Origin: Microbacterium sp. SORGH_AS_0862
Lineage (GTDB): Bacteria; Actinomycetota; Actinomycetes; Actinomycetales; Microbacteriaceae
Length of the DNA stretch: 64,000 nucleotides
Assembly (NCBI RefSeq): GCF_030818795.1
Contig: NZ_JAUTAY010000001.1
Span: 992,001 to 1,056,000, forward strand
Direction of reading: 5' to 3'
Made by a program: the position numbers and the translations under genes. The notes below the pieces were generated by a model. That model ran no database searches, was not told the origin of the DNA, and worked only from the letters and a program-made list of their open reading frames with translations. This document shows, piece by piece, positions 1-64,000 of the stretch. Positions within the stretch are counted from its first letter, which is position 1; every line of letters starts with the position of its first letter.

Positions 1-152
1 CGGAGCATTCCGGCACACCCGGCGTCGGCCTCGGCCTGTCCATCGCGCAGCGCCTCGCGAAACGGAACGGCGGCACCCTGGAGCTCGTCTCCCCTGCGTC
101 CGGCGGTCTGCGTGCGGTGCTGCGGCTGCCGGCGGCACCGCAACCCGCCTGA
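1..152 (+). CDS. C-terminal end of a sensor histidine kinase (5' partial)
   Basis: The reading frame is open from the first base and ends at a TGA at 150-152. The visible 49 residues carry the G2 box of a GHKL ATPase domain (GVGLGLSIAQRLAKRNGG) followed by the usual final strand ending LRAVLRLP. This is the ATP-binding end of a two-component sensor kinase. The sensor and dimerisation domains lie outside the window, so the signal and partner regulator are unknown. It is convergent with the kinase-like gene at 530-2290. Confidence 0.85.
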   Translation, partial: EHSGTPGVGLGLSIAQRLAKRNGGTLELVSPASGGLRAVLRLPAAPQPA

Positions 153-298
153 GCATCGCCCCCCCGCGCCTCGCGCCCCGCATCCGCGCCCCGCGCCTCG
201 CGCCCCGCGCCCCGCGCCTCGCGCCCCGCGCCCGCATCCGCATCAGCCGCATCCGCATCCGCACCCGCATCCGACGCATCCGCCGCATCCGCACTGAG
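153..298. repeat. Low-complexity C-rich tract (CGCGCCCCGCGCCT and CATCCG iterations)
   Basis: Directly after the kinase stop codon there is about 80 bases of imperfect CGCGCCTCGCGCCCCG iterations, then about 60 bases of CATCCG/CACCCG hexamer iterations (about 236-296). One frame encodes only Pro/His/Arg/Ala repeats, so coding is unlikely. The hexamer part is made of the CCGCATCC motif that is very common across the whole window. Confidence 0.7.
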
Positions 299-316
299 AC
301 GGTGCCGGACCCCTGC

Positions 317-450
317 GTGTCCCACTTATTCACGAAACGCGTCAGGCCAGCGTGCACAACTGAGACACCGATTCGAGCGCCGGGCGCCACGGCACTGCGT
401 GTCCCACTTATGCACGCCGACGAAAGCCGCAGCGTGCACGACTGAGACAC
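317..450. repeat. Two 52-bp palindromic repeat units, 82-bp period
   Basis: Units occupy 317-368 and 399-450. Each has an 18-base left arm beginning GTGTCCCACTTAT, a loop of about 16 bases and an 18-base right arm ending GAGACAC that is largely the reverse complement of the left. They are separated by 30 bases. The same 52-base unit occurs three more times at 11727-11944. Both sites lie between the 3' ends of convergent genes. The rest of the 153-529 gap shows no convincing gene. Confidence 0.8.
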
Positions 451-529
451 GGAGGGGCAGAGACACACTGGCGCCGGCCGCCGGGCGCCACGCATGCATC
501 CCGATCGGATGCGGTCGCCTGCGCGCAGT

Positions 530-2290
530 TCAGGCGACGGGCAAGGGCACCCGTGCCTCGAGCACGACATCACGGCCTCGCTGAAACAGCTGCGCGCCGC
601 CCAGATTGGCGATGCCCCGGCCCGCGGTCAGGGGCAGTGCTGAGCCGAGGCGTCCCGGCGATGACACCTCCACACGCAGCTCCGGGGCGGCATCCGGGTC
701 GCCGTGGGTCACCTCGAGCGTCGCCTGCCTCGCGCCCGAGTGCTTGACCGCGTTGAGGAAGCCCTCGCTCGCGATGTCGACGACACGGCGCGTCACATCC
801 TCGCGGCCGAGTGCGATCCGCGACTCCTCGTCGATGTCGCTCGAGATCTCCAGCACATGGGACCACGTCTCGATCATCTGGGCGAGGGCGTTCGAGGGCG
901 CGGTCGCGGCCGCGGCCCGTGTCGGCGCTGTGCCCTCGATCTCCGCGAGGGCCAGCGTGATCGTCGCCGCGAAGGCCTCCAGCTCCTCGGCCGTGGCCGC
1001 GCGCTCGTCCACCGTCGCCGCGAACAGCACGCACCTCCCCTGGACGCGACCGTGCAGCTGCTCGGCCGCGCTGCGCAGTTCGAGACGAGCGCGCGTCGTG
1101 CGCGTGGCGACCGCATCCGTCTGCGCGGCCAGAGCGCGCGACAGGCGACGCATCTGCACGATCGCACTGTGGATCGCATCGGAGGAGACACCGACGATGG
1201 CCGCGAGGAGGGGGAAGGCGAGGATCGGGACGAGCGCCGTCGGCAGGGTCTGCGGTGCCAGGAGGATCGCGGCGGAAGCGAAGAGCACCCCGGTCGCGAA
1301 CCAGGCGAACAGGATGGCGCCGCCTCGCGCAGTGGCCGAGCGACGGCGCGACGAGCGACGGGCGACCGCGTCGGCCACGAAGCCGCAGGCGAAGACGAGC
1401 ACGACGGCGATGAGGGCGAGGGCCGTCGACACCGTGGTCAGCGTGTACGGAAGGCTGCCCACCACGTAGGCGATGCTGACGACCACCGGGCTCGGCGGGC
1501 GCAGCCGCGCCAGCAGCGGGCGTCGGGGCGCGGCGGGCACGTCCACGGGACCGGTTCCTGCGGGAATCTCGGACAGCGGCAGCACCGCTGCGTCCTCGAG
1601 GTCGTGGCTGACCGCGCGGACCGACTGCGAGAACGCACTGACCTCGTCGAATCCGGGGTCGGCCGCCACCAGCTGCGTGAGTTCGGTGCGGAGCTTCGCG
1701 ACCTCCCCGTGCAGCAGGAGGCGGCTGCGGCGCGCGTAGGCGTCGGCGCGGCGGTCGGCCTCGCTCAGGTCGGACAGCGCGACCCGCAGGCGCGCGCTCG
1801 CGTCGCGGGTGGTGTGGTAGGCCACCGTCGCCGTGGCGACGAGGGACAGCACGATGAGCCAGATGACCACGTTCGTCGTCACGCGCTCGACCCAGGAGCC
1901 CGTGCTGGGCTCGTGCAGCAGCACGAAGCCGGCGGCGTCGTTGAGCAGGGGACGCGCCGCGCCGACGCCGACCACCGTGACGAGCACGAGAAGGGCTCGC
2001 CGGCGACGGCGCCGTATGCGGCGTTCGGCCCACGCCACCGGCAGCACGAGCACCACCAGCACGGCCCAGACGAGAACCGAGATGCCGATGGCGGGCAGGT
2101 ACTCGACCGTCGAGTTCACCGACCGGTAGGCGCCGAGCACCGTCACGGCGATCAGGAGGGAGACGGCAGCGCTCCATCCGCTGAAGAAACGGCCGCTGGT
2201 CAGAGTCCCCCACCAGATACGCGCCACGCGTCGCGCACTCCCGACGGCACCGCCGCGACGGGCCTCGGCGTATGCGCGGGCAGGCGTCAT
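530..2290 (-). CDS. Membrane sensor histidine kinase-like protein (NarL/DesK type)
   Basis: A 586-residue protein. The N-terminal part has several hydrophobic segments (about residues 35-55, 65-90, 95-115 and 135-160), then a coiled, Arg-rich stretch and a second membrane block (about residues 265-365). The C-terminal third carries a likely phospho-acceptor region (QLHGRVQGRC, as in HisKA_3 kinases) and a GHKL ATPase with N-box EGFLNAVKHSGA and G-box GRGIANLGG. It is therefore probably a DesK/NarX-type sensor kinase. No response regulator is adjacent inside the window, and the ligand cannot be predicted. The start is ATG at 2290. Confidence 0.75.
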   Translation of the reverse strand: MTPARAYAEARRGGAVGSARRVARIWWGTLTSGRFFSGWSAAVSLLIAVTVLGAYRSVNSTVEYLPAIGISVLVWAVLVVLVLPVAWAERRIRRRRRRALLVLVTVVGVGAARPLLNDAAGFVLLHEPSTGSWVERVTTNVVIWLIVLSLVATATVAYHTTRDASARLRVALSDLSEADRRADAYARRSRLLLHGEVAKLRTELTQLVAADPGFDEVSAFSQSVRAVSHDLEDAAVLPLSEIPAGTGPVDVPAAPRRPLLARLRPPSPVVVSIAYVVGSLPYTLTTVSTALALIAVVLVFACGFVADAVARRSSRRRSATARGGAILFAWFATGVLFASAAILLAPQTLPTALVPILAFPLLAAIVGVSSDAIHSAIVQMRRLSRALAAQTDAVATRTTRARLELRSAAEQLHGRVQGRCVLFAATVDERAATAEELEAFAATITLALAEIEGTAPTRAAAATAPSNALAQMIETWSHVLEISSDIDEESRIALGREDVTRRVVDIASEGFLNAVKHSGARQATLEVTHGDPDAAPELRVEVSSPGRLGSALPLTAGRGIANLGGAQLFQRGRDVVLEARVPLPVA

Positions 2291-2476
2291 CGCCGGTTCC
2301 GTCCGGTCACGTCGCCACTCGACGCCTTCGACGACACGGAGTGTCCGCGCACCATCGATCTCATAGATCCCCTCAGGCCGTCGGGTCGACCTGCTTTGCG
2401 CGACTACTGTACCCAGCGCGACGCAGGAAAGGGCGTCACAGGCCCTCTTGCGCGTGCGACGTCGAGGGGCGCGTGT

Positions 2477-3634
2477 TCAGATCGCGGCGAGCGCCGCATC
2501 CAGATCGGCGAGAAGATCCTCCGCGTCCTCGATGCCCACCGAGAGGCGCACGACCTCCACGGGGACCGCCAGTTCGGTGCCGCGCACCGACGCGTGGGTC
2601 ATCGCATCGGGGTAGTTCACGAGGGACTCGACCCCTCCGAGCGACTCCGCGAGCGTGAACAGTCGCGTGGATTCGGCGAAGCGACGGGCCGCGGCCTGAT
2701 CGGCGAGCGCGAGCGACACGATGCCGCCGAACCCGCTCATCTGGGTGCGCGCGATGTCGTGGCCGGGATGCGTCGACAGGCCGGGATAGTAGACGGCGGC
2801 GACCCGCTCGTGACCGGCGAGGAAGTTCGCGACGGCGTCGCCGTTCTCACTGTGACGCTGCATCCGCACGCCGAGGGTCTTGATGCCGCGTGTGGTCAAC
2901 CAGGCGTCGAACGGGCTCGAGACCGCACCGACGGCGAACTGGAGGAAGCGCGCCTGATCGGCGAGCTCCGCGTCGTTCGTGACGAGCGCACCGCCGACGA
3001 CGTCGGAGTGGCCGCCGAGGTACTTGGTGGTGGAGTGCACGACCACGTCGGCGCCGAGCGCGAGCGGCTGCTGCAGCGCAGGGGTCGCGAACGTGTTGTC
3101 GACCACGACGAGCGCGCCCGCCTCGTGTCCGAGGCGCGCGAGCCCCGCGATGTCGCTGACCTTCAGCAGCGGGTTGGAGGGCGTCTCGACCCAGAGGATG
3201 CGGGCCGGTCGTTCCTGGAGGGCTGCGGCGACCGCATCCAGATCGCTCATGTCGACGACGCGGAGCGTGACGCCCCATGGGCCGAGCACACGGGCGAGCA
3301 GCCGGTAGGTGCCGCCGTACACGTCGCTGCCGAGCAGGACGTCGTCGCCCGGCTTCAGCACGGCGCGCAGCAGTGCGTCCTCTGCGGCGAGTCCGGACGA
3401 GAACGACAGCGCATGCTCGCCGTGCTCGATCGCGGCGAGCTGCGTCTCGAGAGCCGTACGGGTCGGGTTGCCGCTGCGGCCGTACTCGTAACCGCCGCGA
3501 AGACCGCCGATGCCGTCCTGGGCGAACGTCGTGCTCATGTGGATCGGCGGGATGACCGCACCGGTGGTGGGGTCGAAATCCTGCCCTGCGTGAACTGCGA
3601 GACTGGCGAAGGCGCGGGCTGCGGGGTTGGTCAT
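2477..3634 (-). CDS. metB: Cystathionine gamma-synthase / Cys-Met PLP enzyme
   Basis: A 385-residue PLP enzyme of the Cys/Met metabolism family. The pyridoxal lysine is in STTKYLGGHSD, and the aspartate and Asn of the cofactor pocket are in VVVDNTFATP. The N-terminus (LAVHAGQDFDPTTGAVIPPI) and the YGRSGNPTR motif are typical of MetB. The reaction would join cysteine with an acylated homoserine to give cystathionine, although gamma-lyase activity cannot be excluded from sequence. It overlaps the stop of the upstream cbs gene by four bases (ATGA), so the two are co-transcribed. The divergent importer operon suggests a joint role in sulfur amino-acid supply. Confidence 0.9.
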   Translation of the reverse strand: MTNPAARAFASLAVHAGQDFDPTTGAVIPPIHMSTTFAQDGIGGLRGGYEYGRSGNPTRTALETQLAAIEHGEHALSFSSGLAAEDALLRAVLKPGDDVLLGSDVYGGTYRLLARVLGPWGVTLRVVDMSDLDAVAAALQERPARILWVETPSNPLLKVSDIAGLARLGHEAGALVVVDNTFATPALQQPLALGADVVVHSTTKYLGGHSDVVGGALVTNDAELADQARFLQFAVGAVSSPFDAWLTTRGIKTLGVRMQRHSENGDAVANFLAGHERVAAVYYPGLSTHPGHDIARTQMSGFGGIVSLALADQAAARRFAESTRLFTLAESLGGVESLVNYPDAMTHASVRGTELAVPVEVVRLSVGIEDAEDLLADLDAALAAI

Positions 3635-4641
3635 CGTTGTGCTCCTTCGTCGGTGCGGGCTTCGGCGAGCCGGCTCGTGGTCTGTTCGACGGCGAATCCG
3701 TGATCGGTCATCCAGGCGTCGTCGAAGATCTTGCTGAGATAGCCGCGGCCGTGATCGGGCAGCACCACGACGACCACGGCGTCGGCGGGGAGCTCGCGCG
3801 CGGCTCGAAGGGCGGCGACCACCGCCATCCCACCCGATCCCCCCACGAGCAAGCCCTCCTCGCGTGCCAGGCGGCGCGTCATGGCGAAGGCCTCCGCGTC
3901 GTCCACGCGCTCGTAGCGGTCGACGACGGCGGGATCGAAGGTGGCGGGCCAGAAGTCCTCGCCGACGCCCTCGACGAGGTAGCCGTGCAGCGGACCGCCG
4001 GAGTAAATCGACCCCTCGGGGTCGGCGCCGATCACGGTCACGCGACCCTCGGACGCCTGCTTGAGGAAGCGGCCCGTGCCGCTGATCGTGCCGCCGGTGC
4101 CGATGCCCGCGACGAAGTGGGTGACGGCGCCGTCGGTGTCCGCCCAGATCTCGGGGCCCGTGGTCTCGAAGTGTCCGCGGGGGCCGTTCTGGTTGGCGAA
4201 CTGGTTCGGCTTGAACGCCCCCGGGATCTCACGCGCGAGCCGGTCGGAGACGCTGTAGTACGAGTCCGGATGCTCGGGTGGGACGGAGGTGGGTGTCATC
4301 ACGACCTCGGCCCCGTAGGCCCGCAGCACCGCGACCTTCTCGCCGGCGAACTTGTCGGGGACGACGAAGATCATGCGATAGCCGCGCTCGAGCGCGACGA
4401 GCGCCAGGCCGACGCCGGTGTTGCCGCTGGTCGGCTCGACGATCGTGCCGCCGGGCTGCAGCAGCCCGTCGCGTTCGGCTGCGTCGATGATGTTCTTGGC
4501 GATGCGGTCCTTGGCGGAGCCGCCGGGATTGAAGTATTCGACCTTGGCGAGCACCGTGGCGGCGATGCCGTCGGTGACGCGGTTGAGCTTGACGAGCGGG
4601 GTGTTGCCGACGAGCGCGGCGACGCTGGATGCGTAACGCAT
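3631..4641 (-). CDS. cbs: Cystathionine beta-synthase, catalytic core only
   Basis: A 336-residue PLP enzyme of fold type II. It follows actinobacterial Cbs closely: the lysine motif GGSAKDRIA, the phosphate and substrate loop PTSGNTGVG, the glycine loop GIGTGGTISG and the end motif GRGYLSKIFDDAWM. It should condense serine (or O-acetylserine) with homocysteine. Unlike the roughly 460-residue mycobacterial enzyme, it stops just after the catalytic domain and lacks the paired CBS (Bateman) domains. An upstream ATG at 4701 is possible, but the one at 4641 is preceded by AGGGA and gives the conserved N-terminus MRYASSVAALVGNTPLVKL. Confidence 0.85.
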   Translation of the reverse strand: MRYASSVAALVGNTPLVKLNRVTDGIAATVLAKVEYFNPGGSAKDRIAKNIIDAAERDGLLQPGGTIVEPTSGNTGVGLALVALERGYRMIFVVPDKFAGEKVAVLRAYGAEVVMTPTSVPPEHPDSYYSVSDRLAREIPGAFKPNQFANQNGPRGHFETTGPEIWADTDGAVTHFVAGIGTGGTISGTGRFLKQASEGRVTVIGADPEGSIYSGGPLHGYLVEGVGEDFWPATFDPAVVDRYERVDDAEAFAMTRRLAREEGLLVGGSGGMAVVAALRAARELPADAVVVVVLPDHGRGYLSKIFDDAWMTDHGFAVEQTTSRLAEARTDEGAQR

Positions 4642-4729
4642 GGAGGTGTCCCTGGGTGCGGCGGGGCCCGGCTGCGGGGCCCGCGGGTTGTCGGAGGTCA
4701 TCGGTGAGGGTGCGCGGCAGGGCGCACGG

Positions 4730-4810
4730 GATCACTCAGCGACAACAACGACAGGTAAGCACGCTGCGACCCTATCAGAGCTCACGCTCGACCCCTGCCG
4801 CCGAGTGATC
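4730..4810 (-). promoter_or_regulatory. Inverted repeat enclosing the cbs-metB promoter or leader
   Basis: GATCACTCAGC (4730-4740) and GCCGAGTGATC (4800-4810) are reverse complements apart from one G-T pair, and enclose 59 bases. Read on the cbs strand, the enclosed segment has a possible -10 (GATAGGGT). As RNA, the 11-bp stem would close an 80-nt leader. The sequence does not match a SAM or SAH riboswitch consensus that I recognise. It could equally be two operator half-sites. Confidence 0.45.
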
Positions 4811-4814
4811 CACT

Positions 4815-4858
4815 CCTTCATCGAGTGAGCACTCGATCGGATGCTCGCTCGATGAAGG
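4815..4858. promoter_or_regulatory. 17-bp-arm inverted repeat, putative operator between cbs and metQ
   Basis: The arms are 4815-4831 (CCTTCATCGAGTGAGCA) and 4842-4858, reverse complementary except for one position, with a 10-base loop. It lies between the divergent cbs-metB and metQNI operons. Overlapping shorter palindromes of the form GAGTGA-CACTC occur at 4804-4816 and 4823-4834, and the GAGTGATC element of the neighbouring inverted repeat is related. The best guess is the binding site of a sulfur regulator that acts on both operons. Confidence 0.6.
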
Positions 4859-5042
4859 GATGCTCGTTCTCGCCGACCGCGCCCGTGACGGGATATGACG
4901 ACGCGCGACGCGATGTGACGGCTCGGATCGGACGCCGCCGACCCGGTGTGGCGCAATGAGGACATCGCGACCCCGGGTCGCCGACACAGCACACAGAGCC
5001 CTGCGCGCCACCGGCGCAACGGCCAGAGCAAGGAGACATCAC

Positions 5043-6023
5043 ATGTCCGAGAACCCGTCCGACTCCGCCGATCTGCGGACGTCGCTCGACGCATCCCGCA
5101 AGCGCCGGCGCACCATCTGGCTGAGCGTCGCAGCCGTCGTCGTCGTGGCGGTGATCGTCGGCGTCGTAGCCATCGTCGCGAACCTCACCCGCTCCGAGGA
5201 GCCGGCCGCCGCGGCAGGGGGCGAGGAGCGTCTCGCGCTGCGAATCGCGGTCAGCGAGGACTCCGACTTCCAGAGCGCCATCGCGGACATCGCGGCGGAG
5301 AAGGGGCTCGACGTGACCTGGGTCAACGTCGACGACTGGGTGCTGCCGAACACGGAGCTCGCCGCCGGGACGGTGGATGGCAACGCCTTCCAGCACATCC
5401 TGTACCTCTCCAACTTCAACGCCCAGAACGACGAGGACCTCACCCCGGTGTTCTCGACACTCATCACGCAGTGGGGCATCTTCTCCGCGACCCTCGGCGA
5501 CACCGACGAGATCCCCGACGGCGGCCGCATCGCCATCCCCGACGATCCGTCCAACGGCGGCCGTGCACTCGGCATCCTGGCTTCGGCCGGACTCATCGAG
5601 CTGAGCAAGGATGCGGGCGACTTCCCCTCTGTCGACGACGTCACCGCCAACCCGAAGAACCTGCAGTTCGTGCCGATCGCGGCGACCACGATTCCGCAGC
5701 AGTTCGACGATCCCAGCCTGTCCGCCGTCGTCGTCGGCCTCTCCTACTTCGACCCCTCGCAGGGCATCACCGCGGACAAGGCCCTGTACCTCGACGACTC
5801 GCTCGACGAGAAGAACCTCCCCTACATCAACGTCGTCGCCAGTCGCGCCGACAACGCGGACGACCCGGCGTGGAAGGTCCTCGAAGAGGCGTACGCCGAC
5901 CCGCGGGCCGCCGAGGCGCTCGAGAAGGAGGACAAGGGAGCGACGGTGCTCGTGCAGATCCCCGTCGACACCCTGCGCGCGAAGCTCGCCGACCTCGAGA
6001 AGTCCGCGGCCGCCAACGGCTGA
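5043..6023 (+). CDS. metQ: MetQ/NlpA-like substrate-binding protein, membrane-anchored
   Basis: A 326-residue binding protein of the NlpA/MetQ family, with NAFQHILYLSNFN corresponding to the family signature around the ligand cleft. It begins at the ATG preceded by AAGGAG, not at the in-frame ATG at 4956. The N-terminus is RKRRR followed by one long hydrophobic helix (about residues 20-42) with no lipobox cysteine. It therefore seems to be anchored by an uncleaved helix rather than by lipid, which is unusual for this family. As first gene of an importer plus monooxygenase operon, its ligand may be an organosulfur compound and not methionine itself. Confidence 0.8.
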   Translation: MSENPSDSADLRTSLDASRKRRRTIWLSVAAVVVVAVIVGVVAIVANLTRSEEPAAAAGGEERLALRIAVSEDSDFQSAIADIAAEKGLDVTWVNVDDWVLPNTELAAGTVDGNAFQHILYLSNFNAQNDEDLTPVFSTLITQWGIFSATLGDTDEIPDGGRIAIPDDPSNGGRALGILASAGLIELSKDAGDFPSVDDVTANPKNLQFVPIAATTIPQQFDDPSLSAVVVGLSYFDPSQGITADKALYLDDSLDEKNLPYINVVASRADNADDPAWKVLEEAYADPRAAEALEKEDKGATVLVQIPVDTLRAKLADLEKSAAANG

Positions 6024-6134
6024 TCCGCCTCCGCGCTCGCTGCTCTCGCTCGACGACCGGCACGACCCCGGTCGTCGAGCGAGGCCGTGGCGCGGAACGA
6101 GACGCACGCACCCGCATCCACTCCCTGGAGGAGC

Positions 6135-7169
6135 ATGAGCACCGCCGTCCGCTTCGAGCACGTCTCGAAGACCTTCACCACAGCCCGAGGGCGCACCCTC
6201 ACCGCGCTCGACGACGTCACCCTCGCCGTCGACGCCGGCGACATCTACGGGATCGTCGGCTATTCCGGCGCCGGCAAGTCGACGCTCCTGCGGACCGTCA
6301 ACGCGCTGGAGCGCCCGACGAGCGGACGCGTATTCGTGGGCGAGAGGGAGATCACGGCGCTCGACGCGGCCGGGCTGCGGCGGGCCCGCCAGCGGATCGG
6401 CATGATCTTCCAGCAGTTCAACCTGCTGCGCTCGCGCACGGTCTACAAGAACATCGCCTACCCGCTGCGCCTGGCGGGCGTCTCCGAGAGCGACGCGATC
6501 GACCGGGTGGCCGAGCTGCTCGACTTCGTCGGGCTGTCCGACAAGGCGCTCCAGTACCCCTCGCAGCTCTCGGGCGGGCAGAAGCAGCGCGTGGGCATCG
6601 CCCGTGCGCTCGCGAATCGGCCCGACGTGCTCATCAGCGATGAGGCCACGAGCGCCCTCGATCCGCAGACGACGGGCGAGGTGCTGGATCTGCTCCGCCG
6701 CGTGCACGCGGAGTACGGCATCACGATCCTCGTCGTCACCCACGAGATGGAGGTGATCCGCGACGTGTGCAACCGCGTCGCGGTCATGCAGGAAGGCCGC
6801 GTCGTCGAGCAGGGCAGCGTGTACGACGTGTTCGCGCACCCGCAGCACGCGACCTCGCGACGCTTCGTGTCCTCCGTGCTGCACCATCTGCCCTCGGCGG
6901 AGACGATCCGGCGCATCCGCACGGTGCACACCGGACGTCTCGTGCAGCTGCACATCGAGAACCGCGAGTCCAACGATCCCTTCCTCTCGCGCATCTCGCG
7001 CGCACACGACGTGGACGTGAACGTCGTCTACGGCGGCGTCGACGAGCTGCAGGCGCGGCTCTTCGGCAGCCTCACGGTCGAGCTGCTCGGCACCGACGAC
7101 AACGTGGATCGCGCCCTCACGGACCTGCGGGATGCGGCCGTGGTCACCGAGCTGGAAGGAGCACGCTGA
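6135..7169 (+). CDS. metN: ABC importer ATPase, MetN type
   Basis: A 344-residue ATPase. Walker A is GYSGAGKST, the signature is LSGGQKQRVGIARAL, Walker B ends in LISDEATSAL and the switch His is in VVTHEME. After about residue 265 it carries the C-terminal NIL (ACT-like) domain typical of MetN, which in E. coli binds methionine and inhibits transport. The ATG at 6135 follows GGAGGAG. Its stop shares a base with the start of the permease (TGATG), so the genes are translationally coupled. Confidence 0.9.
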   Translation: MSTAVRFEHVSKTFTTARGRTLTALDDVTLAVDAGDIYGIVGYSGAGKSTLLRTVNALERPTSGRVFVGEREITALDAAGLRRARQRIGMIFQQFNLLRSRTVYKNIAYPLRLAGVSESDAIDRVAELLDFVGLSDKALQYPSQLSGGQKQRVGIARALANRPDVLISDEATSALDPQTTGEVLDLLRRVHAEYGITILVVTHEMEVIRDVCNRVAVMQEGRVVEQGSVYDVFAHPQHATSRRFVSSVLHHLPSAETIRRIRTVHTGRLVQLHIENRESNDPFLSRISRAHDVDVNVVYGGVDELQARLFGSLTVELLGTDDNVDRALTDLRDAAVVTELEGAR

Positions 7170-7831
7170 TGGATGCCGCCTACCTGGACGCCCTGCTCCC
7201 CCGTGTCGGCCGGGCACTGTTCGAGACGCTCCTCATGGTGACGATCTCCTTCACCCTCGCCACGATCCTCGGACTCGGCCTGGGGCTGCTCCTGTACGCG
7301 ACGCGGCCGGGCAATTTGCTCGCCAACCGGGTCGTGTTCGGCGGCCTGAACCTCGTCATCAACATCGTGCGGCCCGTGCCCTTCATCATCCTCGCCGTGT
7401 CGATCATCCCCCTCACCCGCTTCCTGATCGGCACGAGCATCGGGCCGCTCGCGGCCACCGTGCCGATCACGATCGTCGCCTCCATGGCCATCGCCCGCAT
7501 CGTCGAGTCGAACCTCGTCGCCGTCGATCCGGGGTCCATCGAGGCGGCCGTGGCGATGGGGGCGAGCCCGGCCCGGGTGCTCTTCACGGTCGTGCTCCCC
7601 GAATCCCTCGGACCGCTGACACTGGGGCTGACCTACATCGTCGTCGCGCTCGTCGACACGACGGCCGTCGCCGGCGCGATCGGCGGCGGCGGGCTCGGCG
7701 ACCTCGCACTCAAGTACGGCTATCAACGCTTCGACTGGTTCGTGGTGCTCGTGATCGTCGTCGTCCTGATCGTCCTCGTCCAGGCCGCCCAGCTGCTCGG
7801 CAACTGGGTCTCGCGAAAGGTGATGCACTGA
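7169..7831 (+). CDS. metI: ABC importer permease, MetI type
   Basis: A 220-residue inner-membrane permease with five predicted helices and the EAA loop (EAAVAMGASPARVLFTVVLPESLG) that contacts the ATPase, as in MetI. The length is normal for the family. It overlaps both metN (TGATG) and the downstream flavoprotein gene (TGATG at 7829-7833), so importer and oxidoreductase are made from one transcript. That coupling is the best evidence that the imported molecule is the substrate of the oxidoreductases. Confidence 0.9.
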   Translation: MDAAYLDALLPRVGRALFETLLMVTISFTLATILGLGLGLLLYATRPGNLLANRVVFGGLNLVINIVRPVPFIILAVSIIPLTRFLIGTSIGPLAATVPITIVASMAIARIVESNLVAVDPGSIEAAVAMGASPARVLFTVVLPESLGPLTLGLTYIVVALVDTTAVAGAIGGGGLGDLALKYGYQRFDWFVVLVIVVVLIVLVQAAQLLGNWVSRKVMH

Positions 7832-9018
7832 TGACCGACGCATGGGGCGAGCTGCTCGCGAGATGGCGCGCGGGCGCCGCGGAGCGGGAGCGCGAGCGGG
7901 ATCTCCCGTTCGCGGCCGTCGACGAGCTGCGGGCGCAGCGCTTCGGCGCCCTCCGTCTGCCGCGGATCGTCGGCGGCGCTGAGGCGTCGCTGGTCGACGT
8001 GCTCGCGCGCGTCGTGGAGCTTGCCGAGGTCGACTCGAATCTCGCGCACATCTGGCGCGGGCACATCGCCTTCGTCGAGCAGCTCCGCTGGGACGGCTGG
8101 CACACGGACACGGCAACCCGCTGGCTTCCTCGTCTCGCGGCCGGAGAGGTCATGGGCAACGCGTTCAGCGAACGCCAGGAGACGGCGCAGCTGACAACGC
8201 GGCTCACGGACACCGGCCACGACGGCCTGCGGGTGACGGGCACCAAGCACTACACGACGGGCTCGCTGTACGCCGATTGGGTCCATGTGGCGGCCGTCGA
8301 CGCCTCCGGCGAGCGCGTCGCCCTGGCGGTGCGCTCCGATGCGCCCGGGGTGAGCATCGTGGACGACTGGGACGGATTCGGGCAGCCTCTGACCGCCTCG
8401 GGTACGACGATCCTGGATGCGGTGGCGGTCGATCCCGGCGACGTGTTCCCTCTGGGCGGGCGGGACGAGGATCGCCACCGCGTCGTCGGGGGCGTCTATC
8501 AGCTGACCCTTCTGGCCGTGATCGCGGGGATCGCCCGCAGGGCGGTCGCCGACACGGTGGCCTTCGTGCGCCCGCGACGACGCACCTTCGGCTTCGCCGG
8601 CGAGACGCGGCCCGTCGACGACCCGCTTGTGCAGGTCGTCGTGGGTGAGATCAGCGCCGCCGCGTCCGCCGCACGGCGGATCGTGCTCAGCGTCGCGGCA
8701 GATCTGGACGCCGCCGCGGGGGCCCACGACGGCGCCGCGCTGCGCGACATCGAGCTGGAGGTGTACCGCGCGCAGCAGACGGTCATCGAGCTCGTGCTTG
8801 CCGCCACCAGCCGGCTGTTCGAGGTCGGCGGCGCGAGCGCGACGTCGCGCACGCTGGGCCTGGATCGGCACTGGCGCAATGTGCGCACGATCGCCTCCCA
8901 CAATCCCGTTCTCCAGCGGGTGCGCGCGGTCGGCCGTTTCGAGCTGGACGGGACGATTCCCGCCTGGCAGGCGCCCGGCGCGCCGACCGGCGTCCCCGCG
9001 ACGGGTTCGGTCGCATGA
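7831..9018 (+). CDS. DszC/SfnB-like acyl-CoA dehydrogenase-fold monooxygenase 1
   Basis: A 395-residue protein of the acyl-CoA dehydrogenase fold, in the branch that contains DszC (dibenzothiophene monooxygenase) and SfnB. Features include the helical N-terminal domain, the motif VTGTKHYTTGSLYADWV (flavin and substrate domain start), DWDGFGQPLTASGTT and the C-terminal helical domain with RLFEVGGASATSRTLGLDRHWRN. Members use reduced FMN from a partner reductase to oxidise sulfur or other heteroatoms. No flavin reductase gene is visible nearby. It overlaps the next gene by ATGA. Confidence 0.8.
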   Translation: MTDAWGELLARWRAGAAERERERDLPFAAVDELRAQRFGALRLPRIVGGAEASLVDVLARVVELAEVDSNLAHIWRGHIAFVEQLRWDGWHTDTATRWLPRLAAGEVMGNAFSERQETAQLTTRLTDTGHDGLRVTGTKHYTTGSLYADWVHVAAVDASGERVALAVRSDAPGVSIVDDWDGFGQPLTASGTTILDAVAVDPGDVFPLGGRDEDRHRVVGGVYQLTLLAVIAGIARRAVADTVAFVRPRRRTFGFAGETRPVDDPLVQVVVGEISAAASAARRIVLSVAADLDAAAGAHDGAALRDIELEVYRAQQTVIELVLAATSRLFEVGGASATSRTLGLDRHWRNVRTIASHNPVLQRVRAVGRFELDGTIPAWQAPGAPTGVPATGSVA

Positions 9019-10205
9019 GCGTCGGATCGGCCGCCCTGGTGCGCGAGTTCGACGCGGTCTTCGACGCCGTCGGACAGGAAGCCGTCGCGCGAGAACGGGA
9101 GCGGCGGTTGCCGCACGCAGAAGTCGAGGCGCTGCGTGACGCCGGCTTCACCCGCGTGACTCTTCCCGTCGCGCTCGGCGGGCGCGGGGCGGGCCCGTCG
9201 CAGCTGTTCGAGCTGCTGGCGGAGCTCGCACGCCGCGATCCGAACCTCGCGCAGCTGCTGCGGTCGCACTTCGCGTTCGTCGACCGGACCCTGCTCTCAC
9301 CGCCCGGGGCCCGCCGCGACCGCCTGCTGGCGCGGGTCGCCGGGGGAGCGATCCACGGGAACGCGACGTTCGAGCGGGGACCTGCCTCCGTCGGCCACGT
9401 CGCCACGGCGGTCACCCGCGACGCACGCGGCCTGCGCCTGGACGGGCGGAAGTTCTATTCGACCGGCACGCTGTTCGCCGACACGGTCGGCGTCCTCGCC
9501 GAGTACGAGGGCGAGCAGGTCAGCGTGATGCTCGACACCACGGCGAGCGGAGTCGAACGCGTCGACGACTGGCGGGGGTTCGGCCAGCGCCTGACGGGCA
9601 GCGGCACGACGATCTTCCGCGACGTGCGCATCGAGGAGGACGACATCATCGCCCGGGAGCAGGGGCGGGTGAGCCACGCCGGCGCTTTCGTGCAGCTCGT
9701 GCTGCTCGCGGCCGCCGCAGGGATCGGGCGCGCCGTGCTCGACGATGCGCGCACCTATGTCCGCACCCGCACGCGCGGATTCAGCCACGGGGTGGCCCGC
9801 AGGACGCAGGACGATCCGCTCGTGCAGGAGGTCGTCGGCGACATCGCCTCGGCCTCGTTCGCGGCCGACGCCGCGCTGGCCGCCGCATCCGCCGCTCTCG
9901 ACGCCTCGACCGAGGCCGTGCTGTCCGGCGACGACGAACGGGCCCGCCCCGCGGTCGCTGCGGCGGATCGGGCCGTCACCGCGGCGCAGCTGGTGATCCT
10001 CCCCGCCGTCCTGGAGGCCGCGAACCGCCTGTTCGAGGTCGGCGGTGCGAGCGCGCTCGATGCCGACCGTGCTCTGGATCGCCACTGGCGCAACGCACGC
10101 ACGCTCGCCTCGCACAACCCCTTACGGTTCAAAGCGCGCGCACTGGGCGCGCACGAGCTGACCGGCACGCCGCTCGCGTCCTGGTGGACGGTCGGAGAGA
10201 CCTGA
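9015..10205 (+). CDS. DszC/SfnB-like acyl-CoA dehydrogenase-fold monooxygenase 2
   Basis: A 396-residue paralogue of the preceding protein, with the same landmarks: LDGRKFYSTGTLFAD, DWRGFGQRLTGSGTT and RLFEVGGASALDADRALDRHWRN. The pair probably arose by tandem duplication. They could form a hetero-oligomer or take successive substrates, which sequence cannot settle. It starts in a 4-base overlap with the first copy. The 102-base gap after it is GC-rich with no clear terminator, so the next monooxygenase is probably in the same operon. Confidence 0.8.
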   Translation: MSVGSAALVREFDAVFDAVGQEAVARERERRLPHAEVEALRDAGFTRVTLPVALGGRGAGPSQLFELLAELARRDPNLAQLLRSHFAFVDRTLLSPPGARRDRLLARVAGGAIHGNATFERGPASVGHVATAVTRDARGLRLDGRKFYSTGTLFADTVGVLAEYEGEQVSVMLDTTASGVERVDDWRGFGQRLTGSGTTIFRDVRIEEDDIIAREQGRVSHAGAFVQLVLLAAAAGIGRAVLDDARTYVRTRTRGFSHGVARRTQDDPLVQEVVGDIASASFAADAALAAASAALDASTEAVLSGDDERARPAVAAADRAVTAAQLVILPAVLEAANRLFEVGGASALDADRALDRHWRNARTLASHNPLRFKARALGAHELTGTPLASWWTVGET

Positions 10206-10307
10206 ACCGGCCCGGCCGTTCTCGCCCGCCGCGTCCGCACCCGGCACGCGCCGACAGCGCCCGAGTAGCCGCCCCGCCCCGCCCGAGAACCTGACCGAGA
10301 GAGATCC

Positions 10308-11651
10308 ATGCCCGAGCCCAAGAAGCTCATCCTCAACCTGTTCGAGATGAACACGGTCAGCCACATCACGCACGGACTCTGGCGTCTGCCCGGCAACAAC
10401 CGGCACCGTCACGGCGAGATCGCCTACTGGCAGGAGCTCGCGCAGCTCGCCGAGGAGGGCGGGTTCGACGCGATCTTCCTGGCCGACGTCGTGGGCGCCT
10501 ACGACGTGTTCCGCGACGGGCCCGAAACGGCCGTGCGCGAGGGACTGCAGATCCCCTCGCACGATCCCCTGCTCGTCGTGCCGCTCATGGCCGCGGTGAC
10601 CCGCCGGCTGGGCTTCGGGGTGACCTTCTCGACGAGCTACGAACCGCCGTTCACCTTCGCCCGGCGCATGTCCACCCTCGACGCCCTGACGCGGGGGCGC
10701 GTGGGATGGAACATCGTCACGTCCTACCTGCCCAACGCCGCGCGCAACTTCGGCCTGGACGAGCAGATCCCGCACGACGAGCGGTACCGCATCGCCGACG
10801 AGTTCCTCTCGGTCGTCTACGCCCTGTGGGAGCGTTCGTGGGACGAGGGCGCCGTCGTCTTCGACGCAGAGGGCGCTCTCGTGACCGATCCGGCGAAGGT
10901 GCACTACATCGACCACGCCGGAGAGCACTTTCGCGTCGCGGGGCCGCACCTCGTCGAGCCGACGCCGCAGCGCACCCCGGTGCTGTTCCAGGCCACGGGT
11001 TCTCCCGCCGGGATCGCCCTCGCCGGCCGGCACGCCGAGGTGGTCTTCACCGGCGGAAAGAGCGCCGACGACTTTCGTCGCAACAGGTCCCGGATGCGAG
11101 AGGCCGCGGCCGCCGCGGGCCGTTCCCCTGACGATCTTCGCTTCCTCGTGCAGGCCGGCATCGTCGTGGGGCGGACCGAGGCGGAAGCGGCGCGGAAGTG
11201 GGACACCTACCGACAGTTCACGAGTCTCGACGGCATCCTCGCGCACGCCGGCGTGCCCCTGGACCTGACGGCCTTCGACGGGTCGCTGACCGTCCGGGAG
11301 GCGGCGGCGCTGGCGGATGCGGACGTCGACGGACTAGGTCTCGCACCGGAGCGGACGGTCGCCGACACCCTCGAGGGGTTCCGACGCAGCCGCGAGGACC
11401 GGTACTTCGTGGTGGGCACCCCCGGAGTCGTGGCCGACGAGATCGAACGGTGGCTCGACGAGGACGGCATCGACGGGATCAACCTGCGGCAGTACCACTC
11501 GTTCGACACGCTTCGCGACGTCGCAGAGCTCGTCGTCCCGGAGCTCCGCCGGCGCGGCCGACTCCGCGACGAGGAAGAGGCCAGCACCCTGCGCGAGCGT
11601 CTCTTCGGCGCCGGCCCCTACCTCCCCGACACCCACCCCGCCCGCCGCTGA
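10308..11651 (+). CDS. NtaA/SnaA/DszA-family FMN-dependent monooxygenase
   Basis: A 447-residue flavin-dependent luciferase-like monooxygenase. The N-terminal PKKLILNLFEMNTVSHI, the GRVGWNIVTS motif and LFQATGSPAGIALA are typical of the NtaA/SnaA/DszA subfamily, which cleaves C-S or C-N bonds using FMNH2 and O2. With the two DszC-like proteins it recalls the seuABC genes for sulfonate-ester use in corynebacteria. I infer a role in releasing sulfite or a simple thiol from an imported organosulfur compound. GAGAGA precedes the ATG. Confidence 0.85.
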   Translation: MPEPKKLILNLFEMNTVSHITHGLWRLPGNNRHRHGEIAYWQELAQLAEEGGFDAIFLADVVGAYDVFRDGPETAVREGLQIPSHDPLLVVPLMAAVTRRLGFGVTFSTSYEPPFTFARRMSTLDALTRGRVGWNIVTSYLPNAARNFGLDEQIPHDERYRIADEFLSVVYALWERSWDEGAVVFDAEGALVTDPAKVHYIDHAGEHFRVAGPHLVEPTPQRTPVLFQATGSPAGIALAGRHAEVVFTGGKSADDFRRNRSRMREAAAAAGRSPDDLRFLVQAGIVVGRTEAEAARKWDTYRQFTSLDGILAHAGVPLDLTAFDGSLTVREAAALADADVDGLGLAPERTVADTLEGFRRSREDRYFVVGTPGVVADEIERWLDEDGIDGINLRQYHSFDTLRDVAELVVPELRRRGRLRDEEEASTLRERLFGAGPYLPDTHPARR

Positions 11652-11726
11652 ACCACGACGCCCGGCTCCCGCCGGGGCGCCCCTCCCCTGCGGGAGCCGA
11701 AGCCTGCGCGCGAACCGGGGCATGCG

Positions 11727-11944
11727 TGTCTCAACCGTGCACGCGAAAGCGCCCACCCACGTGCACAAGCGAGACACGCGCACATCTGCCCGACGAGCCC
11801 AGACCTCCATGTCTCAACCGTTCACGGGAAAGCGCCCCTCCGCGTGCACAAGCGAGACACGCGCACATCTGCCCGACGAGCCCAGACCTCCATGTCTCAA
11901 CCGTTCACGGGAAAGCGCCCCTCCGCGTGCACAAGTGAGACACG
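11727..11944. repeat. Three 52-bp palindromic repeat units, 83-bp period
   Basis: Units occupy 11727-11778, 11810-11861 and 11893-11944. Each is an 18-base arm (GTGTCTCAACCGTGCACG or a close variant), a loop of about 16 bases and an 18-base arm ending GAGACAC. The two 31-base spacers are identical. The last two units differ at only one position. The unit is the same family as at 317-450 in this window, and again lies between convergent genes. The remaining parts of the 11652-12039 gap hold no recognisable gene. Confidence 0.85.
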
Positions 11945-12039
11945 CAACGTCCCAGACACGCATCGGCAGAAGACACGCAGCGCCCCGGAGCACGCAACCG
12001 GCAGAGCACACACCCGTCGGCGCGAGAGGCGGAGCGGGC

Positions 12040-12903
12040 TCAGCGGGCGAAGACGTCGCCCCACGGCGTGGGACCGACGGCGATCGGCCGCCCAGGAGTG
12101 CGCGACCAGCGGCTCCAGCCACCGGGGAACACCCGCGCGTCGATGCCCGCCGCCGCGAGCGCGAGCGCGCTGTGGGCAGAAGCGATCCCCGAGCCGCATG
12201 TCAGGACGAGATCGGCGGATGCGTCTACACCCGCATCCGCGAGCGTCCGGTGCACCTCCGCGGCCGGGCGCAGTCGCCCGTCGGCCTGCATGTGGGCGAG
12301 GGTGGGCACGTTGATCGCGCCGGGGATGTGGCCGGCCGCGGGATCGGCGGTGGGAGCGACACCGCGGTAGTGCTGCGGCGCACGCGCGTCGATCAGGGCG
12401 CCGTACTGCGGTGCACCTGCGGCCGCCTCGATCGAAGCGATCCCCGGGTCGGCGTCGGCGAGCACGATGTTCCCGGGCTCCGGCCTCACATCCCCGCCCT
12501 CCAACAGGCCACCGGCTCCGATCCAGGCGCGGAGTCCCCCGTCCAGCACCCGTACGTCGACGCCCCGGCGGCGCAGCAGCCACCAGGCGCGAGCCGCCGC
12601 CACGCCGTCGTTGTCGTCGTAGGCCACGACGAGATCGCCCGCGTCCAGGCCCCACGCGCGCGCCGCATGCTCGAGGTCGGCGAGCGCGGGGAGCGGATGC
12701 CGGCCCTCCTCCGGGTGTCCCGGGCGCGAGAGCTCGCGCTCGAGATCGACGTAGACGGCGCCCGGCAGGTGTCCCGCGAGATAGGCGGGGCGTCCCTCCG
12801 GCAGATCGAGCCGCCAGCGCACGTCGAGCAGCCGCACCGGGCGCCGAGCATCGGCGAGTGCGCGGCGCAGCTCGTGGGTGTCGATGACGGGTGGCGACGT
12901 CAT
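12040..12903 (-). CDS. sseA: Two-domain rhodanese-type sulfurtransferase
   Basis: A 287-residue protein with two rhodanese domains. The N-terminal one is the inactive structural half (LLDVRWRLDLPEG, LPGAVYVDLERELS) and the C-terminal one bears the catalytic cysteine in LTCGSGIASAHS. The CGSG loop resembles 3-mercaptopyruvate sulfurtransferases more than thiosulfate rhodaneses. It would transfer sulfane sulfur to a thiol or to cyanide. The ATG at 12903 gives the conserved start; an upstream ATG at 12927 is possible. Confidence 0.85.
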   Translation of the reverse strand: MTSPPVIDTHELRRALADARRPVRLLDVRWRLDLPEGRPAYLAGHLPGAVYVDLERELSRPGHPEEGRHPLPALADLEHAARAWGLDAGDLVVAYDDNDGVAAARAWWLLRRRGVDVRVLDGGLRAWIGAGGLLEGGDVRPEPGNIVLADADPGIASIEAAAGAPQYGALIDARAPQHYRGVAPTADPAAGHIPGAINVPTLAHMQADGRLRPAAEVHRTLADAGVDASADLVLTCGSGIASAHSALALAAAGIDARVFPGGWSRWSRTPGRPIAVGPTPWGDVFAR

Positions 12904-13013
12904 ACCGCGAGCCTGCCCCGCCGGCATCCCGCGTTCACGGGGCGTCGCAACAGCGCGTCACCGGGCGTCATACCCCGTCACAGTCCCCCGCCCCCGTCTC
13001 GACGCGCGCACTG

Positions 13014-13041
13014 AATTGCGCACAATTGAATTGCGTGCAAT
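13014..13041. promoter_or_regulatory. OhrR operator upstream of ohrR
   Basis: CAATTGAATTG at 13023-13033 is an inverted repeat centred on 13028 and matches the known core of OhrR sites (CAATT-N-AATTG). It is flanked by AATTGCGCACAATT (13014-13027) and TTGCGTGCAA (13031-13040), so three palindromes overlap just before the ohrR start at 13051. Confidence 0.75.
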
Positions 13042-13050
13042 GCTTTTCGC

Positions 13051-13494
13051 ATGACGGAGACGAGCGGACCGGCGCTGGATCGGATGCTGTGCTTCTCGCT
13101 GTACTCGGCGAGCAGGGCGACGACCCAGGTGTACCGGCGCCTGCTCGAGCCGTGGCAGCTCACCTACCCGCAGTACCTCGTGCTCGTCGAGCTCTGGGAC
13201 CGCGGGCCGCGCACGGTCAGCCAGCTGGGTGAGGGCCTCGGCCTGGATTCAGGCACCCTGTCGCCGCTTCTCAAGCGGCTCGAGAAGGCGGGCCTCGTCA
13301 CCCGGACCCGCGAGGACGCGGACGGACGCGTCGTGACCGTCGCGCCGACCGAGCGCGGCACGGCCCTGCGCGCCGAGATGTCCGAGCTCCCGTCCCAGAT
13401 GTGGAACTGCTACGGACTCGAGCCGGATGCGGCCCGCGCGCTGCTCACCGCCCTCCACTCGCTCACGGACACGTTGCACGCCGACGCCGACTGA
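13051..13494 (+). CDS. ohrR: Organic hydroperoxide-sensing MarR-family repressor
   Basis: A 147-residue winged-helix protein. The redox-sensing cysteine of OhrR is present at residue 14 (MLCFSLYSASRA), and the following YPQYLVLVELW, the recognition helix region (LDSGTLSPLLKRLEKAGLV) and the wing (REDADGRVVTV) match the family. Oxidation of this cysteine by organic peroxides releases DNA. The operator sits immediately upstream, so it represses itself and probably the ohr gene 38 bases downstream. Confidence 0.92.
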   Translation: MTETSGPALDRMLCFSLYSASRATTQVYRRLLEPWQLTYPQYLVLVELWDRGPRTVSQLGEGLGLDSGTLSPLLKRLEKAGLVTRTREDADGRVVTVAPTERGTALRAEMSELPSQMWNCYGLEPDAARALLTALHSLTDTLHADAD

Positions 13495-13532
13495 GTTCCC
13501 CTCCCCCGAAGAATCAACGGAAGGTATCCCCC

Positions 13533-13955
13533 ATGGACGTCCTCTACACCGCAGAAGCCCTCGCCACCGGAGGCGGCCGCAACGGCCACGTCACCACGAG
13601 CGACGGCATCCTCGACGCCGACGTGCGCGTCCCCAAGGAGATGGGCGGAGCGGGCGAGGCCCTGAACCCGGAGCTGCTGTTCGCCGCCGGCTACTCGGCC
13701 TGCTTCCACAGCGCGCTGCAGTCCGTCGCCCGGATGCAGAAGGTCGCCATCCACGACACGAGCGTCGGCGCCCGCGTCGGCATCGGCCCGAACGGCCAGG
13801 GCGGCTTCCAGCTGGCCGTCGAGCTGGAGGTCGTCATCCCGGATCTCCCCGCCGACCAGGCGCAGGCCCTCGCCGACGCGGCACACCAGGTCTGCCCGTA
13901 TTCGAACGCCACCCGCGGCAACATCGAGGTCACGGTGCGAGTCGTCGAGGACTGA
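13533..13955 (+). CDS. ohr: Organic hydroperoxide resistance protein
   Basis: A 140-residue OsmC/Ohr-family thiol peroxidase. Both catalytic cysteines are visible, one in GYSACFHSAL and one in VCPYSNATRGN. It reduces organic and fatty-acid hydroperoxides using lipoylated proteins. The ATG at 13533 gives the normal N-terminus (MDVLYTAEALATGGGRNGHV), preceded by GGAAGG. It is paired with ohrR and convergent, eight bases apart, with kdpE. Confidence 0.95.
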   Translation: MDVLYTAEALATGGGRNGHVTTSDGILDADVRVPKEMGGAGEALNPELLFAAGYSACFHSALQSVARMQKVAIHDTSVGARVGIGPNGQGGFQLAVELEVVIPDLPADQAQALADAAHQVCPYSNATRGNIEVTVRVVED

Positions 13956-13963
13956 CAGGCTCC

Positions 13964-14635
13964 TCAGAGATGGAGGCGGTACCCCATGCCGGTCTCGGTG
14001 AGCAGATGCACCGGGCGGGCGGGGTCCGCCTCCAGCTTCTTGCGCAGCTGCGACATGTAGAGGCGCAGGTACCCCGAATCGTTGACGTTCTCGCTCGCCC
14101 AGATCTCCTTCAGCAGGCTCTGGCGGGTCACCAGCGCACCGGGATGCCGCGCGAGGAACTCCAGCATCCGCCACTCCGTCGGCGTCAGATGCACCCGCGC
14201 GCCCGCACGAGTCACCGTCTTGGTCGCCAGATCCAGCTCGACGTCCCCGAAGCGCACGACGGGATCGTCGACGGATGCGGCGGCGCGCCGTCCGAGCGCG
14301 CGCAGCCGCGCCAGCAGCTCGTCGATCTGGAACGGCTTGGTCACGTAGTCGTCGGCGCCCGCATCCAGCGCGTCGACCTTGTCGGCGGAGCCGGTGCGTC
14401 CGGAGACCACGATGATGGGCGCCGTCGTCCACCCGCGCAGGGCTTCGATCACCTGCACGCCGTCGAGATGCGGCATGCCGAGATCGAGCAGCACGATGTC
14501 GGGGTGCGACTGCGCGGCCAGCGTGATCGCGGCCGCACCGTCGGCTGCGGCGACGACGTCGTAGCCGTGCGCGGCGAGCGTGATCCGCAGGGCCCGCACG
14601 AGCTGGGGATCATCGTCGGCGACCAGGATCTTCAC
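13964..14635 (-). CDS. kdpE: KdpE response regulator
   Basis: A 223-residue OmpR/PhoB-type regulator. The receiver has the acidic pair (ADDDP), phospho-Asp in IVLLDLGMP, Thr/Ser and Lys of the switch (VVSGRTG, YVTKPF), followed by a winged-helix DNA-binding domain (LTPTEWRMLEFLARHPGALV). It starts at a GTG that overlaps the kdpD stop as GTGA and has GGAGGA seven bases upstream, so an ATG-type start further upstream is unlikely. It should activate kdpFABC under potassium limitation. Confidence 0.92.
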   Translation of the reverse strand: MKILVADDDPQLVRALRITLAAHGYDVVAAADGAAAITLAAQSHPDIVLLDLGMPHLDGVQVIEALRGWTTAPIIVVSGRTGSADKVDALDAGADDYVTKPFQIDELLARLRALGRRAAASVDDPVVRFGDVELDLATKTVTRAGARVHLTPTEWRMLEFLARHPGALVTRQSLLKEIWASENVNDSGYLRLYMSQLRKKLEADPARPVHLLTETGMGYRLHL

Positions 14636-17145
14636 GAGCCCATCCTCCCCTCGGATGCGGCATCCGCCGGCCACAGCGGCAGCGAGACGACCATGGTGAG
14701 GCCGCCGCCGGGGGTGTCCTCCGCGGTCAGCGTGCCGCCCATCCCCTCCGCGAAGCCGCGCGAGAGCGCGAGTCCGAGCCCGAGCCCGACCGTGTTGTCG
14801 GTGTCGCCCAGCCGCTGGAACGGCGCGAACATGTCGTCCCGCCGCTCGGCGGGTACGCCCGCACCTCGGTCGACGATGCGGATCTCGGCCCGCTCGGCGA
14901 GGCTGCTGGTCGCCACCCGCACCCGGGCGTCCGGCGGCGAGTGGCGCGCGGCGTTCGCGAGCACGTTCACGATGATCCGTTGCAGCAGCACGGGGTCGGC
15001 CGCGATCGCGGGCAGGGCCGGATCGAGCGCGAGCTCGACCCGGTCGGGACCGAGGCCCAGCTCATCGAGGGCGGCGAGGACCGAGCCTGCGGCATCCACC
15101 GGCGCGAGCGCGACGGCGAGCACACCGGCCTCCACGCGGCTCACGTCGAGCAGGTCGGTCACGAGCGTCGACAGGGTCGCGAGGCTCTCCTCGGCGGTGT
15201 CGAGCAGCTCGCGCCGATCGGAAGGGCTCATGTGCGCTCCGGCGGCCCGAAGGCCGCCGATGGCCGCGACCGCAGCGGCGAGCGGCCGGCGAAGGTCATG
15301 GCTGACCGCTGAGAGCAGGGCCGTGCGCACCTGATCGGTGGCGGCGAGCGCATCGACCTCTCGCGCCGCGGCCGACAGGTCGGTGTGCTCGAGGGCTGCG
15401 GCGAGCTGCGCGACGATCACTTCGAGCAGTCGCCGAGCCGACGCATCCGGATCGGGGCCGTGCAGCTCGAGGACCGCGTCGCCGACCGGGAGCGTCGTGA
15501 AGCCGCCGCCGCGCACCGGCTCGCCGTCGGTGGCGATGACCTCGCCGTCGGCGGCGATCAGGCGCACCCCTGCGAGCCCGAACGCCTCGCGCGTGCGGGT
15601 GATGAGGGCGGGCACCGCACTCTCGCCGCGCAGCACGGATCCGGCCACCGTGGCCAGCAGCTCCGACTCCGCGGCGGCTCGTTCGGCACGGCGGGTGCGT
15701 CGGGCGGCCTGGTCGACGATGTAGCTGACGAGGATCGCGATCACGACGTACAGCCCCAGGGCGAGCGCGTGCAACGGATGCGCGATCGACACGGTGAAGG
15801 TCGGCGCGACGAAGAGGAAGTCCAGCGTCAGCCCCGAGAGGACCGCCGCGAACAGCGCCGGCCAGATGCCGCCCACGAGCGCGACAACCACGACGAGCAG
15901 CTGGAAGGCGAGCACGTCGGAGGTGATCGACTCGTCGCTCCGGAAGGCGAACAGCGCGGCCGACAGCAGCGGACCCGCGGTCAGCGCGATCACGAAACCG
16001 AGGATGCGGCGCTTCACGCTCAGCGCTCCCCGCTGCACCGAGGGCAGCCGCATCCGTCCGCCGGCGGCGGCCGCGTGGCTCACGATGTGCACGTCGATGT
16101 CGCCCGAGAGCCGGATGACGGTGGCCCCGATCCCGGGTCCGGTGGCCGCCGCGGCCCACCGGGAACGGCGGCTGACGCCGATGACGAGCTGGCTCGCGTT
16201 CACGGAGCGGGCGAAGTCGACGAGGGCGCGCGGAACGTCGTCGCCGACGAGCTGGTGGTAGGTGCCGCCGAGGGATTCGACCAGCGCGCGCTGCTGTGCG
16301 AGCGCGCCGGGCGTCGCGCGACGCAGCCCCTCCGCGCTGGACACGTGCACGGCCAGCAGTTCACCGCCGGCCGAACGGGCCGCGATCCTGGCGCCTCGGC
16401 GGAGCAGCGTCTCCCCCTCGGGGCCCCCGGTGAGTGCGACGACCACCCGCTCGCGCGTCTGCCACGTGCCGCGGATGTCGTGCGCGCTCCGATAGTCCTT
16501 GAGCGCGCTGTCGACCTCGTCGGCGAGCCAGAGCAGCGCGAGCTCGCGCAGCGCGGTGAGGTTGCCGAGGCGGAAGTAGTTGGAGAGGGCCGCATCCACC
16601 CGTTCGGCGGGATAGACGAGCCCGGCCGACAGCCGGTCCCGCAGCGACTGCGGCGCGAGATCGACCACCTCGACCTGGTCGGCGCCGCGCACGACGGTGT
16701 CGGGCACGGTCTCGCGCTGCGCGACGCCGGTGATCTGCTCCACCACGTCGCCGAGCGAGGCGATGTGCTGCACGTTGACGGTGGTGATCACGTCGATGCC
16801 CGCGGCGAGCACCTCTTCGACGTCCTGCCAGCGCTTCTCGTTCCGCGATCCTGGGGCGTTCGTGTGGGCGAGCTCGTCGATGAGGGCGACGTCGGGATGC
16901 CGCGCGATGACCGCATCCACATCCATCTCCTCCAGCTCGACGCCCCGATGCGCCCACCGCCGCCTGGGGATCTGCGCGAGCGCCTCGGCCTGCTGCGCCG
17001 TGGCCGCCCGGCCGTGGGTCTCGACGACGGCGATGACGACGTCGAGACCCTCCTGGGCGAGTCTCGCGCCCTCCCGCAGCATCTGGAACGTCTTGCCGAC
17101 GCCCGGCGCCGCGCCCAGCAGCACGCGCAGCCTCCCGCGCTTCAT
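14632..17145 (-). CDS. kdpD: KdpD sensor kinase
   Basis: An 837-residue full-length KdpD. The N-terminal KdpD domain has Walker A GAAPGVGKT and DELAHTNAPGSRNEKRWQDV, then a universal-stress-protein domain (about residues 245-360), four membrane helices of the DUF4118 block (about residues 380-480), a GAF-like region, HisKA (AVSHDLRRPLAAA) and the GHKL ATPase (NVLANAARHSPP, GLGLGLALSRG). It senses potassium limitation and ionic strength and phosphorylates KdpE. It lies downstream of kdpC on the same strand, separated by 228 bases that hold two large hairpins. Confidence 0.95.
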   Translation of the reverse strand: MKRGRLRVLLGAAPGVGKTFQMLREGARLAQEGLDVVIAVVETHGRAATAQQAEALAQIPRRRWAHRGVELEEMDVDAVIARHPDVALIDELAHTNAPGSRNEKRWQDVEEVLAAGIDVITTVNVQHIASLGDVVEQITGVAQRETVPDTVVRGADQVEVVDLAPQSLRDRLSAGLVYPAERVDAALSNYFRLGNLTALRELALLWLADEVDSALKDYRSAHDIRGTWQTRERVVVALTGGPEGETLLRRGARIAARSAGGELLAVHVSSAEGLRRATPGALAQQRALVESLGGTYHQLVGDDVPRALVDFARSVNASQLVIGVSRRSRWAAAATGPGIGATVIRLSGDIDVHIVSHAAAAGGRMRLPSVQRGALSVKRRILGFVIALTAGPLLSAALFAFRSDESITSDVLAFQLLVVVVALVGGIWPALFAAVLSGLTLDFLFVAPTFTVSIAHPLHALALGLYVVIAILVSYIVDQAARRTRRAERAAAESELLATVAGSVLRGESAVPALITRTREAFGLAGVRLIAADGEVIATDGEPVRGGGFTTLPVGDAVLELHGPDPDASARRLLEVIVAQLAAALEHTDLSAAAREVDALAATDQVRTALLSAVSHDLRRPLAAAVAAIGGLRAAGAHMSPSDRRELLDTAEESLATLSTLVTDLLDVSRVEAGVLAVALAPVDAAGSVLAALDELGLGPDRVELALDPALPAIAADPVLLQRIIVNVLANAARHSPPDARVRVATSSLAERAEIRIVDRGAGVPAERRDDMFAPFQRLGDTDNTVGLGLGLALSRGFAEGMGGTLTAEDTPGGGLTMVVSLPLWPADAASEGRMGS

Positions 17146-17207
17146 GCCCTCACCCTAATCTCCCCGGGTCGCCCGCCGATCTTCCCCACTCACGGTGAAC
17201 CGCCGAT

Positions 17208-17316
17208 TCGCCTGCCCCAGATCGAGCCGTGGCTGTCGATCTGGGGCAGGCGAGCAACGCCACTACCCGCTCACCTGTCACAGTTCGACTCGCAGGCGTC
17301 GATCTGGGACAGGCGA
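17208..17316. repeat. Two tandem long hairpins between kdpC and kdpD
   Basis: Hairpin 1 spans 17208-17253: arms of TCGCCTGCCCCAGATCGA and its exact reverse complement (18 of 18) around a 10-base loop. Hairpin 2 spans 17271-17316 with the same geometry and 15 of 18 paired positions. The period is 63 bases. No U-run follows on either strand. They sit in the only sizeable gap of the kdp cluster, between the transporter and the sensor genes, and could act as a terminator, attenuator or mRNA end-stabiliser, or be a dispersed repeat. Confidence 0.8.
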
Positions 17317-17373
17317 GCAAGGCCACCACAGGCGAGCAGGACCGCGGGGCGGGCGGGAACACGCATGCCCGCC

Positions 17374-17982
17374 TCACGGCGCCAGCGCGTCGAGGGCGAG
17401 GTTCAGCTCGAGCACGTTCACCCGCGGCTCGCCCAGGTAGCCGAGGTCGGGACCGGTCGTGTGCGCGGCCACGAGCGCGCGCACCTCGCCCTCGTCCAGT
17501 CCGCGCGCGCGGGCGACGCGGGCCACCTGCAGCGCCGCGTAGGCGGGGCTGATGTGCGGGTCGAGTCCGGACCCGGATGCGGTGAGCGCGTCGACCGGCA
17601 CGGATGCGGGATCGACACCCTCGAGCTCGGCGACCGCCTGCCGGCGCTCGGCGATCGAGGCGAGCAGGTCGGGGTTCTCGGGACCCAGGTTGGACCCGGA
17701 CGAGGCACTCGCGTCGTAGCCGTCGCCGGCGGCCGACGGCCGCGACTGGAAGTACTGCGGCAGAGCGGCGCCGTCGGCCTCAGTGAACGACTGGCCGATC
17801 AGGGCGCTGCCGACGACCGCGCCCGCGGCATCCGTGACGAGCGAGCCGTTCGCCTGCGCGGGCAGGGCGAGCTGGCCGACGCCCGTGATGAGCGCGGTGT
17901 AGCCGACGCCGAGGACGAGGGTCGCCGCGATCAGGGCGCGCACGGCGACGCCGGACTGGCGGAGGGCGGAACGAAGCGACAT
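17374..17982 (-). CDS. kdpC: KdpC subunit of the K+-transporting ATPase
   Basis: A 202-residue subunit with one N-terminal membrane helix (about residues 15-38) and the soluble domain with FQSRPSAAGDGYDASASSGSNLGP and the C-terminal DPHISPAYAALQVARVARARGL block of KdpC. It stabilises the KdpFABC complex and aids ATP binding by KdpB. GGAG lies eight bases before the ATG. The gap from kdpB is 20 bases. Confidence 0.95.
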   Translation of the reverse strand: MSLRSALRQSGVAVRALIAATLVLGVGYTALITGVGQLALPAQANGSLVTDAAGAVVGSALIGQSFTEADGAALPQYFQSRPSAAGDGYDASASSGSNLGPENPDLLASIAERRQAVAELEGVDPASVPVDALTASGSGLDPHISPAYAALQVARVARARGLDEGEVRALVAAHTTGPDLGYLGEPRVNVLELNLALDALAP

Positions 17983-18002
17983 GGTGGCGTCTCCAGAGGG
18001 GC

Positions 18003-20171
18003 TCAGAAGCCCGGGATGAGGCTCACGACGAGGTCGATGAGCTTGATACCGAGGAACGGGGCGATCACGCCGCCCAGTCCGTAGATGAGGAGGTTGCGGC
18101 TCAGCACCTGCGATGCGGATGCGGGCCGGTAGGTCACGCCGCGCAGGGCGAGGGGGATGAGGAAGACGATCACGATCGCGTTGAAGATGATCGCGCTCGT
18201 GACGGCGGATGCGGGCGAGCTCAGCTGCATCACGTTCAGTGCGGCGAGGCCGGGGAAGACCCCCATGAACATCGCCGGGATGATCGCGAAGTACTTGGCG
18301 ACGTCGTTCGCGAGCGAGAACGTGGTGAGGGCGCCGCGGGTGATGAGCAGCTGCTTGCCGATGCGGACGATGTCGATCAGCTTGGTGGGGTCGCTGTCGA
18401 GGTCGACCATGTTGCCGGCCTCCTTCGCCGCCGACGTCCCCGTGTTCATCGCGACACCCACATCCGCCTGCGCGAGAGCGGGCGCGTCGTTCGTGCCGTC
18501 ACCGGTCATGGCGACGAGGTTCCCACCGGCCTGCTCCTTGCGGATGAGGGCCAGCTTGTCTTCGGGGGTGGCCTCGGCGAGATAGTCGTCGACACCGGCC
18601 TCGGCGGCGATCGCTCGCGCCGTCAGCGGGTTGTCGCCCGTGATCATCACGGTGCGGATGCCCATGGACCGCAGCTCGTCGAAGCGTTCGCGCAGCCCCT
18701 CTTTGACGATGTCCTTGAGGTGGATGACGCCCAGGATGCGGGTGCTGGCGGCATCCGCCACGGCGACGACGAGCGGAGTGCCGCCTGCGGTCGAGATCGC
18801 CTCCACCTCGCTGGTCAGCTGCGCCCTGGTGGCTGTGGCGATCACGCTCCCCTCAGACTCGACCCACGCGGTGACCGCCGAGGCCGCTCCCTTGCGGATG
18901 CGGGTGCCGTCGGCGAGGTCGAGGCCGCTCATCCGGGTCTGCGCGGTGAAGGGCACGACGACCGCTCCCTCGGGCTCGGTGGCGTCAATGCCCTGCGTGC
19001 GGGCGAGGTCGACGACCGACGTGCCCTCGGGCGTCGGGTCGGCGAGCGAGGAGAGGGCGGCGGTACGGGCCAGCTCCTGTGCGTCGACCTGCGGCAGCGC
19101 GACGAATGCGGTGGCACGACGGTTGCCGTACGTGATGGTGCCGGTCTTGTCCAGCAGCAGCGTCGTGACATCGCCCGCCGCCTCGACCGCGCGGCCGGAC
19201 ATCGCGAGCACGTTGCGCTGCACGAGGCGGTCCATGCCGGCGATGCCGATCGCGGACAGGAGCGCTCCGATCGTGGTCGGGATGAGACAGACCAGCAGCG
19301 CCACGAGAACCGGCACGGAGACGGGGGCCGCCGCGTAGGAGGCGATCGGGTTCAGCGTCAGGACGACGATCACGAAGACGATCGACAGGCTCGCGAGCAG
19401 GATGTTGAGGGCGATCTCATTGGGCGTCTTCTGGCGTGAGGCGCCCTCCACGAGCGCGATCATGCGGTCGACGAAGGTCTCGCCGGGCCGGGAGGTGATG
19501 CGCACGACGATGCGGTCGCTGAGCACCCGCGTGCCGCCGGTGACGGCGCTGCGGTCACCGCCGGATTCCCGCACCACCGGCGCGGATTCGCCCGTGATGG
19601 CCGACTCGTCGACCGTCGCGATCCCCCAGACGATGTCGCCGTCGCCGGGGATGAGCTCGCCCGCGGTGACGACGACGACATCGCCGAGGGTCAGCTCGCT
19701 CGATGCCACCTCGGTCGTCGCTGTCTTCTCCCCGGCACGGTCGCGCTCAGGATCGTAGGCCAGGAGGCGGCGGGCCATGGTGCTCGTGCGCGTCGAGCGC
19801 AGCGCCTGCGCCTGGGCCTTGCCGCGCCCCTCCGCGACGGCTTCGGCGAGGTTCGCGAAGATCACCGTGAGCCACAGCCACAGCGCGATGCCCCAGGTGA
19901 AGCCGAAGGGCACGGCCGAGCCGCCGGTGCTCTCGGGACCGCCCAGGAAAGGCTCCGCGATCGCGATGAGGGTCGTGAGAGCGGCGCCCACCCACACGAG
20001 GAACATGACCGGGTTGCGCCACAGCGCGGCCGGGTTGAGCTTGGCGAGCGCGCCGGGCAGAGCCTCGGCGAGCTGCGCGGCCCCGAAGGCGCGACGGCGG
20101 CCGTGCGCGCCGCCGGCGGCCTCGCTCTCGGTCGGGCGGGTGAGATCGGGGGATGCGGGAAGTCGGGACAT
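18003..20171 (-). CDS. kdpB: KdpB catalytic P-type ATPase subunit
   Basis: A 722-residue P-type ATPase. The phosphorylation site is DKTGTITYG, the actuator motif is TGESAPV and the hinge is [22 protein letters not shown]. The N-terminal extension (about 50 residues before the first membrane helix) is polar. It energises potassium import through KdpA. The start at 20171 ([10 protein letters not shown]) leaves two bases to the end of kdpA. Confidence 0.96.
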
Positions 20172-20173
20172 GG

Positions 20174-21856
20174 TCACAGAAGCCCTTCCGCCAGGGGACC
20201 CAGCGTGAGAACGGGGAAATAGGTGAGTGCGGTGATGAGCACGCTCACGACCACGAGGAGGCCGACGAACTGCGGCCGGTGGGTCGGAAGGGTGCCGGAC
20301 GTGCCGGGAACGCGCTCCTGCGCAGCGAGCGAGCCCGCGAGCGCCAGCACGAGCACGATCGGGACGAATCGCCCGAGCAGCATCACGACGCCGAGCGCGG
20401 TGTCCAGCCAGGGGGTGTTCGCGGTGAGACCCGCGAACGCGGAGCCGTTGTTGTTGGCCGCCGACGTGAACGCGTAGAGCACTTCGCTGAACCCGTGCAG
20501 GCCGGGATTGAGGATCGACGTGGACGCGACGTCGTCGCGCACGCCAGGCAGCGCGAAGCTCAGCGCGGTGGCGGAGAGCACGAGCACGGGGGTCACGAGG
20601 ATGTACAGGCTCGCGAGCTTGATCTCGCCGGGGCCGATCTTCTTGCCGAGATACTCGGGGGTCCGGCCCACCAGCAGGCCACCGATGAAGACCGCGATCA
20701 CGGCGAGGATCAGCATCCCGTAGAGGCCCGACCCGACACCGCCCGGCGCCACCTCGCCGAGCATCATGTTGATCATGGTCATGGCCCCGCCGCCGGCCGT
20801 GAAGGAATCGTGCATCGCGTCGACGGCACCCGTGGAGGTGACGGTCGTAGAGGTGGCGAACAGCGTGGAGGCCCAGATGCCGAACCTGGTCTCCTTGCCT
20901 TCCATCGCGCCGCCGGCGAGTTGCGGTGCACTGCCGAAGCCCTGCACCTCGAACCAGGTGAGCAGCGAGAGCGAGACCGCGAACAGAGTCCCCATCACCA
21001 CGAGGATCGCGTAGCCCTGACGGTTGTCGCCGACCATGCGGCCGAAGGCGCGGGGCAGCGAGACGGGGATCACGAGCATCAGGAAGATCTCGAAGAGGTT
21101 GGTCCACGGCGTCGGGTTCTCGAACGGATGCGCCGAGTTGGCGTTGAAGAAGCCGCCGCCGTTGGTGCCCAGCTCCTTGATGGCCTCCTGCGAGGCCACG
21201 GGACCGCCGGGCAGGTTCTGCACCGCACCGCTGATGGTGTCGACGGGGGTGAAGCCCGCGACGTTCTGCACGACGCCGCCGATGATGAGCACGATCGCCG
21301 CGACGATCGCGAGGGGCAGCAGGATGCGGCCGACACCGCGGACCAGGTCGACCCAGAAGTTGCCGATCGTGCCGGATCCGCGCCGCGCGAAACCGCGCAC
21401 CAGGGCTACCGCGACGGCGAGTCCGACGGCCGCCGAGAGGAAGTTCTGCACGGCCAGTCCCGCGAGCTGCACGGTGTAGCCGAGGGTGGCCTCGGGCGAG
21501 TACGACTGCCAGTTCGTGTTGGTGACGAAGGAGACGGCGGTGTTGAAGGCGAGCCCCTCCGGCACCGCGGGAAGCCCCAGTGCGTAGGGCAGGAACTGCT
21601 GCGTGCGCTGCAGGAGGTAGACCAGCAGCACACCGGCGGCGGAGAAGATGAGCACGCCGCGTGCGTAGGCCTGCCAGCTCTGCTCCGCCTCGGCGTCGAC
21701 ACCGATCACGCGGTAGACACCGCGTTCGATGCGGGCGTGCCGGGGCGAGGTGAAGACGAAGGCGATCAGGTCGCCGAGCGGCCGGTAGACGAGCCCCAGC
21801 GCCAGCAGCAGGGTCGCGATCTGGAGGATGCCGAAGGTGATCGATTCCGCATCCAT
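20174..21856 (-). CDS. kdpA: KdpA potassium channel-like subunit
   Basis: A 560-residue membrane protein of the superfamily of K+ transporters. Selectivity-filter segments include [15 protein letters not shown] and [22 protein letters not shown]. The ATG at 21856 shares one base with the stop of kdpF (TGATG), which fixes the start; an in-frame ATG at 21955 would run through kdpF and is unlikely. Confidence 0.95.
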
Positions 21857-21945
21857 CAGAACTTCTCCGGGCGCACGAGCGCGATCACGAGGTAGACGAC
21901 GGCGGCGACGGCGAGGGCAGCGGCGACGAGGGAGATGACGATCAT
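21856..21945 (-). CDS. kdpF: KdpF small subunit (29 aa)
   Basis: Reading the minus strand from the ATG at 21945 gives a 29-residue single-helix peptide ([13 protein letters not shown]... ending VRPEKF). This is the exact usual length of KdpF and includes its typical VRPEKF end. It stabilises the KdpABC complex in the membrane. The stop overlaps the kdpA start by one base, and its own start overlaps the stop of the small upstream gene. Confidence 0.9.
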
Positions 21946-22082
21946 GCGCGCTCACTCCGGGTGGCGCCGGTCGGCCGGGTGGACGCGCGGTCGCCCGCCT
22001 GCAGGGCGTCGACCCCCTTCAGAACGAGGGCGACGAGCGCGAAGAGCGCGAGCGTCGCGAGGACGTAGACGAGATCGAGCAC
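21942..22082 (-). CDS. Small membrane protein encoded upstream of kdpF (46 aa)
   Basis: From a GTG at 22082, preceded by GGAGAG, the minus strand encodes 46 residues: a hydrophobic helix ([22 protein letters not shown]) followed by a polar, Arg/Thr-rich tail. The stop overlaps the kdpF ATG (ATGA). Spacing, overlap and composition all suggest a real first gene of the kdp operon. It is not KdpF, which follows it. It may be a second small accessory subunit or a regulator of the pump. I do not know a characterised homologue. Confidence 0.7.
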
Positions 22083-22279
22083 GGGGACTCTCCAGAGAAC
22101 ACGCCGCGCGGTCGGCGCGGGCGCCCCGCTCGGGGCACTCGTCGATCGAACGCCTCCGCGGGGGCGCTTCCCGCCGTCCTTACGGAATCCGAACGCCCAC
22201 CATCCGGATCCTCACGTCCTCCTCATCCGGCCGCGTCGGGAACGACACACTCGGCATGACTTGCACTATCAGAACAATG

Positions 22280-22287
22280 GTGCAAAA

Positions 22288-22293
<6 letters not shown>
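22280..22293. promoter_or_regulatory. Palindrome GTGCA-AAAA-TGCAC at the tetR start, putative operator
   Basis: Arms GTGCA (22280-22284) and TGCAC (22289-22293) flank AAAA. A further half-site TTGCAC lies at 22261-22266. The palindrome covers the most likely ATG (22288) of the TetR gene, as expected for autorepression of a regulator-efflux pair. Confidence 0.5.
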
Positions 22294-24602
<2,309 letters not shown>

Positions 24603-24612
24603 GGTGTGGCGC

Positions 24613-24793
24613 ATGATCATCGTCACGACGAACGACGTCCCCGGTCGCACGATCACCGAGGTGCACGGCGAGGTCTTCGGGCTCACCGTGCGCTCGCGCC
24701 ATATCGGCTCGAACATCGGCGCCTCGTTCAAGGCCCTCGCCGGCGGCGAGCTCAAGGGTCTGCGCCTACGGTACGGCCGTGACGATCGCCTGA
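24613..24793 (+). pseudogene. ybjQ: ybjQ/UPF0145 gene with internal deletion
   Basis: The first 50 or so codons read MIIVTTNDVPGRTITEVHGEVFGLTVRSRHIGSN... and GGELKGL, the normal start of the YbjQ (UPF0145, putative heavy-metal-binding) family. After that the frame turns into unrelated residues and ends at 24819. In another frame, GCC TAC GGT ACG GCC GTG ACG ATC GCC TGA (24764-24793) encodes AYGTAVTIA, the normal end of the family. About 35 central codons have thus been lost, with a change of frame. A -10-like TAGGGT lies seven bases before the ATG. Confidence 0.75.
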
Positions 24794-24797
24794 TGCG

Positions 24798-25025
24798 TCA
24801 GATGACCGCGTCGGCGTAGGCCGCCGCCTCGAGCACCGCCTTGGCGTCGTCGAGGCGCGCGAAAACACCTCGGCAGGTGCCGAGCCCGTCGACGGCTTCG
24901 AAGCCGTTCGCCTTCTCGGTCACGGTGCCGACGAACGCGGACGCCGTGCTGGCGACGTGGAGACCGTCCTCGACCTGCACCCACAACGCCCGCGGAGCCG
25001 AGTCGGGCACCTGCTGGATCATCAT
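24798..25025 (-). CDS. Small protein of unknown function (75 aa)
   Basis: A soluble, slightly acidic protein of 75 residues (MMIQQVPDSAPRALWVQV...). The pattern of short beta strands, a loop around EKANGFEAVDGLG and a C-terminal helix (RLDDAKAVLEAAAYADAVI) suggests a compact alpha/beta fold. The ATG at 25025 has GGAAG five bases upstream; another ATG at 25037 is possible. It is convergent with the broken ybjQ. I do not recognise the family. Confidence 0.6.
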   Translation of the reverse strand: MMIQQVPDSAPRALWVQVEDGLHVASTASAFVGTVTEKANGFEAVDGLGTCRGVFARLDDAKAVLEAAAYADAVI

Positions 25026-25128
25026 GTGAGCTTCCACATCCGAGATTCTGCGCCGACCCTCCGACGCCCGAACGCCCCTGGCAGGGAAGGAGACGATCTG
25101 CTATCCACGGGATGCGGGAGGAGGCGAC

Positions 25129-25626
25129 ATGTCGGAGGACGCACGGGATGCCGTACCGGGTGACGGCCGCGACGAGAGCGAGAACGAACGGGCGGATCGC
25201 AACTGGGACGAGCTCATGCAGGAGCTACGCGTCATGCAGACCGGCACGCAGATCTTGACCGGGTTCCTGCTCGCCGTCGCCTTCCAGCCCCGCTTCGCCG
25301 ACCTCGACGCGCTCCAGGTGGTTCTCTACATCACGCTCGTCGGGCTCGCAGGCCTGTCGACCCTTCTCGCCCTGGCGCCCGTCACCCTGCACCGGACCGT
25401 CTTCGCCCGCCGGATGAAGCCGGCTCTCGTCAGGGTCGCTGCGCGCATCGTCGCCATCGATCTCGCCGTCATCGCCCTGCTCAGCGTCGGCGTCACGGCC
25501 CTCATCGTGGATGTCACACTCGGCCGGACGGCAGGAGCAATCGCGCTGATCGTGGGCGCTGTCCTCGTCGTGGGGCTCTGGGTCGTGCTGCCCCGACGGT
25601 TCCGGCGCGAGCGCCACAGTAGTTAA
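25129..25626 (+). CDS. DUF6328-like four-helix membrane protein
   Basis: A 165-residue protein. It has an acidic, charged N-terminus (DESENERADRNWDELMQELRVMQTGTQILTGFLL), then four hydrophobic helices (about residues 42-60, 68-85, 102-122 and 130-152) and a basic tail (PRRFRRERHSS). The MQTGTQILTGFLLAVAFQPRF motif is typical of this actinobacterial family of unknown function. GGAGGAG precedes the ATG. Confidence 0.75.
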   Translation: MSEDARDAVPGDGRDESENERADRNWDELMQELRVMQTGTQILTGFLLAVAFQPRFADLDALQVVLYITLVGLAGLSTLLALAPVTLHRTVFARRMKPALVRVAARIVAIDLAVIALLSVGVTALIVDVTLGRTAGAIALIVGAVLVVGLWVVLPRRFRRERHSS

Positions 25627-25676
25627 GCTAGTTAAACGGAATTAGTTAAGCGCTTTCCTGGGGTTACCTTAGGGCA
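25618..25676 (+). promoter_or_regulatory. TAGTTAA-rich promoter region and leaderless -10
   Basis: Three TAGTTAA-type repeats lie between 25618 and 25650 (AGTAGTTAAGCTAGTTAA, then TTAGTTAAG). A -10-like TACCTT (25665-25670) stands six bases before the ATG at 25677, indicating a leaderless transcript. The AGTAGTTAA motif also occurs, inverted, in front of the MarR gene (about 26440-26451), so that MarR protein may control both genes. Confidence 0.45.
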
Positions 25677-26000
25677 ATGGGCCAATTGCTTTACGACGGC
25701 GGCAGCCAGTCTTTCGACATCGATGACCGGGCCCTCGCACATCTGCGCCTCGTCTTCATGAACAAACTGCGCCGCGGAGAGCCGTTCCTGCTGCACCTCG
25801 CCGACACGAGCGGCATCGGCACCCGCAGCCTCTGGGTGCATCCGGCCATCTCCCTGGTGTTCGCCTTCTACGGCAGCCGCAACCCCGCGCTCAACCGGGA
25901 ATGGCTGGACGCCATGATGGCCGAGGCAAATGGCCCGCATGGCTTGACGCTGTCGCCCGAGCCGGCAGTCAGCGACACTCCGCATCGACAGCCTGCGTGA
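25677..26000 (+). CDS. DUF7882-type small protein (107 aa)
   Basis: A 107-residue protein of an actinobacterial family annotated in part as an ATP-dependent ligase-associated domain. Typical features are MGQLLYDGG at the start, IDDRALAHLRLVFMNKLRRGEPF and the WVHPAISLVFAFYGSRNPALNREWLDAMM block. The function is unknown. Its 3' end overlaps the convergent MarR gene by 32 bases. Confidence 0.8.
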   Translation: MGQLLYDGGSQSFDIDDRALAHLRLVFMNKLRRGEPFLLHLADTSGIGTRSLWVHPAISLVFAFYGSRNPALNREWLDAMMAEANGPHGLTLSPEPAVSDTPHRQPA

Positions 26001-26427
26001 TCTTCTCCATCAGCTGCACCACCGCGGCCGACACCTCCGGGTCGAGGTCCCCGACAGCCTGACGGATGCGGGCACCCACCGGGTCGAGGTCGTCGATGTC
26101 GGTATCCCGGTCGAACGGCACGACGAGCTTGCTGCGGCGATCATCGGGATTGGTGCGGAAGGTGACGAGCCCGCCGGCGTGGAGTTTGTCGAGGATGCCG
26201 CTGACCGCTGCGGGCGAGACGCCCAGATGCTCCGCGATGTCGCCGGGGGTGAGGTCCTCCCCCGCATCCGCGCGCTCCAGGATGAGACGCATGGCGGCGC
26301 GCGCGTTCTCGCTCGGACCGCAGGCGGTCTGACGGCGGCGGCTCAGACTCGCCTCGGCGAGCCTCAGGCGTTCGATCGCCGAGACCGCCGGGTCGATCTT
26401 GCGTTCCTCTGCCGTGCTGCCGGCCAT
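25969..26427 (-). CDS. MarR-family transcriptional regulator
   Basis: A 152-residue winged-helix protein. The HTH is LTPGDIAEHLGVSPAAVSGILDKLHAGGLV and the wing carries RTNPDDRRSKLVVP. GGAG lies five bases before the ATG at 26427. The upstream region contains GTTAACTACTAG, related to the AGTAGTTAA repeats in front of the convergent DUF7882 gene, so it may regulate both itself and that neighbour. The ligand is unknown. Confidence 0.85.
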   Translation of the reverse strand: MAGSTAEERKIDPAVSAIERLRLAEASLSRRRQTACGPSENARAAMRLILERADAGEDLTPGDIAEHLGVSPAAVSGILDKLHAGGLVTFRTNPDDRRSKLVVPFDRDTDIDDLDPVGARIRQAVGDLDPEVSAAVVQLMEKITQAVDAECR

Positions 26428-26574
26428 GTCACTCCGCTCACAAGTTAACTACTAGTCTTTCTAGCAAACATCTTCGCCGACGGGAGAGACCACCACAACC
26501 CGGGCCCAGGAACGACGACGCGGTTTTGCGCAACCCCTCGGCGCCCCTCTATCGCCGCGCGCTATTCTGCCGGG

Positions 26575-26757
26575 ATGTACATGCTGGACGGCGGCCCCCG
26601 AGCCGGTCAGCTCGTGGACGATCTCCCCGAAGGCTACGCGCTCGGAGACACCCGTTCCGCAGCTGCCGTCGTGCTCGTCGGCGACATCCCCGCTGCGCGC
26701 GCGTCGTGGCGCGACAGCTTCCCGCGATTGCGCGCGTTGCGCCGCCAAGACGGCTGA
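26575..26757 (+). CDS. Small hypothetical protein, leaderless (60 aa)
   Basis: A 60-residue polypeptide (MYMLDGGPRAGQLVDDLPEGYALG...) with codon use consistent with coding (GC-rich third positions). A -10-like TATTCT stands exactly six bases before the ATG, as expected for a leaderless mRNA. No family is recognised. It is convergent with the MFS gene that ends at 26769. Confidence 0.5.
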   Translation: MYMLDGGPRAGQLVDDLPEGYALGDTRSAAAVVLVGDIPAARASWRDSFPRLRALRRQDG

Positions 26758-26768
26758 GCCCCCGCGGA

Positions 26769-28217
26769 TCACGAGCGCTCCCCGCCCTTCGCGTCGACCA
26801 GCGAGAGGGGATCGGCGATGTCCTCGAGCGACTTGCCGGCCGCGCTGACGCCGAAGATGCCGCACACCACACCGCCGATCATCATCACGGCCGAACCGAG
26901 CACGTACCCCCAGAAGAGCGGGCCGCGGTCCGAGCCGTCTCCGATGAGGGCCCCGTACAGGGCGGGCGCTGCGGCTCCGACGAGCTGACCGATCGAGAAG
27001 ACGTACGAGATCACCTGGCTGCGCAACTCCAGCGGGAAGATCTCGCTCACCGTCAGATAGGCCGCAGAAGCGCCGGCCGACGCGAAGAAGAACGACGCGC
27101 ACCAGAAGATCGTGTGCGTCACCGCATCCAAGGCGCCGATGTGGAACAGGAACGCGCTGGCCAGCAGGATGAGGCCCGCCAGCACGTACGTGCCGAACAG
27201 CATCCGTCGTCGGCCCCACGTATCGAAGAAGTTTCCCAGCACGAGCGCGCCGGCGAGGTTGCCCAGGGCGAAGACGATGAAGTACTGCGACGCGGATGCG
27301 GGCGGCACGTCGTAGAAGTTCTCGAGCACGAGCGCGTAGGTGAAGAAGATCGCGTTGTACAGGAACGACTGCGTCACCATCATCGTCACCCCGACCAGGG
27401 TGCGCCGCGGGTACTGCCGGAAGAGCACCTTGGCGATCACCAGGAACGGCACACGCCCGTACTCCTTCACGACGATCGCCTTGCTCTCATCGACCGGCGG
27501 GATCTCCTTGCCCTCCTTGCGGATGCGCTCCTCGATCTCGTCGACGCCGCGCTCGGCTTCCGCCTCGCGTCCGTGCGTCATCTGCCAGCGCGGGCTCTCC
27601 GGGATGTGGCGGCGCAGCCAGATGATGAGGATGCCGAGCACGGGGCCCACGAAGAAGCTGAGCCGCCAGCCGAGGTCCTCCGCGAAGATGTCCTGGTTGA
27701 GGAAGAAGGAGCTGGCCACGGCGCCGAGGGCCGCGCCGCCCCAATAGGTGCCGTTGATGGCGATGTCGACGCGTCCGCGGTACTTCGCGGGGATGATCTC
27801 GTCGATGGCCGAGTTGATCGCCGCGTACTCTCCGCCGATGCCGGCACCGGCGACGAAACGCCAGATGTAGAAGAACCAGGGAGCGAAGGCGAGACCGGCG
27901 ACAGCGCTGCCGACCAGGTAGATCGCGAGGGAGATGAGAAAGAGGTTCTTGCGCCCGAGCTTGTCGGTCAAGCGCCCGAACACGAGGGCGCCGGTGACCT
28001 GCCCCAACAGGTAGAAGGTGGCCGCCAGCCCCACCTCGAAGGATCCCATGCCGAGGGTGGCCGCGTAACCGGTGGCCGCGACGATCTGCACTTCGAGTCC
28101 GTCGAGGATCCAGGAGAAGCCGAGGCCGACCACGATCATCCAGTGGAATCTCGACCACGGCAGGCGATCCATGCGAGCGGGAACGAGGGACCTGATCTCG
28201 GTGGGCTGCAGCGACAT
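26769..28217 (-). CDS. MFS metabolite:H+ symporter
   Basis: A 482-residue, 12-helix transporter of the metabolite:H+ or sugar-porter branch. Motif A is GRLTDKLGRKN, the fifth-helix region has GIGGEYAAINSAIDEIIPAKYRGR and the central loop is RRHIPESPRWQMTHGR. The second half carries GNFFDTWGRRRML. Close family members import aromatic acids, niacin or similar small acids. The substrate here is not deducible, as no catabolic gene lies beside it. GGAAGG precedes the ATG. Confidence 0.85.
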   Translation of the reverse strand: MSLQPTEIRSLVPARMDRLPWSRFHWMIVVGLGFSWILDGLEVQIVAATGYAATLGMGSFEVGLAATFYLLGQVTGALVFGRLTDKLGRKNLFLISLAIYLVGSAVAGLAFAPWFFYIWRFVAGAGIGGEYAAINSAIDEIIPAKYRGRVDIAINGTYWGGAALGAVASSFFLNQDIFAEDLGWRLSFFVGPVLGILIIWLRRHIPESPRWQMTHGREAEAERGVDEIEERIRKEGKEIPPVDESKAIVVKEYGRVPFLVIAKVLFRQYPRRTLVGVTMMVTQSFLYNAIFFTYALVLENFYDVPPASASQYFIVFALGNLAGALVLGNFFDTWGRRRMLFGTYVLAGLILLASAFLFHIGALDAVTHTIFWCASFFFASAGASAAYLTVSEIFPLELRSQVISYVFSIGQLVGAAAPALYGALIGDGSDRGPLFWGYVLGSAVMMIGGVVCGIFGVSAAGKSLEDIADPLSLVDAKGGERS

Positions 28218-28345
28218 GTCTCATTCCTTCCACAGGCGGCTCCGCTGCCCCCTGCCGCCGACCTTCCTACTCCCGCCCCGCGCTCCGCGGTCGAACCTTG
28301 ACCCGGACGGCGCCGAGGAGTACGCGCATCGCCTACCGTCGAAGG

Positions 28346-28897
28346 ATGAGCCCGCTCCTCGCATCCGTCACCGCCGCTGTCGACGGATGGCGCACCCGCG
28401 CCGGGGCAGAGGAGACCACGCGCGCGGACTTCGTCGAGGCGCTTCGCGACCACGGCCAGGCGGCCCTGGAGCGCTCGGGGCCGCCGACGCACGTCACGGC
28501 CAGCGCCCTCGTGTTAGACGAGGACGCCGAGCACGTCCTGCTGTGCTTCCACGGCAAGGGCCGGTTCTGGGTGCAGCCCGGCGGGCACCTCGAGGCGGGC
28601 GACACCTCCGTGGAGGGCGCTGCACTGCGCGAGCTGCAGGAGGAGACCGGCCTGTCCCCCGCGCTGCTCCACGCCATCGCGGTGGCGGATCTGGATCATC
28701 ACGCGCTCGGCGGCGGCTTCGGCCGGTGCGCGTCGCACCTCGACATCGGCGTCATCGGCCGCGTCTCGGACCTGAACGCTCCCCTCGTCGTCAGCGACGA
28801 ATCGGATGCGGTCGCCTGGTGGCCCGTGGCGGCGCTGCCGTCCGACTCGGCGCCGGGGCTCGCCGATCGCCTGGCCCGGGTGCTCGCGGCGCGCTGA
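28346..28897 (+). CDS. NUDIX hydrolase
   Basis: A 183-residue protein. The Nudix box runs from GGHLEAGD through RELQEETGL. The box has Asp where the first Glu of the consensus is usual, and all metal-binding glutamates of REXXEE are kept. The N-terminal 50 residues form a helical extension (LLASVTAAVDGWRTRAGAEE). It would hydrolyse a nucleoside diphosphate linked to another group. A -10-like TACCGT lies six bases before the ATG, so the mRNA is probably leaderless. Confidence 0.85.
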   Translation: MSPLLASVTAAVDGWRTRAGAEETTRADFVEALRDHGQAALERSGPPTHVTASALVLDEDAEHVLLCFHGKGRFWVQPGGHLEAGDTSVEGAALRELQEETGLSPALLHAIAVADLDHHALGGGFGRCASHLDIGVIGRVSDLNAPLVVSDESDAVAWWPVAALPSDSAPGLADRLARVLAAR

Positions 28898-28903
28898 GCG
28901 GCG

Positions 28904-29443
28904 CTACTGCGCGGGCTGCGCGAGGACCTCGGCGTCGACCGCGGTGCCGTTCAGCTCGAGGTAGAGCCGGGATTCCAAGACGGAGACCGTCGCGGTGTTG
29001 CGCCGTTCGAGAGCAGGGCGCGCGCCGTCGATGAAGCCGGGCGTGAAGCTGACCAGGCGGATCGCGTCACCCCGGTGGATCTTCTTGCCGTCCCACGAAG
29101 CGGCGACCTTCACCGGGTCACGATGGGTGTAGACGACGACCCGATCGGCGAGCTTGCTGCCGAAGTGCAAGCGCGCCGCATCCGGCGCCCCCACCTCGAT
29201 CCACGCGGTGATCGCACCCGTCGCGTCACGCACGAGCACCGCGGGCTCCTCGGCCTGCGAGATCCCCTCACTGAAGGCGATGCCCTCCTCGTACTCCAGG
29301 CAGAACGCCAGCACCCGGGTCAGCATGAACGCGTCCGTCTCGGAGGGATGGCGGGCCGCTCGGAGCGTGAACTGCTCGTACACCCCGCGGTCCACATCCG
29401 ACAGCGTCACATCGAACGTGTACATCGTCGCGCCGGCAGCCAT
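28904..29443 (-). CDS. YaeQ family protein
   Basis: A 179-residue protein, the normal length of YaeQ, with MYTFDVTLSDVDRGVYEQFTLR at the start, HPSETDAFMLTRVLAFCLEYEEGIAFSEG and the C-terminal WDGKKIHRGDAIRLVSFTPGF. YaeQ adopts a PD-(D/E)XK nuclease-like fold whose cellular role is unclear. The ATG at 29443 or at 29425 could be used; a -10-like TAGGCT lies just before the former. Confidence 0.85.
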   Translation of the reverse strand: MAAGATMYTFDVTLSDVDRGVYEQFTLRAARHPSETDAFMLTRVLAFCLEYEEGIAFSEGISQAEEPAVLVRDATGAITAWIEVGAPDAARLHFGSKLADRVVVYTHRDPVKVAASWDGKKIHRGDAIRLVSFTPGFIDGARPALERRNTATVSVLESRLYLELNGTAVDAEVLAQPAQ

Positions 29444-29490
29444 AGCTCTCGAGCCTACGCGGCCGCCGCCACTCGCCGTGAGCGGCCGGC

Positions 29491-30981
29491 TCAGCGCCGA
29501 CCGCGCCAGCGCACCGCGATCATGACGGCGATCGCACCCGCTGCGGCGCAGGTCGCGATCGGGGCCTCGGGAAGGAGCACGACCGCCGCTCCCGACCCCG
29601 CGGCCAGCACGATCGCGTCCAACGCCCACACGAGCCGCACGCCGGCCATCGGGTCGCCCATCGGGGTCGGCATCGGTGCGAGCAGCACCGGGGGCATCGG
29701 CCCCTTCAGCGCGCTCGCCAGCCGCAGGGCGAGCGTCATCAGCGCCTGGAGCGCCACCGCCGGCACGGGCGCCGCGCCGACCCCCGAGACCGCCCCAGCG
29801 AGCCCGGCCGCGAACGTCGCCAGGGCGATGGCGGCCACGAGCGGGAACAGGGCGTGCAACGCGACGAGCGACGCATCGGCAACACCGTAGAGCGGTACGT
29901 CGGCGGCAGCGCTCGCGGCGTGACGGATGCCGTCGGTCACCGGCCCGAGGCCCGCGAAGGAGAGGAGCCCGGCGACGGCGCCGAGCAGAAGCGTCGGCGT
30001 GCCGGGTACGAGCGCGAGCACCGCCAGGACACCGGCGAGCGCCAGTGCCACGACCCCGAGCGTGAGCCGCAGCGGTGTGCGCAAGGACCCGACGGCGTCC
30101 CGGCGCAGGATGACCGACCACAGCCGGCCGCGTGGAGCCAGGGCGGGCAGGCGTCGGCCGTGCGCGGGGCGGGCGCGATAGACGTCCGCCGCCTGGCCGA
30201 GATCCAGCCCGGCGGCCGATGCCTGCGCCGCATCCGCGCGCGCTGCCTGCGCGAGCAGCTCATCCGTGCGCAGCCGGTCCAGCAGCCACGGCGTGACCGC
30301 CGCGAGCGCGAGCGCGAGCGCCGTCAGCGGGATGAGGCCGCTCGTCCCGCCGCCGAGCGGGTACGCGGCGGCGACCCACCCCATGGGCGTCGCGATGCTC
30401 GCGGCGGGAACGGCGACCGACAGCACCCCGAGGCCGAGCACGAGGGCCGCTGCCGGGAGCGCGAGGCGCGGCAGTGCCTGCCCGAGCAGCCACGCGCAGA
30501 CCGTCACCGCACCCGCCAGCGCGCCGGCCGCAGCGAAGCCTGCGACGGAGGCCGCGGACGCCATCCCGTTCGCCGCGAGACTCCCGCCGGCCAGCGCCGC
30601 CGCCACGGTCCCGAGTCCGATCGAGACGATCCCCGCGGCCAGCACCGGCCCGAGGAAGGCGCGCGAGCGGGGGATGGCGCTGGCACCGAGCGCGTAGCTC
30701 AGCGCGTGCGGGCGAAGGGCCGGGCCGCGCGAGGGTCCCCCCGCCAGCGCAGCGGCCCAGACCACCGACGCGGCCAGTGCGATCACGCGGGGCGCACGCG
30801 GGTCCGCGAACAGCGCGAGACCGCTGGGCCCTGCCGCACTCAGCCAGACCGCGCGCACGACCGGCGCCACCGCCACGAGGGCCACCAGCGCGAGCAGATA
30901 GACCGCGAAGGCCCGTTCCTTGCCGCTCCGGGCGCCTCGCTGCCGCCACAGTGCGACGGCGGTGCGCACGCTGCCGCTCAC
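29491..30981 (-). CDS. ABC exporter membrane subunit (DUF6297-like)
   Basis: A 496-residue, highly hydrophobic protein with about ten to twelve membrane helices and one large polar loop near the middle (about residues 235-300). No EAA loop is present, as in actinobacterial ABC-2-like exporters. It overlaps the ATPase gene by four bases, so the two form one transporter. The family assignment is tentative. The divergent position of a quinone oxidoreductase and a shared MarR regulator suggest export of, or protection from, a redox-active toxic compound. Confidence 0.7.
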   Translation of the reverse strand: MSGSVRTAVALWRQRGARSGKERAFAVYLLALVALVAVAPVVRAVWLSAAGPSGLALFADPRAPRVIALAASVVWAAALAGGPSRGPALRPHALSYALGASAIPRSRAFLGPVLAAGIVSIGLGTVAAALAGGSLAANGMASAASVAGFAAAGALAGAVTVCAWLLGQALPRLALPAAALVLGLGVLSVAVPAASIATPMGWVAAAYPLGGGTSGLIPLTALALALAAVTPWLLDRLRTDELLAQAARADAAQASAAGLDLGQAADVYRARPAHGRRLPALAPRGRLWSVILRRDAVGSLRTPLRLTLGVVALALAGVLAVLALVPGTPTLLLGAVAGLLSFAGLGPVTDGIRHAASAAADVPLYGVADASLVALHALFPLVAAIALATFAAGLAGAVSGVGAAPVPAVALQALMTLALRLASALKGPMPPVLLAPMPTPMGDPMAGVRLVWALDAIVLAAGSGAAVVLLPEAPIATCAAAGAIAVMIAVRWRGRR

Positions 30982-31604
30982 GCGACGCGCTCCAGATGCA
31001 CCGTCTCGTCGGCGACGAGCTCCGCGAGCCGCGGATGGTGGGTCGCGACCACGAGAGTGATTCCCGCATCCCGCCGCGCCCGCAGCGCGGCGATGACCGC
31101 TTCCACGTGCTCGGGGTCGAGGCGCTGTTCGGGCTCGTCGAGGATCAGCACCTCGCAGGGACGCACGAGCACGAGCGCGAGGCCGAAGAGCTGGGCCTGC
31201 CCCGACGACAGCTCATGGGGGAACCGCTCGTGCAGCGTCTGCAAGCCGAGCTCGTCGAGCGCGGCACGCGCACGCGCATCGGCTTCCTCCGATGTGAACC
31301 ACGTCACCGCGACAAGGCGGACGTGTTCGAGCACGGTGAGATCGGGCGCGAAGGGCGGCAGCCCGATCATCGCCGCGACCCGTCGGCGGAAGGTGCGGTC
31401 GCGCTGAGAGATGGCCGCCCCGGCGATGCGCGCCGAGCCGGCGGACGGTGCCTGTATGCCCGCAAGCACACGCAGGAGGGTCGTCTTCCCGGTTCCGTTG
31501 CCGCCCCGCACGGCCAGCGCCGTGCCCGCATCCACGCGCCGGGTGATCGTGTCGAGCAGCGTGACGTCACCGGATACGACGCGCACCGCATCGACCTCGA
31601 TCAT
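30978..31604 (-). CDS. ABC transporter ATPase
   Basis: A 208-residue ATPase. Walker A is GGNGTGKTT, the signature is ELSSGQAQL (a variant of LSGGQ), Walker B is VLILDEPEQ and the switch His is in VVATHHPRL. It is compact, as in exporters of the ABC-2 kind. It overlaps both the permease gene and the MarR gene by four bases, giving a tight three-gene operon. Confidence 0.88.
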   Translation of the reverse strand: MIEVDAVRVVSGDVTLLDTITRRVDAGTALAVRGGNGTGKTTLLRVLAGIQAPSAGSARIAGAAISQRDRTFRRRVAAMIGLPPFAPDLTVLEHVRLVAVTWFTSEEADARARAALDELGLQTLHERFPHELSSGQAQLFGLALVLVRPCEVLILDEPEQRLDPEHVEAVIAALRARRDAGITLVVATHHPRLAELVADETVHLERVA

Positions 31605-32119
31605 GCGGAAGTCTCCTCGGATGCCGGGGCGCGGCGACGCCGGGCAGCCGAGCGCGGAGGCGTGTGCCTCATGTGGTCGCGGACTCGCCCGAGAATGTCG
31701 GCGAGTGCATCGATGTCGCCGGCAGAGAGCCGCGCGAAGAGCAGATCCTCGAGGATCGCGATGTGCCCGGGGAAGACCCGTCCGAGCACGTCCCTGCCCT
31801 CCGCGGTCAGAGCGACCGCGACGCTGCGATCATCGTCGGGCGACGCCGATCGGGTGACGAGACCCCGCTTCTCCAGCACCTGGGCCTGGTACGTCAGGCC
31901 ACTGCGGCTGTACACGACGCCGTCGGCGAGATCCGTCATCCGCAGCGAGCCCTCGGGGGCATCGCCGAGCGTCGCGAGCAGCTGGAACTGGACATAGCTC
32001 AGATCGCCCGCCTCCTTGAGCTGCTGCTCGACGGCATGACGCAGAAGGCTGCTGACCTCGATGAGACCGAAGTATGCGGCGAGCTGGACGGCGCTCGGAC
32101 CCGTCGGCGATGAACCCAT
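31601..32119 (-). CDS. MarR-family regulator of the ABC exporter operon
   Basis: A 172-residue winged-helix protein with HTH region MTDLADGVVYSRSGLTYQAQVLEKRGLV and wing SASPDDDRSVAVALT. It heads the operon with the ABC exporter. A -10-like TACGCT stands six bases before the ATG, so the mRNA is probably leaderless. The intergenic region to the divergent oxidoreductase gene carries three TTCGAA-centred sites. Confidence 0.88.
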   Translation of the reverse strand: MGSSPTGPSAVQLAAYFGLIEVSSLLRHAVEQQLKEAGDLSYVQFQLLATLGDAPEGSLRMTDLADGVVYSRSGLTYQAQVLEKRGLVTRSASPDDDRSVAVALTAEGRDVLGRVFPGHIAILEDLLFARLSAGDIDALADILGRVRDHMRHTPPRSAARRRRAPASEETSA

Positions 32120-32142
32120 GCAGCGAGCGTAGCAGTGCTACC

Positions 32143-32207
32143 GATTCGAAACAGTTGCTTCGAATTCGAACCACTGCTATCGTCATCGTATGCTTCGAAT
32201 CCGAAGC
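32143..32207. promoter_or_regulatory. Three TTCGAA operator sites between marR and the oxidoreductase gene
   Basis: ATTCGAAA (about 32144-32151), the perfect 12-bp palindrome TTCGAATTCGAA (32159-32170) and GCTTCGAATCCGAAGC (32192-32207, arms GCTTCG and CGAAGC) lie between the divergent genes. They are probably the binding sites of the MarR protein encoded at 31601-32119, controlling both directions. Confidence 0.65.
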
Positions 32208-32227
32208 ACTTACCTGAGGAGACAATC

Positions 32228-33169
32228 ATGAAGGCAGTACGGTTCCACGAGACGGGCGGCCCCGAGGTGCTGCGCTACCAGGACGCACCGACGCCCGCGC
32301 CCGCCAGCGGACAGGTACGCATCCGCGTCGCCGGCGTCGCCTACAACCCGGCCGACGGCGGGATGCGCGGAGGCTTCCTCCCCATCCCCATCACGCTTCC
32401 GCACATCCCCGGGTACGACGTCGCGGGCATCGTCGACGCGCTGGGCGAGGGAGTCGATGATCTGGAGATCGGCGACAGCGTCATCGGGCTGATCCCCATG
32501 GAGTCGGACGGCGCGGCCGCCGAGTACGTGGTGGTGCCGGCCGCCGTCGTCACGAAGGCCCCGCTCACCACTCCGCTGGCGGATGCGGCGGGGCTTCCCT
32601 CGGTGGGACTCACCGCATCCCAGGCCCTCTTCGAGGGGGCAGGACTCAGCGCCGGCCAGCGCGTGCTCATCAACGGTGCCGGCGGGCCGGTCGGCGGCTA
32701 CGCCGTCCAGCTCGCCCGGCGCGCGGGAGCGCACGTGATCGCCACCGCGAGCGGACGCAGCCGCAGCATGGTCGAGGCGGCCGGCGCGCATGAGATCGTG
32801 GACCACACCGTCACGAGGCTCGAGGACGCCGTGGCCGAGCCGGTCGACGTGCTGCTGAACCTCGCGCCCATCACGGCCGAGGGCTTCCAGGCCCTTGTGC
32901 CGCTGGTGCGCGACGGCGGCGTCGTGGTCTCGACCACGCCGACGGTGCCGACGCCCGGTGACGACGCGCGCGACGTCCGGGCGGTGACGATCTTCGTCCG
33001 CTCCGACGTCGACGAGCTCGCCCGCCTGGTCTCGCTCGTCGACCGCGGCGAGCTCCGCGTGGAGATCGCCGAACGTCTGCCGCTCGCGAACCTGCCGCGC
33101 GTGCATGAACGCGCCGAGGCGGGCGACGTGCACGGCAAGATCGTGTTCCTCCCGTCGGCAGGCGACTGA
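32228..33169 (+). CDS. NADPH:quinone oxidoreductase-like MDR protein
   Basis: A 313-residue medium-chain reductase of the zinc-independent quinone oxidoreductase branch. It starts MKAVRFHETGGPEVLRYQDAP, has the NPADGGMRGG and GYDVAGIV motifs of the catalytic domain and a Rossmann motif LINGAGGPVGGYAVQLARRAG. No zinc-ligand cysteines are present. GAGGAGAC precedes the ATG. The TTCGAA sites upstream put it under the same MarR control as the divergent exporter. Confidence 0.88.
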   Translation: MKAVRFHETGGPEVLRYQDAPTPAPASGQVRIRVAGVAYNPADGGMRGGFLPIPITLPHIPGYDVAGIVDALGEGVDDLEIGDSVIGLIPMESDGAAAEYVVVPAAVVTKAPLTTPLADAAGLPSVGLTASQALFEGAGLSAGQRVLINGAGGPVGGYAVQLARRAGAHVIATASGRSRSMVEAAGAHEIVDHTVTRLEDAVAEPVDVLLNLAPITAEGFQALVPLVRDGGVVVSTTPTVPTPGDDARDVRAVTIFVRSDVDELARLVSLVDRGELRVEIAERLPLANLPRVHERAEAGDVHGKIVFLPSAGD

Positions 33170-33191
33170 GTCCGGCCTACGCGAGCGCGCA

Positions 33192-33629
33192 TCACTCGGC
33201 GGAGCGCACCCACCGCCGCCACTCGGCCTGAGGGCTGAATCCCGCAGCGGCCCAGAACGACTGCCCCAGCCCGTTCTGCTCCAGCACCATCGCGTCGAGC
33301 CGCCGCGCTCCCAGACGCGCGAGCCGGTTCTCCGCGCGACGAAGCAGCTCACCCGCGACCCCGCGGCCTCGCTGCTCAGGGTGGACGGCGAGGCGGTAGA
33401 GGTGCGCTCGCCATCCGTCCCAGCCGGAGATCAGCGTGCCGACGACGCGCTCCCGCTGCACGGCGACGTCGAGAGCCGTCGGGTCCCGGAGCACCAGCGT
33501 CTCCACCGTCGCGACATCGTCGGACGGACGAGCATCGTTCTCCGCCGCCTCTGCCCAGAACGCGAGGATGCGGGCGACATCCTCGACACGGGCCGGCCGG
33601 AAGACGAGGTCCTCGAGGTTTGCGCTCAC
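33192..33629 (-). CDS. GNAT-family N-acetyltransferase
   Basis: A 145-residue acetyltransferase. The acetyl-CoA loop is HPEQRGRGVAGELLRRAENRL, preceded by YRLAVH and followed by LGQSFWAAAGF. It starts at a GTG at 33629 (VSANLEDLVFRPARVEDV); the open frame extends further but is Arg/His-rich and non-coding in character. The substrate is unknown. It is convergent with the oxidoreductase, 22 bases apart. Confidence 0.85.
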   Translation of the reverse strand: MSANLEDLVFRPARVEDVARILAFWAEAAENDARPSDDVATVETLVLRDPTALDVAVQRERVVGTLISGWDGWRAHLYRLAVHPEQRGRGVAGELLRRAENRLARLGARRLDAMVLEQNGLGQSFWAAAGFSPQAEWRRWVRSAE

Positions 33630-33676
33630 ACGGCGAGCGTAATCCCGTGACGGGACTCCATCGGCGTGCGCCGGGC

Positions 33677-35086
33677 TCAGTGATGGAAGCCGGAGCCGGT
33701 GGTGCGCTCGCGCGGCAGCGGGGCATCCAGCCGATCGAGAAAGTCCACCTCGGCGCGGATGTCGGCGATGAGCGATGCCGCGAGGTCCCGGCTGAGCCCG
33801 ACCTTCACCACGATGCGCTGCAGCACCGTGTCGCTCATGTCGTCGGCCATCGGATAGGCCGGCACGAGCCATCCCTTCATTCGCAACCGGTCCGCCAGGT
33901 CGTACAGGTTCCAGACGTCCGTGTGGCCGGCCTTCAGGGTCCAGGCGAAGACCGGAATGGTGTCTCCGCGGCTCACGAGCTCGAACGGCCCCATGCGTCC
34001 GATCTCACCCGAGAGGAACTGCGCCACGTCGAGCGAGTTCTGCTGGACGGCCCGGTAGCCCTCGCGCCCGAGGCGGAGGAACTGGTAGTACTGCAGCAGC
34101 ACCTGCGCGCCCGGGCGGGAGAAGTTGAGGGCGAGGGTGGGCATGTCGCCGCCGAGGTAGCTGACGTGGAACACGAGGCTCTCCGGCAGCACCGACGGAT
34201 CCCGCCAGACGACCCAGCCGACACCGGGATAGACGAGTCCGTACTTGTGTCCCGAGGTGCTGATCGAGTTGACGCGCGCGATGCGGAAGTCCCAGTCCAG
34301 CTCGGGCTGGCAGAACGGGGCGATCATGGCGCCGGAGGCGCCGTCGACATGGATGCGGACGTCGAAGCCGGTGGCGGCCTCGATCTCGTCGAGCTTCGCC
34401 GCGATGGCGGCGACCGGGTCGTAGAGCCCGGTGAAGGTCTGTCCCAGCACCGCGACGACGCCGATCGTGTTCTCGTCGACGTACTGCTCCAGGCCTTCGC
34501 CGTCCAGCGTCAGGTGATCCGGGGAGACCGGCACGTACCTCGGTTCGATCTCCCAGTAGTTGCAGAACTTCTCCCACACCACCTGAACGGCAGCCGACAT
34601 GACGAGGTTGGGCCGATCGGTCGGCCGGCCCTGGGCTCTGCGACGCTCCTGCCACAGCCGCTTGAGCGCGAGCCCGCCCAGCATGCAGGCCTCCGAGGAG
34701 CCGATCGTGGAGGTACCGATCGCGTCGGCGTCGCCCGGTGCGTGCCAGAGGTCCGCCAGCATCCGCCAGCACCGCTCCTCGATCTCGGCGGTCGCCGGGT
34801 ACTCGTCCTTGTCGATCATGTTCTTGTCGAAGGCCTCGCGATACAGCCGCTGACCGTGGTCGTCCATCCACGTCGTGACGAACGTGGCGAGGTTCAGGCG
34901 CGAGTTGCCGTCGAGGATCGCCTCGTCATGCACGATCTGATACGCCGTCTCGGGCAGGCTCGGTCCTGCCGGGAGTCGATAGCGGTCGAACTCCGTGGCC
35001 TCCCCCGGCCGCACGAACACCGGATTGATACTCAACCGGTCCTCGCTTCCGGCGGGCGGACGGTGGGGACCTCGACGAGCGTTCAT
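33677..35086 (-). CDS. gadB: Glutamate decarboxylase
   Basis: A 469-residue PLP-dependent decarboxylase of the bacterial and plant GAD type. The cofactor lysine is in STSGHKYGLVYPGVGW; the motifs IGSSEACMLGGLALKRLW and DFRIARVNSI also match. It converts glutamate to GABA, consuming a proton, and commonly serves acid resistance. No GABA antiporter is visible. GGAGG lies five bases before the ATG. It follows the CitB-like regulator gene by 68 bases on the same strand, so it may be read through from that operon. Confidence 0.93.
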   Translation of the reverse strand: MNARRGPHRPPAGSEDRLSINPVFVRPGEATEFDRYRLPAGPSLPETAYQIVHDEAILDGNSRLNLATFVTTWMDDHGQRLYREAFDKNMIDKDEYPATAEIEERCWRMLADLWHAPGDADAIGTSTIGSSEACMLGGLALKRLWQERRRAQGRPTDRPNLVMSAAVQVVWEKFCNYWEIEPRYVPVSPDHLTLDGEGLEQYVDENTIGVVAVLGQTFTGLYDPVAAIAAKLDEIEAATGFDVRIHVDGASGAMIAPFCQPELDWDFRIARVNSISTSGHKYGLVYPGVGWVVWRDPSVLPESLVFHVSYLGGDMPTLALNFSRPGAQVLLQYYQFLRLGREGYRAVQQNSLDVAQFLSGEIGRMGPFELVSRGDTIPVFAWTLKAGHTDVWNLYDLADRLRMKGWLVPAYPMADDMSDTVLQRIVVKVGLSRDLAASLIADIRAEVDFLDRLDAPLPRERTTGSGFHH

Positions 35087-35154
35087 TGCTGCCTCCGGGC
35101 GTGTGTTCGCGTGCGCCCACACAATCACGACGGGCACGTCGAGGGCGAGGGATC

Positions 35155-35898
35155 TCAGCGGGTCGTCGGATCCGAGGCGTGCGCCGGTGCGAGCCGGTAA
35201 AGGACTTCGGGACGGCCGCGCTTGCCGTAGCGGTGGGCCCGATCGACGAGCCCCAGGTCGACGAGGTGCGTCAGATAGCGGTGCGCTGTCGCTCGCGACA
35301 GATCGCACGTGGCAGCGACGTCGGCGCCGGAGCGCGCGATGACGGGGTCGAGAGCTGCCGCCACCCGATCGAGCGTGGGCTGCGCAAGGCCCTTCGGCAG
35401 TGCGAGTGCGGCCGCGGGCGTCATGTCGGCGTGCGTCCCGGTGCGGATGCCTCCCGTCGCCAGCAGCCGGTCGATCTCGCCCTGGCTCAACGGACGCTCG
35501 CGCGCATCCTGCTGCGCCTGCTGACGACGTGTCCGGTACTGCTCGAGCTGGGCGCGCAGCGCCGATTCCGTGAAGGGCTTGATCAGGTATCCCACCACGT
35601 GCGCGGCGAGGGCCTGGCGTACGGTCGTCTGATCCTGCGACGAGCTGATGACGAGCACGTCCACTTCCGACCCGCCGATCGTGCGCAGACGGTGCAGCAC
35701 CTCGATGCCGCTGATGTCGGGCAGTCGCATGTCGAGCAGGATGAGATCGACCGCGTCGACCTCGAAGCCCAGCGCCTCCCGCCCGCTCGCGGCCGTGCCG
35801 ACAACCGTGAAGCCGCTCGTCGCTGCGACGAAGCCGCTGTGGAGCGCGCGGGCTCCCCTGTCGTCGTCGACGACGAGCACGCGGATGTTCCCGTTCAC
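35155..35898 (-). CDS. CitB/DcuR-type response regulator
   Basis: A 247-residue regulator. The receiver has VVDDDRGA, phospho-Asp in LILLDMRLPDISG and Lys in YLIKPF. A linker is followed by a C-terminal winged helix (DVAATCDLSRATAHRYLTHLVDLGLV, RYGKRGRPEVLYRL). The gene overlaps the sensor kinase gene by four bases. The divergent tctCBA genes are the obvious target, so it probably responds to citrate or a related tricarboxylate. Confidence 0.9.
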   Translation of the reverse strand: MNGNIRVLVVDDDRGARALHSGFVAATSGFTVVGTAASGREALGFEVDAVDLILLDMRLPDISGIEVLHRLRTIGGSEVDVLVISSSQDQTTVRQALAAHVVGYLIKPFTESALRAQLEQYRTRRQQAQQDARERPLSQGEIDRLLATGGIRTGTHADMTPAAALALPKGLAQPTLDRVAAALDPVIARSGADVAATCDLSRATAHRYLTHLVDLGLVDRAHRYGKRGRPEVLYRLAPAHASDPTTR

Positions 35899-37163
35899 GG
35901 GCGCCTCGCCATCTCGAAGGAGAACCTGGCCCCGCCGAGCGTCGAGGCGCCGACTTCGATCGTTCCCCCTCGGGCGGTGACCAGGCGGCGCACCAGGTCG
36001 AGACCGATGCCTCGTCCGCCGCCGGAGGCATCCGGTTTCGAGGAGAACCCGAGGGCGAAGATCCGCGTCGCCTGGCGCGGGTCCACGCCCGGCCCGTCGT
36101 CCTCGACCGCCCCGACGAGCAGATCGCCGCGCTCGCGGAGCACGCAGCGGATGCGGGCGGCCCCCGCCTCCGCGGCGTTGCGACAGAGGTTGGTGAGGAC
36201 GGTCACGACCTCGTCATCGATGTCGCGCGCGACGGCGATGTCGAACTCGACCTGCGCACCGTGGGCGAGCACGTCGGAACGCACGGCATGGACGGCGGCA
36301 TCGCGCAGCGGCATACCCGCATCCCGTTCATCGTGCCGCGCACCCGATACGGGCACGAGATCCTCGATGTAGGCGAGCGCCTCGTCCGCGTCGCCTCGGG
36401 AGACGAGCCCGTGCAGGACGTGCAGGCGTGTCGTGAACTCGTGGGACTGCTCGCGAAGCGCCGCCGTCGTCCGCCCCATCTGCGCGTGCTCGAGTGCCAG
36501 CTCGTCGAGCCGGCGGAAGCGGCGCTCGACCGCCGCCGTGAGCGCGGAGCTGGCGAGCGTCGCGACGATGAGCGCCCCCACCGCCCAGGGCAGCAGAGCC
36601 CCCAAGGCCTGCTCGCGTTCGGCGGCGATGTCGGACTCGAGCACCCCGACCGCGACCATGCCCACCACGCGGTCTCCGTCGACGACCGGCACCTTCGCGC
36701 GCAGCGACGGCCCCGACGGGCCCGTCTCGGTACCGAGGAACGGGGTGCCCGCGAGCACCGAGGCGTTCGTGGTCGAGACCTGCACACCGCGCTCGGACGC
36801 GAGCGGATGCGTGATGCGCACGCCCTCGTCGTCCGTCACGACGACGTAGTAGACGCCCGCCGCGCGGGCGACCAGCTCCGCGATCGGCTGCAGCGCTGCC
36901 GTCGCCGGAGCGAGATCCGCCGCATCGGCGAGGTCGCCCGGCGTTCCCGCATCGGAGACGGATGCGACCGTCTGGCGGACCTCGCTCAGAGCGGCGAGGC
37001 TCGTGGCCACCTCCTGCACGCGCTCCGCCGTCGCGTCACGGATGCGGCTCTCCTGCAGCGCGAGGGCGACCGTCGTCGTGACCCCGAGAGCGGCGAGGGT
37101 GACGATCGAGGGCAGCACGAGCATGGCGAGCCGGACGGCGCGCTGCCGGTGCCCGAACGCCAT
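35895..37163 (-). CDS. CitA/DcuS-type sensor histidine kinase
   Basis: A 422-residue kinase. Two membrane helices (about residues 10-35 and 165-190) enclose an extracellular PAS-like (sCache) sensor with VYYVVVTDDEGVRITHPL and the GSGPS-type anchor TGPSGPSLRAKVPV. The phospho-acceptor is in LREQSHEFTTRLHVLHGL, and the ATPase has NLCRNAAEAG and GRGIGLDLVRRLV. The ATG at 37163 follows GAGGAA; the longer frame to 37304 reads as non-coding. Confidence 0.9.
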   Translation of the reverse strand: MAFGHRQRAVRLAMLVLPSIVTLAALGVTTTVALALQESRIRDATAERVQEVATSLAALSEVRQTVASVSDAGTPGDLADAADLAPATAALQPIAELVARAAGVYYVVVTDDEGVRITHPLASERGVQVSTTNASVLAGTPFLGTETGPSGPSLRAKVPVVDGDRVVGMVAVGVLESDIAAEREQALGALLPWAVGALIVATLASSALTAAVERRFRRLDELALEHAQMGRTTAALREQSHEFTTRLHVLHGLVSRGDADEALAYIEDLVPVSGARHDERDAGMPLRDAAVHAVRSDVLAHGAQVEFDIAVARDIDDEVVTVLTNLCRNAAEAGAARIRCVLRERGDLLVGAVEDDGPGVDPRQATRIFALGFSSKPDASGGGRGIGLDLVRRLVTARGGTIEVGASTLGGARFSFEMARRP

Positions 37164-37306
37164 CGTGCTCGCTTCCTCGCCGTGCGGCTCCGTCGCCGCG
37201 TGCGCGTTTATGGGAACAAATCGGCGCGACCGGCCCCGCCGGCTCGCGCGCTGCCATCCTAGGTCGATCTCGCGGCGACGACGATGTCCGCGCGAATGGA
37301 GCAACG

Positions 37307-38329
37307 ATGACCACCCCCTCGGACGAGTCCGCCCCCCGGACGAAGACCACCACCAGAACCGTGATCGGCCGCGTGATCGGCGGTGTCGTGACCGCAGCCG
37401 CGGTCGGCATCGCCGCGTTCGGCTCGATCAGCTCGGCCGCCGCCGGACAGGAGATCAGCGCCTCGATGACCATCGTCGCCCCCGCCGCCGCCGGCGGCGG
37501 ATGGGACGGGGTCGCGCGCGAGCTGCAGCAGGCGCAGAAGGCGAACGGGCTCGTCAACAACGTGCAGGTCGTCAACATGCCGGGAGCCGGCGGCACGATC
37601 GCCCTCGGCAACGTGTCGGTGCTGAACGGCCAGGCGAACAACCTGCTCGTCGGCGGCACGGGGCTGCTGGCCGCGACGATCCAGTTCAACTCCGCCGCGA
37701 CCCTCGCCGACGTCACACCGTTGGCCGTCGTCGTCGAGGAGTACGACGTCATCGTCGTCCCCGCGGACTCCCCCTACGAGAGCCTCGACGACCTCGTCGC
37801 GGCGTGGCAGGAGAACCCCAAGGCGCTGCCCTGGACGGGCGGCGGCTCGTTCGACCAGCTCGTCGTGACCGACCTCGCCCTCGCCGCGGGGATCGACCCG
37901 GTCGAGACGACCTACATCTCGTCCGACGGCGGCGGCGAAGCGATCCAGGCGCTGCTCAACGGCACGGCGAAAGCCGCGGCGGGCGGATACCCCGACAACA
38001 TCGACCAGATCGAGGCCGGACGCCTCCGTGCCCTCGCCCTCGTCGCCAAGGAGCCGGTCGAGGGGATCGACATCCCCACCGCGGCCGAGCAGGGCTACGA
38101 CATCTCGCTCACCAACTGGCGCATGCTCGCCGCCCCCGCAGGGCTCACCGACGACGAGGTGGATCAGCTCACACAGCTCATCCTCGACTCCGTCGAGACC
38201 CCCCAATGGCAGGACGCCGTCGACCGCTACCGCTGGACCGAGCGCGTCATCACCGGGGACGAGCTCACCGGCTTCCTCGACGACGAGGAGTCCCGCATCC
38301 GCACGCTCTACGAGGAGATGGGCCTGTGA
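37307..38329 (+). CDS. tctC: Tripartite tricarboxylate transporter binding protein TctC
   Basis: A 340-residue extracytoplasmic binding protein. A Sec-type N-terminus (basic residues, hydrophobic core about 22-42, Ala-rich end) precedes the mature TTT family domain with APAAAGGGWDGVARELQQA, NMPGAGGTIALGNV and the ligand-binding Asp in GGSFDQL. It captures citrate-like anions. It overlaps the tctB start as GTGA. The divergent CitAB-type system presumably controls it. Confidence 0.9.
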   Translation: MTTPSDESAPRTKTTTRTVIGRVIGGVVTAAAVGIAAFGSISSAAAGQEISASMTIVAPAAAGGGWDGVARELQQAQKANGLVNNVQVVNMPGAGGTIALGNVSVLNGQANNLLVGGTGLLAATIQFNSAATLADVTPLAVVVEEYDVIVVPADSPYESLDDLVAAWQENPKALPWTGGGSFDQLVVTDLALAAGIDPVETTYISSDGGGEAIQALLNGTAKAAAGGYPDNIDQIEAGRLRALALVAKEPVEGIDIPTAAEQGYDISLTNWRMLAAPAGLTDDEVDQLTQLILDSVETPQWQDAVDRYRWTERVITGDELTGFLDDEESRIRTLYEEMGL

Positions 38330-38919
38330 CCTTCCCCGCCAATCCCACCGCCACCTCCGCCGTCCTCGGCGAGCGCCTGCGACTCGTCTCCGGGCCCGGC
38401 ATCGCAGCGCTGCTGAAGGGCTTGACGATGCCCGTCATCGTGGCGGCGTTCGCCACGTACCTGCTGATCGGCATCCTGACGATGCGGGTGCCCGAGGGCG
38501 CCGCCTTCCCCGGGCCGCAGTTCTTCCCCGGCATCGTCACCGCCGGTCTCTACGTGTTCGCCGTCTCGCTCGCGATCACCGCGGTGCGGGAGGTCCGGGC
38601 GATGCCCGACCCGCTCACGGCGGAGCTGCTGGCGGCCGAGGCCGCCGACGACGATGCGTCACCACCGCGGCCGGTGCGCGTGGACGTCCGCTCGCTGGCG
38701 TGGGTGCTGGTGTCGTTCTTCGCTTTCGCGCTGCTGCTCGATCTGCTCGGCTGGCTCATCGCGGCGACCCTGCTCTTCTGGTGCATCGCCCGCGGATTCG
38801 GGGCGTCCAAGCCCATCCAGATGCTCGCGGTCGGCGCGACACTGAGCTCGCTCGCCTACATCGGATTCGACATGCTGCTCGGGATGCCGCTCCCGTCCGG
38901 CATCCTCGGGGGGTTCTGA
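38326..38919 (+). CDS. tctB: Tripartite tricarboxylate transporter small membrane subunit TctB
   Basis: A 197-residue protein starting at GTG (overlap GTGA with tctC). Four hydrophobic segments are visible (about residues 33-53, 65-85, 120-150 and 155-185), with the polar loop about residues 90-118. Size, topology and position between the binding protein and the large subunit fit TctB, a poorly conserved partner of TctA. Confidence 0.85.
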   Translation: MTFPANPTATSAVLGERLRLVSGPGIAALLKGLTMPVIVAAFATYLLIGILTMRVPEGAAFPGPQFFPGIVTAGLYVFAVSLAITAVREVRAMPDPLTAELLAAEAADDDASPPRPVRVDVRSLAWVLVSFFAFALLLDLLGWLIAATLLFWCIARGFGASKPIQMLAVGATLSSLAYIGFDMLLGMPLPSGILGGF

Positions 38920-38920
38920 C

Positions 38921-40462
38921 ATGGATGCTCTGCAACTTCTGGCACAGGGATTCGCGGGTGCGTTCACCCCGGAGAACCTGCTGTGGGTTCTGGTCGGCTG
39001 CCTCCTCGGCACGGCCGTGGGCGTCCTGCCCGGCCTCGGCTCCTCGATGGCCGTCGCGCTGCTGCTGCCGATCACGTTCTCGCTCGATCCCACCGCCGCC
39101 TTCATCATGTTCGCCGGCGTCTACTTCGGCGGGTTGTTCGGCGACTCGACCATGGGCATCCTCATGAACACTCCGGGGCAGGCCTCCGCCATCGCCTCCA
39201 CGTTCGAGGGTCACAAGATGGCGCTGAACGGCCGAGCCGCCCAGGCCCTGGCCACAGCCGCCATCGGCGCCTTCATCGGCGGTTTCATCGCGTCGATCGT
39301 CGTGGTGTTCCTCGCCCCCGCTCTCGCGGACTTCTCGAGCAGGTTCGGTCCGGCGGAGTTCTTCGCCCTGGCCGTCTTCGCGTTCGCCGCGACGTCGTCC
39401 GTCGTCACGGACAACGTCATCAAGGGGCTGACGTCGCTGTTCATCGGGCTCGGCATCGCCGTGATCGGCATCGACGGGGTGTCGGGAGCACCGCGCTTCA
39501 CGATGGAGTCGCCCCAGCTGTTCGACGGCATCTCGCTGGTCACCGTGACCGTCGCCATCCTCGCGCTCGGTGAGGTCATCTTCGTCGCGTGCCTCGCGCG
39601 CCACGACACAGCGAAGAAGATCATCAAGCCCACCGGTCGGCCGTGGCTCAGCCGGAAGGAGCTGAAGGAGGCGACGCCGGCGTGGCTGCGCGGCACGGCG
39701 ATCGGCCTGCCGTTCGGCGTCGTGCCCGCGGGCGGATCCGAGATCCCGACATTCCTCGCCTACGGGTTGGAGAAGCGACTGGACGCTCGGCGCAAGAAGC
39801 CGCAGTTCGGGCACGGAGCCATCCGCGGCCTCGCCGCCCCGGAGGCGGCGGGAAACGCCACGACGGGCATGGCCATGGGCGCCCTGCTCGCCCTGGGTCT
39901 GCCGATCTCCGCGACGGCGGCGATCATGCTCGCGGCGTTCCGCCAGTACGGCCTGCAGCCCGGCCCGCTGCTCTTCGACCGCGCCCCCGAGCTCGTCTGG
40001 GCGCTTCTGGCGAGCTTCTTCATCGCGATGGTCGTGCTGCTGATCCTGAACCTGCCGTTCGCGATGCTGTGGGCGAAGCTGCTGCTGATCCCCCGCCCGT
40101 ACCTGTACGCCGGCATCACGGTGTTCTGCGCGCTGGGCATCTACGCCACCTCCGGGTCGACGTTCGATCTGCTCATGCTGCTCGGCATCGGCATCCTGGG
40201 CTTCCTGATGCGGGCGATGGACTTCCCGCTCGCCCCGCTCATCATCGGGATGGTGCTGGGCCCGCTGGCCGAGACGAGCCTGCGGGATGCGGCGATGAGC
40301 GCGAACGGCGACTTCTCGGTGCTCGTGCACAGTCCGATCACCATCACGCTCTACGTGCTGCTGGCCGCGGTCCTGGTGTTCTCGGTCCGCGGGCGCATCG
40401 TCGCCCGGCGACGTGCACGCCGCGTAACCGCCGACGCGGAGAAGGAGCCGGTCGCGCGCTGA
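38921..40462 (+). CDS. tctA: Tripartite tricarboxylate transporter large membrane subunit TctA
   Basis: A 513-residue protein with about 11 helices. The TctA signatures GVLPGLGSSMAVALLLP near the N-terminus and FGVVPAGGSEIPTFLAYGLEKR in the middle are present, with the family motif GAIRGLAAPEAAGNA. It forms the Na+- or H+-coupled pore for tricarboxylates. It starts one base after the tctB stop and is followed by a strong hairpin. Confidence 0.94.
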   Translation: MDALQLLAQGFAGAFTPENLLWVLVGCLLGTAVGVLPGLGSSMAVALLLPITFSLDPTAAFIMFAGVYFGGLFGDSTMGILMNTPGQASAIASTFEGHKMALNGRAAQALATAAIGAFIGGFIASIVVVFLAPALADFSSRFGPAEFFALAVFAFAATSSVVTDNVIKGLTSLFIGLGIAVIGIDGVSGAPRFTMESPQLFDGISLVTVTVAILALGEVIFVACLARHDTAKKIIKPTGRPWLSRKELKEATPAWLRGTAIGLPFGVVPAGGSEIPTFLAYGLEKRLDARRKKPQFGHGAIRGLAAPEAAGNATTGMAMGALLALGLPISATAAIMLAAFRQYGLQPGPLLFDRAPELVWALLASFFIAMVVLLILNLPFAMLWAKLLLIPRPYLYAGITVFCALGIYATSGSTFDLLMLLGIGILGFLMRAMDFPLAPLIIGMVLGPLAETSLRDAAMSANGDFSVLVHSPITITLYVLLAAVLVFSVRGRIVARRRARRVTADAEKEPVAR

Positions 40463-40468
40463 CTCGCG

Positions 40469-40498
40469 GGGGAATCGGTGCATCTGGGCCGATTCCCC
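40469..40498 (+). terminator. Hairpin terminator after tctCBA
   Basis: GGGGAATCGG (40469-40478) and CCGATTCCCC (40489-40498) pair perfectly over a 10-base loop, seven bases after the tctA stop. No long U-run follows, as is common for actinobacterial terminators. Confidence 0.7.
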
Positions 40499-40574
40499 TA
40501 TGGTGCGCACCTGTGGCGCTCGCGAGACTTCGGTTGCTCCCGCGGTGATGGGAGCCCCACACCGAAGGACCGCC

Positions 40575-42057
40575 ATGCGACGCCGTCTCCTCCCCCTCGC
40601 CCTGATCGCCGCGGGGGCTCTCGCTCTCGTCGGCACTCCCGCGCACGCCGCCGAACCGTTGCGCACCGTCACGGGAGTGGCCGGCACCGCCGGCGGCGTC
40701 GAGCGTCTCGCGCTCTCCCCCGACGGGTCGACCGGTTACATCGTCGACGGCTCCTCCCGCGTCGCGATCTTCGACACCGCCACCAGCGCGGTCGTCGCGC
40801 ACTCGGTCGACTTCACCGTCGAGGGCTTCGGCGTGCCCACGGATGTGGCGCTGAGCCCCGACGGCTCCGAGGTTGACGTCTCCACCACGACCGGTTGGAT
40901 CGTGCGCCTGGACGCATCGGGCGCACTCGTCTCGCAGATCGCCCTGCCCGGAACCGCCCTGGGCGGGTTGTCGATCGCAGCGGCCGGTCAGACCGTCGTC
41001 GCAGCCCCCTCGGGGGCGGATCCCACCCGGATCCTCCGCTTCAACCTCGGCGTGAGCAGCGTGAGCGGCATCGACTTCGCTCCGGACACCCCCAGCACGC
41101 CGCGCCCGTCCGCCATCTCTGACATCGCCGTCGGCGTCGGCAACGGTTCGGACAACGACGTCCTCGTCGCGGGAGCCGCCGCGGGCACGGGCGTGCTGTA
41201 CCTCTTCAACGATCCGTTCGCGCTCGGCGGGCAGGCTGCCTCGGTCATCCTCCCCGGCACGAGCGCCGCGGGGCGGATCGCGATGAACCCCGCGGGCACT
41301 CTCGCGGCGGTGACCGCGGGCAGTGCCGACCGTGTGTTCTTCGTCGACATCGACGCCGCATCCCCGACCTACGCGACCATCGTCGGCTCGGCCGGCGTGC
41401 CGCACGCCGCGACGGCGGCGAACTTCTCGCCCGACGGTGCGAACCTTTTCGTGGTGGGCGGGAACAGCGTGTCGACGCTCGACGTGGCGACCGGCGCCGT
41501 CAGCGAGACGACGGCGATCGATCTGACCGACGCGACCGACGTTCGTCCTCTCACCGAGCGGCGATCGCGCGTGGGTCGGCGACGGCGCCTCGGGCTCCGT
41601 GGGCCTGCTGTCTCGCGCCGCCGTCACGGCGGCCTCCGGCGCGACGGCGACCGTGGGTGCGGCGTTCGAGATCCTCGCGACCGCCGCCGCCTTCGACCTC
41701 GCACCCGCGTTCCAGGTCGCGCCGTCTCTGCCAGCGGGCCTTTCGCTCGATGCCGCCACCGGCAGGATCGCGGGGACCCCGATCGTCGCACAGCAGGCGC
41801 AGACGTATACGATCACCGCGTCCGCCTCAGATGGAACGGCCGTCACGACGACGATCACCCTGGCGGTCGCCGCGGCGCCCCAGCCGACTCCGTCGACGAC
41901 GACCCCGCCGAGCGCTGCCCCCGGTTCCCCCGCACGACTGGCCGCGAGCGGCGCGGAGGATGCGTCAGGCGCGGCGTTCGCCGCTCTCACTGCCCTGCTG
42001 TGCGGAGCGGCTTTGCTCGTCGGACACGGCGTGCGGCGCCACCGCGCCCGCGGCTGA
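40575..42057 (+). pseudogene. Secreted beta-propeller/Ig surface protein, frameshifted
   Basis: The N-terminal frame gives a Sec signal peptide (MRRRLLPLALIAAGALALVGTPAHA) and several YVTN/SMP-30-like propeller repeats (RLALSPDGSTGYIVD, DVALSPDGSEVDVS, ANFSPDGANLFVVGG) up to about 41540. There the next repeat (VLSPSGDRAWVGDG) continues in another frame and leads into a putative Ig domain (LPAGLSLDAATGRIAGTP), a Pro/Thr/Ser linker and a C-terminal LAASG-helix-Arg tail resembling a class E sortase signal. One extra base in GACGTTCGTCC (41538-41548) explains the break. It is either a pseudogene or a sequence error. Confidence 0.75.
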
Positions 42058-43719
42058 GCCCTCCGGCGCGAACGCGACCGTCGCGAGCGCCGCGCGCGAC
42101 GGCAGCCCGAGCCGGCGCAGCGCCTCGCCCAGATGGTGCTCCACGGTCTTGACGCTGAGCCCGACGGATGCGGCGATCTCGGCGTTTCGGCCGCCCGCGG
42201 CGGCCAGTGCGGCGACCTGCCGCTGGCGGGGAGTCAGCAGTCCCAGGTCCAGTCCGCGCCGCGGCCCCAGCAGCGCAGCGGCCCGGCCGCGGGTCGGCGC
42301 TCCGGTGATGCGCAGGATGTCCTCGACGTGGCTCTGCACCGTGCGAGGGGAGAGATAGAGCACCTGCGCGATGGCCGCGTTCGTGTTCCCCTCGGCGAGG
42401 AGCACGGCGACCTCGCGCTGCTTCTCGGTCATGACCGACAGATCGCCGCGCGCACCCTCGACGTGCGGAGCGAGGTCGCGCCAGCGACGGGCGGCGAGCA
42501 GCCGGTGCCGTTCGTACCCGACGGCGTCCGCCTGGCGCGCGAGCCGCAGCAGCAGCTCCAGTGCCGCCGCCGGCTCCGCCTGCGCGAGAGCGACCGCCCG
42601 CACGAGCTCGCCGCGCAGCACCTCGGTCGCCGCGCCCGCCGCCTCGTCGATCCGCACGGACGCGGCAGCAAGCGCCTCCGCATCCGCCGCCTGCCCCTGC
42701 GACAGGGCCAGCGCTCCCCGCGCCCGCGTCAGCGAGGAGGCCGCGACGCGGTGGCGTGCCAACGCGCCGCTGCGGCGCAGGAGCACCCCGGCACGGTAGG
42801 TGTCACCGCGGGACAACGCCGCTTCGACGAGCACCTCCGTGGCGAACGCGCGGTCCCACACCTTGCAGCGGGACAGGTCGGCACCCGCTGCCGAGACGAG
42901 CAGCGCGGCCGCACGCTGCAACTGCCCGACGGCGCGGAAGCCCCAGGCGACGTAGAGCGAGGAGCCCACCGACAGGTAGTTCTCGTCGCGGCGGGTGCGA
43001 GCGATCACGGCGTCCGCGAGCGTGAAGAACCGCTCCCGATCGCCGGCGACGGCGGCGCCATAGCCCCCGATGGCCTGCAGGACGACGAGCGCGCGCTGCG
43101 GCACGATCGTCGCGCTGCGGAACAGGCCGGCAGCGATCGTGCGCACTTCGTCGCGTCGTCCGTGGAAGGCGGCGCTGCGTGCGGCGATCAGTTGCAGTGC
43201 CACGGCGGCGGGGTCGGCGCTCTCGGTGTCGCCCGTCACCACCTGCCCCGGGGCGAGCGGCGCGCCGCGGATCAGCGTGTCGGCGGCTTCGAAGCCACCC
43301 GAGCTCAGCGCAGCCTCCGCCAGGAGATACCGCGTCAGCAGGGCGCCCTCCCCCGGCTGCGACACCGCTCGGGCGACGGAGCCGGCCTCCACGCCGTGGT
43401 GTCGGCCGTGCTCTGTTCCCGCCATCGCGTCGGCGGTCAGCATCGCCGCGGATGCGAGGCGCGCGACGGGCACGGCGCACCCGGCGACGTCGTCCAGGGC
43501 GCGGCGGGCGTGCGCGGCGGCGTCGGGGAAGCGGCAGGCGATAACCGCCGCGATCGTGGCGGCGACCCGGTACAGGCCGCGATCCGCGCGGGCGGTCGCC
43601 GCATCCGAACGCGCCGACGCGTCAGCGAGCTCGGCGGCCGCGTCCCCGCCGAAGACGCGCAGCAGGACGCCCGTGACGAACCGCCATGCCTCGGCACTGC
43701 CGTCGACGTCGTCGTCCAC
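41965..43719 (-). CDS. LuxR-family regulator with two tandem C-terminal HTH domains
   Basis: About 584 residues from a GTG at 43719 (GAGGGG nine bases upstream; the start is uncertain). The long N-terminal part is Ala-rich and helical, resembling TPR-like sensor regions of large LuxR regulators, but shows no NTPase P-loop. At the end there are two LuxR HTHs: MTEKQREVAVLLAEGNTNAA to about RGRAAALL, and LLTPRQRQVAALAAAGGRNA to about SRAALATV (roughly residues 430-485 and 494-550). It overlaps the convergent surface-protein gene by 93 bases at the 3' ends. Confidence 0.8.
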   Translation of the reverse strand: MDDDVDGSAEAWRFVTGVLLRVFGGDAAAELADASARSDAATARADRGLYRVAATIAAVIACRFPDAAAHARRALDDVAGCAVPVARLASAAMLTADAMAGTEHGRHHGVEAGSVARAVSQPGEGALLTRYLLAEAALSSGGFEAADTLIRGAPLAPGQVVTGDTESADPAAVALQLIAARSAAFHGRRDEVRTIAAGLFRSATIVPQRALVVLQAIGGYGAAVAGDRERFFTLADAVIARTRRDENYLSVGSSLYVAWGFRAVGQLQRAAALLVSAAGADLSRCKVWDRAFATEVLVEAALSRGDTYRAGVLLRRSGALARHRVAASSLTRARGALALSQGQAADAEALAAASVRIDEAAGAATEVLRGELVRAVALAQAEPAAALELLLRLARQADAVGYERHRLLAARRWRDLAPHVEGARGDLSVMTEKQREVAVLLAEGNTNAAIAQVLYLSPRTVQSHVEDILRITGAPTRGRAAALLGPRRGLDLGLLTPRQRQVAALAAAGGRNAEIAASVGLSVKTVEHHLGEALRRLGLPSRAALATVAFAPEGSAAGAVAPHAVSDEQSRSAQQGSESGERRA

Positions 43720-43832
43720 GCCGCCCGCCCCTCTGCCGGCCGTTGCGCCGGTTCCGGGGGAATCGTGCCACGCAGCGAGCCCGACGCGATACGGCCAGGA
43801 TGCGGAATCCGCCGAAACCCGTAGCCGCGGGG

Positions 43833-44360
43833 CTAGAAGCGGCTTGCGATCGTCTCGCCGAGAGCCGTCCAGAGGACCGGATCGGCGCCCGAGCCCCCGG
43901 GATCGATGTCGACGAGCAGGATCCCCGCATCTCCCTTCACGACGAGGATCGTGCCGATCGATGCGTCCGCCCACCCGCGGGTGATGCCGGGGACGGGCTG
44001 GGCATCCGCCCCCTGCGGATACAGCTCAGCGGGCAGGAACGCATCGGCGTCCGTCGTGTACTGGGCGATGGCGGTGTGCGTGTCGGCGTACGTCCAGGTG
44101 CACTGCTGCAGCCCCTGCTGTCCTTCCGAGGCGACGCCGTCGACCGCGTCGACGCCGAGCGCCGCGGCGATGTCGGGGGAGGGCACGAGCGTGCATGCAT
44201 CGCCCGTGCCCGACCCCGCCTGCGGCGCCGGCGCCGAACCCGAATCAGCGTCCGCCGCGGCCGAGCTCCCCGCGGGCTCGGCGGTGTCCGTCGCGGCCTG
44301 CGAGCAGCCCGTGAGCGCGAGGGCTGCCGCGACCAGGACGAGCGGCTTGAGAGCTTTCAC
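43833..44360 (-). CDS. Small secreted lipoprotein
   Basis: A 175-residue protein starting at GTG. The lipobox is LTGC at residues 16-19, followed by a Ser/Ala/Gly-rich linker and a domain with two cysteines (DACTLVPSPDIAAALGV and QQCTWTYAD), similar in outline to DUF3558-type lipoproteins. The CATGAT hexamer lies six bases before the GTG, indicating a leaderless mRNA. The function is unknown. Confidence 0.75.
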   Translation of the reverse strand: MKALKPLVLVAAALALTGCSQAATDTAEPAGSSAAADADSGSAPAPQAGSGTGDACTLVPSPDIAAALGVDAVDGVASEGQQGLQQCTWTYADTHTAIAQYTTDADAFLPAELYPQGADAQPVPGITRGWADASIGTILVVKGDAGILLVDIDPGGSGADPVLWTALGETIASRF

Positions 44361-44436
44361 GCGGCGATCATGACAGTCGGCGGCGCACGGCGATACGCCC
44401 CGATGCGTGAACCCGCCGGATCCCGCAGTGCGCGGA

Positions 44437-45477
44437 TCAGGTCACGGACGAGATCGCTGGGTACTCGCGGACGAAGCGATCGACGTCGGCGAGGTACGCC
44501 TCGCGCCGATCCGGCGGCAACCACGCCGCCCGGAACGAGGAGCGGGCCCAGGCCGCGACGTCCGCCGCCTGCGCCCCCACTCGATCCGCGAGCACGGCGT
44601 AGTTGTCGCCGGCATACCCTCCGAAGTAGGGCGGGTCGTCGGAGCTGATGGACACCGGGATGCCCTCACGCACCAACGCGACGATCTCGTCGGCCTTCAT
44701 CGTCGCCGTCACGAACGAGTTCGAGAGCGGGCAGACGGTGAATCCGATGCCGCGCTCGCGGGCGAGTGCCAGCAGCGCGGCGTCCTCCACGACGTTCGTG
44801 CCGTGATCGATGCGATCCACCTGCAGCTCGACCAGCGCCTGCCGGATGTGCTCGTGCGTGTTCTCCTGGTCGATGTCGCAGTGCACCGTGACCCGCAGCC
44901 CGGCCTGCCGTGCGCGGGAGAAGACCTCGACGAACTCGACAGGCGGGTGGTCCTTCTCGTCTGAGTCGAGACCGACGCCGATCATCCAGTCGCGGTACGG
45001 CTCCGACTGCTCCCACGTGGCCAGCGCATCGTCGATGCCGCGGTCGCGGAGGAAGCACATGATCAGCTCCGCGCTGATACCGGTGCGCTCCCGTTCCGAG
45101 AGGATCGCCCGCCGATAGCCGCCGATCATCGTGCCGAAAGCGACGCCCCGGCTCGTGTGCAGCTGCGGGTCGAAGAAGATCTCGACGTGCCGCACCCCCT
45201 GGGCGTGCGCGCGGGCGAGGTACCCCTGGCAGAGATCGAAGTAGTCCTGCTCGGTCCGCAGCACCGCCATGTTCGGATAGTGCACGGCCAAGAAGGTCGG
45301 CAGGTCGTGGAACACGTAGCTCGCGCGGATCTCCTCCGTCGTCGACTCGGCGAGAGGAACACCGTTGCGCCGAGCGATCTCGAGCTTCATCTCCGGCTCC
45401 AATGTGCCGTCGATGTGGACGTGCAGCTCGGCCTTGGGGATGCGGCGGGCGAACTCCGCCAACGTCGGATCGATCAT
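44437..45477 (-). CDS. Adenine deaminase of the adenosine deaminase superfamily
   Basis: A 346-residue amidohydrolase. The metal ligands are in AELHVHIDGTLEPE, VHCDIDQ and SSDDPPYF, with a catalytic His in RIDHGTNV. The motifs FFDPQLHTSRGV and SISSDDPPYFGGYAGDN favour the fungal/bacterial adenine deaminase branch over true adenosine deaminases, so the likely reaction is adenine to hypoxanthine. Adenosine deamination remains possible. AAGGAG precedes the ATG at 45477, which overlaps the stop of the upstream tetR gene. Confidence 0.85.
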   Translation of the reverse strand: MIDPTLAEFARRIPKAELHVHIDGTLEPEMKLEIARRNGVPLAESTTEEIRASYVFHDLPTFLAVHYPNMAVLRTEQDYFDLCQGYLARAHAQGVRHVEIFFDPQLHTSRGVAFGTMIGGYRRAILSERERTGISAELIMCFLRDRGIDDALATWEQSEPYRDWMIGVGLDSDEKDHPPVEFVEVFSRARQAGLRVTVHCDIDQENTHEHIRQALVELQVDRIDHGTNVVEDAALLALARERGIGFTVCPLSNSFVTATMKADEIVALVREGIPVSISSDDPPYFGGYAGDNYAVLADRVGAQAADVAAWARSSFRAAWLPPDRREAYLADVDRFVREYPAISSVT

Positions 45478-46118
45478 GCCGGCCACTCCTTCTGGTCCTC
45501 GTTTCTCGTCGCGGCGCCCCCCGCAGCCGTCGCGACCGGCGTCGCGACCGCGGAGGTGGCCCCGATCGCCAGGCGCATCATCCAGCCCACGACCTCTCCC
45601 ACCTCGTCGCCCGAGAGGCCGAGGTCATCGTGAAGAACGACGTAGGAGGTGATGCTGTCGAGATAGTGGAGACCCGCCACCAACCGGCGCCGCTCAGCCT
45701 CCGTCGCGGCGGCGAACTCGGTCTCGACGGCATCCTGCAGCTGATGCAGCACCAGAGCGTTGAATCCTGTCATCGCGTCCCGACCGACAGACGACATGGC
45801 GATGGCGCGCGACAGGGCAGGTCGCCGATGCATCTCCCGGGCGGACCGGGCGAAGACGTCGGGCAGCTGGTGCACGCTCGCGAGCGGCTGGAACGGCAGC
45901 ATCTCCTGCTCGTACCAGGCACCGAACGCCGACACGAGCTCGTCGCGCGATGCGAAGTGGCGGAACACGGTGCGCACGGAGACACCCGCCCTCGCGGCGA
46001 CCTGTGACATCGAGAAGTCGCGGTCGGGATCGCTTTCCATGCACTCGGCCACGGCCAGAAGGATCGTCCGCCGCGTCTGCTCCGTGTACCGCTCCCGGAT
46101 GGACGGCTGCTCACTCAT
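45474..46118 (-). CDS. TetR-family regulator heading the deaminase operon
   Basis: A 214-residue regulator. The HTH is FSMSQVAARAGVSVRTVFRHFASRDELV. The N-terminal start is taken as the ATG at 46118 (MSEQPSIRERYTEQTRRTIL), because CATGAT lies exactly six bases before it, consistent with a leaderless mRNA. This promoter and start codon are inside a 28-bp palindrome that should be its own operator. The end overlaps the deaminase gene (ATGA), so it likely controls purine salvage in response to an unknown ligand. Confidence 0.85.
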   Translation of the reverse strand: MSEQPSIRERYTEQTRRTILLAVAECMESDPDRDFSMSQVAARAGVSVRTVFRHFASRDELVSAFGAWYEQEMLPFQPLASVHQLPDVFARSAREMHRRPALSRAIAMSSVGRDAMTGFNALVLHQLQDAVETEFAAATEAERRRLVAGLHYLDSITSYVVLHDDLGLSGDEVGEVVGWMMRLAIGATSAVATPVATAAGGAATRNEDQKEWPA

Positions 46119-46139
46119 GTCATGATCATGACATGAGTG
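46112..46139. promoter_or_regulatory. 28-bp perfect palindrome covering the tetR -10 and start codon
   Basis: Every base from 46112 to 46125 pairs with 46126-46139 (core TCATGATCATGA, outer CACTCATG/CATGAGTG). On the minus strand it contains CATGAT as -10 (46130-46125) and the ATG start (46118-46116). Binding of the TetR dimer here would block both promoter and start of its own gene. Confidence 0.85.
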
Positions 46140-46182
46140 CATTTCCGTGACGTTTCGGATCCCGCAGTGGCGTCCTCAGACC

Positions 46183-47079
46183 TCAGTGGCCCGCATCCGC
46201 GCGGGCGCCGCGCTTGGTCAGACGGGAGATTCCGGTGACGACGGCCACGATCGCGAGTCCGAGCGCGAGCCCGAAGACGGCGGACAGTGCCGTCTCCACG
46301 ATCCACACCACGACGGGGCCGGCCGCCTCCACGAGATGCGTGACGGCGTGGACCAGGTGCTCGGGTCCGTCCCAGAGCGTCTCGGCCAGATTGCCCACGA
46401 CCAGGTGACCGCCGACCCAGAGCATGGCGACGGTGCCGACGACGCTGATGACCCGGAACACGGTCGGCATCGACGCGACGACGCGCACACCGAAACGGCG
46501 GATGCGGCGGGCGTCGCTCTTCATGAGGCGCAGTCCGATGTCGTCGATCTTCACCAGTAGCGCGACCGCGCCGTAGACCAGGGCGGTCATGGCGAGCCCG
46601 ATGACCAGAAGCGCGCCGAGGGTCATCCAGATGCCGAAGTCGGGGTCGAGGCTCGAGAGCGCGATCAGCATGATCTCGGTGCTGAGGATGAGGTCGGTGC
46701 GGACGGCACCGAACACGAGCTTCTTCTCGTCGCGGGGGGCGCCGTCATCCGCATCCTCGTGGTGCGCACCGAACCACTCGAGGACCTTCTCGGCGCCCTC
46801 GAAGCAGAGGAACCCGCCGCCCAGGATCAGCAGGAACGGCAGAACCCACGGCGCGAACGCGGTCAGCAGCAGCGCGATCGGGATGATGATGACGAACTTG
46901 TTGATGAGGCTGCCGAGCGCGATCTTCCACACCACCGGCAGCTCCCGCGCCGGCGTGATGCCCTGCACGTACTGCGGGGTGACGGCGGCGTCGTCGATCA
47001 CGACGCCCGCGGTCTTCGCGCTCGCCTTGATGGCGGCGGTCAGGATGTCATCGACGACGGCGAGCAGGCCGACCGACAT
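46183..47079 (-). CDS. DUF808 family inner-membrane protein
   Basis: A 298-residue protein with about six hydrophobic segments. The DUF808 signatures are the N-terminal GLLAVVDDILTAA, DDAAVTPQYVQGITPARELPVV (asterisk-like periodic motif), LILGGGFLCFEGAEKVLEW and RTDLILSTEIMLIALSSL. The function is unknown. The ATG at 47079 follows GGGAGAG. Confidence 0.88.
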   Translation of the reverse strand: MSVGLLAVVDDILTAAIKASAKTAGVVIDDAAVTPQYVQGITPARELPVVWKIALGSLINKFVIIIPIALLLTAFAPWVLPFLLILGGGFLCFEGAEKVLEWFGAHHEDADDGAPRDEKKLVFGAVRTDLILSTEIMLIALSSLDPDFGIWMTLGALLVIGLAMTALVYGAVALLVKIDDIGLRLMKSDARRIRRFGVRVVASMPTVFRVISVVGTVAMLWVGGHLVVGNLAETLWDGPEHLVHAVTHLVEAAGPVVVWIVETALSAVFGLALGLAIVAVVTGISRLTKRGARADAGH

Positions 47080-47196
47080 ACGCACTCTCCCGGATGCGAG
47101 GGCCGCAGCCGAACGGCTGCAGGGGCGGATGCCCTCAGCGAGGATATCGGCCCCCGAAGGGGCGGGACCGCGGGTTGCGCGAATCGCGGCGCCGGA

Positions 47197-48298
47197 TCAC
47201 GCGCCGGCGCGCACCGGGCCCGTACTGCCGCGCATGATGAACTCGACGGGCGGCAGTTCGATCGGGGCGGGCTCCCGCCCCTCCACGAGGGAGATGAGCA
47301 CCCGGGCGCTCGCCCGCCCCCACTGGATGACGTCCTGCCGGACGGTGGTCAACGGAGGCACCACATAGGGCGCGAGCGGGATGTCGTCGAAACCCACGAC
47401 AGACAGGTCGGCGGGCACACGCAGACCACGATCGATCGCGGCCGACATCCCGGCGATCGCCATCAGGTCGTTCGCGTAGATGATCGCGGTGGGCGCCGCC
47501 GCCAGATCGAGCAGCTCATGTGTGGCCCTGGCCCCTGCCGCTCCGCGTGAAGTCGGCGACGACCGTGGGCCCCGGCTCGAGCCCGAGCTCAGCCATCTCG
47601 TCTTCCCATGCCCGGCGTCGCACCGCGGAATGGACGTAACGATCGGAGCCCCCGACGTGCGCGATGCGCCGGTGTCCGAGCGCATGAAGGTGACGCACGG
47701 CGCGACGCACACCCGCGGCGTCGTCGAGGCCGATGGGATCCGGACCCGCGCCGGAGGGCGCGTCCGGTCCGACGAGAACGTAGGGCAGACCGAGCTCTGC
47801 CAGCTCCACGGGCCGCTGGTCCCCGATCCGCAGATCACCGAGGAAGACTCCGTCCACGCGCGCCTCGTTGGCGAAGCTCGCGTACGCCGCGCGCTCGGTC
47901 TCCTCGCCGTCGACGACCTGCAGCACGAGAGCGTAGCCCTCGCCGGACAGCGTGCTCTCGACACCGGCGATGAACTGCGGGAAGAACGGGTCGGTGCTGA
48001 AGAGCTCCGGTTCACGCCGCACGATGTAACCGAGCGCCTGCGCCCGGCTGCGCGAGAGCGCGCGGGCACGGGCATCCGGCTTCCAGTTGAGGGCAGCGGC
48101 CGCATCAAGGATCCGCGCCCGCGCCTCCTCGCCCACACCGCCGCGACCGTTGAAGACGAAGGAGACCGCGCTCTTGGAGACACGAGCCATCGCGGCCACG
48201 TCTCCGATCGTGGCCTTGCGGGTCTCGCCCTTGCGCTTGCCCCGAGCGGGAGCAGCACCGGCGCTCGCACCGCTGGGAAGGGAAGGCTCGTTCTGCAC
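47197..48298 (-). pseudogene. LacI-family regulator of the glycan locus, frameshifted
   Basis: The N-terminal frame from GTG 48298 encodes the LacI HTH (TIGDVAAMARVSKSAVSFVFNG, hinge IRARILDAAAALNW) and the first part of the periplasmic-binding-like domain up to VVADFTR. It then ends at 47516. The rest (GAAGARATHELLDLAAAP through VVGFDDIPLAPYVVPPLTTVRQD to RGSTGPV) is intact in another frame. The break lies in the CGCG run at 47544-47547 and is explained by the loss of one CG. A -10-like TATGAT lies six bases before the GTG. As sequenced it would lack most of the effector domain. Confidence 0.8.
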
Positions 48299-48392
48299 CT
48301 CAGAATCATAGCGTCGTTTAGTCCGATTTAGTTGAATGCCGCCCCTCTCAATCCTCGCCATACCGCGGAATCATGCGCGATCTCCTCACGAG

Positions 48393-48422
48393 TTGATCTC
48401 GCGAACAAAAACCGGTTTACTC
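48393..48422 (+). promoter_or_regulatory. Promoter with LacI-type operator before the permease genes
   Basis: TTGATC (48393-48398), an 18-base spacer and TTACTC (48417-48422) form a plausible promoter. The 10-bp palindrome AAACCGGTTT (48409-48418), part of AACCGGTTTACT, overlaps the spacer and -10. The same layout stands before the solute-binding protein gene at 58096-58125. Confidence 0.65.
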
Positions 48423-48524
48423 ATGGGACGTGCACAGCACACCCGGGGTCGCGACGTCGCCGTCCCCGGAGCGAGACGAGGGAGTACGCGAGATGTCGCG
48501 ACCAGGGCGAAAGGCCGGACAGCA

Positions 48525-49451
48525 GTGACTGCGCTCATGAGCCGACGCGACGGGTCGCCGCGCCGCCGCCGACGCCTCCAGCGGTGGCTGGGCGAGAACC
48601 CCCTCGGGATGCTGCTGAGCGCGCCGTACGTGGCGTTCGTCGTCGTGGTCTTCCTCGTGCCCTTCGGCTTCGGCATCTGGATGTCGTTCCACGACTTCTT
48701 CTTCACGGCGCCCGGCGTGCAGGTGCCCCAGCCATTCGTCGGCTTCGACAACTTCGCACAGGTGCTGGCCGACCCGCAGGTGCACCAGGCGTTCCTGAAC
48801 CTGCTCGTGTTCCTCGTGATCAACGTGCCGCTGACCGTCGTACTCGGCCTGCTCCTGTCCAGCGGCCTGAACGCGGTCGTGCATTGGAAGGGCTTCTTCC
48901 GCGTCGCGTACTACATCCCCTACGTGACGGCGTCGGTGGCGACCATCGCCGTGTGGATCTTCCTCTTCAACGGCAACGGCGTGGTTAACACGCTGCTGGG
49001 CGAACTCGCACCCGACCCGACCTGGCTCGCCAACCCCGCGATCATCATGCCGCTGATCGCGGTCTACGTGACCTGGAAGAACCTCGGCTTCTACATCCTG
49101 CTGTACCTCGCGGCTCTCCAGAATGTGCCCCAGGAGCAGTACGAGGCGGCCCAGCTCGACGGCGCCGGCCGGTGGCAGCGCTTCCGCTCGGTGACCCTGC
49201 CCGGCGTGGCGCCGGTGACGTCGCTGGTCATCCTGTTGTCGATCATCACGACGGGGCAGATCTTCACCGAGCCCTACCTGCTCACCGGCGGCGGACCCAA
49301 CGGCGCCTCCCTCACCCCCGCGCTGTTGATGTACCAGAAGGGCATCCAGCAGGGGCAGCCGGACATCGCGGCCGCGATCGGCATGATCCTCGTGCTGCTC
49401 GTGATGATCGTGTCGCTCGTGTCACGTCGCCTCACCGAGAGGAAGAACTGA
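48525..49451 (+). CDS. Sugar ABC importer permease, MalF/UgpA type
   Basis: About 308 residues from GTG 48525 (AAAGG ten bases upstream); ATG 48537 is an alternative. Six membrane helices and the EAA loop (QYEAAQLDGAGRWQRFRSVTLPGVAPV) identify a carbohydrate (CUT1) permease. It is the first gene after the operator and overlaps the second permease by one base (TGATG). It presumably works with the lipoprotein encoded at 56638-57939. The matching ATPase is not in the window, which is normal for CUT1 systems that share MsiK. Confidence 0.88.
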   Translation: MTALMSRRDGSPRRRRRLQRWLGENPLGMLLSAPYVAFVVVVFLVPFGFGIWMSFHDFFFTAPGVQVPQPFVGFDNFAQVLADPQVHQAFLNLLVFLVINVPLTVVLGLLLSSGLNAVVHWKGFFRVAYYIPYVTASVATIAVWIFLFNGNGVVNTLLGELAPDPTWLANPAIIMPLIAVYVTWKNLGFYILLYLAALQNVPQEQYEAAQLDGAGRWQRFRSVTLPGVAPVTSLVILLSIITTGQIFTEPYLLTGGGPNGASLTPALLMYQKGIQQGQPDIAAAIGMILVLLVMIVSLVSRRLTERKN

Positions 49452-50342
49452 TGGCCTCGATCGCTCCGCGCACGCGTCGTGCGAAGGAACAGCCCCGCTC
49501 GGTCGGCGGCTCCCGCGCCCTCGCGGCGCTTCGCTTCGCCGCGCGTGGGCCTGGGGGCCCTCGCCGCGCTCGTGCCGTTCTACTACATGGTGCTCGGCGC
49601 ACTGCAGCGCCAGCGCGACACGACCCTGTTCGGGCTGCTCCCCCTCCCCGGAAACCTGACGCTCGACAACTTCGTCGAGGTCAATGAGTCGATCAACCTG
49701 TTCCGGTCACTGCTGAACTCGCTGATCATGACGGCGGGCGTCGTGGGCTGCACGCTCGTGTTCGGGCTGCTCGTGGGCTATGCGCTGTCGGTGCTGCAGT
49801 TCCGCGGCCAGGGGCTGGTGTTCGCCCTCGTGCTGCTCGTGCAGGCCATTCCGTTCCAGCTGCTCATGATCCCGCTGTACGTGATGGTCGTGCGCTACTT
49901 CAACCTGGCCGACAGCTACCTGGGCATGATCCTCCCGTTCGCGATCAACTCCGTCGCCGTGCTGATCTTCCGGCAGTACTTCCTGCAGATCCCGAAGGAA
50001 ATCTTCGACGCGGCGCGCATCGACGGAGCCGGTGAGCTGCGGATCCTCCGCTCGATCGCCGTACCGCTGGTTCGTCCCGCCGTGCTGACCGCGATGCTCG
50101 TCACCTTCATCGGGCCGTGGAACGAGTTCCTGTGGCCGTTCCTGGTCACGAAGGACGCCAACCTGCAGACCCTGGCGGTGAGCCTGGCGAACTTCTCGCA
50201 GTCGAACGGCTCCTTCCTCGCGAACCCGATGGGGGCGGTGCTCGCCGGTGCGTGCGTGCTCGCCGTTCCTGTCGTCGTGCTCTTCCTCGTCTTCCAGCGG
50301 CACTTCACCTCGGCCAACCTCGGTTCGGCCGTGAAGGGCTGA
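49451..50342 (+). pseudogene. Sugar ABC importer permease, MalG/UgpE type, frameshifted near the start
   Basis: The coupled ATG at 49451 encodes a plausible N-terminus (MASIAPRTRRAKEQPRSVGG...) that runs out of frame at the GCCGCGCG run (49538-49545). The remaining permease, from GLGALAALVPFYYMVLGAL through five further helices and the EAA loop (EIFDAARIDGAGELRILRSIAVPLVRP), continues in the neighbouring frame to 50342. Adding one CG restores a single frame. An ATG at 49479 in the second frame would give a poor, Ser/Arg-rich start. A sequence error cannot be excluded. Confidence 0.75.
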
Positions 50343-50391
50343 TCGCCGCGGCACCCGCATCCTCGACCCGTCCCTCGACAAGGCAAGGCAG

Positions 50392-51480
50392 ATGACCCAG
50401 ACCGACGAACTCGAACCCGACGCCACCATCGCGTACGCACTGCGCCGGGTCGGCAACCTCATGGAAGCCGACACGAACGACCCCCACGAGGTGGAGGGCG
50501 TACTCAACCCCGGAACGGCGTGGGGCCCCGACGGCGAGCTCTACCTCTATCCGCGCATCGTCGCGGAGGGCAACGTCTCGCGCATCGCCCGGGCCCGCGT
50601 GGTGATCGAGGACGGTGTGCCCACGGGGGTCGAACGCCTCGGGGTGGTGCTGTCCCCCGACGAGGGCTGGGAGCACGGACGACAGAACGCGGGTGTCGAA
50701 GACCCTCGGATCACCTTCGTCGAGCCGCTGGGCATCCATGTGATGACGTACGTGGCGTACGGCCCGCTCGGACCCAAGTCCGCGATCGCCGTCTCGACGG
50801 ACACGGTCACGTGGCGGCGGCTGGGTCCCATCCGCTTCGCCTATCAGCCCGAGCTCGACTCGGATCTGAACCTCTTCCCCAACAAGGACATCGTCTTCTT
50901 CCCCGAAGCGGTGCCGGGCCCGGACGGGCGTCCGTCGCTGGCGTTGCTGCACCGCCCCATGTGGGATCTGGACTGGCTGCGACCGGGCGAGGGCGCGCGG
51001 CCGCCGGCCGGCATCGCCGACGATCGCCCGTCGATCTGGATCGGCTATGTCGATCTCGACGCCGCGACGCGTGATGTCAACGCACTGACCCTGGTCGAGA
51101 ACTCGTCGCAGATCGTCGCCCCCGAGGCCGCGTACGAGTCGGCCAAGATCGGTGCTGGCCCGTCTCCCCTGCGCGTTCCGGAGGGCTGGCTGCTTCTGCA
51201 CCACGGTGTCTCCGGTGCGACGCCGCGCGGGTTCGAGCTGGCGCACGGGTCGAAGTACAGCGCCGGCGCGATCCTGCTGGATGCGGCCGACCCGCGCCGT
51301 GTGCTCGCGCGCACACCGGAGCCGCTACTCGCGCCCGAGACCGCAGAGGAGCTCTCGGGCACGCTCGGCAATGTCGTCTTCCCCACGGCGATCGAGAAGA
51401 TCGGCGGGCGTTGGTTCGTGTTCTACGGCATGGCCGACTCCTCGATCGGCGTCGCCGAGTTGGAGCGTGCCGAAGGCTGA
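50392..51480 (+). CDS. GH130-family mannoside phosphorylase or mannosidase
   Basis: A 362-residue five-bladed beta-propeller enzyme. Family landmarks are GVEDPRITFVEPLGIH (catalytic Asp region), KDIVFFPE, IGAGPSPLRVPEGWLLLHHGV and a C-terminal FYGMADSSIGVAEL. GH130 enzymes act on beta-1,2- or beta-1,4-linked mannosides, by phosphorolysis or hydrolysis. No signal peptide is present, so it works in the cytoplasm on imported oligosaccharides. It is the third gene of the permease operon. Confidence 0.85.
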   Translation: MTQTDELEPDATIAYALRRVGNLMEADTNDPHEVEGVLNPGTAWGPDGELYLYPRIVAEGNVSRIARARVVIEDGVPTGVERLGVVLSPDEGWEHGRQNAGVEDPRITFVEPLGIHVMTYVAYGPLGPKSAIAVSTDTVTWRRLGPIRFAYQPELDSDLNLFPNKDIVFFPEAVPGPDGRPSLALLHRPMWDLDWLRPGEGARPPAGIADDRPSIWIGYVDLDAATRDVNALTLVENSSQIVAPEAAYESAKIGAGPSPLRVPEGWLLLHHGVSGATPRGFELAHGSKYSAGAILLDAADPRRVLARTPEPLLAPETAEELSGTLGNVVFPTAIEKIGGRWFVFYGMADSSIGVAELERAEG

Positions 51481-51498
51481 GCGCGACGGAGCGTTCGC

Positions 51499-51534
51499 AC
51501 GGATGCGGCGGGGCTTCGGCCTCGCCGCATCCGT
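51499..51534 (+). terminator. Hairpin terminator after the GH130 gene
   Basis: The arms 51499-51513 (ACGGATGCGGCGGGG) and 51520-51534 pair at 14 of 15 positions, with one G-T, around the loop CTTCGG. It starts 19 bases after the GH130 stop codon. Beyond it and the relic at 51643-51884, the gap up to 51952 contains no other gene. Confidence 0.7.
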
Positions 51535-51642
51535 GTCTCATCAACTGCGCGCGGCGGGATCTTGGACGATCGAGCGTGAGGACGGTCGGCCTCGCGTCAT
51601 CGCGCCTGACCCATCCGAGATGGCTTCCAGGTGGGTACCGCG

Positions 51643-51884
51643 CTACATCCCCTGTCCGCCCACGTACCCGTCCGGGGGTTCCGTGAGATCACCCATCTGC
51701 CTCGCCCGCCGGAAGGCTTCGGATGCTGAGTCCGTATCACCGAGTTCATGGTGGAGGAGGCCCAGGTTGAAGGCGGAGAAGCCGTCGCCTTGATCGGCGC
51801 CGCGGCGGTACGCGTCGATCGCGCCACGGTGGAGGCTCCTCAGCGAGCACTTTGATAACGCTTCGTCTTCTATGAACGCCCGGC
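51643..51884 (-). pseudogene. Fragment of a tetratricopeptide/Sel1-repeat protein
   Basis: The minus strand is open from about 51884 to the TAG at 51643-51645. It encodes a classic repeat pair (AIDAYRRGADQGDGFSAFNL, GLLHHELGDTDSASEAFRRA, RQMGDL). No start codon precedes it in frame before an upstream TGA, so it looks like the tail of a lost gene. It lies between the terminators of the GH130 and lyase genes. Confidence 0.5.
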
Positions 51885-51900
51885 TTGCTCAAAACCACGA

Positions 51901-51932
51901 CGGATGGCCGGGTCCGAAGCCCCGGCCATCCG
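51901..51932 (-). terminator. Hairpin terminator after the PL8 lyase gene
   Basis: CGGATGGCCGGG (51901-51912) and CCCGGCCATCCG (51921-51932) pair perfectly over an 8-base loop. On the minus strand the hairpin begins 20 bases after the lyase stop and is followed by TCGTGGTTTTG. Confidence 0.8.
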
Positions 51933-51952
51933 TCTGCATATCTCCGCTGGGT

Positions 51953-54900
51953 TCAGTCGCCTGCGCGGCGCCGGCGCCGGTCGAGCACGAGCGCACCGCC
52001 CAGAGTGAGGATGAGCAGTGCCGCCGCTGCCGTCCACGGCACCCAGGCGAGGTCGGCACCCGTGCTCGGGAGCGCTCCGTCCGCCGGGTTCTGCGGGTTC
52101 TGCGGATCCGTTCCACCACCGGCGGCAGCCTCGATCTGCACCGCCACGGAGGCGATGTCGACGCCGTCGCGCATCACGACGATCGTGTGCGCACCACCGG
52201 GGACGTCGGCGGGGATGTCCGCAGTGAGCGTGAACGCTCCGGCCGCATCCGCCGTGACGGTGCCGAGGTCCCGCGGGCTCGACCGCAGCTGCACGAGGTA
52301 CTGCGCGCCAGGCGTGAACTCCGCGCCCGTCACCGTCACCTTGCCTCCGGCTCGCAGTCCGTCCGAGGCGGTCACGGTCGGCGTCCGATCTGACTGCTCG
52401 ACGACCTCCACCGACACCGGTGTGGTCGCCGGCGACCAACCGGCCTCGTTCTGCGCGCGCACCGATACCGCGTACGTACCGGGGGCGAGCCCGTCGGCAC
52501 GCCCGGTCAGCACGTCGCCGCCGACGGGGATCACGCGGTCACCGATCGTGAGCTCGTACGCCGAGACCGCGGCCCCGCCGTCGTCCTCCGGCGCCAGCCA
52601 CGTCGCAATGACCGCGGAGCCTTCGGCAGCCGCCGTCAGCGAGGCGGGCGCGGAGGGCACCGTGACCTCGGGCTCCTGGCCGATCTCGACGAGGCCGTCC
52701 AGCGCGGCGCGCAGGGCCTCTGCCCTTTGGTCGATCACCGACTGCCCGATCCCGCTCGTGCGCAGCGCGTCCTTGGCCGCCTCGAGCGCGGGCAGCACCG
52801 GGCGCCAGCTGTCAGCGGTGTAGATGTTGCTGTCGAGCGCGTTTCCGCGGTCGACGAGCTCCTGCAGCGCGGCGGTGTCGACGGCGACGTTGACCGTGCA
52901 CCAGCTGATCTCATCGCCCTTCGCGTGGGTGAGAAGCACTCGCGTCGAACCCGACTCCCCCGCCCGCAGGTCGAAGGCGACCGAGCCGTCCTGACCGACG
53001 CGCGGCGCGCCCTGGACACGGGCGACGGCCGCCTCCACCGGGTAGGCGATGAAGACGTCGTCGGCGTCGAGCGGGGCGATGGATGCGGTCACGGTGGCGA
53101 TGTCGCCATGGGCCGCGCTCACGTCGGGCGAGGTGCACGAGAAGTTGTAGCCGCCGTACAGCTCGAACTCGAACAGCGAGATGCCGTACTTCGTCACCGG
53201 CAGACCGGCGACCCGCACGTAGCGCACCTCGGCGTCGGCGAAGTCCACCGTGTTCTTCAGCTCCGCCGAGGTCTTCTGCACTCGGGCCAGCTCCTGCCAG
53301 GTCTGACCGTCGAGCGAGCCCTCCAGCCGGAAGTCGTTCGAGGTCGCCGACTCCCACGTCAGCACCGCCTGGTTGACGGTCGTCGGCGTTTCCAGGTCGA
53401 CCTGTAGCCAGCGCTCCGTCTTGTACGGGGCGTCCTCGCGGCGCGACGCCCAGCGGGTCGTCCCGATCCCGTCGGTGGCGAAGCGCGGCTCGAGCGTCGC
53501 GTTGTACGACGACTCCGCGGTCGTGGGCCGACCGAGCGCGAGGTTCTCCCGCCCGACGGGCGTCGTGGGCGCCGAGGCGATCGCGTCACCCTCGAACACC
53601 TCCATCTCCCAGATCGAGACGCCGTACTGCGTCGTGCTGCGCTGGATCGACTGCATCCGCACATAGCGGGCGTTCTCCTGCACCGCGATCACGTCGAGTC
53701 CGCCGTCGCTGCCGCCCGAGGGCGTCACATAGGCGTCGCGCCAGTTGTTCTGATCGTCGGACACCTGGATGCGGTACTGCTTCGCGTACGAGGCCTCCCA
53801 CCAGAGCCGGACGGTGCCGATCGACTGCACCGAGCCGAGGTCCACCTGGGTCCACGCCGTGTCGGAGAGGTTGGCGCTCCAGCGGCTGGCCATGTTGCCG
53901 TCGGTGATGCTGCCGGCCGCGGACCCGCCCGACGCCGTCACCGATCGACCGAGCGCCAGGTTGCGACTGGCCTCGACCGACATCTCGGCGATCGAGTAGC
54001 CGCTCCCTCCGGCGCTCTCGAGCAGCAGCACCCGCAGGTAGGTCGCCGCGGTGGGCGGGAACTCGAGCGTCTCGGTGCCCCCTTCCGCGTTCTGCACGAA
54101 GCGCAGATCGCTCCAGTTGGCACCGTCCTGCGAGGTCTGCACGAGGTAGCGCGTGGCTGCCTCGGCGCCCCACTCGAGGGTCAGCCCCGTCACGAAGGCA
54201 CCGGCGCCCAGATCCTTGGCCACCCACTGCACCCCGCCGTCCGCGGACGCCCAGGAGGTGGCGGCATCGCCGTCGCCGGCGAGCGCGGCGCCGCGCCCCT
54301 CGGCGGAGCTGCTCGCCGAATAGGCCGACGCCTGGGCGCCGTCGGTCGACGCCAAGGACGCCGTGACGGTCTTGCCCAGGTTCGGCCCCGACCCGAGAGC
54401 GAAGGTTCCGGCGTGCACCGCGTCCGGCCCCCGAAGGGTGACGGCCACGACGAGCCCCGGCTTGTCGGGGTTCGCGATGCTGACGACGGGCTCCGCACCG
54501 GACTCGTCGAGGATGACGATCGCGGGCTGATTGACCTCGAGCGTGCGTCCGTCGCCGAGATCGAGGGCGCCGGCCTGGAAGAACGTCGCCATCGTGCGCT
54601 GAAGACCCGCATGCTGCACGGCCTGCACGCTCGCGTCGTTCTGCAGGATGCGTACCGCCGGAGCGGCGGCGTAGCGCTCGACCTCAGCCGGGGATGCGGC
54701 GGGCAGCACGATGTACTCGTAGCCCGCGTCCGTCGGCTTCGTGCCGTGGTCGAAGTACAGGGTGAAGGCGTCGCGGCTCACCGCATCCTCGCCGACCCAG
54801 CTGCCGGTCTGCGCCTTGTTGGAGACGGTGACCGGCGCATCGGACGGGAAGACGTATCCGACCTCGTCGTTGTAGGCCCATGCCGGGTCGTCCACGACGA

Positions 54901-56497
54901 CACCGTCCGCACCGTCGGCGACGGGCTTGCCGTCCACCGTCGCGTTGTCCTTGGCAGCGGCCTGGTTGACGACGCTGTGCACGGCCGCATCCGCCGTCGA
55001 ACCGATGCCAGTTCCCAGCGCCACCATCTCGTCGTCGAAGAGGAAGGTGCTCTTCAGCCCCTTCGTCTTCGCGCGGTCGAGCGTGTAGACGTTCGCGCCG
55101 TAGTGCCCGTCCGAGACGCCGCCCGTGAAGCTGCCGCCGTTGCCGACGCGGCCGTTCGTTCCTCGCGTCTGCTCCTTCAAGTAGGGAGCCGTGACACCCG
55201 GGTAGTGGAACCAGTCGAAGGCGGGACCGAGGTCGAGGTACTCGCGGTTGTTCACCTGGATGGCGGTGGCCGCCGCCGAGTTCCAGAAGACCTCGTTGCC
55301 GACCTCGGGACGGAACGTGGAACGATACTCCGCGCCGACCGTGCGGCTGGAGTTCAGGCGGGTGAAGATGGCGTATTCATCGCGGATGTGGGAGGAGAAC
55401 TCCGACCGCCAGAAGTACTTGTCGCCTGTGACGCCGTTGCCGGGGGTCTTGCCGCGGATGTTGTCGGCGAGTGCGCGGTACTGCGTGGCGTAGAGGGCAT
55501 CGGTGCGCGCCATCTCGTCGAGCGGTTCGAGGAACTCCGATGCGTAGCTCGTGACGCCGTCGATCGTCTTGGGCGGCCGATAGCCCAGGTAGAGCATCCC
55601 CACCTCACCGCGGATCATCCAGCGCGTGCCGTTGATGATGTAGAACGCGATGTCGTCGAGCTGCGCGCGGGTGAAACCGAGGCTCGTTCCCCGCGCCGCA
55701 TCCGCCCACAGCGCGACGTTGGTGAACAGCGCCATGCCGTAGCCCTCGCTGTAGAGCTGCGCTTCATGGGCCCAGAAGCTGGCGTCGGGCTGCACGGCCT
55801 CGTTGACGTTCCCGGAGTTGTCGACGGCGACCGTCGCGGCCATCGTGTCGAAGCCGGAGGCGATGTCCTCGAAGTTGCGCGAGGCGACCGCCTCGAACAG
55901 GTAGTTCGTCGTACGCCATGCACCGTTGGCACCGACCGGGTCGAGCTTTCCGGTGTTGTGCTTGAGGCTGGCGGCGAACGCCTCGTCGCTGAGGACTCCG
56001 CCGAGGAAGATCGAGATGCGCCCCATGGCCATGGACTCGCCGATCTCGGTCTCCCACCAGTTCTGGTTGCCGGGATCGACCGCATCCCAGTAGGTCAGGG
56101 CGCGGTCGACCGCGGTCACGAGAGCGGGATCCTCGAAGCCCTTCGCGTCGGCGTCGCGGTACGCGTAGGCCATCGCGAGCATCCGATACAACGCGATGTA
56201 GGCGGACCAGGTCGCGCCGTTCGCCGAGCTCGTACGGTCGGCGTAGTTCACGTCGGACCAGGAGCCGTCGGGGTTCTGGGAGGCGGCGTACTCCTGCGCT
56301 TCGGACACCCGCGCCAGGTAGATGCCGTTGGCGATGATGATCTCGTCGCCCTGCGCCAGGTAGTACTCCTGCAGACGCGACACGATCGTGTTGACGTCGT
56401 CGTCAGGGGTGGCTGCCGTCGCGGGCACGGTGGCGAGCCCCGTGAAGGCGAGCACCAGGGCGACGACGAGAGCCAGCGAGGCCCTGATTCTTCTCAT
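51953..56497 (-). CDS. Cell-wall-anchored family 8 polysaccharide lyase (xanthan/hyaluronate lyase type)
   Basis: A 1514-residue exoenzyme. A signal peptide (about 1-29) precedes the alpha/alpha toroid of PL8. The catalytic trio appears as N191 (VGANGAW), H244 (FWAHEAQ) and Y253 (SEGYG); the His-to-Tyr spacing of 9 and Asn-to-His spacing of 53 are close to xanthan lyase. The beta-sandwich domains follow, then three discoidin (F5/8 type C, CBM32-like) domains (about residues 715-1100), a FIVAR-like helical domain, a fibronectin type III domain and a Gly/Thr-rich domain. The end is LPSTG (1476-1480), a helix and an Arg tail, so sortase anchors it to the wall. GGAG precedes the ATG. Confidence 0.88.
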   Translation of the reverse strand: MRRIRASLALVVALVLAFTGLATVPATAATPDDDVNTIVSRLQEYYLAQGDEIIIANGIYLARVSEAQEYAASQNPDGSWSDVNYADRTSSANGATWSAYIALYRMLAMAYAYRDADAKGFEDPALVTAVDRALTYWDAVDPGNQNWWETEIGESMAMGRISIFLGGVLSDEAFAASLKHNTGKLDPVGANGAWRTTNYLFEAVASRNFEDIASGFDTMAATVAVDNSGNVNEAVQPDASFWAHEAQLYSEGYGMALFTNVALWADAARGTSLGFTRAQLDDIAFYIINGTRWMIRGEVGMLYLGYRPPKTIDGVTSYASEFLEPLDEMARTDALYATQYRALADNIRGKTPGNGVTGDKYFWRSEFSSHIRDEYAIFTRLNSSRTVGAEYRSTFRPEVGNEVFWNSAAATAIQVNNREYLDLGPAFDWFHYPGVTAPYLKEQTRGTNGRVGNGGSFTGGVSDGHYGANVYTLDRAKTKGLKSTFLFDDEMVALGTGIGSTADAAVHSVVNQAAAKDNATVDGKPVADGADGVVVDDPAWAYNDEVGYVFPSDAPVTVSNKAQTGSWVGEDAVSRDAFTLYFDHGTKPTDAGYEYIVLPAASPAEVERYAAAPAVRILQNDASVQAVQHAGLQRTMATFFQAGALDLGDGRTLEVNQPAIVILDESGAEPVVSIANPDKPGLVVAVTLRGPDAVHAGTFALGSGPNLGKTVTASLASTDGAQASAYSASSSAEGRGAALAGDGDAATSWASADGGVQWVAKDLGAGAFVTGLTLEWGAEAATRYLVQTSQDGANWSDLRFVQNAEGGTETLEFPPTAATYLRVLLLESAGGSGYSIAEMSVEASRNLALGRSVTASGGSAAGSITDGNMASRWSANLSDTAWTQVDLGSVQSIGTVRLWWEASYAKQYRIQVSDDQNNWRDAYVTPSGGSDGGLDVIAVQENARYVRMQSIQRSTTQYGVSIWEMEVFEGDAIASAPTTPVGRENLALGRPTTAESSYNATLEPRFATDGIGTTRWASRREDAPYKTERWLQVDLETPTTVNQAVLTWESATSNDFRLEGSLDGQTWQELARVQKTSAELKNTVDFADAEVRYVRVAGLPVTKYGISLFEFELYGGYNFSCTSPDVSAAHGDIATVTASIAPLDADDVFIAYPVEAAVARVQGAPRVGQDGSVAFDLRAGESGSTRVLLTHAKGDEISWCTVNVAVDTAALQELVDRGNALDSNIYTADSWRPVLPALEAAKDALRTSGIGQSVIDQRAEALRAALDGLVEIGQEPEVTVPSAPASLTAAAEGSAVIATWLAPEDDGGAAVSAYELTIGDRVIPVGGDVLTGRADGLAPGTYAVSVRAQNEAGWSPATTPVSVEVVEQSDRTPTVTASDGLRAGGKVTVTGAEFTPGAQYLVQLRSSPRDLGTVTADAAGAFTLTADIPADVPGGAHTIVVMRDGVDIASVAVQIEAAAGGGTDPQNPQNPADGALPSTGADLAWVPWTAAAALLILTLGGALVLDRRRRRAGD

Positions 56498-56601
56498 GAC
56501 GGGCTCCTTCGGCCGGTTGAGAGATGCGCGCATGCGTGCGCGAAGAGAGGATGCGGGCGCTGAGCCCGACGCGCCGTGCGTCGACGCGGACGAGAAGAGA
56601 A

Positions 56602-56630
56602 GGGCCGGGGAGCATCACGCTCCCCGGCCC
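56602..56630 (-). terminator. Hairpin terminator between the binding protein and lyase genes
   Basis: Twelve-base arms GGGCCGGGGAGC (56602-56613) and GCTCCCCGGCCC (56619-56630) pair perfectly over five bases. On the minus strand it follows the binding-protein stop by seven bases and is followed by TTCTCTTCTC. It would let the binding protein be made in excess of the lyase if read-through is partial. Confidence 0.85.
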
Positions 56631-56637
56631 CGCGTGA

Positions 56638-57939
56638 TCAGCCCTGGGCTGCGAGCGAGTCGATCTTGTCGGCGGCGCTCTTCATCTGCTCGGCGAGATC
56701 GCCCTGGCCGGACTGCACCGCGGCACCCCAGGTGTCGCGGAAGGTCTGCCAGATCTCCGTCGCGTTGGCGATGTTCGGCACGTCGACCGTCAGCGGGACG
56801 GCCTGGGCGAAGGTCGCCAGCAGCGGGTTCGCGGCGAGGTAGTCGCCCGCCACCTCGGTGAGGTCGGTGCGGATCGGGAACTGACCGGTGGTCTCGAGCA
56901 GAGCCAGGTCGTTGTCGGCATCCATCGAGAACTTCGCGAAGTCCCACGCGGTCTGCTTGTTCTGGCACGAGGTGTAAAGACCGACGTTCTTCGAGTCACC
57001 GAACGTGTAGGTCTCTTCGAGCGTCTTGCCGTCGGCGGTCGGCAGCGGCACGACGCCGTACTCGACCTTGCCGTCGAACTGCGCGGCACCCCACGGGCCG
57101 GCGATGCCCATCGCGGCGACACCGTCGGCGAACGGGCCCGCCCAGGCGTCGCCGCTGTAAGCCTCCGCCGACGAGTAGCCGTCGGCGTACAGCGTCTTCC
57201 AGAACTCGAGCGTCTGCATGCCCGCTTCGCTCGTGAACGTCGCCGCACCGTCGGCCACCAGCTGCGTGCCGTCGGAGTTGGCGAGGTAGAACGGGTAGAA
57301 GTCGAACAGCGCGTTCGTGTAGTCGCCGGATGCCGGCGGGTACAGCGCGTAGTCGGCGGCGCCCGCATCCTTGATCGCCTTCGCGGCGGCGAGCACGTCG
57401 TCGTAGGTCGACAGCTTCGGCGCTTCGGCGTCGAGCCCCGCCTCGGCGAAGGCGGTCTTGTTGTAGTAGAGCATGAAGGGGTTGGCCTTCCACGGCACCT
57501 GGTACAGGTCGCCGTCGGGCGAACGGAAGCCGTCCGCCGCGTCGCCCGAGCGCTCGGCGATGAACGACTCGCCGTCGTCGAACGTCTTCGAGATGTTGAC
57601 CAGGCCGCCCTGCTTCTGGAACGAGGGCACCGCGGCAGGTGCGGTGTTGTAGACGAGGCAGGCGGTGTTGCCCGCGGTGATCGCGGCCGAGATCGCATCC
57701 TCGGAGGACTTGCCGGCCGGGATGGCCTCCGCCGTCACCTGCTCGTCCGGGTGGTCGGCGTTCCACGCCTCGACGACAGCCTTGCCCCAGGCGATCTCCT
57801 GCTCGTTCGTCGAGTACCAGATCGTGATCGGGCCGGACGTGAGTTCTGTGCTCGCTGCGTCGCCACCCCCCGAGCTGCACGCTGCCAACGGAACGGCAAC
57901 GGCGACGAGGGCGACAGCAGCGCTGATGGAACGCTTCAT
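56638..57939 (-). CDS. Sugar ABC importer solute-binding lipoprotein
   Basis: A 433-residue protein of the CUT1 (family 1) binding proteins. The lipobox is LAAC at about residue 22, followed by ITIWYSTNEQEIAWGKAVVEAW and the central PWKANPFMLYYNKTAFAEAGL motif. AAGGAG precedes the ATG at 57939. It is on the opposite strand to the two permeases but shares their promoter and operator architecture, so it is almost certainly their binding partner. The ligand is probably an oligosaccharide released by the neighbouring lyase. Confidence 0.88.
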   Translation of the reverse strand: MKRSISAAVALVAVAVPLAACSSGGGDAASTELTSGPITIWYSTNEQEIAWGKAVVEAWNADHPDEQVTAEAIPAGKSSEDAISAAITAGNTACLVYNTAPAAVPSFQKQGGLVNISKTFDDGESFIAERSGDAADGFRSPDGDLYQVPWKANPFMLYYNKTAFAEAGLDAEAPKLSTYDDVLAAAKAIKDAGAADYALYPPASGDYTNALFDFYPFYLANSDGTQLVADGAATFTSEAGMQTLEFWKTLYADGYSSAEAYSGDAWAGPFADGVAAMGIAGPWGAAQFDGKVEYGVVPLPTADGKTLEETYTFGDSKNVGLYTSCQNKQTAWDFAKFSMDADNDLALLETTGQFPIRTDLTEVAGDYLAANPLLATFAQAVPLTVDVPNIANATEIWQTFRDTWGAAVQSGQGDLAEQMKSAADKIDSLAAQG

Positions 57940-58095
57940 TGCGCGGACTCCTTCTCGCAATACTGCCCACGCCAGCCATTGCGTTTCTGTGATTCGGACC
58001 TTCGGAGAACGTCCACGCGCACGGGTCGCGCGTGGTCGCACTGATCCACGCCCGCGGGTGGCGCTCTCAGTCGTCTCGTTGAGTGGTTGCAGCCT

Positions 58096-58125
58096 TAGTA
58101 AACCGGTTCTTGCGTATAGCGTCAA
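58096..58125 (-). promoter_or_regulatory. Promoter with LacI-type operator before the binding-protein gene
   Basis: On the minus strand, TTGACG (58125-58120), an 18-base spacer and TTACTA (58101-58096) form the promoter. AACCGGTTTACT lies across the spacer end and -10. The arrangement is the same, base for base in spacing, as at 48393-48422. A further shared 10-mer, ACTAAATCGG, occurs upstream (58153-58162) and in front of lacI. Confidence 0.65.
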
Positions 58126-58289
58126 TACTCAAGGTCTTCTAACTTGTCATGTCACTAAATCGGTATATCTCGTGCATGCGCCTCACGAACGACCCAGAGC
58201 CAAGCCCACGTCATGCCGCCTTGCGAGCCTGGTGGCGCGCAACGCGGTTGCGATTGCCGCTCTGCATGTAGGTCCGCCGTGATCAGGCG

Positions 58290-58421
58290 GTGGCTGCGAT
58301 CGGCTGCGCCGGCGTGCTCTTGACGGTGGTCTGGGTCAGCGCATCACCGCTTCGCCGCATCCGCGATCCTCGGTCGCTCGCACGCGAGTCCGTCAAGGCG
58401 GAAATGCTCGCAGTGCGTTGA
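58290..58421 (+). CDS. Possible 43-aa membrane peptide in the gap upstream of the binding protein
   Basis: A GTG-started frame encodes one hydrophobic segment (AAIGCAGVLLTVVWVSA) and a basic tail (LRRIRDPRSLARESVKAEM). No ribosome binding site or promoter is clear, so this may be chance or a gene remnant. Apart from it and the promoter at 58096-58125, the 57940-58439 gap holds nothing recognisable. Confidence 0.25.
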   Translation: MAAIGCAGVLLTVVWVSASPLRRIRDPRSLARESVKAEMLAVR

Positions 58422-58439
58422 CTCAGCGAAGAGGGTGAG

Positions 58440-58709
58440 TCACCAGATCGTCCCGCCGCCGACGGAGATGCCGCCCCAGGTGAGCAGGATGAAGATGATC
58501 GCGAATACGACGGGCGCGATGCCCCGACCGCTGCGCGCGAGACCCTTCAGTAGGCCGATTACCGTGAACACGGCGGCGACGAGGGAAAGGCCACCACCGA
58601 GGATGAGTCCGATGAACAGCGGGATCGGCATGAGGATGAGACCGGCAAGACCGAACCAGAATCCAGCCCAGGCGCTCGGGTTGCGGCGACGTTCGACGGT
58701 GGAGGACAC
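58440..58709 (-). CDS. Small two- to three-helix membrane protein (89 aa)
   Basis: An 89-residue protein starting at GTG. It has hydrophobic helices at about residues 14-36, 38-55 and 64-86, with Gly-rich turns (GLILGGGLSLVAAVF) reminiscent of DUF4190-type proteins. A -10-like CATAAT stands six bases before the GTG, so the mRNA should be leaderless. The function is unknown. Confidence 0.7.
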   Translation of the reverse strand: MSSTVERRRNPSAWAGFWFGLAGLILMPIPLFIGLILGGGLSLVAAVFTVIGLLKGLARSGRGIAPVVFAIIFILLTWGGISVGGGTIW

Positions 58710-58760
58710 GGGTCCATTATGCGGGTCCCCCGCCGCGGGCGACAGGACGCGGCGTGGCTC

Positions 58761-59750
58761 TTAGTCAGCAGCCCACCGGAAGAGCGGCGCGGACAGCGAG
58801 GTGTCCTTTGCGAGGATGCGGCGATAGAGCCCGACCGCGTCCTGTGGACCCCACGGCTCGGAGAGCAGCCCGGAGACGTCGAGGCTTCCCTCACCGACCA
58901 TGCGCAGGAAGGTGCGCGTGGCCGAGCGAGCGAGGTCCGGATCTGCGTTGACGTAGCCGCCGATCAGACGCAGACCCTTGACGAACACTGAACCGTAGTC
59001 GATCTCCATGGGTCCCGCATACCCTGTGGAGAGAACGACGGTGCCCCGCGGCTGCGCCGTCCGGATCGCGAGCGCTGTGCCGGCGGGGGCACCCGACAGG
59101 TCGACGGTGTGCCGATATGCGTCTTGATGGGAAGCAGTGCCGGCCTCGTCTCGCGGATCGATCGCCTCGTGCGCACCGACGGCCAGCGCCGCCTCCCTCC
59201 GCGCAGCGACGAGATCGAAGACGGTGACCCGCGACGCCCCTGCGGCGCGGGCGAACTGCACGGCGAGCTGACCTATCGGCCCCTGCCCGACAATGGCGAC
59301 GGAGTCGGAAAGACGCACCTCGGCGAGCATGACGACCGAGCACGCCGCTTGACCGAGGAGGAAGAACGCGGCGGCCTCGCTGCTGAGTCCGTCGGGCACG
59401 ACCTCGAGGTCCTCGGCCCGTGCGAGCGACAGCTCGGCATGCGCTCCGAGGGGACGACCGTCGCCATCGAAGCCTGCCACGACGCGCTGGCCGAGTTCCC
59501 ACCCGGAGACGCCCTCCCCCACCGCGACGATACGTCCGACGCGTGAGTATCCGGGAACGAACGGGAATGTCACCCCCAGAACGCCGTGGGACGTCGGCCC
59601 GGCCAGCCAGCCCGCCTCGGTTCCGGGGCTGATCAGGCTGACGAGGTTTCGTATCAGCACCTGGCCAGGGCCTGGCGCGGGAACGGACACCTCACGCACA
59701 TCGACCTGTCCGGGACCGGTCCAGACGACCGCGACGGCTCGGTGGGACAT
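58761..59750 (-). CDS. MDR dehydrogenase without zinc ligands
   Basis: A 329-residue medium-chain dehydrogenase. The catalytic domain has RNLVSLISPGTEAGWLAG where zinc enzymes carry the catalytic Cys, and the Rossmann domain has AIVGQGPIGQLAVQFARAAGAS. The SxISxGTE motif is seen in BchC-like and uncharacterised sugar or polyol MDR proteins. The ATG at 59750 gives the family start (AVAVVWTGPGQVDVREVSV). The substrate is unknown. The longer frame to 59906 is unlikely. Confidence 0.82.
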   Translation of the reverse strand: MSHRAVAVVWTGPGQVDVREVSVPAPGPGQVLIRNLVSLISPGTEAGWLAGPTSHGVLGVTFPFVPGYSRVGRIVAVGEGVSGWELGQRVVAGFDGDGRPLGAHAELSLARAEDLEVVPDGLSSEAAAFFLLGQAACSVVMLAEVRLSDSVAIVGQGPIGQLAVQFARAAGASRVTVFDLVAARREAALAVGAHEAIDPRDEAGTASHQDAYRHTVDLSGAPAGTALAIRTAQPRGTVVLSTGYAGPMEIDYGSVFVKGLRLIGGYVNADPDLARSATRTFLRMVGEGSLDVSGLLSEPWGPQDAVGLYRRILAKDTSLSAPLFRWAAD

Positions 59751-59932
59751 TCGGCGGCGCCTCTCGCTGTGCGGATCGGGCGAGCGCTGCGTTCTCGCGC
59801 ACACCTTTCGGAGCAGCGTAGGCAGTGGCGGACCGCCATAGGAACCCGTCACGGGCGATGCCCGGCATGGGCGCGGCCGATGGCGATACCGGAGCATGCC
59901 CGCCACGCAGACGAGGGGGCGTCACAGCGGGA

Positions 59933-60277
59933 GTGCCGCAGCCTGCGTTCTGGATTCTGACAGTGTTGACTGCCGGTCGGCGGCACGGGTACGACATCAT
60001 GCGGGAAGCATCGGATGCGTCCGAGGGCCGGGTGGAGCTGAAGGTCACGACCCTGTATGCGGCGCTGGAGCGACTGGAGCGTGAGGGGCTGATCGTCGCC
60101 GACGGCGAGGAGGTCGTGAACGGGCGGGCGCGCCGCTACTACCGGATCACCGATGCGGGCTCGGGCCGACTGGTCCAGGAGGTCGAGGTGCTGGAGCGTT
60201 CAGTGCGCGCCGCGCGGGAAGGGCTGACGCAGGTGCGGATCGCCACGCTGATGCCGACGTCGGCGGTGGCCGGATGA
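59933..60277 (+). CDS. PadR-family regulator
   Basis: About 114 residues from a GTG at 59933 (VPQPAFWILTVLTAGRRHGYDIMREAS). It contains the PadR winged helix with KVTTLYAALERLEREGLI and NGRARRYYRITDAGSGRL, and a short C-terminal dimerisation helix. The stop overlaps the following membrane-protein gene by four bases, a common PadR arrangement in which the regulator controls its own operon. Confidence 0.85.
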   Translation: MPQPAFWILTVLTAGRRHGYDIMREASDASEGRVELKVTTLYAALERLEREGLIVADGEEVVNGRARRYYRITDAGSGRLVQEVEVLERSVRAAREGLTQVRIATLMPTSAVAG

Positions 60278-61668
60278 CCGCGGAGCGGAGGCGGTTCGCC
60301 CGGCTGCTGCGCTGGTATCCGAAGGGCTGGCGGGAGCGCAACGGCGAGGTACTGCTCGGCGCGATGCTCGACGAGGCCGAGCGGCAGGGCCGCGACCGGC
60401 CGACCGGCGCCGAGCGGTGGTCGGCCATCGTGCACGGGCTGGGTGCGAGGCTGGACCGCAGGCTCGCGCTGGGCTGCGCCGTCGCCGCGCTGCTGTTGGC
60501 GGCGCTAGCCGGCATCGCCCTGGCAGGTCCGGCGCTGGAGTGGCTGCGGCCGATGCTGCCCGGCAACGCGGCACGCTGGGGACTCCCGGCGGTGAGCGCG
60601 GCGGTCTGCCCGGCGCTCGTCGCCGTCGCGGTAGTTGCGCTGGCACGGCACCGGGGCTGGCTCTCCGAGCCGCGTGCGGTGCTCGTGCTGGTGCTAGCGG
60701 TGCCGAGCTTCGCGCTCTCCGGGTTGGCGGCGGTGTCGTGGTCGGTCGGCTTCGACGCGGCGAACCGCGACGTGTCCGGCGGCTGGTTCGCCGACGCCTG
60801 GGCGTGGTTCGTCGCCGCAGGCTGGGCGTTGGGTGCGGCGGCGATTGCCGTGTTCCTGGTGGCGGCCATCGGTCGGACCCGGATGCACGCCGCGACCGCG
60901 GTCGGGCTCGCGCTGCTCGCCGGGGTGGTCACGGCGCCGATCATCGGGGTAAGCCTGCTGACCCCGTACACGGCGGCGATCGCCGCTGCCGGCGTCGCAG
61001 TCCTGACCCTCCTGCCGCTGCGGTCGGAGCGGGTCACGTCACCGACCGCCACTGCGATACCTACGAGCGGGACCATGACGGCGGGCAACCGGCGCCTGTC
61101 CCGCGCCTCAGCCTGGCTCGCCGCAGCGGGCGGCGCGGTCGGTGTCGCCTACGCGCTGACCGGCGCTCGCTGGTCGAGCGGCGCGGTGGACACGACGGCG
61201 GCGATGGGGCAGGGCATCACCCTCTCGCTCGTGTCGTCGCTGCCGCTGCTGGCCGGCGTCGGCATCGTGCTCGCCGCACGCTCGCGGCGTGCTCCCGCTC
61301 ACACCTGGGGTCCGCTGCTGCTGCTCTCCGTGTCCTTCCTCGCGGTCGCCCTCGGCTACCTCGGCGCCCCCGCCTGGGATCGGATGGCACCCGCCCTTGC
61401 TGCGGCCTCGGTCCTCGGCGCTGCGGCGATCACATGGTGGGCGGCGACCCGACTGCGCGGGCCTGTCGCGGCCCGTGTCGTGATCGCCATTGTCATCGGC
61501 GTCGGCTATGCCGCGCTCCAGGGCATGCTCGTCGCGCCGCTGATGTCCTTCGCCCTGCCGCTGGTCGCAGCCGCCTTCGCCATCTGGGGAACGCGCAACT
61601 GCAGCGGTCACGTCCGCACTATCAGGCAGGGAGGGGACACCAGCTATGGAACCGCTCCGCAGGCCTGA
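60274..61668 (+). CDS. Multi-pass membrane protein co-encoded with PadR
   Basis: A 464-residue protein. The first 60 residues are soluble (RFARLLRWYPKGWRERNGEVLLGAMLDEAE), a start seen in many actinobacterial PadR-linked membrane proteins. About ten hydrophobic helices follow, and a polar tail. No transporter motif is recognisable. It is translationally coupled to the PadR gene and overlaps the following lipoprotein gene by 23 bases. Confidence 0.75.
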   Translation: MTAERRRFARLLRWYPKGWRERNGEVLLGAMLDEAERQGRDRPTGAERWSAIVHGLGARLDRRLALGCAVAALLLAALAGIALAGPALEWLRPMLPGNAARWGLPAVSAAVCPALVAVAVVALARHRGWLSEPRAVLVLVLAVPSFALSGLAAVSWSVGFDAANRDVSGGWFADAWAWFVAAGWALGAAAIAVFLVAAIGRTRMHAATAVGLALLAGVVTAPIIGVSLLTPYTAAIAAAGVAVLTLLPLRSERVTSPTATAIPTSGTMTAGNRRLSRASAWLAAAGGAVGVAYALTGARWSSGAVDTTAAMGQGITLSLVSSLPLLAGVGIVLAARSRRAPAHTWGPLLLLSVSFLAVALGYLGAPAWDRMAPALAAASVLGAAAITWWAATRLRGPVAARVVIAIVIGVGYAALQGMLVAPLMSFALPLVAAAFAIWGTRNCSGHVRTIRQGGDTSYGTAPQA

Positions 61669-62107
61669 GCACGGGCGGCCTCCGGCCGGGCGACGATGGG
61701 TGGCGAGCGTCGTCGCGGCAGGCGTCCTGACCTTGAGCGTCGCGGGGTGTCGGGGGGTTCCGCTGCCCTCGGGCGACCCTGACAGGGTGGACACGGTTTC
61801 CGTTGCGGACGGTGTGTGCGACGTCTCGTGGTGGCTGAGCCCTCTCGCCGATGGTGTTCCTAACGACGCTTGGCGGATCGCGGAGGAGCGTCTTGCTGCT
61901 GCCGAGGTGAGTCAGAGCCGCTGGGATGAGTGGCGCACGATCCTCGAATCGGACCCGGACATCGGCTGGACTTCTGAGGGTCTGCTCCAGGGACACGCCT
62001 ACCGGGAAGCGGTGCGAGCGGAGGTCCGAGCCGCTCTGGAGGAAGCCGGATACCCCGACACCAACCGAGTCATCGAGGTCTACTCCGACATCTCCTGCTC
62101 CGAATAG
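61646..62107 (+). CDS. Small lipoprotein
   Basis: A 153-residue protein. A basic N-terminus ([13 protein letters not shown]) and hydrophobic core end in the lipobox SVAGC (cysteine at residue 35). The mature part is acidic and helical, with two further cysteines (GVCDVSWW and DISCSE). GGGAGGGGA precedes the ATG. Its overlap with the membrane-protein gene suggests one operon. The function is unknown. Confidence 0.7.
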   Translation: MEPLRRPEHGRPPAGRRWVASVVAAGVLTLSVAGCRGVPLPSGDPDRVDTVSVADGVCDVSWWLSPLADGVPNDAWRIAEERLAAAEVSQSRWDEWRTILESDPDIGWTSEGLLQGHAYREAVRAEVRAALEEAGYPDTNRVIEVYSDISCSE

Positions 62108-62173
62108 CACGGGACATCGAGCCCACGAAGGACGCTTGAACCGCACCCTCGCCGCTTCGTCACGCCTGACCGG

Positions 62174-62614
62174 TCAGAGACCGCGAGCGTCACGCACCGG
62201 TCCCGTCCGACCGTGGCCGATCGACGGCTGGTAGTGGCCGAGCTGCGCGGCGCGTGCCTCGCGTGCGGCCTGGGCGCGCTCGGCCGTTTGCCGTTCGGCC
62301 TCGGTACGGGCGGTGAATTCACGGACGTACTGCACGGCTTCAGTGACGGGCAGCGCCTCGATCCGTTCGAGGTTGCGGCGGTCGCGCTCGGCCTGCGTCC
62401 TGAGCTTCGCGACGTGGGCGATGACACGGCTCGGGGTCGATCCGGCGAGGGCGCGCTGGCTCAGCGCGATCGACTCGCGTAGATGCCGGTCAATCATGCG
62501 GTCCTGCTCGCGGTGGGCCTGCTGCGCCTCCTGCCGCGTCTCAGTCGCGCGCGGGTCGGCGTCGGCCTGCTTCCCGGCGACCTTCTCCGCCCGCAGAGGT
62601 GCCGCTGGCGCAAC
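62174..62614 (-). pseudogene. C-terminal fragment of a mobilisation/relaxase-type protein (tentative)
   Basis: The minus strand is open from 62614 to the stop at 62174, with an internal ATG at 62497. The product is highly charged and coiled (RQEAQQAHREQDRMIDRHLR, ARTEAERQTAERAQAAREAR, then HYQPSIGHGRTGP), like the C-terminal tails of relaxases of actinobacterial integrative elements. The N-terminal catalytic part is missing. Its broken end overlaps the broken end of the integrase relic by 16 bases, so it is probably what remains of the same element. Confidence 0.45.
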
Positions 62615-63057
62615 TCAACGTCGAACGCTCGCACGCCGACCACTACGAGGAGAAGAACCCGAAGTCCTGGCGCGGCACCCGGCCGGTACCGCTGTCGCCG
62701 CGGGCGCTGGCGATCTTCCGACAGCACGCCGCGGGCAAGCAGCCCGACGACTACCTGTTCACCAACCAGCGGGGCGGGCAGCTCTCGGTCGGCGTTGTCC
62801 GCAAGTTCCCGCTCGGCTTCCGACGCCACGCTCTGCTCCACTACGCCGCGTCCACCTGGCTGCGGCTCGGCACCGCGGTCCACGAGGTCGCGGAGTACCT
62901 GGGCGACGAGGCGCGCACCGTCCTCGCGGTCTACGCGCACGTCCTCGGCGAAGGTCAGCGCCGCGACCATGTGCGGCGTCTGGCTGCCGCCGAGGAGTTC
63001 GGCCGAAAGCCGGGACACTCACGGGGCACTCGGCGGGGTCCGAGCCTCGGACGCTGA
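62599..63057 (+). pseudogene. Truncated tyrosine recombinase (integrase) relic
   Basis: About 150 residues corresponding to the C-terminal catalytic part of a phage-type integrase: RPVPLSPRALAIFRQHA, then the HxxR region as HALLHYAASTWLRLGTAVHEVAEYLGD and the Tyr region VYAHVLGEG. The N-terminal arm-binding and core-binding domains are absent, and the HxxR arginine is Leu. The protein should be inactive. It ends 55 bases from the 3' end of tRNA-Ser, the usual integration target. Confidence 0.7.
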
Positions 63058-63111
63058 CCCCGACGCCTCTCGGCGAGCCGGAAAAGACCGGATCTGACCG
63101 GGGATTCTCCG

Positions 63112-63200
63112 CGGAGACGGAGGGATTTGAACCCTCGGTCCCCTTACGGGGACTCCACCTTAGCAGGGTGGTGCACTAGGCCTGACTATGCGACGTCTCC
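63112..63200 (-). tRNA. tRNA-Ser (anticodon GCT)
   Basis: On the minus strand the acceptor stem is GGAGACG/CGTCTCC with discriminator G, the D-stem GCA/TGC, the anticodon arm CCACC-CTGCTAA-GGTGG (anticodon GCT), a long class II variable arm (GTCCCC/GGGGAC) and the T-arm GAGGG-TTCAAAT-CCCTC. CCA is not encoded. The 3' end faces the integrase relic. Confidence 0.95.
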
Positions 63201-63317
63201 AGTGGCGGCTTGCGCCGAACACACCCGTCCATCATAACGGGTCGGTTCGCCCCCGCCGAACAGGTCCCGGATACTCGATAGCGGATGCGGTGCGCACCGC
63301 ATCCGGAAGGGCATGCG

Positions 63318-63959
63318 GTGGACCCGAAACACCTCGTCAGTTCTGCGGCGCTCGCGCTGCTGGCCGGTTTCGTCGACGGCTTCGCGTTCGTGATGCTCGG
63401 CGGTTTCTTCGTGTCGTTCATGAGCGGCAACACGACGCAGGCCTCTGCGGAGCTGACGGGCGGCGCGTGGGGCGCCGCGGGATACGCGGGACTGCTCGTA
63501 GCGGCCTTCGTCGCCGGGGGCGTGACGGGCACGGCCGTGTCGATCCGCGCACGGTCGCACGGCGTCATGACCCTCGTGGCGCTCACGCTGCTCGTGGCCG
63601 CGGTTCTGGCCGGGACAGGTCACGTGCTGGCGGCGGGCCCGGTCCTCGCGGCCGCGATGGGCGCCACGAACGCCGTGCACTCCCGCGACGGCGCCGCCCC
63701 CTTCGGCATCACGTACATGACGGGGCAGCTCATGAAGCTCGCCGAGAACATCGTCGTCGCCTTCCGCGGCGGCGACCGGCGCGCATGGATGCGGCACCTC
63801 GCTCTGTGGATCGCGATCGCGATCGGCGCGATCGGAGGCGCCGCCGCAGCACGCCTCGTCGGCCCCGTCGCGCTCTGGCTTCCCGCCGCCGCCGCCACCG
63901 CCACGGCAGCCGTTCTGGTCCTGCGCCGACGAACCCCGTCAGCGACGTCCAGCCAGTGA
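63318..63959 (+). CDS. DUF1275 (YoaK) family membrane protein
   Basis: A 213-residue protein with about six helices. Family signatures are ALALLAGFVDGFAFVMLGGFFVSFMSGNTTQ and the AAMGATNAVHSRDG...ITYMTGQLMKLAENI block. The function is unknown. It starts at a GTG preceded by GGAAGG at seven bases; the in-frame ATG at 63285 is less likely. Confidence 0.9.
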   Translation: MDPKHLVSSAALALLAGFVDGFAFVMLGGFFVSFMSGNTTQASAELTGGAWGAAGYAGLLVAAFVAGGVTGTAVSIRARSHGVMTLVALTLLVAAVLAGTGHVLAAGPVLAAAMGATNAVHSRDGAAPFGITYMTGQLMKLAENIVVAFRGGDRRAWMRHLALWIAIAIGAIGGAAAARLVGPVALWLPAAAATATAAVLVLRRRTPSATSSQ

Positions 63960-63976
63960 GGAAGGACAATCAGACC

Positions 63977-64000
63977 ATGATCGAATTCCGACCGGCGGAA
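63977..64000 (+). CDS. Start of an unidentified gene (3' partial)
   Basis: An ATG 17 bases after the DUF1275 stop begins MIEFRPAE before the window ends, with GGAAGGA upstream. Too little is visible to name it. Confidence 0.4.

Follow-up and report, generated by a model that had tools for sequence, protein, structure and literature searches.

Palindromic units in the window

Two intergenic regions of the window (the whole 64-kb stretch of DNA analysed here) carry arrays of a 52-bp palindrome, which raises the question of what these units are and whether an enzyme is dedicated to them. The units of the first array were found exactly where the original prediction placed them (317–368 and 399–450). 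Three 52-mers were present at the second site as predicted, but the symmetric units there were shown to lie one base to the left of the predicted coordinates (Table 1). The start-to-start distances of 82, 83 and 83 bp were confirmed, as was the identity of both spacers in the second array, and independent gene calling also placed both arrays between convergent genes. The unique spacers of a CRISPR array are not seen at the second site, and the 52-bp units diverge from one another in sequence. The constant length held as well, since 38/38 units were 52 bases long in a scan of array loci that allowed total lengths of 48–62.

In each unit, a 16-base centre separates two 17-bp half-sites (TGTCYCR-N4-TKCASS) that face each other as an inverted pair, and in this genome a G stands before the pair in 36 of 40 cases and a C after it in 38 of 40. 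The outer arm may resemble parS. The window contained 14 half-site matches with up to two mismatches, compared to a mean of 4.6 and a maximum of 11 in 100 shuffles. Between the end of the first gene and the first array (about 155–300), a GC-rich degenerate short tandem sequence was seen, and two more intergenic palindromes of 44 and 53 bp are located at 4815–4858 and 32156–32208.

Table 1. Palindromic units and their neighbouring genes, in window positions
Feature	Position	Strand	Remarks
Unit 1, first array	317..368	.	52 bp, GTGTCCCACTTATTCACG - 16 - CGTGCACAACTGAGACAC
Unit 2, first array	399..450	.	52 bp, 82 bp past unit 1
Spacer between first-array units	369..398	.	30 bases
Unit 1, second array	11726..11777	.	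52 bp
Unit 2, second array	11809..11860	.	52 bp, 83 bp past unit 1
Unit 3, second array	11892..11943	.	52 bp, 83 bp past unit 2
Gene, 3′ end towards first array from right	530..2290	-	ORF as listed; caller start 2227
Gene, 3′ end towards second array from left	10308..11651	+	
Gene, 3′ end towards second array from right	12040..12927	-	ORF as listed; caller start 12903

Distribution and spacing of the units in the genome

Further copies had been expected elsewhere in the genome, and the five window units were shown to belong to a family of 40 full units (up to three mismatches) in the single contig of 3,504,869 bp, where the reversed control pattern gave no match. The same contig contained 47 half-site matches, 45 of them inside the 40 units; the two without a unit are located at 1653889 and 3376876, the latter inside a coding sequence. 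The units form 14 arrays of 1–6 units each, none of which overlaps a called gene. Eight arrays lie between convergent and six between tandem genes, one of the latter being preceded by a forward tRNA gene, and none lies between divergent genes. Compared to the window gaps of at least 120 bp (5 convergent, 8 tandem, 8 divergent), the predicted enrichment in convergent gaps amounted to a tendency (8/14; p 0.075), and the lack of arrays in divergent gaps had p 0.012.

Direct repeats of 3–9 bases were found at the flanks of 0/40 units, and a 2-base CG/CG flank match, which is self-complementary, at 31 units. Neither transposition of a unit nor duplication of its target was observed. The suggested likeness to REP or MITE elements holds for a dispersed, extragenic, REP-like family but not for a MITE of the resident rve (PF00665) elements, as all four copies of these have other ends. 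These four insertion sequences (L042–L045) are near-identical to each other, and their ends are unrelated to the units. With a looser dyad pattern, a second TGTC subfamily of the TGTCCCACTT type, with another inner arm, was detected in the same genome.

The 69 start-to-start spacings collected fell at 72–73 (28), 77 (1), 82–84 (31) and 91–93 bp (6), with one each at 102, 114 and 124 bp, and thus step by helical turns (R 0.90 for the 48 values distinct per locus, reached in 0/20000 draws from a uniform null, units of one array being possible duplicates). In genomes beyond the clade, phasing persisted more weakly: a period of 10.4 bp, one of four tried, gave R 0.55 for 20 spacings (p 0.0015) and p 0.005 once these were collapsed to 16, likewise with a uniform null.

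Occurrence in related genomes

Within the named genome collection, which may leave out the records of the window genome itself, the exact pattern was confined to 11 stretches of Microbacteriaceae bacterium PS02066, and 41 units with up to three mismatches were counted in that genome. Among 366 genomes of the genus, 13 gave matches (40 in the genome studied here, then 41, 41, 34, 29, 10, 9, 7, 5 and four singles), and the reversed control gave one match in each of three other genus genomes. A search with a covariance model, proposed in the original prediction, extended the family to 22/366 genus genomes at 1e-3 (model from 74 chosen units, scoring limited to 16 candidates in each genome) and revealed relatives with different inner arms. 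The looser dyad pattern matched 10/398 genomes of the family, with more than one match only in this genome (20) and G154 (7). Single matches to this pattern were no commoner than in the control (8 versus 11 genomes), and therefore nothing was drawn from their number. In close relatives, arrays were found at many orthologous places, and no exact match to the unit pattern was found in viral contigs.

Elsewhere in the family, single TGTCCC palindromes of 51 and 56 bp, symmetric by eye, were seen in other genera at L145 (genus g80) and at L150 and L151 (genus g29), and several short GGGGCGC/GCGCCCC inverted repeats surround a diverged unit at L139 in G085.

A putative nuclease gene between its own palindromes

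A gene for a 304-aa protein at 679272–680186 was found to have arrays on either side, both here and in PS02066. A linked transposase had been thought possible; the linked DNA enzyme that was found is of a predicted restriction endonuclease (REase) type, and no Y1 transposase gene accompanies the units. A RAYT partner was rejected, PF01797 having 0 matches in this genome and being present in 5/14 control genomes.

A PF04480 search of seven genomes gave 32 matches, of which 30 loci were taken, and three of these had TGTC-type palindromes on both sides. The three bracketed proteins and a protein from G141 scored 229–265 bits against the 304-aa protein (109 for the next PF04480 protein), and an alignment of five bracketed proteins matched 312/366 genus genomes at 1e-40 or better. 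Bracketing was then counted at the best subfamily match in each of 30 genus genomes, a palindrome being accepted if it had the ends TGTC[CT]..[AG]GACA with one mismatch allowed and lay within 550 bp of the gene. Palindromes of about 50 bp were found on both sides at 27/30 loci, on one side at three (one of them at a contig end) and on neither side at none. Both sides were occupied at 22/25 loci when the five seed loci were excluded, and 22/30 remained when exact TGTC..GACA ends were required; when the symmetry criterion was tightened, one side went undetected at 8/30 loci. Among the controls, 0/27 other PF04480 loci had palindromes on both sides and 1/27 on one side, and the window genes had none (0/39).

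The inner arms differ from species to species, and those to the left and right of the gene were shown to match at 10.4 of 12 positions within a locus compared to 7.0 between loci (27 loci; 0/20000 permutations as good). Arm similarity also tracked protein identity over the same 27 loci (Spearman rho 0.49, 0/5000), averaging 0.84 among pairs whose proteins were more than 70% identical (16 pairs) and 0.47 among those with less than 50% identity (59 pairs). Since the loci share ancestry, the permutations describe covariation along the phylogeny and not independent trials.

From position, arm match and covariation, we consider the units to be probably the dispersed sites of a dedicated chromosomal REase-domain protein of about 300 aa, whose gene lies between its own palindromes (probability roughly 60%). 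A symmetric assembly of this protein would bind double-stranded DNA and read both half-sites of the inverted pair, the near-constant outer end being one putative contact and the species-specific inner arm another. Units held on one face of the helix would allow neighbouring assemblies to touch. Binding, cutting and copying of the units by the partner protein could then spread them, in that copying or repair between sites, provoked by the nuclease, would also keep the palindromes alike. In function, such a system would be a counterpart of REP-RAYT built on an unrelated enzyme.

Home loci and change over time

Two recurrent homes of the gene were found, with orthologous genes and differing arms. 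Home 1, which adjoins an adenosine-deaminase-like gene (named by eye from sequence), was seen in G000, G079, G080, G094, G116, G119, G167, G032, G241, G298 and G303, the gene in G116 having been missed by the gene caller and placed by protein search. Home 2, between f9 and f10, was seen in G000, G079, G143, G298, G303 and G332. The gene is found in the same home in distantly related species of the genus. When home 1 was compared in 12 genomes, gene and palindromes were both present in five and both absent from the stretch examined in seven (G332, G347, G287, G010, G143, G018 and G001; G347 is cut by a contig end). G332, which lacks the home-1 gene, has 9 units compared to 34–41 in four relatives; this is a single loss, and a second relative of the protein persists at home 2. 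G347 has 29 units, yet only a distant protein match (8.8e-57) in a fragmented assembly.

The number of units at one place varies among close relatives, e.g., 6, 5, 2, and 1. At L032, L033, L099 and L096, about 19 kb separate two arrays in the genome studied here, and one array stands at the corresponding junction in PS02066. A deletion between arrays in PS02066 is the preferred explanation of this difference, since G303 and G332 have genes of the segment next to the array. At L095 (C71 of PS02066), an orfA/orfB pair that looks IS3-like by eye lies between two single units where the array is uninterrupted here. Integron-like cassettes between arrays were also considered; this reading was dropped because the PS02066 cargoes resemble, by eye, IS3 orfA/orfB and a lipoprotein.

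The main rival to a dedicated nuclease is a role in host architecture. The protein would then be a DNA-binding factor domesticated by the host. The phased arrays, placed at the 3′ ends of genes, would serve as insulators, as barriers to transcription or as chromosome anchors, with selection keeping the sites and ordinary duplication and gene conversion spreading them. The lack of arrays between divergent genes (0/14), the helical phasing, the orthologous placement in close species and the shared gene home in distant ones are all in line with such a role. Nevertheless, it is weakened by the changing unit number at one place and by the joint absence of gene and palindromes at home 1 in 7/12 genomes, and we regard it as unlikely.

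Duplex half-sites or hairpins

The arms had been thought to be kept by selection on structure. Among 139 distinct units of this clade, however, agreement between the arms at the nine variable positions was no better than that of shuffled arms, and at positions 8 and 13 the arms of these units differed more than expected; in a reduced set of 40 units with near-duplicates removed, the lowest p for arm agreement was 0.14. Because the two arms vary independently within the clade, the sequences suggest two half-sites read on duplex DNA and not a selected hairpin. Between genomes, the arms do covary (68 two-sided changes compared to 42.7 in shuffles; 74 chosen units). Arms of 22–23 bp are near-perfect or perfect in some species (G032 and G141). 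Both observations would be expected of a hairpin and equally of a symmetric duplex site, and the hairpin is thus weakened for this clade only.

A hairpin in RNA or single-stranded DNA, acting as a bidirectional terminator or a REP-like mRNA stabilizer with the nuclease neighbourhood being secondary, would fit the palindromic form throughout, the perfect arms of G032 and G141, the covariation between genomes and the placement at gene ends. We find it improbable as the explanation of the family, given the discordant arms of the clade and given that RNA is not expected to produce a fixed 16-base centre or helical phasing. An Rfam scan of eight loci outside the window also speaks against a known RNA, as only tRNA genes reached the gathering score and the matches on palindromes (L127 and L128 only) were far below it.

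The partner protein

PF18741 and PF04480 matched the C-terminus of the protein, which corresponds to a Vsr-like REase domain (PF04480 above the cut-off in 2/4 proteins; PF18741 below the curated cut-off in 4/4, with E-values down to 1.4e-7). D226, E237, D239, H243, D253 and D255 were invariant in 27/27 proteins. D226, E237 and D239 are residues of a predicted active-site type, such D, E and D residues being catalytic. The N-terminal half gave weak matches to AbiEi profiles of PADLOC in 4/4 proteins (best 3.3e-9, others 0.005 to 5.5e-5). Two matches from profile searching against solved structures (E 0.32 and 0.85) were taken as chance, and a single-sequence structure model of the PS02066 protein, with a mean pLDDT of 33, was set aside. 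No relative of the protein was confirmed among 20 candidate stretches from viral contigs, and one partial match was found in phage records.

The REase domain combined with AbiEi-like N-terminal matches in 4/4 proteins would also suit a selfish homing or conflict module, whose nuclease would attack palindromes in the chromosome or in incoming DNA, or would act as a regulated, AbiEi-related, toxin-like protein. The palindromes themselves might then be operators or immunity marks of the nuclease. Either version is hard to reconcile with the distance of most units from the gene, with their position at the 3′ ends of genes rather than at promoters, and with the weakness of the AbiEi matches; both are considered improbable.

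Comparison with known systems

The family resembles REP/REPIN-RAYT systems (REPtrons) in that its palindromes are dispersed and extragenic and that the gene for the enzyme adjoins repeats of its own. A further likeness is that one genome can hold several repeat groups, each next to a different enzyme, as described for REP/RAYT in the excerpted text of PMC3116915 and PMC3733652. The family studied here differs from REP-RAYT in that no Y1/HUH transposase is involved and the partner is of the REase type, and it was not assigned to REP-RAYT because neither the transposase type nor the GTAG foot (0/40 units) was found. The independent arms of this clade moreover suggest duplex half-sites, while the perfect arms of some species would also suit a folded strand; the TnpA-REP of E. 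coli acts on single-stranded REP (as excerpted from PMC8266576). Excerpts of PMC3733652 describe CGTC-tagged REPs as palindromes reported without a dedicated transposase, with an end tag that is sometimes TGTC, stems of 8–9 bp and loops of 4–5, from five other phyla; the palindromes described here differ from these in being about 50 bp long and in having a nuclease partner.

The C-terminal domain of the partner protein appears to be related to that of DUF559/REase_MTES_1575 proteins, its profile scores falling on both sides of the cut-offs. The description of the REase_MTES_1575 domain as a Vsr REase fold comes from Microbacterium testaceum, and no repeats are mentioned alongside it in the excerpted parts of that paper (PMC3710099). 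The likeness to AbiEi, the antitoxin of a type IV toxin-antitoxin system, consists of the N-terminal profile matches, and the REase domain here replaces the usual partner arrangement. A search of the open-licence literature, with subscription papers and preprints outside its scope, gave no report tying palindromes to DUF559/MTES_1575 proteins. That dispersed palindromes can have an enzyme of their own is already known, and it is the enzyme class that appears, within the literature covered, to be new for the role.

Other pairs of putative nucleases and palindromes

A motif-free test detected cognate palindromes of unrelated sequence (40–69 bp) at 9/27 other PF04480 loci, corresponding to about six groups by eye because some loci are orthologues. 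The controls gave no such palindromes at the window genes (0/39) or at genes away from units (0/164). The test recovered only 20/30 loci of the main subfamily and thus under-counts. Four pairs of gene and palindromes were found in this genome, near 449k, 680k, 753k and 1903k, including the two TGTC families. Of five relatives in a plasmid collection, two Arthrobacter loci and a Tsukamurella locus were bracketed by their own palindromes; a third Arthrobacter locus had matching inverted repeats by eye only (motif-free score 0), and no bracketing palindromes were found at the Nonomuraea locus. The palindromes of these relatives occurred at 3, 10, 38 and 18 places in the records of the same organisms.

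We tentatively propose, at slightly less than even odds, that DUF559-type REase-fold proteins of Actinobacteria may form a second class of enzymes dedicated to palindromes, one that arose independently in evolution as a non-homologous counterpart of the REPtron, and, as part of the same proposal, that each paralogue may own a palindrome family of about 40–69 bp, act on its helically phased duplex arrays, and both spread and homogenise it. Many bacterial palindromic repeat families have no known partner enzyme, and here position, sequence match and covariation link uncharacterised nucleases to palindromes of their own. If the proposal is true, it would provide a testable function for DUF559-type proteins, a natural series of proteins and sites for reading rules of DNA recognition, and an experimental route to the spread of palindromic repeats where RAYT transposases are absent.

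Two intergenic 40-bp palindromes of the CCTGTCACAGATCGA..GTGACAGG type, 63 bp apart, were also observed in the window at 17211–17250 and 17274–17313. Palindromes of this type bracket another of the genome's PF04480 genes (L183), where the copies are 63 bp apart as well (567/630 and 1757/1820), and judged by its sequence this pair is a second nuclease-type palindrome family within the window.
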